A stretch of 40,812 bases of DNA from a virus. A program made the position numbers and the translations under genes. Position 1 is the stretch's first letter. Each line of letters opens with the position of its first letter. Of this stretch, positions 1 through 40,812 are shown piece after piece. The notes beneath the pieces are model-generated. The model was not told the origin of the DNA and did no database searches. It saw only the letters and a list, made by a program, of their open reading frames with translations. The stretch covers positions 1-40,812 of the IMG/VR virus record IMGVR_UViG_3300044710_000210; one strand, 5' to 3'.

Positions 1-1415
1 AGCCCCGCCACGTCCTTCGGGAGCACCTGCCCGTTGAACGCCTCGGTGAGCGCGTCAGCTTTCCGGTTCAACACCTCGCCGGCGCGCGCCGTGGCCATCA
101 TCTGGTCCGCGACCGCCTGGAGCTCGGGATGCGCGACGAGCATCGCGTCGGTGAACCGCTTGGTCGCATCGATGTCGCCGGCGAGCGCCGCCTGATGCGC
201 GGCCGCCTCGCGCGCCTGCTCGTCCTGGTAATCACGCCCGCCCGTCCCGATGGTCTCGTGCGCCAGCTTCGCCGCCTGGTCTCCCATCGCCGCCCCGGCG
301 CCGACGGCAGCCACTCCCGCGAGCAAAGGAATGCCTCCCACGCCGATCGCCCCGCCGAGCCCCGCGACCTTCGACGCTCCGTACGCAAGCGCGATTGCCT
401 CGCGGTGGTCCCACATGAAGTGCACGACCTCGGCGAGCGTGATCGCGGCGTCCTTGATGTACCGCCCGCCTTCCTGCAGCGCGGCTTTGATCTCCTCGCC
501 GTGGTCTTGGAGATACTGAAACGCTTCCTTCAGCCACTCGCCGGCGTCGTGTCCGACCTCCTCAGCCCACTTCGCGACGGCCTCCTTGTTCTGGATGAAG
601 TAGTCGCGGATCTGGTTCAACGGACCGCCGAGCGCGGCGAGGAGCGGCGAGCCCATCGCCTCGAAGATCTGTTCGCGCAACGCCTTCATGCTCGCGATCG
701 TCTCGTTGAACGACAAGGGCACCCCCTTCATCTTCGTGCCCATCTTCTCGATCGCCGCGATGCCGAGGTTCATCGCCTGCTCGGGGCTCATCTTCTTCAT
801 CTGCTCGGCGACCTGCTTCGCGTTGCCCTTGAGCATCCCCGTCGCCGCGATGAGCTGCACGATCGGGTTGCGCGCGCGGATGATGCCCGCGGCCATGTTC
901 GCGAAGCCCGTGGACAGCGCATCGACGCCGCCGGGCACCGCGCGGCCGGCTTGAGCCATGGACCCGGTGAGCTTCGCGACGTCCTCGCTCGCCATGCCCG
1001 TACGTTCGGCCATCTCGGTGAACGCCGACACGAGCGCGTCCTTGCTCGCCCCCGTCTCGACCGACATCCCTGCGAACTGCTCGTTCAACTCGTGCGCCTG
1101 CTTGCCCATCTCCTCGAGCGACGTCCCCGCGTCGTCGGTCATGAGCATCACACCCCGGATCGCCTTCTCCTGCTCCTCCATCCCCGCGGCCGCGGCGAAG
1201 ACCTCCTCGCCGATCGACTTCATCGTCTCGACCATGCCGGCGAGCTCGATGCCAAGCGCCATGGACGCGGCGTTCTTCAGAAAGCCCGTCATCTCATGCT
1301 GAACTTCGTGGGTTTTTTCGCCGAGGTGTTCGAACCCCTCCTTGACGTGCTCGAGCGTGTGGCTCGCGTGGTCGTCGAGGTGGAGCTCGGCTTCGACCTT
1401 GTGGTGCTCGGCCAT
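1..1415 (-). CDS. Tail tape measure protein, N-terminal part (runs off the left edge)
   Basis: The gene starts at ATG 1415 and stays open to base 1, giving about 471 residues of a longer protein. The N-terminus is His/Glu-rich and helical (MAEHHKVEAELHLDDHASHT). It continues as Met-, Ala- and Lys-rich amphipathic helices with a Gly/Ala-rich hydrophobic stretch near residues 365-385. Helical, repetitive organisation with hydrophobic patches is typical of phage tape-measure proteins, which set tail length and thread the tube. Its place directly after the frameshifted chaperone, tube and sheath genes supports this. The start overlaps the preceding stop codon by one base (TGATG), so translation is probably coupled. 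The assignment rests on position and composition; no catalytic domain is visible in this part. Confidence 0.8.
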   Translation of the reverse strand, partial: MAEHHKVEAELHLDDHASHTLEHVKEGFEHLGEKTHEVQHEMTGFLKNAASMALGIELAGMVETMKSIGEEVFAAAAGMEEQEKAIRGVMLMTDDAGTSLEEMGKQAHELNEQFAGMSVETGASKDALVSAFTEMAERTGMASEDVAKLTGSMAQAGRAVPGGVDALSTGFANMAAGIIRARNPIVQLIAATGMLKGNAKQVAEQMKKMSPEQAMNLGIAAIEKMGTKMKGVPLSFNETIASMKALREQIFEAMGSPLLAALGGPLNQIRDYFIQNKEAVAKWAEEVGHDAGEWLKEAFQYLQDHGEEIKAALQEGGRYIKDAAITLAEVVHFMWDHREAIALAYGASKVAGLGGAIGVGGIPLLAGVAAVGAGAAMGDQAAKLAHETIGTGGRDYQDEQAREAAAHQAALAGDIDATKRFTDAMLVAHPELQAVADQMMATARAGEVLNRKADALTEAFNGQVLPKDVAG

Positions 1416-1591
1416 CAGTCAGCGCCCTTCTTCGCCCACCGCGCGAGCTTGTTCGGCTTCTTTTTCTTGTCGTCGTCCTTCGGCGCGGATTCGGGCAACG
1501 GCTTGTCGGGCGTCTCCGCTTCCCACCGCTCGGCCATCTCGGGCTCGTTGGTGTGCATCCACCGGCGCTGTTTTTTCGACACGTGGGGCAC
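1415..1591 (-). CDS. Small basic SKKQRRWM-type phage protein
   Basis: This 58-residue protein starts MPHVSKKQRRWMHTNEPEMA and ends in a Lys-rich tail. Small proteins beginning SKxQxRxMH are frequent in phage structural regions, but I know no proven function. The GTG start at 1591 is chosen because the hexamer TAGCGT lies exactly six bases upstream and a palindromic operator four bases further, the same layout as at other starts here. No Shine-Dalgarno precedes it, so the transcript is probably leaderless. A GTG three codons downstream (1582) and an ATG at codon 12 are alternatives. It overlaps the tape-measure start by one base. The operator is shared with the divergent gene at 1646. Confidence 0.7.
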   Translation of the reverse strand: MPHVSKKQRRWMHTNEPEMAERWEAETPDKPLPESAPKDDDKKKKPNKLARWAKKGAD

Positions 1592-1607
1592 GACGCGACG
1601 CTACCGG

Positions 1608-1629
1608 AAAGTGAGGTCGACCTCACTTC
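1608..1629. promoter_or_regulatory. Palindromic operator, one mismatch, between divergent leaderless starts
   Basis: The palindrome matches except for the last base. It is equidistant from minus-strand GTG 1591 and plus-strand ATG 1646 (27.5 bases from the centre each way). Four bases separate it from TAGCGT on the minus side and from CATTCT on the plus side, and each hexamer is six bases from its start. Confidence 0.8.
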
Positions 1630-1645
1630 GCGGCATTCTCATCGG

Positions 1646-2083
1646 ATGAACGACAACCGGTTCATCGGCAAGGGCAGCTGGATGAAGGATATGCCGAAGG
1701 TCGTCATCGAAGAGCACGACCGACAACCGCCTCCCCTTCCCCTTCGCATTCCGTTGAATGCCTACCCTTCGCCCATCGAAGGACTCGATGTCTCCCGTTT
1801 CCCCCTGCCCATGCGCATCGAGTCGAGGATCATCCCAGCCCCATACGCGGACATCGTCGTCATCGAAGTCACCACGTACGTGAAGGACCGCCTCAATCCC
1901 GAACTCATGATCGATGTCGTGTTCTCCGAGCGATTCAACATGGACCTGTTCAACCGCATCCCGCACGAGGAGCTTCTCTACGGCATCGTGCGTCGGCTCG
2001 TGTTGCACGAGCTCGACGAGTGCTGGCTCGTCCACGGGCAACGCGTGCACGATCCGCACAAGGACGGGCGGGATCGGTTCTAG
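1646..2083 (+). CDS. Unknown 145-residue protein on a divergent moron-like unit
   Basis: This is a plus-strand gene inside a minus-strand tail operon. The protein has a Pro-rich N-terminal third and then a region of alternating strands and helices. Near the C-terminus is a His/Glu/Asp cluster (LVLHELDECWLVHGQRVHDPH) that could bind metal, although no HExxH pair is present. I do not recognise the family. The start is fixed by CATTCT six bases upstream of the ATG and by the palindrome 1608-1629. The stop codon overlaps the stop of the convergent chaperone extension through a shared CTAG at 2080-2083. The own promoter and reversed orientation suggest an independently expressed accessory gene. 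Confidence 0.7.
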   Translation: MNDNRFIGKGSWMKDMPKVVIEEHDRQPPPLPLRIPLNAYPSPIEGLDVSRFPLPMRIESRIIPAPYADIVVIEVTTYVKDRLNPELMIDVVFSERFNMDLFNRIPHEELLYGIVRRLVLHELDECWLVHGQRVHDPHKDGRDRF

Positions 2084-2990
2084 TCGTCCGAAACCGTCTC
2101 GCCGTTCTCGCGGCCGATGATCCGGTTCATCTCGGCGTAGGCGTCCTCGAGCGCGAGCACGCTCCGGTTCTCCCACGCATGCATCGGCGTGCTGCCGTAG
2201 TGGTCGAGGTACACCATCTGTCGCCGGCGAGCGCGAACGAGCTCCTCCCCGTCAATCGACATCACCGTCGCCGGCGTCGACCAAAGCTCCTCCGCCCACC
2301 GGCGGTAGCGGTGCCCTACCCGACCGTCCGGACCGCCAAACAGTCCGCTAAAAAACGGTCGCGTTCCGCCTGCGTAAACTGATGCGTCTGCAGATAGAAC
2401 GTGACGATCGCCTGCCGCGCCTTCGGCCCGATCTCCGCCCAGAAGTGGTTGACCGACGCGTGCCCCGCCTTGAACAGCTCGGGGAGGGCGCCGTCCACGA
2501 CGCAGATCATCATCTTCGCGAGGTTCGCCGTCGTCTCGTAGCCCGTCTTGTCCCCCTTCGTGGCCTGCCGCGCGAACCGCTCGAGCGCCGGGGTGAGCGG
2601 GCGCAGCGCGCACTGCCGCTCGCCCTTCTGGGGAGCTCCCGTCACCCACACGGGGAACTTCATGAAGCCGACGGCCGAACCGGGCTCGATGTCCGCCGGT
2701 AAGCCCCCTGGAGGCATCTTGAACCACTCGGGCGGGCCAAACCCCGTCGCCGGGTTCTGGACCCCGTTGGCGGCCGCCTGAGCGACGGACGGGGGTGTTT
2801 CGACGTCCTCCTCGCCGGGCTCCGGGACCTCGTCGTCGACCCCATCGTCCCCCTGTTCACCCTGCTCGGCGCGCGCGTTCGCGCGTAGCGCCTGCTGCAC
2901 GTAGGCGAGGTCTCGTCGCTTCTTCGGGGTGTCGGTCATCGGCGCGGCCGGCAACGGCGGCGCCTCCAGCTGTCTCGCAGTCTTGGTCAT
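2080..2990 (-). CDS. Tail assembly chaperone, frameshifted (GT-like) product
   Basis: Slipping back one base on TTTTTTA at 2355-2349 moves ribosomes from the zero frame (RDRFLADC) into a frame reading FFSGLFGGPDGRVGHRY. That frame continues to a TAG at 2080-2082 and adds about 90 residues with good coding character (YRRWAEELWSTPATVMSIDG). The extension frame has no plausible start of its own in the right place, which supports frameshift expression. The expected product is about 302 residues. The stop overlaps the convergent gene stop in a shared CTAG. The slip efficiency and any downstream stimulatory structure cannot be judged by eye. Confidence 0.75.
2316..2990 (-). CDS. Tail assembly chaperone, short (G-like) product
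   Basis: The zero-frame product is 224 residues from ATG 2990, which has GGAGGGACC just upstream. An in-frame ATG at 3047 would lengthen it but lacks a ribosome site. The N-terminal half is acidic and disordered (GEQGDDGVDDEVPEPGEEDV). The C-terminal half is a folded helical domain ending ERDRFLADCLAVRTVG. In long-tailed phages the gene between the tube and the tape measure makes two proteins, G and G-T, by a -1 frameshift, and both chaperone the tape measure. This gene has that position and a textbook slip site near its end. A TAGCTT hexamer and a degenerate palindrome precede it (3020-3050). Confidence 0.75.
   Translation of the reverse strand: MTKTARQLEAPPLPAAPMTDTPKKRRDLAYVQQALRANARAEQGEQGDDGVDDEVPEPGEEDVETPPSVAQAAANGVQNPATGFGPPEWFKMPPGGLPADIEPGSAVGFMKFPVWVTGAPQKGERQCALRPLTPALERFARQATKGDKTGYETTANLAKMMICVVDGALPELFKAGHASVNHFWAEIGPKARQAIVTFYLQTHQFTQAERDRFLADCLAVRTVG
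2349..2355 (-). other. Programmed -1 ribosomal frameshift site TTTTTTA
   Basis: On the minus strand the codons are CGT TTT TTA in frame zero, so the heptamer is T TTT TTA. It fits the X XXY YYZ rule and equals the UUUUUUA site known from retroviruses. It lies 11 codons before the zero-frame stop of the chaperone gene. Confidence 0.8.
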
Positions 2991-3019
2991 GGGGTCCCTC
3001 CGTCCTCTCTCGACTCGGC

Positions 3020-3061
3020 AAGCTACCCGATTCGGAGTCGACCTCAACCCCGCGGCATCAT
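3020..3061. promoter_or_regulatory. Degenerate palindrome with divergent hexamers
   Basis: The site centred on 3039.5 keeps GTCGACCTCA but has lost most of the left arm. CATCAT (3056-3061) lies six bases before plus-strand ATG 3068. TAGCTT (3025-3020) faces the minus-strand chaperone gene, which also has a ribosome site. Confidence 0.55.
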
Positions 3062-3067
3062 CCGCTC

Positions 3068-3307
3068 ATGAGCGACGACGAATCGCAGTGCGTCGCGTGC
3101 CACGCCGACACCACGAACCGGGAAGACCCCACGCGTGCGACCCCGGGCGTGTCCGTCATCGTCGTGCTTGCGATCTTGGCCAACGGTCGCCGCCTGGACC
3201 GCGTGCTCCTCGACCTCTGCCCGGTCCACCGCCCCGTGTTCGTTCAAGCCGCCGAAGCGGTCCGGCTCGGTATGAGCATGAGCAACGTCGATCCGACCGA
3301 GAACTAG
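3068..3307 (+). CDS. Small Cys/His protein of unknown function
   Basis: This 79-residue protein reads MSDDESQCVACHADTT and has a later CPVH, so two Cys/His pairs (CVACH and LCPVH) could form one zinc site. A hydrophobic strand region (VSVIVVLAILA) lies between the pairs. I do not recognise the family. The start is supported by CATCAT exactly six bases upstream and a degenerate palindrome at 3029-3050, with no Shine-Dalgarno, so leaderless translation is likely. The gene abuts the next one (TAG then ATG with no gap), forming a two-gene plus-strand unit inside the minus-strand tail operon. Confidence 0.65.
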   Translation: MSDDESQCVACHADTTNREDPTRATPGVSVIVVLAILANGRRLDRVLLDLCPVHRPVFVQAAEAVRLGMSMSNVDPTEN

Positions 3308-3571
3308 ATGCCTACCAAGATCGCCGTCATCGAGAAGCTGCTCGCGATCGCCACACACGCAGGCACCGGAAGCGATGAGGAGCGACGCAACGCCGCGATG
3401 CTCGTATGCCGGTGGATGGTCGATACGAACCTCATCGTCAAGGCGCGCGCCGCGGCGCAGGATCTCAAACGCTTGCACGCGGAGAACGCGCGACTGCGCG
3501 CGGCCGTGCGACACACGGAGCCGCCCGACCCCGACGACTTCTTCGAATGGTTCACGAAACGAGCGAGATAA
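3308..3571 (+). CDS. DUF2786-like small protein
   Basis: This 87-residue protein starts MPTKIAVIEKLLAIATHAG. The pattern KIxxIEKLLAxA followed by a Glu/Arg/Ala-rich helix (DEERRNAAMLVCRWM) resembles the DUF2786 family often found in phages. The family function is unknown, and the match is from memory of the pattern. The C-terminal part has heptad spacing (LKRLHAENARLRAAV), suggesting a short coiled coil, and ends in an acidic-aromatic tail (DPDDFFEWF). The ATG directly follows the stop of the upstream gene, so the two are co-translated. The gene ends inside the left arm of a long inverted repeat. Confidence 0.6.
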   Translation: MPTKIAVIEKLLAIATHAGTGSDEERRNAAMLVCRWMVDTNLIVKARAAAQDLKRLHAENARLRAAVRHTEPPDPDDFFEWFTKRAR

Positions 3572-3652
3572 AGGGACCGGTGAAGCCGGAGAGGAGGAGG
3601 GTAACGCGGCGAGGACCCGCGCGTTCCAACCTCACCGGCCCCCCTATCTCGC
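3563..3652. terminator. Long imperfect inverted repeat between convergent genes
   Basis: The arms 3563-3583 and 3632-3652 pair as GCGAGATA / TATCTCGC and CCGGTGA / TCACCGG, with a G-rich/C-rich internal mismatch. Further pairing is possible inside the loop (AACGCG / CGCGTT). It fills the gap between a plus-strand stop (3571) and the tail tube stop (3675). A two-way transcription barrier or a protected 3-prime end is the simplest reading. Confidence 0.5.
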
Positions 3653-3674
3653 CTGACTTCTTGCGTGCGCTCGC

Positions 3675-4112
3675 CTACAGCTGCACGTCGAATTCGCTGC
3701 AAATGAAGTCGAGATCCATCGCGACGTAATCCTTGCCGTTCGGCATCTCGAGCGGGATGTCCCCGAAGTTCACATCGGGGTAGCTGATGACCGGCTCCTC
3801 CCCGTTCGGGAAGTTCATCGTCGCGACGATGTTGAACACGCTCGTCGGCGTGACGCGCTCGGCGCGCGACTGGATCTGCAGGATGAAGCTCAAAAACTCC
3901 TCGTCCCAGAGGTGGAGCTTCATCTTCCCTTCGACGCCGGCAAAGATCTCGTCGGTGCGGACCGTCTGCTCGCCGAGGTATCGCTGGATGAGCTTCTCGA
4001 ACTTGAACGTCGACCCGAAGCTGTCGATCGTCGTGAACGTATCGACGAGCGCGTTCAACGCCGTCACCGCGATCGCGACGTCTGCGCCTCGAATTCTCTG
4101 GTTCGTTGCCAC
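3675..4112 (-). CDS. Tail tube protein
   Basis: This 145-residue protein starts at GTG 4112 with GGAGGAGG eight bases upstream. It has the size and strand-rich pattern of contractile-tail tube proteins, with a central stretch on energies of beta strands (FEKLIQRYLGEQTVRTDEIF, then EGKMKLHLWDEEFLSFILQ). Tube proteins polymerise as stacked hexameric rings inside the sheath and conduct DNA. The gene lies 22 bases after the sheath gene and before the chaperone, which is the conserved order. No signal peptide is visible. The assignment is mainly from context, size and secondary-structure pattern. Confidence 0.75.
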   Translation of the reverse strand: MATNQRIRGADVAIAVTALNALVDTFTTIDSFGSTFKFEKLIQRYLGEQTVRTDEIFAGVEGKMKLHLWDEEFLSFILQIQSRAERVTPTSVFNIVATMNFPNGEEPVISYPDVNFGDIPLEMPNGKDYVAMDLDFICSEFDVQL

Positions 4113-4133
4113 GGTGTTTCGCCTCCTCCGGCG

Positions 4134-6413
4134 CTAGCTGGTCTGCGTGGTGACGACGTCGTCGCCGATCTGGGTGTCGAGCGCGATGTCGTCCATCGTC
4201 GGCGAGGTCGTCACGAGGATGAGCATCCGGAAGATGCCTAGGCTCGTCGGCGACACACCGCCCGGGGGCGCGAGGTTCGGCGTCTTCGTGTCGAGGAAGA
4301 AGCCCGCGATGCGCTGCTGGTTCAGGTTCGTCGGCGACAGAAGCCCGAGGAGGAACCCGCGCACCATGACCGTAAGTGCCTGCTGCAAGGCGAGGGTCAT
4401 GAGCTGCTTCGAGTACGGATCGAGCGCCGTCGCCAGCGAGTCCTGAATGAAGTCCGCCATGCGCCGGCGGTGGATGGGCGCGAGCTGCGGGTAGTTCGCA
4501 GGGTTCACACTCGTCACGCCGCTCTGGAAGATGAGCGTTCCGTACGAGAACTTCGCCGCACAGATCCCGTTCGCCTTGAAGTTGATGTAGTCCTGCAGCG
4601 CCAAAGCGACGCCGCCGTTCACGTTCGGCTCGAGCGCGATCGCCGCACCCGTGAACGCCGTGAGCTGTCCGGGGTTGTCCTCGGGCGGGAGGTTGCTCAT
4701 GACCGAGCAGAGGAAACCATCGGCGCCGACGGTGACCACGCCGGTCGCCGTGAAGCCCGTCCCACCCGCGAGCCCGATGGTCGCGATCGCGGGGATGCTC
4801 GTCGTCACCCCCGGGTAGGTGTAGATGATCCGCTCGTACGAGTACGCGCCGACGCCCGGCTGCGCCACCGAGCTCTCGGCCTGGCTCGCCAGCGTGCCGA
4901 TGGGCGGACGGATGACCGCGACGCGCCCGAGCACACCCAGACCACCGCCGTCGCCGACCTGCTGCACCTGGACCTTGAGCGCCTGCCGGATCGCGTCCGA
5001 CTGCCGCGCCGACCAGATGATGTTGATGTCGTGCGACACGTCCTGCGGGTTCGTCATGAGCGCCATGGCGTTCACGTACGCCGCGTCGATCGCGCTCTCG
5101 GTCAACGGAACAGCCACGGGCAACGGGTTCGTCACCGCGTAGCTGTCGAGCGTGATCACGCTCAGCGGGTTGATGACCGTCACCGTGTTCACGAGCGCGC
5201 CCGTGGTCACGGTGAGGTCGTCGTCGGTCGCCGGCCGGATGGGCACCGAGTAGGGACCCGCGCCGCTGGGCGTAATGCCCGTCTGCGCCGTCGCCGTGAC
5301 GGTGATGCTCTGCATCGTGACGTACTGGTTCCCACCCGACACGCCAACGATCGTGCCCGCGGGAATCACGCCCGCGTTGCCCGTCGACGCCGCGTCCGTC
5401 ACCCCGATCGGGAACCCGAAGGCGAGCGCCGTCGTCGTCGACGCGATCTTCAACGTGTCAGTCGCGGGGTTGCTGCTCACGAGGTACATGCGCAGCTGTC
5501 CGCTGGGCAGCTGCTCCACGAGCACCGCGTTCGTCGTGGCGAGCGCAACCGCCGTGTTGAGCTCGCTCGGAGCGACCGACGCGATGTTCGCGACGTTGCC
5601 CGTGCCGTTCGTGTTGGCGACCGTGAAGTTCAGGACGCCCGAGCCCGCAGCCGTGCCGCCGAGCACGCGCACCTGGCCACCGGTGCCCTTCTGAAGCCCG
5701 GTGAGCGAGATGGTCGTGCCGGACACCGTCGCCGCCATGGTGAAGCCGGCGAACTGGTTGATGCGCGCGATCACGGCCGCCTGGGTCGTGTCGGTCGCCT
5801 GGAAGACGACCGTGAAGTTCGGCATCGCGTCCGCGCCGAGCTGCAACGTCATCCCCGCCGTAATCGCGGCGTACGTCTGCGAACCGCTGGTGACGGTGGC
5901 CGCGACGCCCGTGAACGTCACGACCGTCGCCGAAGCGCCGTCGATCGAGATGTCGAGGTGCTGCCCGCTCGTGAGCTGGTAGGAGAAACTCTGCCCACCG
6001 AGAAGGTTCGCCTGCCGCGTGAACTGCACCGCGCCGCACGACGTGTTCACCCGCATGATGAGCAGGCGCGAGAACGTCTTGCCGTTCAACTGCACGGCCC
6101 CGTTGCCGTTCCAGTACTCGGCGAGGACCGCGCCGTCGCCGAAGCGCTGACGCGCGCTCGGGTTCTGCCCGACGATGCCGTTGTAGGTGTACCCGAAGCC
6201 GCCGAAGACCGCGGCGAGCTGGGTCGCACTCGTGACCTCGGTGGTCACACCAAAAGGGCCGTTCTCGAACTCGCCGACGATTGCCGTCGTCCCCGTGCCT
6301 ACCCCGATGATGTTCGCCGGGGGGCTCCGGTCGAGGATCATCACCCCTTCGATCTGGGTAAGGACCGAGTTACCGGGATCGTAGGTCCAGCGCCTCGTGA
6401 ATCCGATTGACAT
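4134..6413 (-). CDS. Contractile tail sheath protein, with a large inserted beta domain
   Basis: This 759-residue protein begins MSIGFTRRWTYDPGNSVLTQ, then IEGVMILDRSPPANIIGVGT and GTTAIVGEFENGPFGVTTEV. This is the usual opening of sheath proteins of contractile phages and related injection systems. The C-terminal part (ADFIQDSLATALDPYSKQL and what follows) matches the conserved domain that interlocks subunits. Roughly residues 110-430 are Thr/Gly/Ala/Val-rich strands that look like inserted surface domains; many sheaths are 400-500 residues. The leader holds a 30-bp element shared only with the major capsid gene. The start ATG 6413 follows GGCGGAGGC. Expression is expected to be high. Confidence 0.9.
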   Translation of the reverse strand: MSIGFTRRWTYDPGNSVLTQIEGVMILDRSPPANIIGVGTGTTAIVGEFENGPFGVTTEVTSATQLAAVFGGFGYTYNGIVGQNPSARQRFGDGAVLAEYWNGNGAVQLNGKTFSRLLIMRVNTSCGAVQFTRQANLLGGQSFSYQLTSGQHLDISIDGASATVVTFTGVAATVTSGSQTYAAITAGMTLQLGADAMPNFTVVFQATDTTQAAVIARINQFAGFTMAATVSGTTISLTGLQKGTGGQVRVLGGTAAGSGVLNFTVANTNGTGNVANIASVAPSELNTAVALATTNAVLVEQLPSGQLRMYLVSSNPATDTLKIASTTTALAFGFPIGVTDAASTGNAGVIPAGTIVGVSGGNQYVTMQSITVTATAQTGITPSGAGPYSVPIRPATDDDLTVTTGALVNTVTVINPLSVITLDSYAVTNPLPVAVPLTESAIDAAYVNAMALMTNPQDVSHDINIIWSARQSDAIRQALKVQVQQVGDGGGLGVLGRVAVIRPPIGTLASQAESSVAQPGVGAYSYERIIYTYPGVTTSIPAIATIGLAGGTGFTATGVVTVGADGFLCSVMSNLPPEDNPGQLTAFTGAAIALEPNVNGGVALALQDYINFKANGICAAKFSYGTLIFQSGVTSVNPANYPQLAPIHRRRMADFIQDSLATALDPYSKQLMTLALQQALTVMVRGFLLGLLSPTNLNQQRIAGFFLDTKTPNLAPPGGVSPTSLGIFRMLILVTTSPTMDDIALDTQIGDDVVTTQTS

Positions 6414-6460
6414 GGGTGGAAGCCTCCGCCGTGCTCATCGCGACTTCGCTACCCGCGTTA

Positions 6461-6491
6461 CCCGGCTGTTTTTACCCGCGCCGGTTCGGTG
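6461..6491 (-). promoter_or_regulatory. 30-bp leader element shared with the capsid gene (sheath copy)
   Basis: The minus strand reads CCGAACCGGCGCGGGTAAAA, then ACAGCCGGG, 48-78 bases upstream of the sheath start. It matches 12858-12887 except for one extra A in the A run. It occurs only before the two genes expected to be most highly expressed, so a strong late promoter or an RNA-stabilising leader are the two readings. Confidence 0.6.
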
Positions 6492-6557
6492 ATGGGTGGC
6501 TCTATCTGCGGCGGAGCATGTCAGAGCGTCCGCTTCCGAAGCAAACCAAGGGACGGG

Positions 6558-6935
6558 TCAAAGTGAGGTCGACCTCACTTTCACGAATCCTGGTCGCGAC
6601 CGTACGGGACGTCGTTCGCGCATCGCAGCGCGCGCTTGGGGGGCGCTCTTGGGGAGCAACACCGCCTTCGGGAGCACCGGCAGCGGGCGTCGCGTCGAAA
6701 GCTCGAGGGTCACCGGTGGACAGCACGGGCCTTTTGCCGAGCATCGGTAGTACCGAACGCCCGACGCGATCCGAAGCCGGTTGAGGTCCACCTCACGTCG
6801 AAACTCGCCGGCGACATTCGAATCGTACGAACCCCACGCGGGTTCGTACACGACGTAGATGCTCACGTACTGCGTCGGCGCAAGGAGACGCCACGGGCCA
6901 CTGGTCTGCGCCGGCCACTGCGAGTTTCCGATCAC
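6558..6935 (-). CDS. Probable neck or tail-completion protein, unknown family
   Basis: This 125-residue protein starts at GTG 6935, overlapping the upstream stop as GTGA. The first 70 residues are strand-rich and aromatic (QYVSIYVVYEPAWGSYDS), while the last 50 are Arg/Pro-rich. The frame runs straight through the palindrome 6560-6581, so the protein ends KVRSTSL. A second, degenerate palindrome (6778-6799) lies inside the coding region as REVDLN. Position between the neck protein and the sheath gene suggests a tail terminator or connector, but I do not recognise the family. The basic tail may be genuine or may reflect a lost stop codon upstream. Confidence 0.6.
   Translation of the reverse strand: MIGNSQWPAQTSGPWRLLAPTQYVSIYVVYEPAWGSYDSNVAGEFRREVDLNRLRIASGVRYYRCSAKGPCCPPVTLELSTRRPLPVLPKAVLLPKSAPQARAAMRERRPVRSRPGFVKVRSTSL
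6560..6581. promoter_or_regulatory. Palindromic operator, perfect copy
   Basis: A perfect 22-bp copy with core GTGAGGTCGACCTCAC. It lies in the 3-prime end of the gene 6558-6935 and about 150 bases upstream of the sheath start. No phased hexamer follows on either side, so it may act as a downstream block rather than a promoter operator. Confidence 0.75.
6778..6799. promoter_or_regulatory. Degenerate palindrome inside a coding region
   Basis: The core reads TGAGGTCCACCTCAC, one mismatch at the centre of the core plus weak flanks. It lies within the gene 6558-6935. It may be a decayed copy or chance. Confidence 0.3.
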
Positions 6936-7795
6936 GACCTCGGCCCTGACGGGTACACCGCGCCACCGGTCGCTGGGTTCGGAGGAACGACGAGAGGGTT
7001 CGCGTACGCGGGGATCTCGGTATCGGCCTGCGCCGCCACGGTCGTCTCGACGTAGTTCACCAGGCGCACGACATCGAACGCGACGAACACGTACAGGCGA
7101 CACATGCGCCGGTTTTTCACGGCGCCGTCGTCGGGCCACTCCACCCGCTCGAGCATGAAGCGCGCGGTCTGCCCGTAGTAGTCGGGCATCACCACGATGA
7201 ACCCTTGCCGCTCGGCGGTGGGGTTGAACGCCTGCTCGAGCTTCGCGACCATCCCGCGGAGCTCGGGGAGCTGGCTCGACCACACCTCCAGCGGGATGAC
7301 CTCCTCGCGTTCCTCCTGAGGGACGAGCACCGTGCCGATGCCGAACACGTCCTTCGTCGCCGCGTTCGCGCGCATCGGGCCCATGCCTCGAGGCCTGTTC
7401 GTCACGTCGCCGTTCATGCACGCGATGCTCGGGAAGTTGAGATCCTCCTCGGGCCCCGGTCGTTCCTCGTAGAAGTTCTCGGGCGGGATCGAGAAGAACA
7501 CCGGGTTCCCACCCACCTGACCCGGTCGGCAGAAGACCAGGCCCGTCAGGTACGCGCCGAGCACGCGCAGCGCCGCTGTACGTCCGTCCAATGGCGGATT
7601 GCCCGGATTGCCTCGTCCGGGAAAGACCTGCCCGATCGGAGTGCCTTGGATCAGCTGCGCCGGCGTCGGCGCCTGCGGAGGGTTCAGGATGGGCGTCGGC
7701 TGAGGACCCGGCGGGATCGGGGGCTGCGCCGCCGGCGTCCCCGGGGACGCGTCGCGGTACGGCGGAAGCGGCGGATCACGCGGAGGGCGGTTCAC
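6932..7795 (-). CDS. Probable neck or tail terminator protein with Pro-rich N-terminus
   Basis: The protein has about 287 residues. The first 65 are very Pro-rich and probably disordered (PPLPPYRDASPGTPAAQPPI). From about residue 70 a folded domain follows with strands such as GFIVVMPDYYGQTARFMLER and RRMCRLYVFVAFDVVRLVNY. The position two genes upstream of the sheath fits a neck or tail-terminator role, but no family is recognised. I choose GTG 7795 because TAGAGT lies seven bases upstream, as at the other leaderless starts; GTG 7804 would overlap that hexamer. The gene is divergent from 7825, and the two promoter hexamers are only four bases apart. Confidence 0.6.
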   Translation of the reverse strand: MNRPPRDPPLPPYRDASPGTPAAQPPIPPGPQPTPILNPPQAPTPAQLIQGTPIGQVFPGRGNPGNPPLDGRTAALRVLGAYLTGLVFCRPGQVGGNPVFFSIPPENFYEERPGPEEDLNFPSIACMNGDVTNRPRGMGPMRANAATKDVFGIGTVLVPQEEREEVIPLEVWSSQLPELRGMVAKLEQAFNPTAERQGFIVVMPDYYGQTARFMLERVEWPDDGAVKNRRMCRLYVFVAFDVVRLVNYVETTVAAQADTEIPAYANPLVVPPNPATGGAVYPSGPRS

Positions 7796-7802
7796 GAAGG
7801 AC

Positions 7803-7818
7803 ACTCTAGCGGCATCAT
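7803..7818. promoter_or_regulatory. Back-to-back leaderless promoter hexamers
   Basis: The minus strand carries TAGAGT (7808-7803) seven bases before GTG 7795. The plus strand carries CATCAT (7813-7818) six bases before ATG 7825. Only four bases separate the two hexamers, and no palindrome is present here. Confidence 0.55.
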
Positions 7819-7824
7819 CTCCGT

Positions 7825-8028
7825 ATGACGAAGGAGCAACGCGAACTCATCGAGGCGCACGGTCCGTATAGGCTCCGAAAGGACGGTGTCCTCATCGACG
7901 GAAACGGGTTCGCACTCGCTGCTTTTCACGACGGCAGTTCGCCGTGCGAATGGGACCGCGCCGTCGTCCACATGCTGAACGACGTGTACGACGCGAGCTT
8001 GAAACCCTACCGGACCGAACCCACGTGA
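7825..8028 (+). CDS. Small unknown protein of a plus-strand two-gene unit
   Basis: This 67-residue protein reads MTKEQRELIEAHGPYRLRKD, then DGVLIDGNGFALAAFHDGSS. It looks like a compact helix-plus-hairpin fold. I do not recognise the family. The ATG lies six bases after CATCAT within the longer repeated string TAGCGGCATCAT, with no Shine-Dalgarno, so it is a good leaderless candidate. The stop overlaps the next start as GTGA, so the two genes form an operon opposed to the surrounding neck genes. Confidence 0.65.
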   Translation: MTKEQRELIEAHGPYRLRKDGVLIDGNGFALAAFHDGSSPCEWDRAVVHMLNDVYDASLKPYRTEPT

Positions 8029-8321
8029 GACGGAAGCTTCCGCCCCTCGCGAAGACCGAGCCGAGGCCGTTCGTCGACGTGACGATCTGGGGCGACCAAA
8101 ACCACCTCCTCGCGGTCAAGGGCTACGAGGACAACAACAAGTCGCTGAGCGAGCTACGGTACGAGTGCGGCGCGCACCCGACGTACAAGGACCGCAGGCG
8201 CGTGTTTCGCATCGCCGGTGGCGGCCGCATGCCGCGCATCTGCCCGTCATGCGTCCGCGCCCAACCCCGCGCGCGCATCGTCGAAGACCCACCGCCCAAG
8301 AAGCGCAAGGCCGACGACTAG
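8025..8321 (+). CDS. Small unknown protein with a CPSC pair
   Basis: This 98-residue protein starts at GTG 8025 overlapping the previous stop. It has a central Trp/Gly/Asp-rich segment (VDVTIWGDQNHLLAVKGYED), a YECGAHPTYK segment, then RICPSC and a basic tail (PPKKRKADD). The Cys residues (ECG and CPSC) with a nearby His could form a small zinc site. No family is recognised. Its TAG stop overlaps the TAG of the convergent gene in a shared CTAG at 8318-8321, the same geometry as at 2080-2083. It is probably an accessory gene transcribed from the promoter before 7825. Confidence 0.6.
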   Translation: MRRKLPPLAKTEPRPFVDVTIWGDQNHLLAVKGYEDNNKSLSELRYECGAHPTYKDRRRVFRIAGGGRMPRICPSCVRAQPRARIVEDPPPKKRKADD

Positions 8322-8860
8322 ATCTTCTCGAGCCGACGGCCGATCTCCTCGCGCATGTACTTCGGGATCTCTTTCGACGCCTCCTCGAGCACGCGCAGCC
8401 CTTTCGGCGGGAAGATGCCTTTCTTCTTCATCGACATCGCGATCGCCCACGCGATGCTCGTCGCTTCGGTGTTCGTCGCCTTGATGTGACGAGTGCTCCC
8501 GTCCTTGCTCGTCACGATCCGACCGCCGATCCCCTTGCGCTTCACCCACGCGGCCAGCGCCGTGATCATCGCTCGACCGATCTTGATGTTCGCCGCGCGA
8601 GCTCCGTACTCGACGACCGCGGCGTGCGGGGCGACGTTCTCCACGATCGCCCCCTCGCGGTCCTTTCTCGCGCGCCACCCCGCGCGGTACGCCCCGCGGT
8701 CGACCGGCGGATGCGGCCGAGACGGGATGACGGTCGAGACGATGTGCGCGACGACCCGGTATGCCGCAGCGAGCAAGCCTTCCATGGCCGCCTTGTGCAC
8801 GTCCTTCTTGATCGCGTCGATCATCAAACCCGCATCCGCGAGCTTCCAAACCTTCGCCAC
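8318..8860 (-). CDS. HK97 gp10-like tail completion protein
   Basis: This 180-residue protein has the hallmark segment VENVAPHAAVVEYGARAANI. It resembles the NxAPYAxxVExG motif of the HK97 gp10-like neck or tail-completion family, preceded by the typical helix and SRPHPPVDRGAYRAGWRARK. These proteins sit at the head-tail junction. The gene lies among other neck genes between capsid and sheath, as expected. It starts three bases after the previous stop and ends in a CTAG shared with a plus-strand gene. The match is from memory of the motif, but context and size agree well. Confidence 0.75.
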   Translation of the reverse strand: MAKVWKLADAGLMIDAIKKDVHKAAMEGLLAAAYRVVAHIVSTVIPSRPHPPVDRGAYRAGWRARKDREGAIVENVAPHAAVVEYGARAANIKIGRAMITALAAWVKRKGIGGRIVTSKDGSTRHIKATNTEATSIAWAIAMSMKKKGIFPPKGLRVLEEASKEIPKYMREEIGRRLEKI

Positions 8861-8863
8861 GCA

Positions 8864-9463
8864 TCACCCGTACGCGTCGCCGCGCGGAGGCCCGCCACCA
8901 GGAGCGAACCGAGAAGGACCCGCCGTAGTCGAGTCCTCCGAGATTCGCTCCAATACGAAGCTCCACGACACGCGCCCCTCGCGCCGCCACACCTGCGAGG
9001 CGAGGCGGTACTTCTGCCGGGTCGGAAGAACGTCGCCGCGGCCGTCCTCCACGACCTCGTAGAAGAACGACCCGTTCGGCGGAGGCGGGTTCCACACGAG
9101 CGGCGCGAGGCACCGCTCGCTCGGGGGCACGATGAACCCGTTGAGCTGAGCCTCGGTGTAAAGCACGCTCACGAGCTCGACGCGGATCGATCCCTCGGGT
9201 AGCACGCCCGCGGAGAACGACTGCATCGCCACCGCGTCAAGGCCCGTCACCCGCGGCGTGGGTAGAAGCTCCATGCGCGAGAGCTCGACCTCGTTGCCCT
9301 CCCCCCGCTCCGCGCCGTCCCACGTCGTCCACACGAGAAAGACCCGGCGCGACCGGAGCCCGGAACGGACCCCGATCTGCCGGGCCTTGTCGACGATCGG
9401 CGCGACGCGCTGAAGGATGCTTTCCCGCGCGTGGCGGGGCCCAAGAGGGCGGACTCGGGACAT
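8864..9463 (-). CDS. Probable neck protein, unknown family
   Basis: This 199-residue protein has an N-terminal helix (ILQRVAPIVDKARQIGVRSG) and then strand-rich segments (RRVFLVWTTWDG and SIRVELVSVLYTEAQLNGFI). The tail is Gly/Pro-rich. I do not recognise the family; a head-tail connector role is inferred from position beside the gp10-like gene. The ATG 9463 lies exactly six bases after TAATCT, the best promoter hexamer in the window, and no Shine-Dalgarno is present, so the mRNA is probably leaderless. A hairpin at 9497-9517 separates it from the upstream gene. Confidence 0.6.
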   Translation of the reverse strand: MSRVRPLGPRHARESILQRVAPIVDKARQIGVRSGLRSRRVFLVWTTWDGAERGEGNEVELSRMELLPTPRVTGLDAVAMQSFSAGVLPEGSIRVELVSVLYTEAQLNGFIVPPSERCLAPLVWNPPPPNGSFFYEVVEDGRGDVLPTRQKYRLASQVWRREGRVSWSFVLERISEDSTTAGPSRFAPGGGPPRGDAYG

Positions 9464-9469
9464 GGGGGC

Positions 9470-9475
9470 AGATTA
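9470..9475 (-). promoter_or_regulatory. -10-like hexamer TAATCT before a leaderless start
   Basis: TAATCT is followed by six bases and then ATG 9463. No palindrome is nearby. The spacing matches the other starts of this class. Confidence 0.55.
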
Positions 9476-9496
9476 CCCCGCCCCCACCCGAAAGCA

Positions 9497-9517
9497 CGCC
9501 CACGGGGCGCGTGGGCG
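9497..9517 (-). terminator. Hairpin after the 9533-9964 gene
   Basis: CGCCCAC and GTGGGCG form a 7-bp GC stem around a 7-base loop. On the minus strand it is followed by TGCTTTCG, a weak U run. It separates a gene end from the TAATCT promoter. Confidence 0.5.
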
Positions 9518-9532
9518 GGGCGTTGGGGGCCC

Positions 9533-9964
9533 CTACTTGGCGGCTGCGACGAGCGTTTTCGCGGCGTCGTGGACCTTTTTGAGGCGCGCCGCCTGCGTCG
9601 ACGACAACGCGAGCCCTCCGTCCACCGCCGGCGCCGACGCGAAGTACTCCTCGATGAGCTGCACCACCTGCGCGGCCGTCGCTTCGCCGTACTGGATGCA
9701 CGACCCGATGATCGCCGGGATGAGCGTCGCGGGAGCCGCGATCGCGTCGACCAGGTCGGCGACGCTCGCCTGGAGGATGCACATGCCGAGCTGCTCGCTC
9801 GCATTGATGAGCGGCGCGGGACTCACGGCGTTCGGATTCGCACACCCGACCGTCGCCTGCGCGACCTCGAACTCGCCGCTCGTCTTCGGGAACTCGTGAC
9901 CGAAGAACACGACCCCGTAGACGACGAGCAAGCCCGCAAACACCATCGCGACGATTCGATTCAT
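9533..9964 (-). CDS. Small membrane-anchored or exported protein
   Basis: This 143-residue protein starts MNRIVAMVFAGLLVVYGVVF, one N-terminal transmembrane helix or uncleaved signal. An Ala-rich helical domain follows with three Cys residues (VGCANPN, GMCILQ, GSCIQYG) that could form disulphides outside the cytoplasm. A final helix is rich in Lys and Ala. It could be a holin-like or periplasmic accessory protein, though its place in the neck region is unusual for lysis genes. No family is recognised. GGAGGG precedes the ATG at good distance. It follows the gene 9977-10384 by 12 bases and is probably co-transcribed. Confidence 0.55.
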   Translation of the reverse strand: MNRIVAMVFAGLLVVYGVVFFGHEFPKTSGEFEVAQATVGCANPNAVSPAPLINASEQLGMCILQASVADLVDAIAAPATLIPAIIGSCIQYGEATAAQVVQLIEEYFASAPAVDGGLALSSTQAARLKKVHDAAKTLVAAAK

Positions 9965-9976
9965 GGGGAACCCTCC

Positions 9977-10384
9977 TCAGTGGGATACGCTGACGTTGAT
10001 ACCCTGACCCGATGCCGCCGAGAAACGCGCGTCGAACGGGTTGGGCCCCGGGACCCCGAGAAGGTTGCACAACTCCCCCTGCCACCGCGTGTAGCGCCGC
10101 TGCAGAAGCTCGAGCTCGTTCTCGCGGAACTCCACCTCGTCCGCCTTCGAAAGAACGAGCGCGTCCTGGTTGTCGTGGATCTGCCGATCGACGCTCTCGA
10201 GCCGCTCGAGCGACTGGCGCACTCGCTCCTCGGCCGCAGGGGCGACCGCGTTCATCGCCCCCTCGAGCATGAACAACGACTCCATGGCCGCAGGGACGCC
10301 CAGCACGAACGTCTCGATCATCTGGGCGTTCGGGTAGCCCAGGTGGTGCTTGATCGAGACGCGTTCCTCAGGCGTGAGCGCCAT
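9977..10384 (-). CDS. Helical head or neck protein under the palindrome promoter
   Basis: This 135-residue protein is mainly helical. It has a long charged segment (EERVRQSLERLESVDRQIHD) and a second helix rich in Glu (EVEFRENELELLQRRYTRWQ), and ends GQGINVSVSH. The family is not recognised; a head-completion or connector role is inferred from position. ATG 10384 lies six bases after TAGGCT, which lies five bases after the perfect palindrome 10402-10423. There is no Shine-Dalgarno. This is one of the clearest examples of the leaderless layout. Confidence 0.6.
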   Translation of the reverse strand: MALTPEERVSIKHHLGYPNAQMIETFVLGVPAAMESLFMLEGAMNAVAPAAEERVRQSLERLESVDRQIHDNQDALVLSKADEVEFRENELELLQRRYTRWQGELCNLLGVPGPNPFDARFSAASGQGINVSVSH

Positions 10385-10401
10385 GGATCAAGCCTACGCG
10401 A

Positions 10402-10423
10402 AAAGTGAGGTCGACCTCACTTT
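10402..10423. promoter_or_regulatory. Palindromic operator, perfect copy, with phased -10 TAGGCT
   Basis: The perfect palindrome is followed on the minus strand by five bases, TAGGCT (10396-10391), six bases and ATG 10384. It starts at the stop codon of the upstream gene (10423-10425). Confidence 0.8.
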
Positions 10424-10770
10424 CAGATCCCGACCGGCTCTTTCGTCCCGTGCCACACGAAGTTCTTCGTCGGAGCGACCTGCTTGCACGCCGAGCACTT
10501 CATGCTCACGAGGAGGCCCGGGTTCTTCGCATGCATCTCGGCGTGGTCCCGCGGCAGGATGGTCACCGGGCACCTCTGCTCCGCCGTCTTGCCGTCCGCG
10601 CTCGCCGCCACGCGCACGTGGACGACGGCATCGCGCAACGGGACGCGGAACCCCTTCGCCCGATCGTGGTCGCTGAGCTCCACGGGAGCAGGAAGGGTGG
10701 GCGATGCCGACGCCCCCGTCTTCTTCGAGACGGGGGGATCCTTCTTCGGGGTGACGTCTTCGTCGGGCAT
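10423..10770 (-). CDS. Unknown protein with one CxxC pair
   Basis: This 115-residue protein has a Lys/Pro-rich N-terminus and a central strand region (FRVPLRDAVVHVRVAASADG). Near the end is MKCSACKQVAPTKNFVWHGT, a Cys pair with a downstream His that may bind zinc together with the Cys in EQRCPVTI. I do not recognise the family. It starts 20 bases after the previous stop with GGAG upstream, so it is the second gene of a unit beginning at 11291. Its TGA touches the palindrome 10402-10423. Confidence 0.55.
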   Translation of the reverse strand: MPDEDVTPKKDPPVSKKTGASASPTLPAPVELSDHDRAKGFRVPLRDAVVHVRVAASADGKTAEQRCPVTILPRDHAEMHAKNPGLLVSMKCSACKQVAPTKNFVWHGTKEPVGI

Positions 10771-10790
10771 CGCTCGCTCCGTTCCGCTCC

Positions 10791-11291
10791 TCAGTGCACC
10801 GGGGACTGGAACGAGAACCGACCGATCTGCCGCACCTCAGGACCGACCTCCTTCAGGTCGAAGCCCTGCTGCGCGATGAACTCGATCGGGAAGTACCGCT
10901 CGTCCAGAATCTTGTTGGGCAGCATCCGGCAGATGCGCCCGTTCGCGTCGATGAAGGTGCGCGTCTCGCGCTCCATGTTCTTGAACCGACGCGCGGGCGG
11001 GACGGCCTTGCGTGCCGCCTCGTCCTCTTCCTTCGACAGGAGCGCCGGACGAGCGCGGGAGAGCTGCTCGCGCAACCGAAGGATCTCGGCATGCGCATCG
11101 TCGAGCTTCGCGGGCAGCATCGCCGCGGCCGTCTTCTGCAAGGCCTCCACCGCGGGGTCGCGAATCTCGTACACCGCCGGTGTGCCGCCGGGGGCCTCGT
11201 CCGCCTCTCGCTGGCTGGCGAATACGGGGATCGCGTTCTGAGCCGGCTCTGCGGGAGCCGCCTCGGGCATGTCGGGTACCGGTCGTCGCAT
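10791..11291 (-). CDS. Unknown protein following the major capsid gene
   Basis: This 166-residue protein has a disordered acidic-proline N-terminus, a central coiled-coil-like helix (LDDAHAEILRLREQLSRARP), then a folded C-terminal part (RTFIDANGRICRMLPNKILD). It may be a head or connector accessory protein, judged by position right after the capsid gene. The family is not recognised. The ATG has GGAGGAG upstream, and a TAGCTT hexamer lies about 30 bases before it, so this gene may have both a promoter and a normal leader. The gap to the capsid stop is 79 bases. Confidence 0.55.
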   Translation of the reverse strand: MRRPVPDMPEAAPAEPAQNAIPVFASQREADEAPGGTPAVYEIRDPAVEALQKTAAAMLPAKLDDAHAEILRLREQLSRARPALLSKEEDEAARKAVPPARRFKNMERETRTFIDANGRICRMLPNKILDERYFPIEFIAQQGFDLKEVGPEVRQIGRFSFQSPVH

Positions 11292-11362
11292 GTTCCTCTC
11301 CTCCTTCGCTTCCCCGCCTGGAAGCTACCTCACCCCAGGCAGGGACGCACTCCCTCGAAAGC

Positions 11363-11383
11363 CGAGTCGACTAGGCCGACTCG
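11363..11383 (-). terminator. Weak hairpin over the major capsid stop codon
   Basis: CGAGTCG and CGACTCG pair around a seven-base loop and include the capsid TAG. The downstream strand reads GGCTTTCG, so the U run is poor. It may slow transcription or protect the mRNA end. Confidence 0.35.
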
Positions 11384-12780
11384 ATGATGACCGCGCGCTT
11401 GTAGAGCGCGCCGCTGGACGTGGCCGTGATGTCGGTCGGCGCCGCGAAGGCGGTCGAGATCGAGTAGGTGCTCGACACGACGTCCTGCAGCCGATCGAGC
11501 GGCGAACGGATGACGAGCCGAAACCGGTCCGTCGAAACGCTCATGCCCTGGTTCGCCGTGTCGAACTCGCCGACCTTGCCGGTCACGCCGGCCTCCGAGA
11601 TGTACTGCATCTCGTCGAAGCCGCGCTCGATGAGCGCGCCCTTGCCGGTGATGAGCGTGCGGTTGATGGGCACTCCCGCCGCGTTCACGACCTCGCCGCC
11701 GATGTCGAAGGCGTAGACCGAGCTCTGGCCAGCGCTGTCGTTCACCTGACCCGAGGTCGTCGTGAGCGACGGCGATTCGTTGTTCATGAGGAACATGACC
11801 CCGAGCGCCGGGTTCAACCACCCCTGCTTGTAGTTCGGGTGGTCGGGCAAGGCCGTGTTGAGGCGCTGCCACGCGGGGTCGTTGAAGATCTCCGCGTTCA
11901 TGTTGCTCGGCAGGTGGCCGTGGTACCAGCCGTCGTCGTGCGGGAACACGTTGTTGCCGCGCAGCGCGGCGACCGCGTTGTTGATGTCGGTGAGGGTGAA
12001 GGTGTCGGCCGCGCTGATCGCGTCGACGCCGTACCCACCGCCCGCGCGCACCACCGTCGGCGCGTACACCGACAACACCGGCGTCCTCTGGGGGACCGCC
12101 GTGCCGAGTGTGGACCCGAGGAGAAGCACGCCCGGGCTGTTCGGATCGTTCGGGTTGTTCAGGATGATCCCGACGACCGTGTTCGTGAGGGTCGTCCCGC
12201 TCGACAGTGGGATCGTGATGGGCAACGGGTTCGCCGAGCTCACCGCGACCGGACGAACGTTCGTCGCCGGCTGCACGATGGTCTGGAACCCGTTCACGCT
12301 CGCCACCTGGATCTGCGTGTCGGTCGACAGGCCCGCGACCGTGCTCATCGTCTGCCCCGACAGGTAGGGAACGAAGAGCGCGTTACGCGAGACGCGGTTG
12401 ATCGACTGCGCAGCCTGGATGCCGAGCTGCTGGATGTTGCGCATGAACTGGTCGGCCTGCGAGAGCACCGAGGTCGGCATGTGCGTGTCGATGGATCCGG
12501 TCCACCGCTGCATCGTGACGATCCACTGCTCGTAGGTGAGCGTCTGCGGCACCGGGTCGGTCCCAGGAACCTGGGGCACGATGTTCGGCGCGAGCAGACC
12601 GGCGCGGGTCATGACGACCTGCGTGCCGACGTTCGCGACCCACTCTTCGAACAGCGCTTCCTGCCGGTAGATGAACGTCGGGAGCAGCGCGTCGTGGAAG
12701 GCCCTCTCCAGCAAGCCCGTCTGGATGAGGTTCAGAATTGCCGGCGGGATGCCGAGGACGATGCCCGTGGGACCAGCCAT
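11371..12780 (-). CDS. Major capsid protein
   Basis: This 469-residue protein starts MAGPTGIVLGIPPAILNLIQ, followed by a helix-rich arm (LLERAFHDALLPTFIYRQEA). A long run of mixed strands and helices follows. One stretch (LSQADQFMRNIQQLGIQAAQ) resembles the spine helix of HK97-fold capsids. A middle insertion (about 180-310) is Thr/Val/Asn-rich. Length and composition suit a capsid subunit that forms the icosahedral shell. It follows a typical scaffold gene, which is the strongest contextual support. The leader of about 80 bases holds the 30-bp element also found before the sheath gene. No specific capsid subfamily can be named with certainty. Confidence 0.8.
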   Translation of the reverse strand: MAGPTGIVLGIPPAILNLIQTGLLERAFHDALLPTFIYRQEALFEEWVANVGTQVVMTRAGLLAPNIVPQVPGTDPVPQTLTYEQWIVTMQRWTGSIDTHMPTSVLSQADQFMRNIQQLGIQAAQSINRVSRNALFVPYLSGQTMSTVAGLSTDTQIQVASVNGFQTIVQPATNVRPVAVSSANPLPITIPLSSGTTLTNTVVGIILNNPNDPNSPGVLLLGSTLGTAVPQRTPVLSVYAPTVVRAGGGYGVDAISAADTFTLTDINNAVAALRGNNVFPHDDGWYHGHLPSNMNAEIFNDPAWQRLNTALPDHPNYKQGWLNPALGVMFLMNNESPSLTTTSGQVNDSAGQSSVYAFDIGGEVVNAAGVPINRTLITGKGALIERGFDEMQYISEAGVTGKVGEFDTANQGMSVSTDRFRLVIRSPLDRLQDVVSSTYSISTAFAAPTDITATSSGALYKRAVIIESA

Positions 12781-12857
12781 GTGAGGGGACCTCTTTCGAA
12801 GAGTTGGATGAGACCGCGCTCGCCCATGCGATGCGCCGCTTCTTCCCCTGCAAGGCT

Positions 12858-12887
12858 CCCGGCTGTTTTACCCGCGCCGGTTCGGTG
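12858..12887 (-). promoter_or_regulatory. 30-bp leader element shared with the sheath gene (capsid copy)
   Basis: The minus strand reads CCGAACCGGCGCGGGTAAAA then CAGCCGGG, 78 bases upstream of the capsid ATG. It matches the sheath copy (6461-6491) except for one A. The flanks are unrelated, so the conservation is confined to the element. Confidence 0.6.
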
Positions 12888-12958
12888 GATCAGGGTTCGT
12901 CGCTTGGGGCCCATCCTTTCGGAGCGAGCCTCCGCGAGTCAAGCCCGCTGCGTGAAAG

Positions 12959-13903
12959 TCACTTCCCGAGCATCTGCTGCGGGCGCGGCATCCCGCCCCC
13001 GGTCGGATCGACGAACTGCATATCGCCCGACAGCTTGATGCCCTTGCTCGCGGCGAATGCCTTGAGCTCGGCAGGGGTCATCTCCTTCACGCTCTTGCCG
13101 TTCGAACCGCCCTTGTCGGGCTGCGGCTTGTCCTTCGGCGAAAGCCCGTTGCCCGCCGGTTTCTTCTCGGTCTTCGTCTCGACCGGTTCGTCGACCTTCA
13201 CCGCGCCAGCCTTCGACATCTCGGGGTTTTTCACCGCGAGGTCCTTGAACCACTCGCCCCACGCCGTCTTGTCCTTGACGAGTGCGTCGAGCTTCTTCCT
13301 CGAGAGGCTGGAAAGATGCAGACGAAAAAGCCCGAGCGCCATGTCGAGCTTGTCCGGGTGCACGTGATCACGTGCGACGGCCGCGACCTTCCGCTGCGTC
13401 TTCTGCCGGTCGACGTAGTCGGTCGCTCGCGCGGCGCGGCGCTCGGCCACTTCCTTCGCACTCAGCGCGGCATCCCGGTCGGCTTCGATCTTCTGCCGCT
13501 CGGTCATCTCCTCGCGCTTGCGCTTCTCGGCGTCGGCTTCGAACTCGTCGTACTTCTTTTTCCACCGCATGATCTCGTTGCGGTCGGACGTCCCGAACAG
13601 TTCCTTGAGCTCCTTCTTCGTGTGCTTCTGGAGCCGATCTTTGAACTTGTCCTGCGACAGCTGGATGAACTTCTTGCCGTTCTTCTCCGTGACGCGGAGA
13701 TCGGCATCGTCATCCGGCTCGGGCGCTTCGCCCGGCTTCGGGTCCGTTTTGATCTCGGGCTTCGCGTCGACCTTCACTTCGGTCTTCGCGTCGGGCTTGC
13801 CGCCTTCGACCTTCGTGGGAGGCGTCTTCGTGTCCGGGGGCGCGCCGCCCGGTGTGGTGACGCCTGATGCGTTCGGATCGACCGCCGGTGCTGCTTCCGC
13901 CAT
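12959..13903 (-). CDS. Capsid scaffolding protein
   Basis: This 314-residue protein is highly charged and mostly disordered or coiled coil. A Pro/Thr/Lys/Asp-rich N-terminus (TPPTKVEGGKPDAKTEVKVD) precedes a long helix (RWKKKYDEFEADAEKRKREE). A C-terminal basic and Gly/Pro-rich tail follows. Scaffold proteins of tailed phages have this architecture: they direct capsid assembly and are then expelled or proteolysed. It lies directly upstream of the major capsid gene. GAGGAGG precedes the ATG. A 12-bp hairpin lies in its leader at 13938-13968, so expression depends on read-through or on regulation there. Confidence 0.85.
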   Translation of the reverse strand: MAEAAPAVDPNASGVTTPGGAPPDTKTPPTKVEGGKPDAKTEVKVDAKPEIKTDPKPGEAPEPDDDADLRVTEKNGKKFIQLSQDKFKDRLQKHTKKELKELFGTSDRNEIMRWKKKYDEFEADAEKRKREEMTERQKIEADRDAALSAKEVAERRAARATDYVDRQKTQRKVAAVARDHVHPDKLDMALGLFRLHLSSLSRKKLDALVKDKTAWGEWFKDLAVKNPEMSKAGAVKVDEPVETKTEKKPAGNGLSPKDKPQPDKGGSNGKSVKEMTPAELKAFAASKGIKLSGDMQFVDPTGGGMPRPQQMLGK

Positions 13904-13937
13904 GGGAATTCCTCCTCGTTGTCCTCGTCACACGCAA

Positions 13938-13968
13938 AAGCGCACGGGCCCTCGTCGCCCGTGCGCTT
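13938..13968 (-). terminator. Intrinsic terminator in the scaffold leader
   Basis: A perfect 12-bp stem (AAGCGCACGGGC with its complement) and a 7-base loop are followed on the minus strand by TTTTGCG. It lies between the stop of 13988-14758 and the scaffold ATG, 35 bases upstream, leaving little room for a new promoter. Confidence 0.75.
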
Positions 13969-13987
13969 CAATCCGCTGCCGCCTCGA

Positions 13988-14758
13988 TCAGGTGGAGGTC
14001 GACGTCCCCTCGAGCACCGCGTTCACGTCCACGCCGGGCCCCGTGCCGCTGTAGCAGAGCACGTCGACCACGCACTGGGTGGGCGCATCGGTCGCCAGGT
14101 TGAACCAGATGCCGGTGCCGTCCTTCGACAGCGCCGCCTCGGTCGTCGCGACCACCGTGGTCGACGGCACGAGGATGATCTTCTGCCCGGTCACCGAACC
14201 GACGGTGACGTTCGCGTACATGAGCAGGATCGCCTTGCCCGACAGGTTCGTCGGCAGCGCCGCGAAGCCGGACGCGTTCACGCTGAGCGTGAGCGACGTG
14301 ATCCCGTACTTGCTGTTCGCGAGCTGACCGAACACGTCGCCCTTGTGGGGCACGTACAGGATGTCGGCCTCCTGCACGAGGTCCGTGCCGAGGAACACGA
14401 TGTCGCCGTTCGGCGCGGGGGCGACCTGCGTGGTCGCCGGCGTCGTGCCGTACGGCTCCACCGTGAACTCGCCGAGCGCCGCACCGCCGCTGCCCGTCTT
14501 CTTGACGGTGCAACGCAGGATGTACGCGCACTTCGCGTCCTCGGGCAGAGGGACCGCGCCGAGCGTGGACAGCTGCGGGGGCGAGCTGTTCGCTGCCGTG
14601 TTCGCCGCGACGCCCTGCAAGTGCACGGGCACCGAACGCACGACGTCGCCCATCGCAAGGATGCGATTGAGGTCCGCGAGGCTGTTCGGGTCCGCGCGAT
14701 CGAGCGCCTCGCGGACGGACTCGTACTGGCTGTTCGTGGGGGGAAGGTATCCGCTCAT
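13988..14758 (-). CDS. Probable capsid-associated (decoration) protein
   Basis: This 256-residue protein has a short helical N-terminus (SVREALDRADPNSLADLNRI) and then an all-beta, Thr/Val/Gly-rich body with strands such as ILYVPHKGDVFGQLANSKYG and GKAILLMYANVTVGSVTGQK. The family is not recognised. Position before the scaffold and capsid genes and the beta-rich composition suggest a head decoration or minor head protein. A palindrome lies 73 bases upstream (14831-14852) without a phased hexamer. A strong terminator follows the gene. Confidence 0.6.
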   Translation of the reverse strand: MSGYLPPTNSQYESVREALDRADPNSLADLNRILAMGDVVRSVPVHLQGVAANTAANSSPPQLSTLGAVPLPEDAKCAYILRCTVKKTGSGGAALGEFTVEPYGTTPATTQVAPAPNGDIVFLGTDLVQEADILYVPHKGDVFGQLANSKYGITSLTLSVNASGFAALPTNLSGKAILLMYANVTVGSVTGQKIILVPSTTVVATTEAALSKDGTGIWFNLATDAPTQCVVDVLCYSGTGPGVDVNAVLEGTSTST

Positions 14759-14830
14759 GATCGCGTCATCCTCTCGGGTGCCTGGGTTGCCCTCTTCGGT
14801 ATCAGCGCGGGGGCGCGCGCTGCAATTCGG

Positions 14831-14852
14831 AAAGTGAGGTCGACCTCACTTC
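14831..14852. promoter_or_regulatory. Palindromic operator, one mismatch
   Basis: It matches the consensus except for the last base. It directly follows the TAG of 14852-15295 and lies 73 bases before ATG 14758. No phased hexamer is seen. Confidence 0.75.
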
Positions 14853-15295
14853 TACGCGGGGCCCGAGATCATCAGCTCCAGGTTGGCGATGCCCATCGCC
14901 TCGAGGAGGGTGAGGTAACCCGCCTGCGGGAACTCCTGCACCTTCAACCCGATCAGCGTCTCGATGCTCACGATGGGCGAACCGCCCGCCGGATCTTGCA
15001 TCGTCAACCGGATCTGAATCGCCGAGTCGCTCTTGAGGTACAGCGTGTCGGCCGTCGTCACGTCGTCGCTCGCCCCGAGCCCGCTCAACGTGACGAAGCT
15101 CGACGGCGAGTTCAACGCCTTGTGCCGCAACCCCGTGTTCACCGCCGACTGCTTCGGGCTCGTCGAGAGCACGAGCGGCACCTGGCTCACGCCGGCGGGC
15201 ACCGTCCCGAGCGGGCTCGAGGACAACACGGTGCCCACCACGGTGGGCGGGCTCACCGTGAGCGAGCCCGAAACGAGAACCTGAGCGAGTCCCAC
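14852..15295 (-). CDS. Beta-rich virion protein, unknown family
   Basis: This 147-residue protein is rich in Ser, Thr, Val and Leu (VLVSGSLTVSPPTVVGTVLS) and reads as a beta sandwich with a short C-terminal helix (LTLLEAMGIANLELMISGPA). I expect a virion surface or decoration protein from composition and location among head genes, but the family is not recognised. The start is GTG 15295, nine bases after the stop of 15305-15706, so it is probably co-expressed with it. The stop touches the palindrome 14831-14852. Confidence 0.55.
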   Translation of the reverse strand: MGLAQVLVSGSLTVSPPTVVGTVLSSSPLGTVPAGVSQVPLVLSTSPKQSAVNTGLRHKALNSPSSFVTLSGLGASDDVTTADTLYLKSDSAIQIRLTMQDPAGGSPIVSIETLIGLKVQEFPQAGYLTLLEAMGIANLELMISGPA

Positions 15296-15304
15296 GTTGC
15301 GCCG

Positions 15305-15706
15305 TTACTTCGAGCTGACCTTGAACGGCTTGTGCATCGGACCGGACGGGCCACCGCCGGCGTTGAAGCCTTCCTTGTTGCCCTTGCGCCCGGGAGCCGG
15401 CTCGGCGCCGCCCTGCACGAACGGAGTGGGCCCGCCCTTGGGGACGCTCGACTCGTTCCGGTACGTGCCCGTCTTCTGCTTCGGTACTTCGGCCATGCTG
15501 CCTCCTGGGTTCTTCACGAAGTCGTTGCCCGACCCCTTCGCGTTGTTGCCGTCGGGCTCGGTGATGAAGTCGTGCCCCTTGCCCGGGGGCGGGTTGCCGC
15601 CAGGGTTTTTGATCAGGTTCACGCCACCGCCCTTGGAACCTTCGCCCTGCGCGGGTCCGAAGGGGGAGGTCTTGCCGTCGCCGCTCTTGCTTCCGTTGTC
15701 CGCCAT
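15305..15706 (-). CDS. Disordered Gly/Pro/Lys-rich protein with terminal KPFKV motif
   Basis: This 133-residue low-complexity protein has no predicted fold. It contains loose repeats of the type DFxxxPxG (HDFITEPDG, NDFVKNPGG, NLIKNPGG) and ends HKPFKVSSK. The same KPFK(V/I) peptide opens and closes the neighbouring protein 15758-15991, suggesting a shared short binding motif. Function is unknown; such proteins could be linkers or internal head proteins. A perfect palindrome (15720-15741) lies 14 bases before the ATG, and an AGGAG ribosome site sits between them, so this start is not leaderless. Confidence 0.5.
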   Translation of the reverse strand: MADNGSKSGDGKTSPFGPAQGEGSKGGGVNLIKNPGGNPPPGKGHDFITEPDGNNAKGSGNDFVKNPGGSMAEVPKQKTGTYRNESSVPKGGPTPFVQGGAEPAPGRKGNKEGFNAGGGPSGPMHKPFKVSSK

Positions 15707-15719
15707 GGGGAGTCTCCTG

Positions 15720-15741
15720 AAAGTGAGGTCGACCTCACTTT
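15720..15741. promoter_or_regulatory. Palindromic operator, perfect copy
   Basis: A perfect copy lies 14 bases upstream of ATG 15706 with only a ribosome site between them. There is no room for a -10 hexamer downstream, so this copy cannot work in the same promoter geometry as the copy at 10402. Confidence 0.75.
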
Positions 15742-15757
15742 TACGACGACGCGGTTA

Positions 15758-15991
15758 CTACTGCACCTTGAATGGCTTGTTCGCGGGGGGAGCCGCTGGG
15801 GGCCACGGCTTCTCCTCCTTGAACACGCGCGCGCCGTCCTTCTCCGTCGAGTAGCCCTTGCGAGGTCCGTCGGGGGACGTGATTTTTCGAACGTCGTCGC
15901 CCATCGGGACCTGACCCGAGTACCCCGGAGGGATGGGCTTCGGTCCCGGTTCGGGCGACGGGGTCGGCTTGATCTTGAACGGCTTGTCCAC
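15758..15991 (-). CDS. Small disordered protein with KPFK motifs at both ends
   Basis: This 77-residue protein starts MDKPFKIKPTPSPEPGPKPI and ends ANKPFKVQ. The body is Pro/Lys/Gly-rich and lacks a fold. Its repeated KPFK(V/I) ends match the C-terminus of the next protein (15305-15706). GTG 15991 has AGGAGGT five bases upstream, a strong site. It follows the stop of 16001-16723 by nine bases and is therefore an operon partner of that protein. A role as a linker or a partner peptide is inferred only from the motif. Confidence 0.5.
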   Translation of the reverse strand: MDKPFKIKPTPSPEPGPKPIPPGYSGQVPMGDDVRKITSPDGPRKGYSTEKDGARVFKEEKPWPPAAPPANKPFKVQ

Positions 15992-16000
15992 GACGACCTC

Positions 16001-16723
16001 CTAGAGACCCGGCACGTACAACACGTCGACGACGAGCGCGCCCGCGGTGAGCGCGTTGACGTCTGCCACGGTCGTGGTGAGCGTCGCGACGAGCTGCGAC
16101 GACGCCGCGTAGTACGCCTGCGGATTCACTCCTCCGCCCGTGGCATCCGTGCTCGACACGTTCAACACGGTGGCTCCCGTGAAGATGTTCGCCGCGTTGA
16201 AAATGTCCGTCGTGCTGCCCGCAACACCGACGCTGAGCGTAGCGCTCGCAACAGAGCCACCCGAGAAATCCGTCGCGATTCGAAGGTTGGCCGAAACGAT
16301 GCGGCTGTCTGCGGGGAGCGCGGCGCCGATGTTGAACGTCTGCGTGAGCGCGGCCGCCGTGCACTGCGCGAACCCTAGCGCGAGCGATACCTTCTGCGCG
16401 ATGCCCCCCACACCACCCGAGTACGCAGGACCGAGTGCAGGGCCGTCCTGCCCGCCGAGGATGCTGTAGAGCGCCGCGGCGAGCAGCGCATTCGACAGCT
16501 TCGGGCTCTGGCCCTGCCCGCGCTGCTTCAGGAGGCCCATCGCGCTCGCGGCGGCCGCGGCAACGACGGGGTCTGTCGCGGGCCATAGGATGCCTCCGCC
16601 GGCGACGATCTGCGCGGTGCTGACCATCGCGTCGTTGATCGTCTCACCTGGAAAAAGCTTTTGGACCGAACCGCCCGGCTGCGCGCCGAGAAGAACTTCG
16701 TTGAGCAGGATCCACTTCGCCAT
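16001..16723 (-). CDS. Two-domain virion protein with MAKWILLN N-terminal domain
   Basis: This 240-residue protein opens MAKWILLNEVLLGAQPGGSV and has an N-terminal domain (about residues 1-85) ending RGQGQSPKLSNALLAAALYS. That domain is clearly shared with 36641-37372. The C-terminal domain is Ala/Thr/Ser/Val-rich beta structure unlike that of the paralogue. The shared N-terminus is probably an attachment module carrying different beta domains; this is inference. No database family is recognised. A hairpin at 16821-16843 lies in the leader, and GGAGG precedes the ATG. Confidence 0.6.
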   Translation of the reverse strand: MAKWILLNEVLLGAQPGGSVQKLFPGETINDAMVSTAQIVAGGGILWPATDPVVAAAAASAMGLLKQRGQGQSPKLSNALLAAALYSILGGQDGPALGPAYSGGVGGIAQKVSLALGFAQCTAAALTQTFNIGAALPADSRIVSANLRIATDFSGGSVASATLSVGVAGSTTDIFNAANIFTGATVLNVSSTDATGGGVNPQAYYAASSQLVATLTTTVADVNALTAGALVVDVLYVPGL

Positions 16724-16820
16724 GGTCGGCCTCCGGGGTGACGAGGCGGCTTTTTCCTTGCCGTCTCTGCCTCCACGGGTACCCCCTACCGTTCGCCCGC
16801 CGCAAGCCCGCGCAAAACCG

Positions 16821-16843
16821 AAAGGGCGCCGTTGGCGCCCTTT
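16821..16843 (-). terminator. Intrinsic terminator in the 16001-16723 leader
   Basis: The perfect 10-bp stem AAAGGGCGCC with its complement and a 3-base loop is followed on the minus strand by CGGTTTTGCG. It lies just after a GGA-rich array and about 100 bases before ATG 16723. Confidence 0.7.
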
Positions 16844-16980
16844 CTCCCACTCCACTCCCTTCCGCTACTGCCGATCCTATCCTTTCCGGTCCCCTCCACT
16901 CCCCTCCGATCCGATCAGCGCCGCTCCCTTCCGCTACTGCCGGTCCGTTCCTTTCCCTTCCTGTTCTTTCCGATCCTACT
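16844..16980 (-). repeat. GGA-rich array (minus-strand transcript) before a terminator
   Basis: The plus strand is a pyrimidine tract with about 20 TCC triplets in 137 bases, so the transcript carries about 20 GGA motifs. Two longer units share GGCAGTAGCGGAAGGGAG. The array starts at the stop of 16976-17485 and ends at the hairpin 16821-16843. A related GGAACGGACYGGCAG unit occurs at 18331-18378. Possible readings are an RNA-binding-protein sponge or simple repeat expansion. Confidence 0.55.
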
Positions 16981-17485
16981 TCTTCGTCATACGACGAATC
17001 GCAGCGAAGACCCCGCGCAGCTCCGCCACATGGCACAACTGCTGGTAACGCCGCGCCCACTGATCGGCCTCCAGCTTCGCCTGCTCGATGAGCCCCTTCA
17101 TCATGTCGCGATCGGTAAGCACGCGTTGCATCGGGTACGGCCCGCGCTTCCCTTCCACGATGACCGTGGGCAGCGCTCGCACCTTCTCATCCGGAGCATC
17201 CTCCCAAACGATGCGAACCTGGGTGATGATGTCCCGCGCGCGGTCGCGAAGGTAGATCGCCGACTGTTTCGCGGGGTCCCATTCGAACAGATGGTGCGTC
17301 GGACTGTTCTTCGGGCGCGAGCGCTTGACGAACTCGTCCCAGAGCTCACTCGAGTCGAGGCGTCCTCGGTCCTCGACGATCTGCTCGCACATCGCGATGA
17401 CGATCGGCGCGTCCCGATCGGCGAGCTTCGGGCCTCCCAGGTATTCAAACGAGACGGGCGCCGAACGTGAAAGCGCGGCGCTCAC
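16976..17485 (-). CDS. Conserved-looking phage protein with HHLFEWD motif
   Basis: The protein has 169 residues from GTG 17485, overlapping the upstream stop by two bases (GTGA). A middle segment (SPTHHLFEWDPAKQSAIYLR) followed by helices and strands (ARDIITQVRIVWEDAPDEKV) recalls a phage protein type with an HxFEWD centre that I have seen beside structural genes, but I cannot name it. The C-terminus is a long Arg/Gln-rich helix. It is translationally coupled to 17482-18261, so the two probably act together. The stop codon leads into the GGA-rich array. Confidence 0.55.
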   Translation of the reverse strand: MSAALSRSAPVSFEYLGGPKLADRDAPIVIAMCEQIVEDRGRLDSSELWDEFVKRSRPKNSPTHHLFEWDPAKQSAIYLRDRARDIITQVRIVWEDAPDEKVRALPTVIVEGKRGPYPMQRVLTDRDMMKGLIEQAKLEADQWARRYQQLCHVAELRGVFAAIRRMTKK

Positions 17486-18261
17486 TTGTCGAGCCCTTTC
17501 ACCGCGATGTCGAAGCGTCCGAACTGGCCACCTTTGCCACCTCCCGGTCCTTCCGGACGCCATTCGCAGAGGCCCACACTCATCCCCGCACGGCGGATCA
17601 GGTGGTACAGCGACGTCTGAGGGATGAGCTTCGGCTCGAAAGAGAGGGCGAACTTCACCGACCAGTCGTCGTAGCAAGGGCGGTAACGGATGTCCGGCTG
17701 CTTCGCCCCGAACGAGTTCTTCACCCGGACAGTGTCGCGCCGCATGCCCGGTCCCTTGCCGTAGTAGGTGATCGTTTCGTCGCTGTCCTTTGCCGGACGC
17801 GGCTTGAACTCGATCGGGAGAAGGTCGCCATTCACGTAGACGACGCCGCGAAGCGTCGTCGATGGGATCCCGATCTCCTTGTACTTCACGGCCGTCACGA
17901 GAGCGCCCTTGATCCAGTCGGCGCGCACGCAGTCGCGTCCCTTGCTGTCGAGGAGTCGCGCATTCTGAAAGCGCCGTTCGATCTCGTCTGGGGTGATCGC
18001 CGGCTTGCCGCCCTTCTTTAGCGCGCGTTTTTCCTCAGCCGTGAGCGCCCGCGTGTCCTCCATCTGCTGGGCGCCCTTCCACCCGAAGTTGTTCACGATG
18101 AGCTGGCTCGTTCCGACGATCATCACATGCATGGTGACGACCTCGATGTCGTCGATCTCCATCTCCTTGGGTTGAGGGGTCCTCGTCGCCGCTTTGATCT
18201 GCAGCACCCCCTCGTGTCGTCCCTTCGTCGCGTGTCCGTTGCTCTGCGTCGTGATATCCAC
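17482..18261 (-). CDS. Unknown conserved-type phage protein (GxFGRF C-terminus)
   Basis: This 259-residue protein has an N-terminal strand region (IEVVTMHVMIVGTSQLIVNN), a basic helical middle (TRALTAEEKRALKKGGKPAI), a domain reading PDIRYRPCYDDWSVKFALSF, and a C-terminus HLIRRAGMSVGLCEWRPEGP then KGGQFGRFDIA. The pattern VGxxEWRPE...GxFGRF occurs in several phage proteins as far as I recall, but I know no function. GTG 18261 has GGAG eight bases upstream. Its leader carries a strong hairpin and a GGA array that could be a separate small RNA. Coupling to the next gene suggests a shared role. Confidence 0.6.
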   Translation of the reverse strand: MDITTQSNGHATKGRHEGVLQIKAATRTPQPKEMEIDDIEVVTMHVMIVGTSQLIVNNFGWKGAQQMEDTRALTAEEKRALKKGGKPAITPDEIERRFQNARLLDSKGRDCVRADWIKGALVTAVKYKEIGIPSTTLRGVVYVNGDLLPIEFKPRPAKDSDETITYYGKGPGMRRDTVRVKNSFGAKQPDIRYRPCYDDWSVKFALSFEPKLIPQTSLYHLIRRAGMSVGLCEWRPEGPGGGKGGQFGRFDIAVKGLDK

Positions 18262-18296
18262 GGTTCGTTCTCCGTTTAGGTTTTCGTTTCAAACGA

Positions 18297-18324
18297 CGCC
18301 GTAGGCCCGGCAAGGCCTACGGCG
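18297..18324. terminator. Intrinsic terminator-type hairpin in the 17482-18261 leader
   Basis: The 11-bp perfect stem CGCCGTAGGCC with its complement has a 6-base loop. The plus strand continues TTTTC; the minus strand continues TCGTTTG. It lies between a putative minus promoter (near 18385) and the start at 18261. Confidence 0.65.
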
Positions 18325-18378
18325 TTTTCACTTCCTGCCAGTCCGTTCCATTCCAGTCCCGTCCTCTCCGTTCCAATG
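18297..18378 (-). ncRNA. Candidate small RNA with eight GGA motifs and a terminator hairpin
   Basis: On the minus strand GCGGCATGAT, the same extended hexamer seen at leaderless starts, lies at 18394-18385, but no start codon follows at six bases. About 80 bases then carry eight GGA triplets and end in the hairpin 18297-18324. A promoter, a GGA array and a hairpin together resemble CsrA/RsmA-binding RNAs in outline. It may equally be a regulated leader of 17482-18261. Not confirmed by any expression evidence. Confidence 0.35.
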
Positions 18379-18402
18379 CCGAAGATCATGCCGCCCCCTG
18401 TG

Positions 18403-18424
18403 AAAGTGAGGTCGACCTCACTTT
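18403..18424. promoter_or_regulatory. Palindromic operator, perfect copy, with phased -10 TAGGGT
   Basis: On the plus strand the palindrome is followed by five bases, TAGGGT (18430-18435), six bases and GTG 18442. On the minus side it lies just upstream of the GCGGCATGAT element. It is the left of two perfect copies flanking the MuF gene. Confidence 0.8.
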
Positions 18425-18441
18425 CCGCGTAGGGTCTTCCC

Positions 18442-19449
18442 GTGCCCGAAACGACCGATCCGGTGGCGGTCCTTCGCCGAGCTCGCGCCGAAGCCATCGC
18501 GATCAGCGACAAGGCGTCGGGACGAGCGCTCTACCGCCTCTTGCGCGATGCCGAGGACGATCTCGCGTACCGCATCACCCGGCACAAGCGGCTCCGCCCG
18601 CTCGGAGAAGGGACCTTCACCCGCGAACAGATGGAGATCACGATCCGCCAAATTCGCGACGTGATGAAGCTCCTCGTGCGCCGCATGGGACCGCAGATCG
18701 CCGATGCCGCGGTCGACGCCGCGGGCGCCGCATCCGAAGGGGTCGCCGATTACCTCACCGCAGCCGAGGCGAAGTTCACCGGCATCACGACGGGGCTCGC
18801 TCTCGACGAAGCGGCGATGACCGACGCGGCGATCGCAGGGACAAAAGCCTCGGTCGTCCGCCGCTTGATGGTCGAGCACCCCGACGGTCGCGGAGGGGGG
18901 ATCCTGCAGCGCTACGGCTTCGAGGTCACCCGCAAGTTCGAAAAGGAGCTGTCGATCGCCGTCGTCACGAAGAAGCCGTTCGACGAGGTGCGCGAGGCGC
19001 TCGTCGAGAAGTCGCCGTTCCTCCAAGGAGCACCTCGTTCATGGGCCGAGAGGCTAACGAGAACGGAGCTTCACGGGGCGTACAACCGCGGTTCCCATCA
19101 AGCCATGCAACGCGCCGAAGCCGACATCGGACCGATGCTTCGCATCCTCGTCGCGACGTTCGACAATCGCACGGGCCCTGACTCGGTGAACGTCCACGGG
19201 CAGATCCGCAGGATGAACGAGCCGTTCGACTACGTGAACTACGACGGCGACCACGAGTCGTTCATGACTCCGCCGAACAGGCCCAACGACAGGGAGACCG
19301 TCGTGGCGCACATGGCCCGGTGGCCCATCCCTGCGAGCTTCCGTCCCAAGAGCGACGGGGAGGTCGAGCGCGCCTACAAGAAAGCCAAGCAGGACTACCA
19401 CGGGCGTCCCCACCCGATGAGCACCGTTCGGTTGCCGCTAGGAAAGTGA
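18442..19449 (+). CDS. MuF-like minor head protein, reversed orientation
   Basis: This 335-residue protein has the SPP1 gp7/Mu gpF signature. RLTRTELHGAYNRGSHQAMQ is followed by a domain with TFDNRTGPDSVNVHGQ and later SFMTPPNRPNDRETVVAHMA. This resembles the RTE...D.RT..H..G...PP...R.C pattern, although the usual CRC cysteines are absent. MuF proteins are internal minor capsid proteins linked to the portal and DNA entry. The gene normally lies just after the portal on the same strand; here it is reversed and bounded by perfect palindromes at 18403-18424 and 19443-19464. It starts at GTG with the leaderless layout. Its TGA lies inside the right palindrome. Confidence 0.8.
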   Translation: MPETTDPVAVLRRARAEAIAISDKASGRALYRLLRDAEDDLAYRITRHKRLRPLGEGTFTREQMEITIRQIRDVMKLLVRRMGPQIADAAVDAAGAASEGVADYLTAAEAKFTGITTGLALDEAAMTDAAIAGTKASVVRRLMVEHPDGRGGGILQRYGFEVTRKFEKELSIAVVTKKPFDEVREALVEKSPFLQGAPRSWAERLTRTELHGAYNRGSHQAMQRAEADIGPMLRILVATFDNRTGPDSVNVHGQIRRMNEPFDYVNYDGDHESFMTPPNRPNDRETVVAHMARWPIPASFRPKSDGEVERAYKKAKQDYHGRPHPMSTVRLPLGK

Positions 19450-19464
19450 GGTCGACCTCACTTT
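19443..19464. promoter_or_regulatory. Palindromic operator, perfect copy, between convergent stops
   Basis: Both convergent genes end inside this copy: the plus-strand TGA (19447-19449) and the minus-strand TGA (19458-19460) are symmetrical parts of the palindrome. No start lies downstream on either strand, so it cannot be a promoter operator here. Confidence 0.8.
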
Positions 19465-19730
19465 TCCGACGACGCGAGAAACCGAGAGACGATGGTGCGC
19501 GCGACCATCTCGCATTCGTCGCGAGTCCAAACCGCAGGAGCCATCCCCGTCCCGTACTGCGGCACCGCGCGCGGTGCACCGAAGGTCGCGCGAAGCGCTT
19601 TCACGATCGCGCCGTGAATCTTCTTTTGGGTCTCCTCCGTGTTCTTCGCCCCGACGAATTCCTTGAGCGCGGTGTGGAGCGTCTCGAGGAACACTTCCGC
19701 GACGGCCTCTCTCGTCGGCTCGGGAATCAC
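19458..19730 (-). CDS. Unknown helical protein between portal and MuF genes
   Basis: This 90-residue protein is mostly helix (REAVAEVFLETLHTALKEFV, GAKNTEETQKKIHGAIVKAL), then TRDECEMVARTIVSRFLAS. The family is not recognised. A head-assembly accessory role is possible from position beside the portal. GTG 19730 lies exactly six bases after CATCAT in the string TAGCGGCATCAT, with no palindrome, so it belongs to the leaderless class. The stop TGA lies inside the palindrome 19443-19464 shared with the convergent MuF gene. Confidence 0.6.
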   Translation of the reverse strand: MIPEPTREAVAEVFLETLHTALKEFVGAKNTEETQKKIHGAIVKALRATFGAPRAVPQYGTGMAPAVWTRDECEMVARTIVSRFLASSEK

Positions 19731-19736
19731 CCATCG

Positions 19737-19742
19737 ATGATG
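19737..19742 (-). promoter_or_regulatory. -10-like hexamer CATCAT before a leaderless start
   Basis: The hexamer lies in TAGCGGCATCAT and is followed by six bases and GTG 19730. The same 12-base string precedes starts 7825 and 29661. Confidence 0.5.
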
Positions 19743-19745
19743 CCG

Positions 19746-19946
19746 CTACACCGGGCACTTCGCGAGATGCGCGCGCGGTAATCCTGCCCTGCGAAGGAGC
19801 TTCTCCGCGGCAACGCAAAGGTCGCACGCGCAGACGGACTCCCACGCGATCGCGCGGAACCGCTTCGCCGCGTGCACGTGGAGCACGTGGTAGGCGTGCT
19901 GTTCGCTACTCGGCGTCCTTGGCTTTGCGGAACACGATCGCGCCAC
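19746..19946 (-). CDS. Possible small protein downstream of the portal
   Basis: The frame gives up to 66 residues ending AHLAKCPV, with Cys residues CACDLCVAAEK that could pair. An ATG at 19946 would overlap the portal gene by 41 bases. GTG 19886 would avoid the overlap and give 46 residues. Neither has a clear ribosome site. The helical C-terminal half looks coding, but the evidence is modest and no family is recognised. The TAG stop is part of the TAGCGGCATCAT string used by the next gene. Confidence 0.35.
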   Translation of the reverse strand: MARSCSAKPRTPSSEQHAYHVLHVHAAKRFRAIAWESVCACDLCVAAEKLLRRAGLPRAHLAKCPV

Positions 19947-22323
19947 GGTTCACCTTCTCCCCGTCCTCCCAGACGCCGTGCCACCGAGCGACGAACTCCT
20001 CCTCGGACAGCGTGCGCATGCCCGCCTCCCCGCGCGCGGGATCCATGACGGACACCCCGTCGTCGTTCGCTTCCTGAAACGCGACGTAGTGGCCCTCGTC
20101 GTAATCCTCCGCCGGATCGTCGAAGAACTGGATGAGCAAGACGATGAACGCGCCGTGCTCCTTGGCATCGGCGATCTGCTCGACCGACGACTTCTTGAGC
20201 ACCTGCGCTTCGAGGCCCAGTGCCTCGCCTGCGGCGATGAGCTCACTCGGTTCGGCGCCGATCTTCGGGTCGACTCCGATCGACTCGACGATCTCGGCTT
20301 CGCCGGGTGTCGGCAAGTCGAAGAACGTGAGCGCCGAACGCAAGCACGCGACGCCGCACGTGTACGTCGTGCGCTGCTTGACGACCGGAACGTCCTCGAA
20401 GTCGAGGTCGCCGCCCGAATCCTTCTTCCCTCCCGCCGGCGGGAGCTTCGGGCCCTTGAGCTTGGGCAGCGCCGGCAACACACCGGGGGCGCCCGGCTTC
20501 CCAGCGCCACCAGGAACGCCCGGCTTCCCGGGCTGCCCCGGCACTCCCCCTGGAGCTCCGGGCGCGCCAGGGACCCCACCGGGGGCGCCGCCCGGGAGCA
20601 TCTTCGGGGGTTCAGGCTTGTCGTCCTCCCCCGTGCTCGAGATCTTGAGCTCCCCGTCGCCCGGCAAAGGCTTCGTGAGCTCCGTCGTACGCCCGCCTGC
20701 GTCGGCATCCGCGAACGCGTTGGCGGCCGTTTCATGGTCCGCCTGCTGCTCGCTCTGCAGCCGTTTCCACTCGTCGTCGGGGTCCTTGCCGAGCGCCTTG
20801 GCCGCTTCCTCGTTCGCGGTGCGGACAGAGAGCACCTGCTTGTTGCCCGTCGCCGCGCTCAGCGTCGTCATGTCCTTCTGCCGGTCGTCCGGGGTCGTCT
20901 GGAAGTACGGGGGCCACTTCGCGTCGATGTCCTCGCTCGTTCCCGGATTCCGATCCTGCAGCTTCTCGGTCTTCTCACCGGTCGTTGGGTCGGGCTCGTT
21001 GATGACCCGCGGCGGCAGGACGACAACCTCCTCGTCCTCGCGAGTCCGCGCGACGCGCATCATCGCCAGAACGAGACGCTTCGCCGCCTTGCCGTACGTC
21101 GCGCGCAGCACGTTCCCCGCGGAGAGCATGGGCGCGTAGATGAGCTTCAGCGCGACGCTGGACACGCCGGCGGCCGCAACCTCGTTCGGGTCGGCAAGGA
21201 TGCACTGAGCGACCTCAAGGATTGCGCGCTTCTTCGCTTCGAATAGGGCGAGCCCCGCCGTGACCGACGTGCCGGCGAGCTCGAGGTACTTCGCATCGCC
21301 GTCGGAGCCGACCTTGAGCGCGTTGTCCGATCCCTTCGAGATACTCCGGCTCATCGCCAGAATCGCCGGATCCATCTTCAGGACCAGTGTGGGGTCGAGG
21401 TTCAGCGTCGTGCCGCGGGTGAGCACCGAGTACACGACGTCGAGGTCGTCGAAGTCGTCGGTCTGCCCTTCGTAGTCAGGGAGCCCGTCGATGTCGTCGC
21501 TCGGGATGTTCTGGATCCAAGCGAAGTGCGCCTCGCCGTCGTTGTGAACGACCCGCTCCGCGGGGGTCCACACGGGCTCGACGACGCGTCCAGAATCGTC
21601 GCGCACGGGCACGGGCTCGAACAGGACGTCCTGCGTCTCGTCCCAATAGCGGTGATACCAGTACCAGTTCCGGACGAACTTGTTCTTGCGGTCGTCCCAG
21701 TCCTGCCACGGATAGACGTAGACCTCGCTCACCGCCTTCGGGATGAGCTCCTGTCGATCGGCCCACTCGTGGGCGAACAGATGCTTCGCGCGGTGAACCT
21801 CGACCCGCGGCTTGCCCGCGTGGAAGCACCACGACATGCCGACCGTGCCGCAGTTGCCGCCCCAGTTTCGCGCTTGGTGGAACTTCGTCCAGAGCTCACT
21901 CGCCGAGGCGAGCGCGTTTGCGTAGTCGGTCGCGTCGTCGTCCCCGGGGAACGAGAACGACGGCGTGCGCTCCTCGCCGAACAGAAGAGCGCTGAACGCG
22001 CTGTTGATGAGCTTGGCGAGCGGGTACTGCGCGCGCGGGTACCGTTGCGCGAGCGGGGCGAACCACGGCGCCGGCGAGCTCGCGAACGTCGGATAGCTGG
22101 TCGGCGAACCTGGCTGACGCAGATTGCCGTCGAAGTCGACGAGCTTGTGCTGGTGCTGGCAGCACTCCCCGTACGACTCGCGCCGCGCGAGCAGCTGGTA
22201 GCGATCGCTCGAGATGAGGGTGCGCGCAGAGAAGCCCGACCCGAAGGTCATCGGCTGCTCCTTGCCCATCGACGAGTGAGGGTCGACGGCGAATTGAGGG
22301 CCCAGGGTGACCGCGCTCGCCAT
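19906..22323 (-). CDS. Portal protein fused to a collagen-like linker and C39-type peptidase
   Basis: This 805-residue protein has residues 1 to about 560 that look like a large portal: an N-terminal clamp (SDRYQLLARRESYGECCQHQ), crown-like Trp-rich part and a C-terminal helix run ending with ATGNKQVLSVRTANEEAAKA. A Gly-X-Y stretch follows (about 578-615, GAPGAPGGVPGQPGKPGVPG). A C39-like peptidase domain occupies about 648-805. Its motifs are Q650 and C656 (KQRTTYTCG), His745 (EGHYVAF) and Asp761 (VMDPARG), so the triad looks intact. This could be the head-maturation protease, joined to the portal. ATG 22323 is used; a TTG four codons earlier lies in the promoter hexamer. Confidence 0.8.
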   Translation of the reverse strand: MASAVTLGPQFAVDPHSSMGKEQPMTFGSGFSARTLISSDRYQLLARRESYGECCQHQHKLVDFDGNLRQPGSPTSYPTFASSPAPWFAPLAQRYPRAQYPLAKLINSAFSALLFGEERTPSFSFPGDDDATDYANALASASELWTKFHQARNWGGNCGTVGMSWCFHAGKPRVEVHRAKHLFAHEWADRQELIPKAVSEVYVYPWQDWDDRKNKFVRNWYWYHRYWDETQDVLFEPVPVRDDSGRVVEPVWTPAERVVHNDGEAHFAWIQNIPSDDIDGLPDYEGQTDDFDDLDVVYSVLTRGTTLNLDPTLVLKMDPAILAMSRSISKGSDNALKVGSDGDAKYLELAGTSVTAGLALFEAKKRAILEVAQCILADPNEVAAAGVSSVALKLIYAPMLSAGNVLRATYGKAAKRLVLAMMRVARTREDEEVVVLPPRVINEPDPTTGEKTEKLQDRNPGTSEDIDAKWPPYFQTTPDDRQKDMTTLSAATGNKQVLSVRTANEEAAKALGKDPDDEWKRLQSEQQADHETAANAFADADAGGRTTELTKPLPGDGELKISSTGEDDKPEPPKMLPGGAPGGVPGAPGAPGGVPGQPGKPGVPGGAGKPGAPGVLPALPKLKGPKLPPAGGKKDSGGDLDFEDVPVVKQRTTYTCGVACLRSALTFFDLPTPGEAEIVESIGVDPKIGAEPSELIAAGEALGLEAQVLKKSSVEQIADAKEHGAFIVLLIQFFDDPAEDYDEGHYVAFQEANDDGVSVMDPARGEAGMRTLSEEEFVARWHGVWEDGEKVNRGAIVFRKAKDAE

Positions 22324-22344
22324 GCTCCCCGGCAACCTACCTTC

Positions 22345-22366
22345 GAAGTGAGGTCGACCTCACCTC
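22345..22366. promoter_or_regulatory. Palindromic operator, three mismatches, with phased -10 TAGGTT
   Basis: The core GTGAGGTCGACCTCAC is intact. On the minus strand five bases separate it from TAGGTT (22339-22334), then ten bases lead to portal ATG 22323, so a very short leader is likely rather than none. Confidence 0.7.
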
Positions 22367-22373
22367 GGACGAA

Positions 22374-23084
22374 TCACCAGTGCAAGAAGTGCGAGAGCGC
22401 CGCGATCGCCGCCATGATCGCCGAGAAGCCACCGCCGGCGATCTTCGCCCACCGAAGCCGGCGGTCCCACGCCTTGATGTCGTCGAGGTTTTTCTGCGCC
22501 TGGAGGTCCCGCTCCTCCTCCGCGCCCTTCGCGCGCGCCTTCTCGAGCTCGCGCTGCCGCTCGGCCTCTTTCTTCTCCTCCTCGAGCACGGCCATCTTCG
22601 CGGTCAGGTCGGCGAGCTGGCCGTTCATCGCTGCGACGCTCTTTTCCACCTCGCCCCACGCCTCGTGGACGACGTCGGCGGGAAACGATCCGCTCTTGGA
22701 CGCGCGGCCCAGGCTCGCGATCGGGGGAATCGACGCCTGGGCGACGACCATGGGCATCGACACGGGAGTCGGCCTGCGCTCGAGGTCGACGAGCCGGTCG
22801 CCGTGCTCCTCGAGTGTTTGCTTCATCTCGGTCTGGTCGCGCTTGATCCCGCGGATGTCGAAGCCCTGCTCGTTCTGCTGGTACTCGACACGACCGATCG
22901 CGTCGGTCAGCTCTTTGTGCCCCGTGCCGAGCTTGTCGACCTTGATGAGAATCTCGCGGATGCCGTTGCCGATGCCTTGCATCGTCTCGGGCGCCGGCGG
23001 GGGCGGCTTGGGCGGTCGCGGAAGTTCGGCCACGGCGAAAAGTCTCCTACGAGGTACGAAGTGCGCAAGCGCGACGGCACTCAT
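22374..23084 (-). CDS. Coiled-coil protein with one C-terminal membrane helix
   Basis: This 236-residue protein has a Pro-rich N-terminus, then long heptad segments (RDQTEMKQTLEEHGDRLVDL; LEEEKKEAERQRELEKARAK), and ends with a hydrophobic helix (WAKIAGGGFSAIMAAIAALS). One membrane helix at the C-terminus and a charged coil before it recall XhlA-type or holin-like proteins, but it is longer than those. Its operon mates are a receiver domain and a lipoprotein, so a signalling or envelope role is also possible. ATG 23084 overlaps the upstream stop as ATGA. Assignment is uncertain. Confidence 0.55.
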   Translation of the reverse strand: MSAVALAHFVPRRRLFAVAELPRPPKPPPPAPETMQGIGNGIREILIKVDKLGTGHKELTDAIGRVEYQQNEQGFDIRGIKRDQTEMKQTLEEHGDRLVDLERRPTPVSMPMVVAQASIPPIASLGRASKSGSFPADVVHEAWGEVEKSVAAMNGQLADLTAKMAVLEEEKKEAERQRELEKARAKGAEEERDLQAQKNLDDIKAWDRRLRWAKIAGGGFSAIMAAIAALSHFLHW

Positions 23085-23536
23085 GATTCGCTTTCGGGTG
23101 TTGCTTCCTCTTCGGTTTCAGGTGCATGCGCATCTTCGGGCGTCGTGACGGCCGCGCTCCCTTCGGTGGTCTCCAGATGCCGGAGCACAGCCAGAAGATG
23201 ATCGCCGTCGACAGGCTTACCGAGCACGACCGTCACCCCCTGAAGCGGGTTCACGGTGCCCGCCGCGAGCTCCTCGGATGACTTCCCCGTCACGACCACG
23301 ATCGGGATCGTGCTGAGGATCGGGTCGCATCGCATGATGCCCGCGATCTCCTCGCCGCTCTTGCCGGGCAATCCGAGGTCGAGGATGACGACGTCGAAGT
23401 CGATCGCCGAGTAGCGCAGCTGCTCGAGCGCACGGTCCCCCGTGGCCGCCCACGACACCACGTGCCCCGCGTTCTCCAAGATCCGGATCTCGACGCGGCG
23501 GGTCGGCTCGTCGTCTTCGACCAGAAGGACTCTCAC
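23081..23536 (-). CDS. Stand-alone CheY-like receiver domain protein
   Basis: This 151-residue protein is a response-regulator receiver. It has the acidic pair D8-D9 (MRVLLVEDDE), the phospho-acceptor D53 (ILDLGLPG), T83 (VVTGK) and K107 (LGKPV), all conserved, and about 120 residues of domain. A Glu/Pro-rich acidic tail of about 30 residues follows, with no output domain. A single-domain receiver could take phosphate from a host histidine kinase and act by binding a partner, or compete with a host regulator; this is inference. The start GTG 23536 overlaps the upstream stop. It is co-transcribed with the fibre cluster. Confidence 0.85.
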   Translation of the reverse strand: MRVLLVEDDEPTRRVEIRILENAGHVVSWAATGDRALEQLRYSAIDFDVVILDLGLPGKSGEEIAGIMRCDPILSTIPIVVVTGKSSEELAAGTVNPLQGVTVVLGKPVDGDHLLAVLRHLETTEGSAAVTTPEDAHAPETEEEATPESES

Positions 23537-23751
23537 GGGTTGGCTCCGGCGTCATTCAAGCACGGGCCCCACTCCGTCGATACCTGCAGCGTCATCGCGT
23601 AGTCGCCGATCCCGTCTGATGCTGGGCGAATGCCTACGTGAATGCATCGCGAGCGATACACGCTTCCCGTCTTCGACCACGTGGCACACGCCACGACGAG
23701 TGAGAGCGCGACGATGAGGAGGCCGACCGTGAAGCGCCGGCCTCCGTTCAT
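23533..23751 (-). CDS. Small predicted lipoprotein
   Basis: This 72-residue protein starts MNGGRRFTVGLLIVALSLVV and then ACATWSKTG. Basic residues, a hydrophobic core and a lipobox VVAC with Cys at residue 22 indicate signal peptidase II processing. The mature part has two more Cys residues (SRCIHVG and GPCLND) and about 50 residues. The role is unknown; phage lipoproteins can serve in superinfection exclusion or as spanin outer parts. ATG 23751 overlaps the previous TGA by one base, and the stop overlaps the receiver gene start. The tight coupling to a receiver domain is notable. Confidence 0.7.
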   Translation of the reverse strand: MNGGRRFTVGLLIVALSLVVACATWSKTGSVYRSRCIHVGIRPASDGIGDYAMTLQVSTEWGPCLNDAGANP

Positions 23752-24137
23752 CAGCTCGGTTGCGACTCCGCGAGGAGGGCGGGCTTCTCGTCCTTCGCGT
23801 TGAGCACGGCGTCCGAAAACGCCATGCACGCCATGACCACCGGCGTGGGGAAGAAGCGCCCGGGCGCCTCCACGAGCTTCTTGAGCGTGGTCCAGTCCTG
23901 GTCCTCGAGCTCGAGGAAGTCGCCCGGCTTGGCCGCCTCGAACTTCTCGATGACCTTCTGCCACCGCTTCATCTTCACGATCGACCCCTGTTGCCCGTCC
24001 GTGTACGCGCGCGGATCGTCGAGCCACGAGAAGGTCGCGTACTTCAGGAACGAGACCTTCTCCCCCGTGACGGTCACGTCCATCGCCTTCCACGGCCTCA
24101 CCTCGATGTCCTGCGGAACCTGGAAAAACTTGCTCAC
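23751..24137 (-). CDS. Unknown protein downstream of the adhesin gene
   Basis: This 128-residue protein begins MSKFFQVPQDIEVRPWKAMD and includes FLKYATFSWLDDPRAYTDGQ and GDFLELEDQDWTTLKKLVEA. It is a mixed strand-helix protein with no signal peptide. I do not recognise the family; a fibre-assembly or chaperone role could be guessed from its place after the adhesin. GTG 24137 is preferred because GGAGG lies five bases upstream. A GTG at 24152, overlapping the adhesin stop as GTGA, would add five residues. The gene is co-transcribed with its neighbours. Confidence 0.6.
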   Translation of the reverse strand: MSKFFQVPQDIEVRPWKAMDVTVTGEKVSFLKYATFSWLDDPRAYTDGQQGSIVKMKRWQKVIEKFEAAKPGDFLELEDQDWTTLKKLVEAPGRFFPTPVVMACMAFSDAVLNAKDEKPALLAESQPS

Positions 24138-24148
24138 GATGTCCTCCC

Positions 24149-25051
24149 TCACGCCTGAATCTGGATGACTTGTCCTACGATCGGAGCGGTTACGCTACCA
24201 CCGGCCGTGCCCGAACCGATGCCCGCGCCACCGCTCCCCACCGCCACGTTCGTCGAGCCCGTCCACTGCGACCAATCCCCCACGACAAGGATGATGCAGC
24301 CGCCTCCGCCTCCCGCGCCGCCTCCCGCGTTGCCCGAGACCCCCGCGGCACCGTTCCCGCCAGTCGCCTTGAACACGCCGCTGCCCTGGAGCGAGCGGCA
24401 GCACACGACCATCGCTCCACCGCCGCCTCCACCCCCGCCCGAGGTATTGCCCGTGCCGACGCCCGCGCCGCCCGAGCCACCGCCCGTAGCGCCACTGAGG
24501 ACGAGCACCGCTGGAGTCCCGCTCCCCACCCCGATGACCGCGCCCATGAGCGCGAAGGGCTGAGCGCGGATCTGGCCGTAATTCGCGCCCAGCCCGTTCA
24601 CGATTCCGGCGACGCCTCCCGCAGCGCTCGGTCCGGTGCCTCCGGTGCCGCCTACCCCAGGACCGTTGCCGCTGAGCGACGTTCCCCCGAAGCTCCCTGC
24701 AGGTTGCGAGGTGCTCGAGGCGCCCGCGACAGGGCCCCCCGAGGTCCCCGTCACCCCATTCGCTCCCGCCGTCCCCCCAAAGAGCGTCCCTCCCGACGCA
24801 GCGCCTCCGCCCGTCGCCCCCGAGGCATTCCCGCCACTGCAATCGATCGTGCCGTTGTTGATGATGACGTCGGCGTAGATGCGGTAGCCGGCCGTGTGGA
24901 GCGTCTGCGAGACGTTCACGGTGAGCGTCGTGTAGAACATGTCGCGCGTGAGCGTCTGCGTCGACGAGACGGTGAAGGCGCCGTCACTCCAATCGCCGAA
25001 ACTCGGCGCCAGAAGAACCTGCGATCTTCCAGCCGGATTAGGGTTCGCCAT
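24149..25051 (-). CDS. Glycine-rich tail-tip adhesin-like protein
   Basis: This 300-residue protein has an N-terminal beta domain of about 70 residues (MFYTTLTVNVSQTLHTAGYR) and then long runs of Gly with Ala, Ser and Thr (TGGGSGGAGVGTGNTSGGGG). It ends with a short strand domain (APIVGQVIQIQA). Polyglycine-rich domains form packed sheets in some phage receptor-binding tips, such as gp38 of Salmonella phage S16, and a comparable fold is plausible. It lies at the end of the fibre gene row. ATG 25051 has GGGAG upstream. It follows 25064-25534 by 12 bases. Confidence 0.65.
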   Translation of the reverse strand: MANPNPAGRSQVLLAPSFGDWSDGAFTVSSTQTLTRDMFYTTLTVNVSQTLHTAGYRIYADVIINNGTIDCSGGNASGATGGGAASGGTLFGGTAGANGVTGTSGGPVAGASSTSQPAGSFGGTSLSGNGPGVGGTGGTGPSAAGGVAGIVNGLGANYGQIRAQPFALMGAVIGVGSGTPAVLVLSGATGGGSGGAGVGTGNTSGGGGGGGGAMVVCCRSLQGSGVFKATGGNGAAGVSGNAGGGAGGGGGCIILVVGDWSQWTGSTNVAVGSGGAGIGSGTAGGSVTAPIVGQVIQIQA

Positions 25052-25063
25052 GGGAGTTCGTCC

Positions 25064-25534
25064 TTACGGAACCGAGACGCTTCCGACGTACTCGATGTCG
25101 ACCACGACCGTGACGTTGACGGCGACCGAGCCCGACGCGGCGTTGTTGGTGACCGTGAGCGTCGCCTCACTGCTCACGAGAGTCCACACCGCCGTGGACG
25201 TCGACACCGGCGTGTCCCCCGTCTCCACGCGCGACGTCAGCGCGAAGCCGGTCGTGTTCGAGTTGATCGGGTTGGACGACGTCGAGAGCGCGGGCGCCGC
25301 GGTCGTTGTGTTGTTCTTGTTCTCGACGACGTACTCCACAATCCCCGCGAACGCGTTGACGAGGTGGCTGCTCGCCGCCGACGTCGTGTAGACGCGCGCC
25401 ATCAGCCGGATGACCTTGTCGGTGTACGGCGCCGCGTTCGTCGGAATGGTGACGACGGCGGTGCCGCCCGATGCCGCGACGTTCGAGAACTGGAAGACCT
25501 GCCGATCGAACGTGATGCCGGACTGGCCGCTCAT
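25064..25534 (-). CDS. Beta-rich fibre or baseplate protein
   Basis: This 156-residue protein is almost entirely strands (GTAVVTIPTNAAPYTDKVIR; SGSVAVNVTVVVDIEYVGSV), rich in Thr, Val, Ser and Asn. It has no signal peptide or transmembrane helix. It is probably a fibre-associated or baseplate beta-sandwich protein, because it is wedged between the long tail fibre and the Gly-rich adhesin. The family is not recognised. ATG 25534 directly follows the fibre stop TGA, so translation is coupled. Confidence 0.55.
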   Translation of the reverse strand: MSGQSGITFDRQVFQFSNVAASGGTAVVTIPTNAAPYTDKVIRLMARVYTTSAASSHLVNAFAGIVEYVVENKNNTTTAAPALSTSSNPINSNTTGFALTSRVETGDTPVSTSTAVWTLVSSEATLTVTNNAASGSVAVNVTVVVDIEYVGSVSVP

Positions 25535-27928
25535 TCAAGCGACCTTCCGCACGATCCAGTCGTTCTCGCCCATCTTGTCGGCGAGGCAGCTCATGCAGAT
25601 CGTGAGCGAGCCGTACTTCTCGTTCTTCCACTCGCAGCCGAAGTCGGTGCCGCACACCGGACAGTGTCCATGGCCCGAGGTTTCGAGGAAGCCTTCGAGG
25701 TCGGCCGGCGCCATCGTGGTCGTCGTGCCCGACGATCCGATCCACTTCAACGCTCCACCGGCAGCCCAAAGGACTCCGCCCCCCGAGGGTGTGGAAGTCG
25801 GAACTGTCGAAGCGTTACCAATTCCCATCACTCCGGCGCCACCCCCCAAGTCGAGATTGATGCTGCTGAAGAACTGAATGCTGTTCAGGTTCCACGTGGA
25901 GACAATTCCAAGCCCCGCCGACATGATGCCTTGCCCTGACACAGGACCATTGAAATACGTGTAAGTCGCATCGCCAAGAACGGCCGGACTGCTGGGCTGA
26001 GAATTGGGAGCGTTGCCGGTCAGGTACATCGCGCCATACGAAGTGTTCAACGGAAACGCCGTGAAGTAAGCGACCACACTGCCGCCTTGCGAGATCTCGA
26101 AGTACCCGAAGCTCCCACTCGCTCCCGGAGCCGAGAGTGAAACGCTCAGAATGCTTCCGCTCGCCGTTGCCCCAGCCGTGCTCGTCTGCGGCGTGATCGT
26201 AAATGTCGCCGGAGTAGCGCTCGTCGTCGACGCCTGTGTGATGAGCGGCGTCGCCCCCGTCGCCCAGGTCATGGTGCCACCCGAACCGAAGACGTACTCG
26301 CCAGCCTGCGCTTGCACCACCGTCGCCGCCTGCGAACCCGTCCCCGGGCCTGCGGTGACGTCTCCCGTGAGCTGGTTGATCCCGCTCGTCACCGCCGTGA
26401 GCGCCCACGCCGACCCTGTCCAGTTGAGGTAGCCCGTCGTCAACGAGGGCAGCGCGTTGTTCAAGAGCCCCGTCACCTCGTACGGCTGCGCGCTCCCGCT
26501 GTAGGTCCCGATCGAGAGATCCCCGGTGATGACGCTCGGCGCCCACGTGCTCCCGTTCCAGATGAGGATCGGATGAGCGCTCGTCGGGTTCGTGTTCGAC
26601 ACGGCGTTGCCCCGGAGCGCCACCACCGAAACCGAGCCCGTCGCACCGAGGCTGATGTCTCCCGAGATGGTGGTCCACGTCGTCGTCGGCGTGGCGTTGC
26701 TCATGAGCACCTGCGCGCTCGTGCCGGGCGTGATTGTCGTCGCCGTCGCCCCCGGTCCCGTGCCCGTCACCGCCCCCGTGAGCGAGGTGATCGCCCCCGA
26801 GCCGCCTCCCGATCCGAACGCCCAGGCCGACCCGGTCCACTCCAGGTATCCCGTCGAGAGCGACGGGAGCGCGTTCGATAGGAGCCCGGTCACATGCACC
26901 GCTCCGGCGGAGATGGTCGTGTCGCCGCTCTGCGTGAAGGACCACGTCGTGCCGTTCGAGTAGAGGAACCCCACCGAGAACGAGGGGAGCGAGTGGTCGA
27001 GGATGCCCACCACCTGGGGCGCGTTGTAGGTGCCCCCGAGGTCGGTGTTGAGCTGGATGAGCCCCGAGCCGCCCCCGGTCGCGTTGGGGAGCGCCACGTT
27101 CGCCCACGCCGACCCGTTCCACGTGAGCACCTGGTCGAGCGACGGAGACGAGATCGTCAACGAGGTCCCTTGCAGACTGCTCACCGTCACCGGGAGATTG
27201 CTGCCCGACAGCACGCTCGGCGTGAGATCGCCCGTGAGCGTGACCGCGGCCGCGTTCAGGACGCCCGACGCGGAGTACCAGAGCCCCGTGCCCGTCACCG
27301 ACGAACCACCTCCTCCGCCCGGCGCCGGCGCCCAGTGCGTGCCGTTCCAAGTGAGGACGTACGTGTTCGTCGGGCTCGTGTTCGCGACCGGGTTGCCCTG
27401 GAGCGCCACAACCGTGGCCACCTGCGAGCCCGTCCCTGGCCCCGCGAGAACGTCGCCCGTCAGCTGGGTGATGCCGCTGCCCGCCGCGAGCGTGGTGACG
27501 AGCTTGAGCCACTTCTCCATGTAGAAGTCCCAGCCCGTCGTTTGCCCTCCGAAGTTCAGGCTGTTGTTGTCCCCCGTGAAGCTCGGGATGAGGTACGGCG
27601 ATCCCAGGGTCTCGTAGATGCCGAACGCGCGCGCGTCCGACGCCGTGCTCGGAGGGGTCGCTCCGTCCGATACGGTGAGCTGGATGATGAAGCAGCCCGA
27701 CACGTCCGGAGTGAACGACCACGTCGGAGTGCTGCCCGTCTGCGCGACCCCCACCGGGACCGAGCTGCTGAACGGCACGGAGACGACGGTGAACGTCCAC
27801 GTGACGACCCCCGCGTTGCTCGCCCCGTTGGAGACTTGGACGCTCGTGCCCGCAGAACCGATGAGCGCGACGCCCGGCGTGCCGACGCTTGCTCCCTGCT
27901 GGAACTTCACCAAAGCGGCGACGGTCAT
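25535..27928 (-). CDS. Long tail fibre with internal repeats and a C-terminal zinc ribbon
   Basis: This 797-residue protein begins with a PKD-like beta domain (about 1-110). Repeats follow, such as LTGDVLAGPGTGSQVATVVA, ALQGNPVANTSPTNTYVLTW and VTGLLSNALPSLSTGYLEWT, each present two or three times. They are typical of fibre shafts. The last 45 residues carry HCPVCGTDFGCEWKNEKYGS and CMSC, a four-to-five-cysteine zinc ribbon that is unusual for a fibre. The C-terminal third (about 25800-26250) looks less G+C-rich than the rest, suggesting exchange of the receptor-binding end. ATG 27928 follows TAGCTT by seven bases, with the palindrome five bases above. Confidence 0.8.
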   Translation of the reverse strand: MTVAALVKFQQGASVGTPGVALIGSAGTSVQVSNGASNAGVVTWTFTVVSVPFSSSVPVGVAQTGSTPTWSFTPDVSGCFIIQLTVSDGATPPSTASDARAFGIYETLGSPYLIPSFTGDNNSLNFGGQTTGWDFYMEKWLKLVTTLAAGSGITQLTGDVLAGPGTGSQVATVVALQGNPVANTSPTNTYVLTWNGTHWAPAPGGGGGSSVTGTGLWYSASGVLNAAAVTLTGDLTPSVLSGSNLPVTVSSLQGTSLTISSPSLDQVLTWNGSAWANVALPNATGGGSGLIQLNTDLGGTYNAPQVVGILDHSLPSFSVGFLYSNGTTWSFTQSGDTTISAGAVHVTGLLSNALPSLSTGYLEWTGSAWAFGSGGGSGAITSLTGAVTGTGPGATATTITPGTSAQVLMSNATPTTTWTTISGDISLGATGSVSVVALRGNAVSNTNPTSAHPILIWNGSTWAPSVITGDLSIGTYSGSAQPYEVTGLLNNALPSLTTGYLNWTGSAWALTAVTSGINQLTGDVTAGPGTGSQAATVVQAQAGEYVFGSGGTMTWATGATPLITQASTTSATPATFTITPQTSTAGATASGSILSVSLSAPGASGSFGYFEISQGGSVVAYFTAFPLNTSYGAMYLTGNAPNSQPSSPAVLGDATYTYFNGPVSGQGIMSAGLGIVSTWNLNSIQFFSSINLDLGGGAGVMGIGNASTVPTSTPSGGGVLWAAGGALKWIGSSGTTTTMAPADLEGFLETSGHGHCPVCGTDFGCEWKNEKYGSLTICMSCLADKMGENDWIVRKVA

Positions 27929-27946
27929 GAGCCGGAAGCTACCTTG

Positions 27947-27968
27947 GAAGTGAGGTCGACCTCACTTT
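27947..27968. promoter_or_regulatory. Palindromic operator, one mismatch, with phased -10 TAGCTT
   Basis: On the minus strand five bases separate the palindrome from TAGCTT (27941-27936), then seven bases lead to ATG 27928. No Shine-Dalgarno is present. It lies just before the stop of the upstream gene (27978). Confidence 0.8.
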
Positions 27969-27977
27969 GGGGAACCG

Positions 27978-28493
27978 TCACGCCGCAGGGGCGGAAAGAA
28001 CGGCGCTCATCGCGAACGAGTACTGTCCCGCCGTCGGGCTCCCCGGGGCAACGACCACGAGCATGTAGTCAGCCCCGTTGTTCGATGTCTGGCTCGCCGA
28101 CTGCGGACCGCCCTGCGCGAGATTCTCCGCGAGCGCCGCGACCGGGATGAGGATCACCTCGTTGTCCGTGAGCGTCACCGCCGTCGCCGTGAGCAGGTAC
28201 CAGTGCTGGGTGTTGTCGTCCCACACGTACAGGTTCGCCGTGGGAGCGGTCGCTCCCGAAGGACCGCACATCGCCACCGCGATCTGGTTCACGGGCGCCG
28301 GCGCCGCCGATCCCCAGTTGCGGCACGAGATCACGTTGTCCACGTTCGCCGCGCTCTTGGCGGGAGGCTGAGGTACCGGCGCCGTCCCGGGCGTCCCGTA
28401 CGCCGTCGTCGGCGCGCTGTCGGCTCCCATCGCAACGGTCGCGGGTCCCGCTGGGGTCGTCACATACCGGTAGAACACCCGTTGGAAGTGCAT
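27978..28493 (-). CDS. Beta-rich virion protein upstream of the tail fibre
   Basis: This 171-residue protein begins MHFQRVFYRYVTTPAGPATV and reads as a beta sandwich with Ala/Pro/Thr loops (APTANLYVWDDNTQHWYLLT; TDNEVILIPVAALAENLAQG). The family is not recognised. Position directly before the fibre suggests a fibre-attachment or baseplate protein. ATG 28493 lies six bases after TAAGGC, which lies five bases after a perfect palindrome, with no ribosome site. The composition resembles the other virion surface proteins here. Confidence 0.55.
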   Translation of the reverse strand: MHFQRVFYRYVTTPAGPATVAMGADSAPTTAYGTPGTAPVPQPPAKSAANVDNVISCRNWGSAAPAPVNQIAVAMCGPSGATAPTANLYVWDDNTQHWYLLTATAVTLTDNEVILIPVAALAENLAQGGPQSASQTSNNGADYMLVVVAPGSPTAGQYSFAMSAVLSAPAA

Positions 28494-28510
28494 GGGTGAG
28501 CCTTACCGCG

Positions 28511-28532
28511 AAAGTGAGGTCGACCTCACTTT
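28511..28532. promoter_or_regulatory. Palindromic operator, perfect copy, with phased -10 TAAGGC
   Basis: On the minus strand five bases separate it from TAAGGC (28505-28500), then six bases lead to ATG 28493. The TGA of the upstream u-spanin (28528-28526) lies inside the palindrome. Confidence 0.8.
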
Positions 28533-29152
28533 GGGAGGAACCGATCGAGGAGCTTCCGATGGGTCTGGAGCACGTGCCACGTGAACACCAGCGCCACGAA
28601 CAGAAAGACCGCCCCCACGGCAAACGCGATCGCGATGGGTCGCCACTTCGCCGCTTCGGCATCCGCCGCATGCTGCAAGGGCGCAAGCGCGGTCAGCATC
28701 GACGTTTGAAACGCGACCACGACCTTCGGGATCTCCGCCCCGACGATCGCGTCCATGTCGGCTTGCAGCGACGCCCCCACGACCCGCTCGCGCGCAGCGT
28801 CGAGCTCGGCGAGCGTGACCGGTCCGAACGCTTCGTCGATGACCACTCGCACGAGCCGGCGCATCTGGTTCTGGAGCTGCGCGGTCACGATCGAAAGGAT
28901 CTGCACGCGCACGGACTCGCCAGCGCCGGCGATGAGCTTCTGCAGCGCGGCTTCGGTCGCCGGGCCCAGCGCTTCGTCACGTGCAGCCGCGGCCGCCTGC
29001 ACGGCAGCCTGGTCGATGAGCTTCCGCGACGCGTCGTCGGTCGCTCCTTGGACGGCACCGATCGCCGAGCTCCGGCCGGCGTCGGTGAAGTAGCCACCGC
29101 AGCCGACGAGAGCGAGCCCGAGCGCTACTCCGCTTGCGACACGGCCAACCAT
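28526..29152 (-). CDS. Unimolecular spanin-like lysis protein
   Basis: This 208-residue protein starts MVGRVASGVALGLALVGCGG, a lipoprotein signal with lipobox LVGC (Cys18). The middle is a long Ala/Glu/Gln-rich helical rod. The C-terminus has one transmembrane helix (PIAIAFAVGAVFLFVALVFT) and a short cytoplasmic tail. An outer-membrane lipid anchor plus an inner-membrane C-terminal helix is the topology of u-spanins such as phage T1 gp11, which fuse the two membranes in the last step of lysis. T1 gp11 is shorter (about 130 residues). The ATG overlaps the upstream gene by 28 bases. The stop lies in a palindrome. Confidence 0.75.
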   Translation of the reverse strand: MVGRVASGVALGLALVGCGGYFTDAGRSSAIGAVQGATDDASRKLIDQAAVQAAAAARDEALGPATEAALQKLIAGAGESVRVQILSIVTAQLQNQMRRLVRVVIDEAFGPVTLAELDAARERVVGASLQADMDAIVGAEIPKVVVAFQTSMLTALAPLQHAADAEAAKWRPIAIAFAVGAVFLFVALVFTWHVLQTHRKLLDRFLPK

Positions 29153-29661
29153 ACCAGCCGGCACCCGCGGGCCCACCCGTGTAGCGCGAACGCGTAGAAG
29201 CCTTCGGCGGGTACCTGACACGGCACCACGCCCGTCACGACCGCGAGCGACGAGCTCATCTGCACACCGCTCACCACGCTCGCCCGATTGCCCGGATCGT
29301 CAGAAACAGGCCCTTGCCCGAACGGCGCGCAGCGCGGGTCTCCGACGAGCCGCACCTCGCCACCGCGGGCCACTCCGGGCGCATGCCGGAGCATCGCCGC
29401 CCAGCTCACGCGATCGGCTTGCACGCGCGGCTGAAGGAGCAGCCCGGCGCTTCCCACGTAGTTCGGGATGGTCTCGCTCACCTCGAGCCCGTCGCCGAAG
29501 AGCGACTTGGAGAACGAAAGGAGCCGCCGCGCGCTCGGCTGAATGGTCGGGATGGTCACCACCGCGTTCCGCTTCATCGCGGCGAGCTCGGCGTCTTGGC
29601 GGAATACCTTGCCCTCGGGGATCGCTCCCTCCGGGTCGAACACAACGATCTCGTGCCTCAT
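29125..29661 (-). CDS. Unknown protein in the lysis region
   Basis: This 178-residue protein begins MRHEIVVFDPEGAIPEGKVF and is strand-rich with many Val, Ala and Gly (SSSLAVVTGVVPCQVPAEGF). It has no signal peptide. The family is not recognised. It sits between a lipoprotein and the u-spanin, so a lysis or envelope role is possible but unproven. ATG 29661 lies seven bases after CATCAT within TAGCGGCATCAT, with no Shine-Dalgarno, so it belongs to the leaderless class. The TAG of that string is the stop codon of the upstream lipoprotein gene. Confidence 0.6.
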   Translation of the reverse strand: MRHEIVVFDPEGAIPEGKVFRQDAELAAMKRNAVVTIPTIQPSARRLLSFSKSLFGDGLEVSETIPNYVGSAGLLLQPRVQADRVSWAAMLRHAPGVARGGEVRLVGDPRCAPFGQGPVSDDPGNRASVVSGVQMSSSLAVVTGVVPCQVPAEGFYAFALHGWARGCRLVWLAVSQAE

Positions 29662-29668
29662 GCGGGTG

Positions 29669-29674
29669 ATGATG
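29669..29674 (-). promoter_or_regulatory. -10-like hexamer CATCAT before a leaderless start
   Basis: CATCAT inside TAGCGGCATCAT is followed by seven bases and ATG 29661. No palindrome is nearby. Confidence 0.5.
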
Positions 29675-29677
29675 CCG

Positions 29678-29953
29678 CTACTTCGGACACGGAACCGCGA
29701 GCGACCCGCCCTCCGCCCAGATGAGGCGAGCGTCGGTGATCGTCTGCGCTGCCGCGCACGGGTTGCCCGCGTCGACGAGCACGACAGTGCCGGCGTCGGT
29801 CACCGTGATCGTCACGTCCGCCGGCGCCGGAGACCCGGGCGCGGACGGAGTGCACGACAGGATGATCTGGCCGACGACGAGTCCGCCCAACACGAGGGCG
29901 AGCATTCCGAGACGCATGACGAGGAGATGGATGACAGGGAGCTGGATGTTCAT
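29678..29953 (-). CDS. Small predicted lipoprotein in the lysis region
   Basis: This 91-residue protein has a long hydrophobic N-terminus (MLALVLGGLVVGQIILSCTP) with Cys near residue 34 in an LSC context, a weak lipobox. The mature part is Ala/Pro/Thr-rich with two more Cys (NPCAAAQ, VPCPK). It may be an outer-membrane lipoprotein, or the signal may be an uncleaved anchor. The ATG 29953 overlaps the stop of the papain-like gene (ATGA), so translation is coupled. A role in lysis or exclusion is inferred from neighbours only. Confidence 0.6.
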   Translation of the reverse strand: MNIQLPVIHLLVMRLGMLALVLGGLVVGQIILSCTPSAPGSPAPADVTITVTDAGTVVLVDAGNPCAAAQTITDARLIWAEGGSLAVPCPK

Positions 29954-30843
29954 GGCGCGTTGTCCTCAAACGGAAGTGCCGACCAATTCGCCTCGACGAA
30001 CTCCTCCGAGGCCCACACGTATCCCCCCTCGCACCAGTCCGCGCCCCAGCTGTTCAGCACCTTGTACTGGCGCTTCTTCGTGCCGTTCACCGAAACGGTC
30101 TTGTACGCGAGATAACCCATCGCGTGCCCGCCGGCAGTCGGGTCGCTCGGGTCGCAAGGCTGCGCGATGTCGCCCGCGACGAGCGCCTGGAACGCCTGCC
30201 CGACGAGCGTGCCGAACCACACGGGCCTCTTCGCCTCGAGCGAGGCCGCGACGAGGTCTCCCGCGCCCGCCCCCGTGGCGATGTCGTAGCTGCCGCCGAA
30301 TGGGACGGTGATGCCCGTCTCCGCCTCGGGAACGGTGAGCTCGGGCAGAAGGATCGGATCGCCGTCATCGTCCTGCGTCGCCGGCACGTCGGTGTTGCCG
30401 TCCTGCTCGGGTTTGCCGAACGGCACGGAACCGAATCGAGCAAACGCATCGCGCGCGTCGTCCAGCTGCGCTCCCTGGTCTTCGAGCCCGGGTCCGGGGA
30501 GAGGCATGCCCGCGGGCGTCTGCGCGTCGCGATAGAGCGCGTACATGATCTTCGCGAAGAACAGCGGGCTCACCATGTCCGCCTTGCCGCTGCGGATCAT
30601 GTCGACGACGAACTTCAACGCGGTCGCCGAGTGCGCCCAGCATGTTTCGCTGAGCCCCTGGTTGAGGATCCGCTTCACGAAGGCCGTGAGGTCGGCCTGT
30701 CCGCTCAGCGCCTTCAACGCCTTCATGATGGGCGCGTGCTCGGTCACGGGGGTGAGCGCGAGCGAGACGAGCGCCGTCGCGGGGTCCTTCTGCTTCAGAC
30801 CGCGACCGACCTTGGCACCCGACGGAAGCACGATGACGCTCAT
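29950..30843 (-). CDS. Papain-like (C1-type) cysteine protease
   Basis: This 297-residue protein has the papain catalytic pattern. NQGLSETCWAHSATA gives oxyanion Gln62 and nucleophile Cys68, GGHAMGY gives His240, and VLNSWGADWCEGGYVW gives Asn264 and the conserved NSWG block. The middle (about 110-220) is longer than in typical papains and Asp/Pro/Gly-rich. No signal peptide is seen, so it may act in the infected cell or be carried in the virion. Phage C1 proteases are uncommon. ATG 30843 has GGGAGGA upstream, and an intrinsic terminator ends 22 bases before the start, so expression may be attenuated. Confidence 0.85.
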   Translation of the reverse strand: MSVIVLPSGAKVGRGLKQKDPATALVSLALTPVTEHAPIMKALKALSGQADLTAFVKRILNQGLSETCWAHSATALKFVVDMIRSGKADMVSPLFFAKIMYALYRDAQTPAGMPLPGPGLEDQGAQLDDARDAFARFGSVPFGKPEQDGNTDVPATQDDDGDPILLPELTVPEAETGITVPFGGSYDIATGAGAGDLVAASLEAKRPVWFGTLVGQAFQALVAGDIAQPCDPSDPTAGGHAMGYLAYKTVSVNGTKKRQYKVLNSWGADWCEGGYVWASEEFVEANWSALPFEDNAP

Positions 30844-30866
30844 TCGATTCCTCCCAGGAAAAAGAA

Positions 30867-30899
30867 CGCCCACCGGAGATGCTCTCAATCCGGTGGGCG
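30867..30899 (-). terminator. Intrinsic terminator just upstream of the papain-like gene
   Basis: An 11-bp stem (CGCCCACCGGA with its complement) and an 11-base loop are followed by TTCTTTTTCC. It lies between a palindrome with TACTTT (30939-30934) and the start at 30843, so the promoter-hairpin-gene order allows attenuation. It may instead just end the upstream unit. Confidence 0.75.
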
Positions 30900-30949
30900 C
30901 CCTGCCCACGGTCCCACCGGGAACCTGCGCAGGAAAGTAGCCGGAATCG

Positions 30950-30971
30950 AAAGTGAGGTCGACCTCACTTT
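30950..30971. promoter_or_regulatory. Palindromic operator, perfect copy
   Basis: On the minus strand ten bases separate it from TACTTT (30939-30934). The TGA of 30965-31315 lies inside the palindrome. Confidence 0.75.
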
Positions 30972-31315
30972 TTCTCGTCGAGCTTTTCCACCGACGACGC
31001 GAACAGCTCTTTCGCCTGCCCGGCGAGCGATTGCGAATCCCCGAGCGTGTGGAAGTCCGCCTTGCACTCGCCGCGCTCCCGCCGGCGCCGCCCGCACACG
31101 GGGCACGCGCTTCCGCGAATGACGTCCCCCGGACGCGCGCCCGTCGCGGGCATCGACCCCGAGCTCTTGTGCTGCTTCGCCGTCGGTACCTCCTGCACCG
31201 CCCACGGACCTTCGAGCCGAGCGACGATGAGCTCGAGGAGCTCGAAGGTCCGCGGACTCGCGAGCCCTTCGGTGCGGACCTCCTGAAGCTTGTCGATGAT
31301 CTCCTTCGTGCTCAC
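30965..31315 (-). CDS. Small zinc-ribbon-like protein
   Basis: This 116-residue protein has an N-terminal helix (TKEIIDKLQEVRTEGLASPR), a second helix (TFELLELIVARLEGPWAVQE), then a Cys/His cluster CPVCGRRRRERGECKADFHT that could bind one zinc. A helical tail ends DEKK. The family is not recognised. GTG 31315 is chosen because it overlaps the lysozyme stop as GTGA; a TTG two codons earlier (31321) would also work. The stop lies inside palindrome 30950-30971. Confidence 0.55.
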   Translation of the reverse strand: MSTKEIIDKLQEVRTEGLASPRTFELLELIVARLEGPWAVQEVPTAKQHKSSGSMPATGARPGDVIRGSACPVCGRRRRERGECKADFHTLGDSQSLAGQAKELFASSVEKLDEKK

Positions 31316-31935
31316 GGCCAACCGGTTAGCACGTCGGGATCCCCGTGGTTCGACACGACGGCGGCCGCGGCGGTGAACAACTTTACGTCGGCCGTGTTTC
31401 TGGGGCGAAGCCCGGGATTACCCGTCGCGTCCATGGAGCACTGCGCGGCGCACTCGACGAAGTCGCACGCGTTCACCGCGGCAGTGAACTTCGGATACCC
31501 GGGAGCGAAGTCCGCTCCCATCGCCCACGCCATGGAGAGCACGCCAAGCTGCGCGTCCGCGGGAAGGTCATCGTAGTCCGGGAAGTGCTTCCGCAGCTCG
31601 ATCTCGTTGTCGGTCGCCTTGCCCTGCACGAGGTTGTCGATCGCCGATTCGGTCAGGCGTAGGTTCGTGAGCGGCGCGAACGCACCCCCGCCGGCGAGGT
31701 ACAGGTCGGTGCGCGCCTTCACCGCGTGCCATGCGACCGCAATGCTGTCGACGTCCGCGGGCTGCGTCGGGTCCCCCTGGATGCACCACGGCAGGGCGAG
31801 CGCCGCTTCGATCGGGTCGATGAGGTTTCCGATGCCCGTGGTCACGTACCCCTTCACATCGCAGTACATCCACGAGCAATGTCCCTCGAAGGACGTCGAG
31901 AATCGGAAGAAGACGTTCGCGACCGCTGCTTTCAT
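31312..31935 (-). CDS. Lysozyme-like endolysin
   Basis: This 207-residue protein has FSTSFEGHCSWMYCDVKGYV then TTGIGNLIDP near the N-terminus. A Glu followed by MYxDxKGYVTTGIGN is the catalytic pattern of the lysozyme/muramidase superfamily that cleaves the peptidoglycan glycan backbone. A helical domain follows (QLGVLSMAWAMGADFAPGYP). There is no signal peptide, so a holin would be needed for release. ATG 31935 has GGAGGT seven bases upstream and a TAGGCT hexamer above it. A u-spanin, a lipoprotein and a protease lie downstream, making a lysis region. The subfamily is not certain. Confidence 0.7.
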   Translation of the reverse strand: MKAAVANVFFRFSTSFEGHCSWMYCDVKGYVTTGIGNLIDPIEAALALPWCIQGDPTQPADVDSIAVAWHAVKARTDLYLAGGGAFAPLTNLRLTESAIDNLVQGKATDNEIELRKHFPDYDDLPADAQLGVLSMAWAMGADFAPGYPKFTAAVNACDFVECAAQCSMDATGNPGLRPRNTADVKLFTAAAAVVSNHGDPDVLTGWP

Positions 31936-31957
31936 GATCGGACCTCCGACCCGGAGC

Positions 31958-33169
31958 CTATCCCCGGATCGCCGCCAGCGCCGCCTCGATGCGGTCGACT
32001 TCGCGCTTCGCATTCGCGAGGCACTCGACAAGCATCGCTTCCACGCCGGCGATCGGCGTCATCGTCGCAACGATCTTCTCAGCGCTCGCGCGGGACGGAC
32101 GCGTCTTGCTCTTCGTCATCGTTGGCTTCGACTTCGGCTTTCGCGCCGGCGCAGTACGATTGATGCCCGCCGTGCCGCGGGCGACGTACTGCTTCGCCGT
32201 CGGAAAGTACTTCCGAGGGTTGCCCCCGGCCGTAACGAAGCCGCGGGCGACGAGCTGAGACAACGTCGCCGACGTCGGACCGGGCTTGTCTTCGATGTAG
32301 TCGGCGATCTCATTCGCGTTCCAACCCGGGTGCTCTCCAACAGTTTCGACGATCTTCTGGGTCTTCGTGATCTTCGCGGGCATGGGCTTCGACTCCTCCG
32401 GAGCCAGGATGCCGCCTTCCGCGATGTCGTCTTCGCGCGGAATGCCGAACCACCGGAGAAACGGGCCCGAGTGCAGCACCGCCGCGTCATCCTCGTCGGG
32501 GGCTTCGTCCTCCGGATCGGGCTCGGCGGTCGTTTCATTCTCCGGATCGGGCTCGGCGGTCGTTTCATTCTCCGCCACGCGCGCGCGTTCTTGCTCGAGC
32601 TCGAGCACATTGATGCCCTCAGACACCCCTCTCACCGGGCGCCGATCCAGCGGGTCGACCTCCTCGCCGTTCATCTCCTGCAGCATGGGCAGATGCCTTT
32701 CCTCGGTCTTCGTCAACGCCATGATCTCGAGCTGCCGAACTCGTTCGCGAGTGACGTTCATGAGCAACCCCGTCGCATCCAATGTCGCGCCGCCCTGGTC
32801 CGCGATGTCGAGCACGCACGTGTGCTGAAGCTCGTCCGGCTCGAGGTCGGGGAAGTTCATCTTGATTGCGCCCGTGCGCGGCGAGACGTCGAGATATAGG
32901 TGGTACCGGCACCCGACCCATGGACACGGGCGTTCGACGGCCGAGCAATCGGCGCGCGTGCGAGGTCGCTCGGCCTGGTTCGCGTCGATCTCCTCCTGCG
33001 GAAACATCATCCGCGCGAGAAGCCGATCGCGCTTCGGCATTCGTCGGAGCGATACCGTCGACGCGCGCACGTCCCGATGACGGCGACTGCGCTTGGCTTC
33101 CCGGCTCAACTCCTCATGGGATTCAGCCGACGGCGGGGAGCTCGCCGCGGCAGATTCCTCGAACGCCAC
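31958..33169 (-). CDS. Sigma-region-4/winged-helix transcription regulator
   Basis: The protein has about 403 residues. An N-terminal region carries [20 protein letters not shown], then [20 protein letters not shown], and then [20 protein letters not shown]. The last part is a helix-turn-helix of sigma-70 region 4 type, which contacts -35 DNA or activators. I associate CP-VxCxYHLYLDV proteins with myxobacterial relatives, from memory. After an acidic repeat linker ([10 protein letters not shown] twice) a winged-helix-like domain follows ([20 protein letters not shown]) and a C-terminal coil. GTG 33169 follows TATCAT by six bases. It is a strong candidate for binding the palindromes. Confidence 0.7.
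32509..32573 (-). repeat. 30-bp tandem repeat, about 2.2 copies
   Basis: A 30-bp unit at 32521-32550 repeats in frame and encodes the acidic peptide [10 protein letters not shown] twice. It forms a linker between the two DNA-binding-like parts of the regulator 31958-33169. Confidence 0.6.
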
Positions 33170-33175
33170 CGACGG

Positions 33176-33181
33176 ATGATA
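33176..33181 (-). promoter_or_regulatory. -10-like hexamer TATCAT before the regulator start
   Basis: TATCAT in the string GCGGTATCAT is followed by six bases and GTG 33169. It closely resembles GCGGCATCAT at other starts. No palindrome is near. Confidence 0.5.
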
Positions 33182-33194
33182 CCGCGAAAGCGCG

Positions 33195-33857
33195 TCAGCC
33201 CGGTCCGCCCTGCTCGAACACGATGATGTTGGCGGCACCCGCGGCGATCGTGAGGTCGGCCGTGCTCGACACGATGATGGTGTAGGTGTGCGGGTTGTTG
33301 TCGGGCAGGACGTCGGTGTCGTGGATGTGCCCCGAGGCGTAGGGCGTCCCGCCCAGGCCGCCAGGCGTGTTGGCCAGCTGGTTCAGGTTCACCTGCCCCG
33401 GCGTCCCGTAGTCGCGGTAGAGCGCCGCCTGGAAATTCGCCTGCGATGCGAGCGTGCCGTCGAACTGGGCCGTCAAGAACACGATGCCGCTCTTCTGCCG
33501 CGTGAAGTTCGGGCTGGTGAGCATGACCGAGGTGGCGGGTCCGAGCTGGCTCGGGCTGTCGTAGTCCAGGTAATTCGGTGAGCCACTCAATTGAGCCTCC
33601 AACGCAGTGAGGTCGATCGTTCCACGAATCGTCGGTGACTTCGGACCGGCGAACTTGAACATCGCGACGCCGGTGTCCCCCGTGATCGTGATCGTGCACG
33701 CGCCCTGCGTCGAGAAGTCGTAGGAGTCGGGCGCAAACGGCCACGTCGCCGCCTGCCCTCCCGTCTGAATCGACACCCCCGTGAGCGAGTTCCAGATGAC
33801 CTACGCGAGAGCGAGTGCGCCCGGAGTCGTTCCCGGGTCGAGGATGATGGTCCCCAT
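33195..33857 (-). CDS. Beta-rich virion-like protein interrupted by an in-frame amber codon
   Basis: The frame runs from ATG 33857: MGTIILDPGTTPGALALA, then TAG at 33803-33801, then VIWNSLTGVSIQTGGQAATW and about 200 more residues to the TGA at 33195. The start is supported by CATACT seven bases upstream, as at the other leaderless starts. The continuation after TAG remains in frame and coding-like (SYDFSTQGACTITITGDTGV). If translation starts again at GTG 33776, the 18-codon peptide is separate. Amber read-through, a nonsense mutation or a short leader peptide are all possible. TAG stops elsewhere argue against genome-wide recoding. Product family unknown. Confidence 0.5.
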
Positions 33858-33864
33858 GCCGCGC

Positions 33865-33870
33865 AGTATG
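33865..33870 (-). promoter_or_regulatory. -10-like hexamer CATACT before a leaderless start
   Basis: CATACT is followed by seven bases and ATG 33857. A TTGACC lies 19 bases upstream of it and could be a -35. This supports the ATG in front of the amber codon. Confidence 0.5.
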
Positions 33871-33919
33871 CGCGGACCGGTTGAGCTCGGGTCAAGTGCA
33901 ACGTTTGCGCTGCGTTAGC

Positions 33920-34312
33920 TCACGTGCCGCCCGACGGCGTAAGCCCCGGAATGAACTGGGGCATCCCGACCGTCGGCGATGACGCGCGCGTCGCGTTCGG
34001 CGGAACGTTCACGAGGTTGAGCCGCAGGTCGACGCAATCCATCTGCGAGCTCGCCTCGTTCAGCACGAGCTGGAGGAAGCTCGCCGCGACGGCGGTGTCC
34101 ACGACGAGCGTGTTGCCCCGGAGCTGCCACTGCCGATACACCGCGCTCCACGTGATCGCCGTGCGGTTCGCGCTGCCGTGCGGAACGAGCCGCTGCAGCG
34201 GATGCGTCCCGCCCGGGAACTGCGGCCCCGTCGTCATCGACGTGTTCACGGCCTGAGTCAGCACGAACTGCCCGCCGTCCGCGCGAGCGACAAGGTCGGC
34301 CTGGGTGATCAT
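33920..34312 (-). CDS. Unknown protein downstream of DUF6527
   Basis: This 130-residue protein reads MITQADLVARADGGQFVLTQ and AITWSAVYRQWQLRGNTLVV, and ends with Pro/Thr/Gly (IPGLTPSGGT). It has mixed strands and a helix (AVAASFLQLVLNEASSQMDC). The family is not recognised. ATG 34312 overlaps the stop of 34309-34638 as ATGA, so it is the last gene of a coupled trio with the phosphatase-like and DUF6527 genes. A virion role is possible from composition; nothing in the sequence proves it. Confidence 0.55.
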   Translation of the reverse strand: MITQADLVARADGGQFVLTQAVNTSMTTGPQFPGGTHPLQRLVPHGSANRTAITWSAVYRQWQLRGNTLVVDTAVAASFLQLVLNEASSQMDCVDLRLNLVNVPPNATRASSPTVGMPQFIPGLTPSGGT

Positions 34313-34638
34313 GCGTAATCCTCCGCGTTCCAACCCTTCCAGTCGAGAAGGTCTACCACCTGATTCGCGAGCTCGTGTCCGCAGTCGCCGAGATACCGGA
34401 TGCGCCCGTTCTCCACGAACGAATGACACGCCGGCGAGAACACCGTGCCGTCTTCCCGTTTCACTTGGTGCACGTGGATGCTCGGTCCAAACGTCGGGCT
34501 CTCCTCGTTGCCGTTGAACGTCCATCCGCCCGGGTACGGTTGCGTCGTGATGACGTGGACGTCCTTGCAGCCCGGGCACCAGAACCCGTAGCCGTAGTGC
34601 ACCCCGTCGTGCGTCGTGATGTGGTTGAGCTTGCTCAC
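34309..34638 (-). CDS. DUF6527 family protein
   Basis: This 109-residue protein has YGYGFWCPGCKDVHVITTQP, then GWTFNGNEESPTFGPSIHVH, then ACHSFVENGRIRYLGDCGHE. The spacing W-C-P-G-C...GWxxNGxxxxPTFxPS...CHSFVxxGxIxxLxDCxHxL matches the pattern of DUF6527, often seen in phages and sometimes misnamed ammonia monooxygenase. The Cys and His residues probably bind zinc. Function is unknown. GTG 34638 overlaps the stop of the upstream gene as GTGA, and its own stop overlaps the next start. The family assignment is from memory. Confidence 0.75.
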   Translation of the reverse strand: MSKLNHITTHDGVHYGYGFWCPGCKDVHVITTQPYPGGWTFNGNEESPTFGPSIHVHQVKREDGTVFSPACHSFVENGRIRYLGDCGHELANQVVDLLDWKGWNAEDYA

Positions 34639-35240
34639 TTCACCGAGAATCCACCCTCGGTCGTGCCGGACGTGTCGGCCTTCATCAAGGACACCGACGG
34701 ACTACGCAGCGCCTTGAGCTCCTTCGGCATGAACCGGTCAAGCAATTTGCGCATGTGAACGTTCGCGAATGCGCGATCTCCCCGGAGGTCCTGCAAGTAC
34801 TTGCGGCAGCACTCGCCGTCGTCGCACTCGCCGGCGAGGACGAGCGCCATGCCTGCGAGCCAGAGCGAACGGTTCTCCCCCGCCTCGCACGTCACGAGGA
34901 CCTTCTGCGGCTTGATGCGCTCGAGCGGGTCGGCGTCTGGACTCCCCCCGAACAATGGCTTCGGCGCGTACTTCTTCCAGATGTCGAACGACACGGTGAA
35001 CGGACTCATCGTGTACGCGATGAACTCGGCGGCCGCCGTCGCCCGCTTGATGTCGTCGATGCTCGGCTCCTCGTAGTCGTCGGTCAGCGGGACCCGCTTC
35101 ACGGTGACGCCGTCCGGGAACCGCTCGCCGACGTGCTGGTGCTCCTTGGCCGCAAGCACGACGAGCCCGAACGACGCACATGCCGCGGGCTCGGGATCCG
35201 CCCCTACCGAAAGCTCCCTGCCGACCGTCGTGAACACCAT
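34635..35240 (-). CDS. Dual-specificity/tyrosine phosphatase-like protein
   Basis: This 201-residue protein has VLVTCEAGENRSLWLAGMAL at about 114-133. The loop C118-E-A-G-E-N-R124-S is the CX5R(S/T) phosphate-binding loop of cysteine-dependent phosphatases, preceded by hydrophobic strand VLVT as expected. TDDYEEPSIDDI at 53-64 lies upstream of the loop in the place of a general-acid Asp. Helices follow. A substrate cannot be named; a host phosphoprotein is the obvious guess. A TAGGGT hexamer lies 18 bases before ATG 35240. It is coupled to DUF6527 and a third gene. The fold assignment rests on one motif and its context. Confidence 0.7.
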   Translation of the reverse strand: MVFTTVGRELSVGADPEPAACASFGLVVLAAKEHQHVGERFPDGVTVKRVPLTDDYEEPSIDDIKRATAAAEFIAYTMSPFTVSFDIWKKYAPKPLFGGSPDADPLERIKPQKVLVTCEAGENRSLWLAGMALVLAGECDDGECCRKYLQDLRGDRAFANVHMRKLLDRFMPKELKALRSPSVSLMKADTSGTTEGGFSVK

Positions 35241-35271
35241 GGGGCGACGGTACGGCAGACCCTAACGCCTG

Positions 35272-35290
35272 GTCCACGCGCCCCGTGGAC
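35272..35290. terminator. Hairpin between the fibre-like gene and the phosphatase gene
   Basis: GTCCACG and CGTGGAC form a 7-bp stem around CGCCC. The plus strand continues GCGTTTTC; the minus strand has no U run. A second G5/C5 pairing lies just beyond (35305-35325). Likely ends the 35331-35834 transcript. Confidence 0.4.
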
Positions 35291-35330
35291 GCGTTTTCAC
35301 CCCGAGGGGGTCCAATCCCCCGCGGGAGGG

Positions 35331-35834
35331 TCAAAAGGGCGCGGTGGCCCGCGTCACGTCGGGGAACACCAGGTACTCACCGTGCTCCCCCGTGTACACG
35401 TTGCCCGACGGGTCGATGCCCTGGACGTCGTACACGAGCCGGATCGGGCCGTCCGCGAGCGCGATCGTGTTCAACGGACCGAACTGCACCTGGGCGATGC
35501 CCGCGGCCGCGTTCACGATCGTGATGATGTTCGGCGCCACTCCGGTCGTCTTGCTGGTCGCGACCGCCTGATTGTCCTGGTCGGCCGTTTGGTACTTGAG
35601 CAAACACGCGATGAACCATCCCGTGATGTTCTGCGGGTTGCCCGACGGCGTCGCCGCCTGCATCGCCACGGTCGAAGGCGCGCCGTCCCGCCGGTAGCGC
35701 TGGAGGAACGGCGCGAGCGTTTGCACCCCCGGCTGGAAGAACTGCACCTGGAAGACGAGCGTGTCACCGCGGAAGCCTTTGCGCCGAACGATCTCCGGCC
35801 GGCACAACTCGTCATCGTCGTCGCGGAAGCCCAT
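35331..35834 (-). CDS. BppU-like baseplate or fibre-attachment protein
   Basis: This 167-residue protein has RGDTLVFQVQFFQPGVQTLA, then PQNITGWFIACLLKYQTADQ and later GEHGEYLVFPDVTRA. The order GDTLxFxVxF...ITGWxI...F...Y.V.G.DPSG..Y.GE.GEYLVF is like the N-terminal beta domain of phage BppU-type baseplate upper proteins. This is a remembered pattern; the domain attaches fibres to the baseplate. The start ATG 35834 is preceded by TAGGCT seven bases upstream and a perfect palindrome five bases further. No Shine-Dalgarno is seen. It ends in a hairpin region (35272-35290). Confidence 0.6.
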   Translation of the reverse strand: MGFRDDDDELCRPEIVRRKGFRGDTLVFQVQFFQPGVQTLAPFLQRYRRDGAPSTVAMQAATPSGNPQNITGWFIACLLKYQTADQDNQAVATSKTTGVAPNIITIVNAAAGIAQVQFGPLNTIALADGPIRLVYDVQGIDPSGNVYTGEHGEYLVFPDVTRATAPF

Positions 35835-35852
35835 GGCGAAGAGCCTACGCGG

Positions 35853-35874
35853 AAAGTGAGGTCGACCTCACTTT
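35853..35874. promoter_or_regulatory. Palindromic operator, perfect copy, with phased -10 TAGGCT
   Basis: On the minus strand five bases separate it from TAGGCT (35847-35842), then seven bases lead to ATG 35834. The upstream gene stop is at 35878. Confidence 0.8.
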
Positions 35875-35877
35875 CGG

Positions 35878-36639
35878 TCACGCGCCGATCGACACGTTGT
35901 ACCGGGACCCGAGGTAGCCCCACATCGAGTTCATGTCGGCGCTGTCGAGCAGCGCCTTGAACATCGCGTACTCGAGCACCTTGCCGTTCAACGATTGCGC
36001 GCCGCCCGTCGTCGACCCGATCGCAAACGACGACGGCTGCCCGCTGCCGCACGAGCCAGTCGCTACGGGGGTCTTCGCGTTCCAGTACAGCTTGTTCGTC
36101 GACGCGCCCGCTTTGTACTGGAACGCCATGATGCTCGGGCCCGCGAGGGCGCCCGCGCCGATGGTCGCCGACAACGCAGCCCCGCAGTTGAGGCTGATCT
36201 CCGACGCGCTCGATCCGTTGCTCAGCATCATTGTCGCGAACGCGTTGAAGTCATCGATGAACACCTGCGCGGAGCTGGTGCCGTCCGTGTTGCCGACGAC
36301 GAACACCGTGATGCCCGAAGTCGTGACCGGAGGGGCCGTGTGGAAGAAGCCCGTCGACATGAACTGATTGCTCGCGCTCGCGAGAGCCAGCGACGTCCGA
36401 TGGTTCCACGCACTGTCGCTGGCGATGACCGTTGGGCGGCTGCCCGACGTCGCCTGTGAGGCGTTCTCGTTGACGTCGCCGACGCCGCTCTGGTCCGCCC
36501 ACCCCGAAAGCGGTCCACCCGACGGCGTCTGCCCGAGGTCAGCGCGCAACCACCACGCGAGCGTGGCCAGGTCGGTCGGGACGAACGGAATCGCGTCCGG
36601 ACCGATGAGCCGTGAGCCGAGTCCTACAGGGGGAGCCAT
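35878..36639 (-). CDS. LamG/concanavalin-like fibre protein
   Basis: This 253-residue protein has LATLAWWLRADLGQTPSGGP, then LSGWADQSGVGDVNENASQA and ITVFVVGNTDGTSSAQVFID. The WWLRAD...WxDxSG pattern opens many LamG/concanavalin A-like sugar-binding beta sandwiches in fibre and surface proteins. It is rich in Ser, Asn and Gly. It probably binds glycan at the tail or capsid surface; target unknown. ATG 36639 lies one base after the previous stop, so it is coupled to 36641-37372. The match is a pattern recalled by eye. Confidence 0.65.
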   Translation of the reverse strand: MAPPVGLGSRLIGPDAIPFVPTDLATLAWWLRADLGQTPSGGPLSGWADQSGVGDVNENASQATSGSRPTVIASDSAWNHRTSLALASASNQFMSTGFFHTAPPVTTSGITVFVVGNTDGTSSAQVFIDDFNAFATMMLSNGSSASEISLNCGAALSATIGAGALAGPSIMAFQYKAGASTNKLYWNAKTPVATGSCGSGQPSSFAIGSTTGGAQSLNGKVLEYAMFKALLDSADMNSMWGYLGSRYNVSIGA

Positions 36640-36640
36640 C

Positions 36641-37372
36641 TCAGAACAGGTAGCCCCACTGCGTCAGCGCCTTCACGTCGACCGTGAGGCTCGCATCGCC
36701 CGTCACAATGACCTGGGCGAACTTGCTCGTCCCGTCGAGCTGCAACGCGGCCGACCACCCCGAAGGCGGCGCCCCCGCGTTCGTCCCGATCTGCAACGAC
36801 GTGAGCAACGCACCCATCGCGACCGGCGAGCCTGGGGTCACGACCGCCCAGCTCCACGACATCTTGAACCGAGCACCGACCGCCGTGGTCGTCGAGACCA
36901 TCGAGAGCTCGACGTCGAGGTCGAACTGCCCCTGCGTGCACGGAGCGCCGGCGGTGCCCGGAAGCGGGATGTTCGGACCGACCTGGATGCTCGTGTGCGA
37001 CGCGGCCGTCGTCTGCGCGGTGTAGATCGCCGTCTTGGTGCGCGCCTCCTGAGCAGGAGCCACGGTCCCGGGCAGAAACGACGACAGCCCGTCGACTGTC
37101 GGATTCGAAAGAGGCTGGTCAGTGTCGAGGAGCGACGCGAGCGCGCCGGCGTGCACCATGTCGCTGAGCGGCGACGCCTGCCCCTGGCCTCGCGCCTTCA
37201 GCTGTTGGGCGAGCTGCGCCGCGGCGAGGACGACCGGGTCGCTGCCCGGCCAGAACTGCCCGCCGACGGCTTGGATCGGCGCAAGGGGTTGGACGGCGTC
37301 GTCGATGATCGTACCGGGGAAAAACCGGGTGACACCGACGAAGACTTCGTTCAGCAGGATCCACTTGGCCAC
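36641..37372 (-). CDS. Two-domain virion protein, paralogue of 16001-16723 at its N-terminus
   Basis: This 243-residue protein starts MAKWILLNEVFVGVTRFFPG and shares about 90 residues with 16001-16723, including FPGxxIxDA, WPxxDPVVxAAAxxA and RGQGQ. The C-terminal part differs: a beta domain with QFDLDVELSMVSTTTAVGAR and FKMSWSWAVVTPGSPVAMGA. A shared docking module with different surface domains is inferred. GTG 37372 lies six bases after TAGGTT. The perfect palindrome lies 22 bases above that hexamer rather than five, a different spacing from most copies. Confidence 0.6.
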   Translation of the reverse strand: MAKWILLNEVFVGVTRFFPGTIIDDAVQPLAPIQAVGGQFWPGSDPVVLAAAQLAQQLKARGQGQASPLSDMVHAGALASLLDTDQPLSNPTVDGLSSFLPGTVAPAQEARTKTAIYTAQTTAASHTSIQVGPNIPLPGTAGAPCTQGQFDLDVELSMVSTTTAVGARFKMSWSWAVVTPGSPVAMGALLTSLQIGTNAGAPPSGWSAALQLDGTSKFAQVIVTGDASLTVDVKALTQWGYLF

Positions 37373-37406
37373 GTGGGGAACCTACGCGCGTACATGGCGC
37401 CCGAGC

Positions 37407-37428
37407 AAAGTGAGGTCGACCTCACTTT
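37407..37428. promoter_or_regulatory. Palindromic operator, perfect copy, shifted spacing
   Basis: On the minus strand 22 bases, rather than five, separate it from TAGGTT (37384-37379), then six bases lead to GTG 37372. The palindrome starts at the upstream stop codon (37428-37430). Confidence 0.75.
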
Positions 37429-37613
37429 CAGAACATCAGCCGTCGCCGGCCTTTGCCGTACAGCCGCTTCAGGGTCGCCTCGACCTCGACCGCCTCGTCG
37501 AGCTTCCGCTGGGCCCACGCATGGCTCGCCGTGCGGTCCTTGCGCTCGAGCGCGTCCACTCGCTTGCGCAGTTCCTCGATGAGCTCCTGCGGGCTCTTGT
37601 CGTCCTCAGGCAT
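37428..37613 (-). CDS. Small coiled-coil protein downstream of the terminase
   Basis: This 61-residue protein starts MPEDDKSPQELIEELRKRVD and continues as a charged helix with heptad spacing, ending KRLYGKGRRRLMF. It is probably a short coiled coil with a basic tail. The family is not recognised. ATG 37613 has a strong GGAGGTGATC site in the terminase stop region and lies three bases after the terminase TGA, so the two genes are coupled. It could be a terminase-associated or structural accessory protein; nothing proves either. Confidence 0.55.
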   Translation of the reverse strand: MPEDDKSPQELIEELRKRVDALERKDRTASHAWAQRKLDEAVEVEATLKRLYGKGRRRLMF

Positions 37614-37616
37614 CGA

Positions 37617-39428
37617 TCACCTCCGCATCACGCGCTGCCCGACCGAAAGCTCGCCCGCCATGCTCGACGGTCCCATCGACAAGGCGCCGAGCTTCATCGC
37701 CAACGAGCGAGCGATGAACGACGCCATGAGCACATCCGCCGTGTGCCGGGTCGGCGAGTAGCCCGTGCACGCCTCGGCGAACCGATCCACGTTCCGGTGC
37801 ACGCGCCCCTCCTGGGTCGTCGGGATGAGCCACCGCCCTTCGGCCATCTCGTAGAAGATTCCGATGACCCCTTGCCACGGGTGCGCCTTCCCCTGCGCCG
37901 TCGTGTTGTGCGACCGGATGGGAAGGTCCTTCGCCATGGAGCGAGCGATCTGGATGAGAAACTCCTGGGTCGCGTTGTTCTCGACCGCGGCGAACGACTT
38001 GTACAAGCGGATCTTGTCGAGCAGCTTCGTGATGATCGTCATCGCGTCCCAGTTGCCGATGTCGATGTCGAGGATCTGGCACAACCCCTCGACCCGCACC
38101 TTCTCCGGCTTCGGTGGCCCGATCGCCTGCATCTGCATGCGGGTCACCCAGTCCTCGCCCCGCACCGCGAACGTAAAGAACGCCGTCTGCCCGCCCTTCT
38201 TGTCCGGAGTGACCGCGAGGTCCACCCCCGTGAACGTCCACCACCCGCCCATCGACTGCTCGTCGAACATCGGCACGAGTCCGAAGACCTTGAGCTCGAT
38301 CGCCTGCTTCTTGCACCGCTCGACGAACTCCTTTTTGCAAAGGGCGGTCGTGTCGTCGTTCGGATCGGACAGAAACAGCCGATTGAACATGCCCGGTGCG
38401 TGCTGGTAGTTCGTCCGTTCCTTTTCGAGCTGCTCCTTGTCGTAGCGGTCCGGCCACAGCGTCTCGCCCTCGTCGCGCTCGACGAGCCGGCACTTCATCG
38501 ACCCGTCGTTCTCGATGACCCCCGTGCTCACGAGCTCGGGGCACTCCCAGTGCTTGTCCTCGTTCGCGACCCACACGTCGCCGGCGGCGCTCATGCGCAA
38601 GGTGGGCATGAACTTCGCGATGCGGTTCACGTAGTCCTGCGGATGCCACGTCGTGTTGATGACGATGAGCCGGCTCGACTTCTTCGGCTCGAGCCGGTTC
38701 GTCACCTGCCCGAAGAACTTGTCGTACGTCGCCTGCCGCTGCTCGGGAGTTGACGTGTTCTCGAGGTTCAAAAGGTCGTCCACGATCACGTAGTCGATGC
38801 GGGACCCGGGCATCGACTCGCTGTCGATGCCCATGGCCACGAAGGACGGGTCGCGGATTCCGAGCGGACGGTCGACGGTGATCGCCGTGTCGCTCCACGG
38901 CTCGCCCGGACGCCGAGACGGGATGAGCTTCGGCATCACCAAGCGCAGCGCCTCGCTGGACTCGATGAGCTGCCGCAAAAGGACGAGCGGCTTCTTCGCT
39001 TGTTGTTGGGTCGCGCTCACGAACAGCCCGCGCATGCGCGGATTGCGCCCGAGCATCCAAAGGCCGAGCCCGGTGCACGTGGTGGTCTTGCCGTGACCGA
39101 CCGCGAGGATGAGGACGCTCTTGTCGTGCGCCGGATGGTTGACGAACGACAGGATGACCTTCTGGTGAGCGGGGACCTTGACGGGTTTCTGCGTCGACTC
39201 GTCGCGCAGGACGAGCTCGAAGAACGGCACCGGGTCGTCGTAGGCGCGCTTGGCCTTGGCGACGAGCGCCTTCGCGGCGAGGTTGGCCCGCTCGTCCGGG
39301 GACATCGCGCGCACCTTCGCCAACGCCAGGTTGGCGGCTTGGTCGCGGCACGCGCGCTTCGCACACCACCCCGCATCGAGGACCGATAAAGGTCCCCCGC
39401 AGCCCTTGCACCGGGCCTCTCGTTGCAA
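37617..39428 (-). CDS. Terminase large subunit with an N-terminal zinc finger
   Basis: This 603-residue protein packages DNA into the prohead. Cys residues C7, C10, C22 and C27 form a small N-terminal zinc finger. The ATPase has Walker A GHGKT at 111-115 and Walker B YVIVDDLL with D217-D218. A coupling-type motif LIVINTT lies at 254-260. The nuclease domain opens with GVDLAVTPD (D403), with AVENNATQEF as a further acidic site. The start is TTG 39428, chosen for its GGAGG site and for including the zinc finger; a later start would remove it. A perfect palindrome lies 32 bases upstream. The small subunit is not identified. Confidence 0.9.
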   Translation of the reverse strand: MQREARCKGCGGPLSVLDAGWCAKRACRDQAANLALAKVRAMSPDERANLAAKALVAKAKRAYDDPVPFFELVLRDESTQKPVKVPAHQKVILSFVNHPAHDKSVLILAVGHGKTTTCTGLGLWMLGRNPRMRGLFVSATQQQAKKPLVLLRQLIESSEALRLVMPKLIPSRRPGEPWSDTAITVDRPLGIRDPSFVAMGIDSESMPGSRIDYVIVDDLLNLENTSTPEQRQATYDKFFGQVTNRLEPKKSSRLIVINTTWHPQDYVNRIAKFMPTLRMSAAGDVWVANEDKHWECPELVSTGVIENDGSMKCRLVERDEGETLWPDRYDKEQLEKERTNYQHAPGMFNRLFLSDPNDDTTALCKKEFVERCKKQAIELKVFGLVPMFDEQSMGGWWTFTGVDLAVTPDKKGGQTAFFTFAVRGEDWVTRMQMQAIGPPKPEKVRVEGLCQILDIDIGNWDAMTIITKLLDKIRLYKSFAAVENNATQEFLIQIARSMAKDLPIRSHNTTAQGKAHPWQGVIGIFYEMAEGRWLIPTTQEGRVHRNVDRFAEACTGYSPTRHTADVLMASFIARSLAMKLGALSMGPSSMAGELSVGQRVMRR

Positions 39429-39455
39429 TCGTCCTTCCTCCGATCCCGGAGGGTG

Positions 39456-39536
39456 TCACGAAAGTGAGGTCGACCTCACTTTCGTCGCGCGCACGTCCTT
39501 GTCCATGTCATCCTGATTCAATTCCTTCGTCGGCAT
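39456..39536 (-). CDS. Tiny peptide ending in the palindrome translation
   Basis: This 26-residue peptide starts MPTKELNQDDMDKDVRATKV and ends RSTSLS, because the palindrome 39461-39482 is read through in frame. It lies four bases after the stop of 39541-39813. Its first 18 residues are charged and helical. It may be a genuine short protein with the operator in its 3-prime end, or chance. No strong ribosome site is present. Confidence 0.35.
   Translation of the reverse strand: MPTKELNQDDMDKDVRATKVRSTSLS
39461..39482. promoter_or_regulatory. Palindromic operator, perfect copy, before the terminase gene
   Basis: A perfect copy lies 32 bases upstream of the terminase TTG. No phased TANNNT hexamer follows; the terminase has an ordinary ribosome site. 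It is coding for the tiny peptide 39456-39536. Confidence 0.75.
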
Positions 39537-39540
39537 GCCT

Positions 39541-39813
39541 TCAGGATGCCGCGGCCGACTCGGGCGATCGCAGGTCGGCTCCACCGCCCCGCAGCGCGCG
39601 ACCGTACGCGTACAGCACGTGCACTCGTCCTCGCGCGCTCCACCACCACGCCCGCGCCTCCCCACCGTCCGTCACCACGTGCAGTTCCTCAAGCGGCATC
39701 CCGAAGTGAACCGACAAGGCGTTCGCGATCCCGAGCTCCTGCTCGGTCATCGGTCCGGCCGGCACGACCCCACCGGCGAACGCGTACATCGAGGCGTGTA
39801 GACCAACCCTCAT
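39541..39813 (-). CDS. Small unknown protein
   Basis: This 90-residue protein starts MRVGLHASMYAFAGGVVPAG, with a helix (TEQELGIANALSVHFGMPLE) and then a strand pair (ARAWWWSARGRVHVLYAYGR). The family is not recognised. ATG 39813 overlaps the stop of the upstream gene as ATGA, so a longer frame upstream (to 39879) is less likely. It belongs to a tightly coupled chain of small genes before the terminase, which might include a packaging accessory or small terminase function, but no DNA-binding motif is visible. Confidence 0.55.
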   Translation of the reverse strand: MRVGLHASMYAFAGGVVPAGPMTEQELGIANALSVHFGMPLEELHVVTDGGEARAWWWSARGRVHVLYAYGRALRGGGADLRSPESAAAS

Positions 39814-40397
39814 GGCAGCGAGGCTATCCGCTGCAACGTCCCCTGACGAAGCGCCCACGACGTCACGCACAACCGACAATCAAACCTCGGCTCCTGCCCC
39901 GGCTTCCGCACCCGCAGCTTGAGCGTCCCTTTGCATCGAGGACACTGCGCCGCCGCGGGCTTCACCAGAGCGAGCTCGCGCGCGTCGCCCGCCCCCTCGT
40001 CGACGACCGCCGCTCGTTCCCGGATGCGCTGGAAGATCCTCCGGTACACCTCCGCCCGCTGACCGCGACCGATCTCCTCCTCCGTCGACCACGAACACTC
40101 GTCGGTCGGAGTGCCCGACCATACGACCGCTTCGTACGCGGTGATGGGTCGGATCGCTCCGAGCCATTGCGTCGCTCCTTGCCACCGAAGCTGGAGCCGA
40201 GCGGCGTGTGCGTGGACGTTCAGCGTCGCGAGTTTTGCGCTCAAAGAGACGCGCGGATCATCGCCAAAAAGGGGTCGCGCTGCGGGCAGATCGACTTTCT
40301 GAATTCCTTGCAGCGTGAGGAGTCGGTGGTCGGTTCGCCGGACGAGGGCGAGGGTGATGGGTTCTTGGAGCATCGCGAGAATCTTCAGGAGGGTCAC
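39810..40397 (-). CDS. Unknown protein with a C-terminal zinc ribbon
   Basis: This 195-residue protein starts at GTG 40397, overlapping the previous stop as GTGA. It has a mixed N-terminal domain, a helix (VYRRIFQRIRERAAVVDEGA) and a C-terminal zinc ribbon CPRCKGTLKLRVRKPGQEPR with DCRLC at the end. The ribbon could bind nucleic acid or another protein. The family is not recognised. An ATG at 40448 in the same frame would lengthen it by 17 codons but overlap the previous gene more. Position close to the terminase gene leaves open a packaging or regulatory role. Confidence 0.6.
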   Translation of the reverse strand: MTLLKILAMLQEPITLALVRRTDHRLLTLQGIQKVDLPAARPLFGDDPRVSLSAKLATLNVHAHAARLQLRWQGATQWLGAIRPITAYEAVVWSGTPTDECSWSTEEEIGRGQRAEVYRRIFQRIRERAAVVDEGAGDARELALVKPAAAQCPRCKGTLKLRVRKPGQEPRFDCRLCVTSWALRQGTLQRIASLP

Positions 40398-40603
40398 GGG
40401 CGATAGGGGAGATTCGGAAAGAGCACGTCGTGGAAGCTTCGCGTGCATCGTTGGGTGTTGACGATCGCTTGTACGGTCCTCTTCATGCGTTCGAACGGGT
40501 CGTTGCGTTGGCGTTCGTCCTCGATGAACGTGAATCGAGCGTAGTCGAGCCATGCGACGTTCGGCGGGCGCTTCCGCTTGGAGCCGGGGCGTCGGAGGGT
40601 CAC
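40394..40603 (-). CDS. Small basic unknown protein
   Basis: This 69-residue basic protein starts MTLRRPGSKRKRPPNVAWLD and has FTFIEDERQRNDPFERMKRT. It ends HDVLFPNLPYRP. Its start GTG 40603 overlaps the stop upstream as GTGA. The start contexts of this gene and the next are identical (CCCGTGACCCTCC). It is possibly nucleic-acid-binding because of its basic N-terminus; no family is recognised. Confidence 0.55.
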   Translation of the reverse strand: MTLRRPGSKRKRPPNVAWLDYARFTFIEDERQRNDPFERMKRTVQAIVNTQRCTRSFHDVLFPNLPYRP

Positions 40604-40812
40604 GGGAGGTGTCCGCGTCGTTTGCCTTCGTCGTAGAGATTCTCGACGTCCTCCCACATCGCCGCGCCGGGTAGGGGTTTGCCCGCGTCGACCATCGCCG
40701 CCACCCGAGCGGCGATCCATTCGTGCCGGTAGTCGTCGTCCGATTGCACCCGGCTGAAGGGGTCGTCGGGAGGGGTTTGCGGGATGAGGTCGACCTCACT
40801 TTGGACGGGGGC
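40600..40812 (-). CDS. Partial unknown protein at the right edge
   Basis: The frame is open to the window edge and gives about 70 residues ending YRHEWIAARVAAMVDAGKPL, PGAAMWEDVENLYDEGKRRG and HLP. The true start is outside. The helical C-terminus resembles small accessory proteins but no family is recognised. The frame runs through the partial palindrome 40781-40802 as SEVDLI. If the real start lies after the palindrome, the protein would begin near 40770. The stop overlaps the next start as GTGA. Confidence 0.45.
   Translation of the reverse strand, partial: APVQSEVDLIPQTPPDDPFSRVQSDDDYRHEWIAARVAAMVDAGKPLPGAAMWEDVENLYDEGKRRGHLP
40781..40802. promoter_or_regulatory. Palindromic operator, partial left arm
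   Basis: The right arm and core (TGAGGTCGACCTCACTTT) are intact while the outer four bases of the left arm differ. It lies inside the partial gene at the right edge, so its neighbours cannot be judged. Confidence 0.6.

Follow-up and report, generated by a model that had tools for sequence, protein, structure and literature searches.

A phage gene encoding a portal protein, a Gly/Pro-rich tail and a C39-type peptidase domain: relatives and possible role

A viral DNA of 40,812 nucleotides (IMG/VR record IMGVR_UViG_3300044710_000210, positions 1 to 40,812; the whole stretch is called the window) contains a locus at which a portal-like protein is followed in the same reading frame by a peptidase of the C39 type. 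The locus raises the question of whether the two parts belong to one gene and, if so, what a peptidase at the end of a portal would be used for. An earlier note on this DNA had offered two uses, namely maturation of the scaffold or capsid from the vertex and delivery through it.

The fusion gene and its surroundings

A single intact minus-strand open reading frame covers the portal, the tail and the C39 domain (Table 1). The one-frame arrangement proposed in the earlier note is thus borne out by the intact frame and by matches to PHROG 64 and PF03412. The positions given at that time, 19906-22323, do hold the gene, but the strand had been omitted and the start is either of the two codons listed in Table 1. 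The plus-strand reading of 19906-22323 is interrupted by a stop codon, and plus-strand open reading frames overlapping the gene were taken as shadows of the minus frame. GC contents at codon positions 1, 2 and 3 are 0.65, 0.46 and 0.89 on the portal side (residues 5-570) and 0.69, 0.40 and 0.89 on the C39 side (residues 641-809), respectively; coding character is unbroken across both sides of the tail. The same portal-C39 frame was found in a second record (IMGVR 3300045020_000320), which differs by one substitution (F171Y), is otherwise identical over ~31 kb and may share a population with the window, so that it is not a fully independent record. A frameshift or an assembly join of two genes is rejected on the basis of the open frame, the constant codon bias and the fusion in the second record; there is no sign of the assembly error that had been named as a danger to the reading.

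Table 1. Features of the fusion gene and of other genes in the window
Feature	Position	Strand	Remarks
Fusion gene, portal + Gly/Pro-rich tail + C39 peptidase	19906..22335	minus	809 aa, TTG start, alternative ATG at 22323
Portal body, residues 5-570	20626..22323	minus	PHROG 64; 24% to annotated portal; 66-73% to L003/L004 portals
Gly/Pro-rich tail and linker, residues 571-640	20416..20625	minus	holds conserved LKGPKL where relatives end
Eight in-register Gly-X-Y triplets, residues 597-620	20476..20547	minus	single run
C39 peptidase domain, residues 641-809 (Pfam match 649-788)	19909..20415	minus	profile and model
Q654, oxyanion-hole glutamine	20374..20376	minus	
C660, predicted catalytic cysteine	20356..20358	minus	
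H749, predicted catalytic histidine	20089..20091	minus	
D765, predicted catalytic aspartate	20041..20043	minus	
Small ORF directly after fusion gene, ~46-52 aa	19746..19904	minus	start uncertain; coding-like base composition; no convincing PHROG match
Small ORF between fusion gene and MuF, ~90 aa	19461..19733	minus	no PHROG match
MuF-like head protein	18442..19449	plus	PF04233 E 4e-7; inverted relative to L003 and L004
Major head protein	11371..12780	minus	PHROG 1357 E 3e-14
Separate papain-like (C1) peptidase gene	29950..30909	minus	PF00112 E 3e-6
Large terminase subunit	37617..39428	minus	PHROG 38 E 2e-46

On the evidence of profile, annotated homologs and gene position, the N-terminal part of the fusion is assigned to the Caudoviricetes portal proteins. 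The PHROG 64 profile (portal protein) matches residues 133-550 (E 8e-8), the annotated portal of a Komagataeibacter phage aligns to residues 92-529 at 24%, and the phiKX2 portal shows 24-26% identity to that of the window. The gene sits between the terminase gene and the MuF/capsid genes, in an order syntenic with relatives. Of the two checks proposed for the portal, the profile search was positive, whereas structure prediction of the full-length fusion gave the portal part a pLDDT of 35 (low confidence).

The tail of the fusion contains 27% Gly and 27% Pro, and five GG pairs lie within the linker. It had been described as collagen-like, and a run of eight Gly-X-Y triplets is present, but no longer repeat was found and the tail is better called G/P-rich. 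At that site the portal tails of the two nearest relatives are G/P- or G-rich and contain no comparable Gly-X-Y run. A true collagen helix has no support beyond the eight triplets.

The C-terminal domain is matched by PF03412 (Peptidase_C39) at 47.5 bits (E 2e-12), above the cut-off of 22. The Gln, Cys, His and Asp that had been reported in the expected C39 order are present, and their columns are invariant in comparison with 30 ABC-transporter C39 domains. A model of the domain built on 31 sequences has a pLDDT of 77 and a C39-like fold, and its best Foldseek matches are the PCAT1 and ComA peptidases (E ~1e-8 to 1e-7). Structural realignment gave Z values of 18.9 for PeiR (the highest among solved structures), 18.5 for PCAT1 (over 136 residues, rmsd 1.7), 17.7 for ComA, and 15.2 and 14.5 for papain-like toxin domains with immunity partners. 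The domain is thus predicted from the model to adopt the papain-like C39 fold; such Z values are common among papain-like folds and therefore show the fold and not the role. The NCBIfam family NHLM_micro_ABC1 matched the fusion below its cut-off (29 bits against 853). Identity as a bacteriocin-export ABC transporter (PCAT) was rejected, as the C39 domain is joined to a portal, without transmembrane and ATPase domains.

No immunity gene was recognised near the fusion, and neither of the two small downstream frames has a convincing PHROG match. The MuF protein of the window carries no extra domain. The papain-like C1 gene has counterparts, as homologs or as C1 profile matches, in the records of L004, L119 and L120 (four records including the window). 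A response-regulator receiver domain (PF00072, E 1e-15) is encoded at 23081-23536, a short distance upstream of the portal cassette.

A perfect 20-bp palindrome, AAGTGAGGTCGACCTCACTT, occurs in the window in 13 exact copies and two variants (0.00 expected), at 1609, 6561, 10403, 14832, 15721, 18404, 19444, 22346, 27948, 28512, 30951, 35854, 37408, 39462 and 40782. The copies are nearly always intergenic, and many lie 13-45 nt upstream of a start codon, immediately past the preceding stop. The MuF gene lies exactly between two copies (18404-19464), as if one palindrome-bounded cassette had been flipped. The 14-bp core of the palindrome is present in 25 copies in the L004 record, and the six copies within the L004 locus itself read CCTTGAGGTCGACCTCAAGG in place of the AAGTGAGGTCGACCTCACTT of the window; the outer palindrome bases thus change in matched pairs. 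The same palindrome was also found in a 27.7-kb contig from the same sample, IMGVR 3300045020_000301 (L013, L014), which is possibly another part of the same phage genome.

Relatives of the portal and of the peptidase

The closest portals, those of L003 (73%) and L004 (66%), end at the tail segment LKGPKL/LKAPKP with nothing beyond. The capsid proteins of these two phages are 71-75% identical to that of the window, and the capsid, the sheath and many other genes are conserved in the same order; no C39 domain was found anywhere in either record (the records may be partial). A wider portal scan gave 19 loci, which include the second record, L003 and L004 again, and L118, which is cut by a contig end. 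Complete homologous portals range from 485 to 755 aa and have disordered tails of varying length. A C39 domain was not found in the 17 other complete homologous portals, and the fusion is confined to one phage species among them. The L120 portal is 41% identical to that of the window. Portal scans gave no match in the genome collection or in plasmids. Given the absence of C39 from the portals of close relatives, the domain is a lineage-specific, late gain at the end of a pre-existing tail.

A stand-alone C39 gene of 199 aa is also present in the L120 record. Its product aligns with the window domain over 162 residues at 30% identity (E 4e-16), and the gene is located far from the L120 portal and head genes, beside nucleotide-metabolism genes. 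Searches seeded with the window domain, this L120 protein and two C39 proteins from phage records of 595 and 735 kb yielded a group of 36 IMG/VR loci, mostly stand-alone genes, several of them in genomes >100 kb. The stand-alone homologs are ~200 aa long and have no Gly/Pro tail. Among the 32 members compared, the Cys and His are present in all, the Gln in 30 and the Asp in 31. R-W was found in 32/32 of these domains and the full R-W-H in 31/32, against 0/8 ABC domains, a conservation that is partly ascertained because one of the two search patterns included R-W-H. An insertion precedes the catalytic His in the window domain, which is ~27-34% identical to ABC-transporter C39 domains. In the tree it falls on the phage side of a well-supported split from the ABC side, on a long branch nearest L153, although its exact position is unsure. 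Judged by these sequence comparisons, the closest relatives of the window domain are the phage-borne R-W-H group and not the transporter peptidases. No match was found in the named-phage collection searched with the window domain, and the final viral scan, based on a mixed C39 alignment, added no further contigs. A scan of the genome collection was carried out with transporter seeds; among the at least 80 matches listed, mostly from Bacteroidota, the inspected ones were of the transporter type, as biased by the seeds.

Members of the group occur in several contexts. L144 encodes a 467-aa protein in which a MuF-like N-terminal part is joined to a C-terminal C39 domain; the MuF-like part aligns to the MuF of the window's phage group (hhalign E 2.5e-4) and contains ATEMHSA, CDDC and HPHC motifs. 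L177 encodes a 2674-aa MuF polyvalent protein with RelA/SpoT-like, 2H-like, C70/C39-like and C-terminal MuF domains. In L171 and L154, C39 is joined to an inorganic pyrophosphatase domain, a domain that also matches PHROGs of virion and DarB-like proteins. In L153 the gene order is portal, a separate C39 gene and MuF; its portal is 33% identical to that of the window over 480 aa (E 3e-61) and its MuF 26.6%. Portal and MuF profiles run over the C39 loci matched only L153 and the species of the window, both of which are among the profile members, and such a search would miss phages with unrelated portals.

Other features were seen in the portal-MuF stretch. L003 contains a zeta-toxin-type kinase gene directly after MuF (4587-5519), with an HPRDDKGKF stretch near the N-terminus of the product. 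L120 encodes an 832-aa MuF protein (6121-8619) with a long C-terminal extension, which by eye is ParB-like and acetyltransferase-like and for which Pfam recognises MuF only. The MuF gene of L119 (5340-7895) has a probable intein at the conserved RTE motif (PF14890, E 3.5e-7, below the cut-off). The portal-MuF stretch thus repeatedly hosts effector-like cargo in this phage group, as in the separate C39 gene of L153, the L003 kinase and the L120 extension.

Nine stand-alone C39 proteins (some near-identical) begin with a T4-like capsid-targeting pattern. For example, the L152 start, MKNYSEFLLEK, resembles MKTYQEFIAEA of T4 IpII/IpIII. The pattern, which was picked after the sequences had been viewed, occurs only in IpII and IpIII among 34 genes of one 14-kb T4 stretch, and in 15 of ~322 open reading frames neighbouring C39 loci. 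This is only suggestive of a T4-like capsid-targeting leader on stand-alone C39 proteins. Packaging of T4 internal proteins via such a leader, and their injection, are established (PMC3012670, PMC12373910); the similarity is restricted to some stand-alone homologs, whereas the window protein has no such leader. An N-terminal LxxFA/WA was also considered as a shared targeting signal in this phage group and was rejected (6 open reading frames against 4.0 expected).

Possible roles of the portal-borne peptidase

The C-termini of known portals face into the head. By analogy, the tail of the window portal would also point into the head and place the C39 domain inside, and about a dozen peptidase copies would be packaged with the DNA simply by being part of the portal. 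After adsorption the domain may be released by cleavage of the Gly/Pro linker, exit with or just after the genome and cleave a host protein, the most likely purpose being to weaken defence or shut down the host. A role of the portal-tethered C39 as a peptidase effector that is carried in the head and acts on the host early in infection is given only slightly better than even odds. Portals are not normally ejected; delivery would therefore need a cut, and release is the weakest step of this model. The restriction of the fusion to one phage species, the location of the L120 homolog far from head genes and the weak matches to lysin C39 domains also count against the effector role. Delivery through the vertex is favoured over maturation, since members of this C39 group are also found together with MuF, within polyvalent proteins and as stand-alone proteins with T4-like leaders. 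A broader proposal is that the widespread R-W-H phage C39 family consists of proteases packaged in the head and directed against the host or its defences, which reach the virion in different ways, by a T4-like leader, by MuF fusion, by inclusion in polyvalent proteins and by portal fusion (~twelve copies at the DNA exit); this extension to the family is considered somewhat less likely than not.

The use in maturation that had been put forward earlier is disfavoured. As a prohead protease, the portal-borne C39 would mature the scaffold, the capsid or the portal from the vertex; the domain would be within the prohead, adjoining the scaffold, and none of the scanned window genes was recognisable as a known prohead protease. 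However, no C39 is present in the available records of L003 and L004, whose capsid proteins are closely similar and whose gene order is broadly conserved, and the papain-like C1 gene common to the window, L004, L119 and L120 is a better candidate for capsid processing, which makes a prohead role distinctly unlikely. A virion-associated cell-wall peptidase, in which the head-carried C39 would cut peptidoglycan cross-links at genome entry, is unlikely but deserves more weight. Endolysin PHROGs are weakly matched by stand-alone C39 homologs, Gordonia phage lysin A proteins with an annotated C39 domain match the L138 homolog, and PeiR, the solved structure with the top Z value, is a pseudomurein endoisopeptidase; the kinship to lysin PHROGs and to PeiR is a distant one. 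Against this, the lysin A of Gordonia phage Daredevil lacks the R-W-H that all but one of the phage-group domains have and lies on a very long branch, and a Pfam-type profile scan recognised no cell-wall-binding domain in the fusion protein.

The C39 domain might instead cut only its own Gly/Pro linker or portal and have no other substrate. ABC-transporter C39 enzymes remove double-glycine leaders (PMC10318531), and the GG pairs of the linker could serve as such sites; GG pairs are also present in the tails of relatives without C39, however, and the stand-alone homologs lack such a tail, so that self-processing alone is improbable. A recent passenger fusion without function would agree with the occurrence in one phage species, whose two records are nearly identical. 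It is given very little credence, as the catalytic residues are all retained at ~30% identity to homologs and the codon pattern of the C39 part is as strong as that of the portal.

Comparison with known systems and meaning

Portals fused to PBECR, 2H and Nudix domains have been described, and the fusions have been interpreted as effectors that are packaged in the head and injected (Iyer et al. 2017, PMC5512222; NAD+-ADPr survey 2022, PMC9503650). In these proteins, too, a portal bears an additional enzymatic domain of a type that also occurs in MuF and polyvalent proteins; in the window, the added domain is a C39 cysteine peptidase. The polyvalent-protein peptidases in PMC5512222 are zincin-like, assemblin-like, DD and LonC, and the word papain is absent. 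MuF fusions to many effectors, including the papain-like Tox-PL1, have been published (Jamet et al. 2017, PMC5576092; Tox-PL1 and Tox-PL-C39 in PMC3482391). These MuF polymorphic toxins similarly combine a head protein with a papain-fold peptidase at the portal/MuF locus, but the carrier in the window is the portal and MuF is a separate gene.

The C39 domains of the ABC transporters PCAT1 and ComA share the fold and the Q/C/H/D set with the window domain; transporter domains are present only in the former, whereas the insertion before the His and the R-W-H belong to the latter. The C39 of a phage lysin (Gordonia phage Daredevil lysin A) and PeiR have a C39-like fold; the lysin has no R-W-H, and PeiR was compared by structure only.

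No paper on a portal-C39 peptidase fusion and none on an R-W-H phage C39 protease family was found in the searchable literature, which leaves most subscription papers outside it. The novelty suggested in the earlier note is accordingly narrowed: the pairing of portal and C39 was not found there, but portal fusions to other effector-type domains had already been reported. The protein would be a head protein with an effector domain, an already known type, and the C39 on a portal would be the new part.

If the proposed role is correct, the portal would carry an enzyme into the head in a fixed number of copies, and phage C39 proteases would become effectors of early infection that can be tested as a set. 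C39 in its loose form, fused to MuF, within polyvalent proteins and on the portal may represent several routes to one packaging problem. The stand-alone homologs of ~200 aa are easy to express and assay, and the R-W-H phage C39 group, whose members are probably packaged enzymes, is a more useful outcome than the single fusion.
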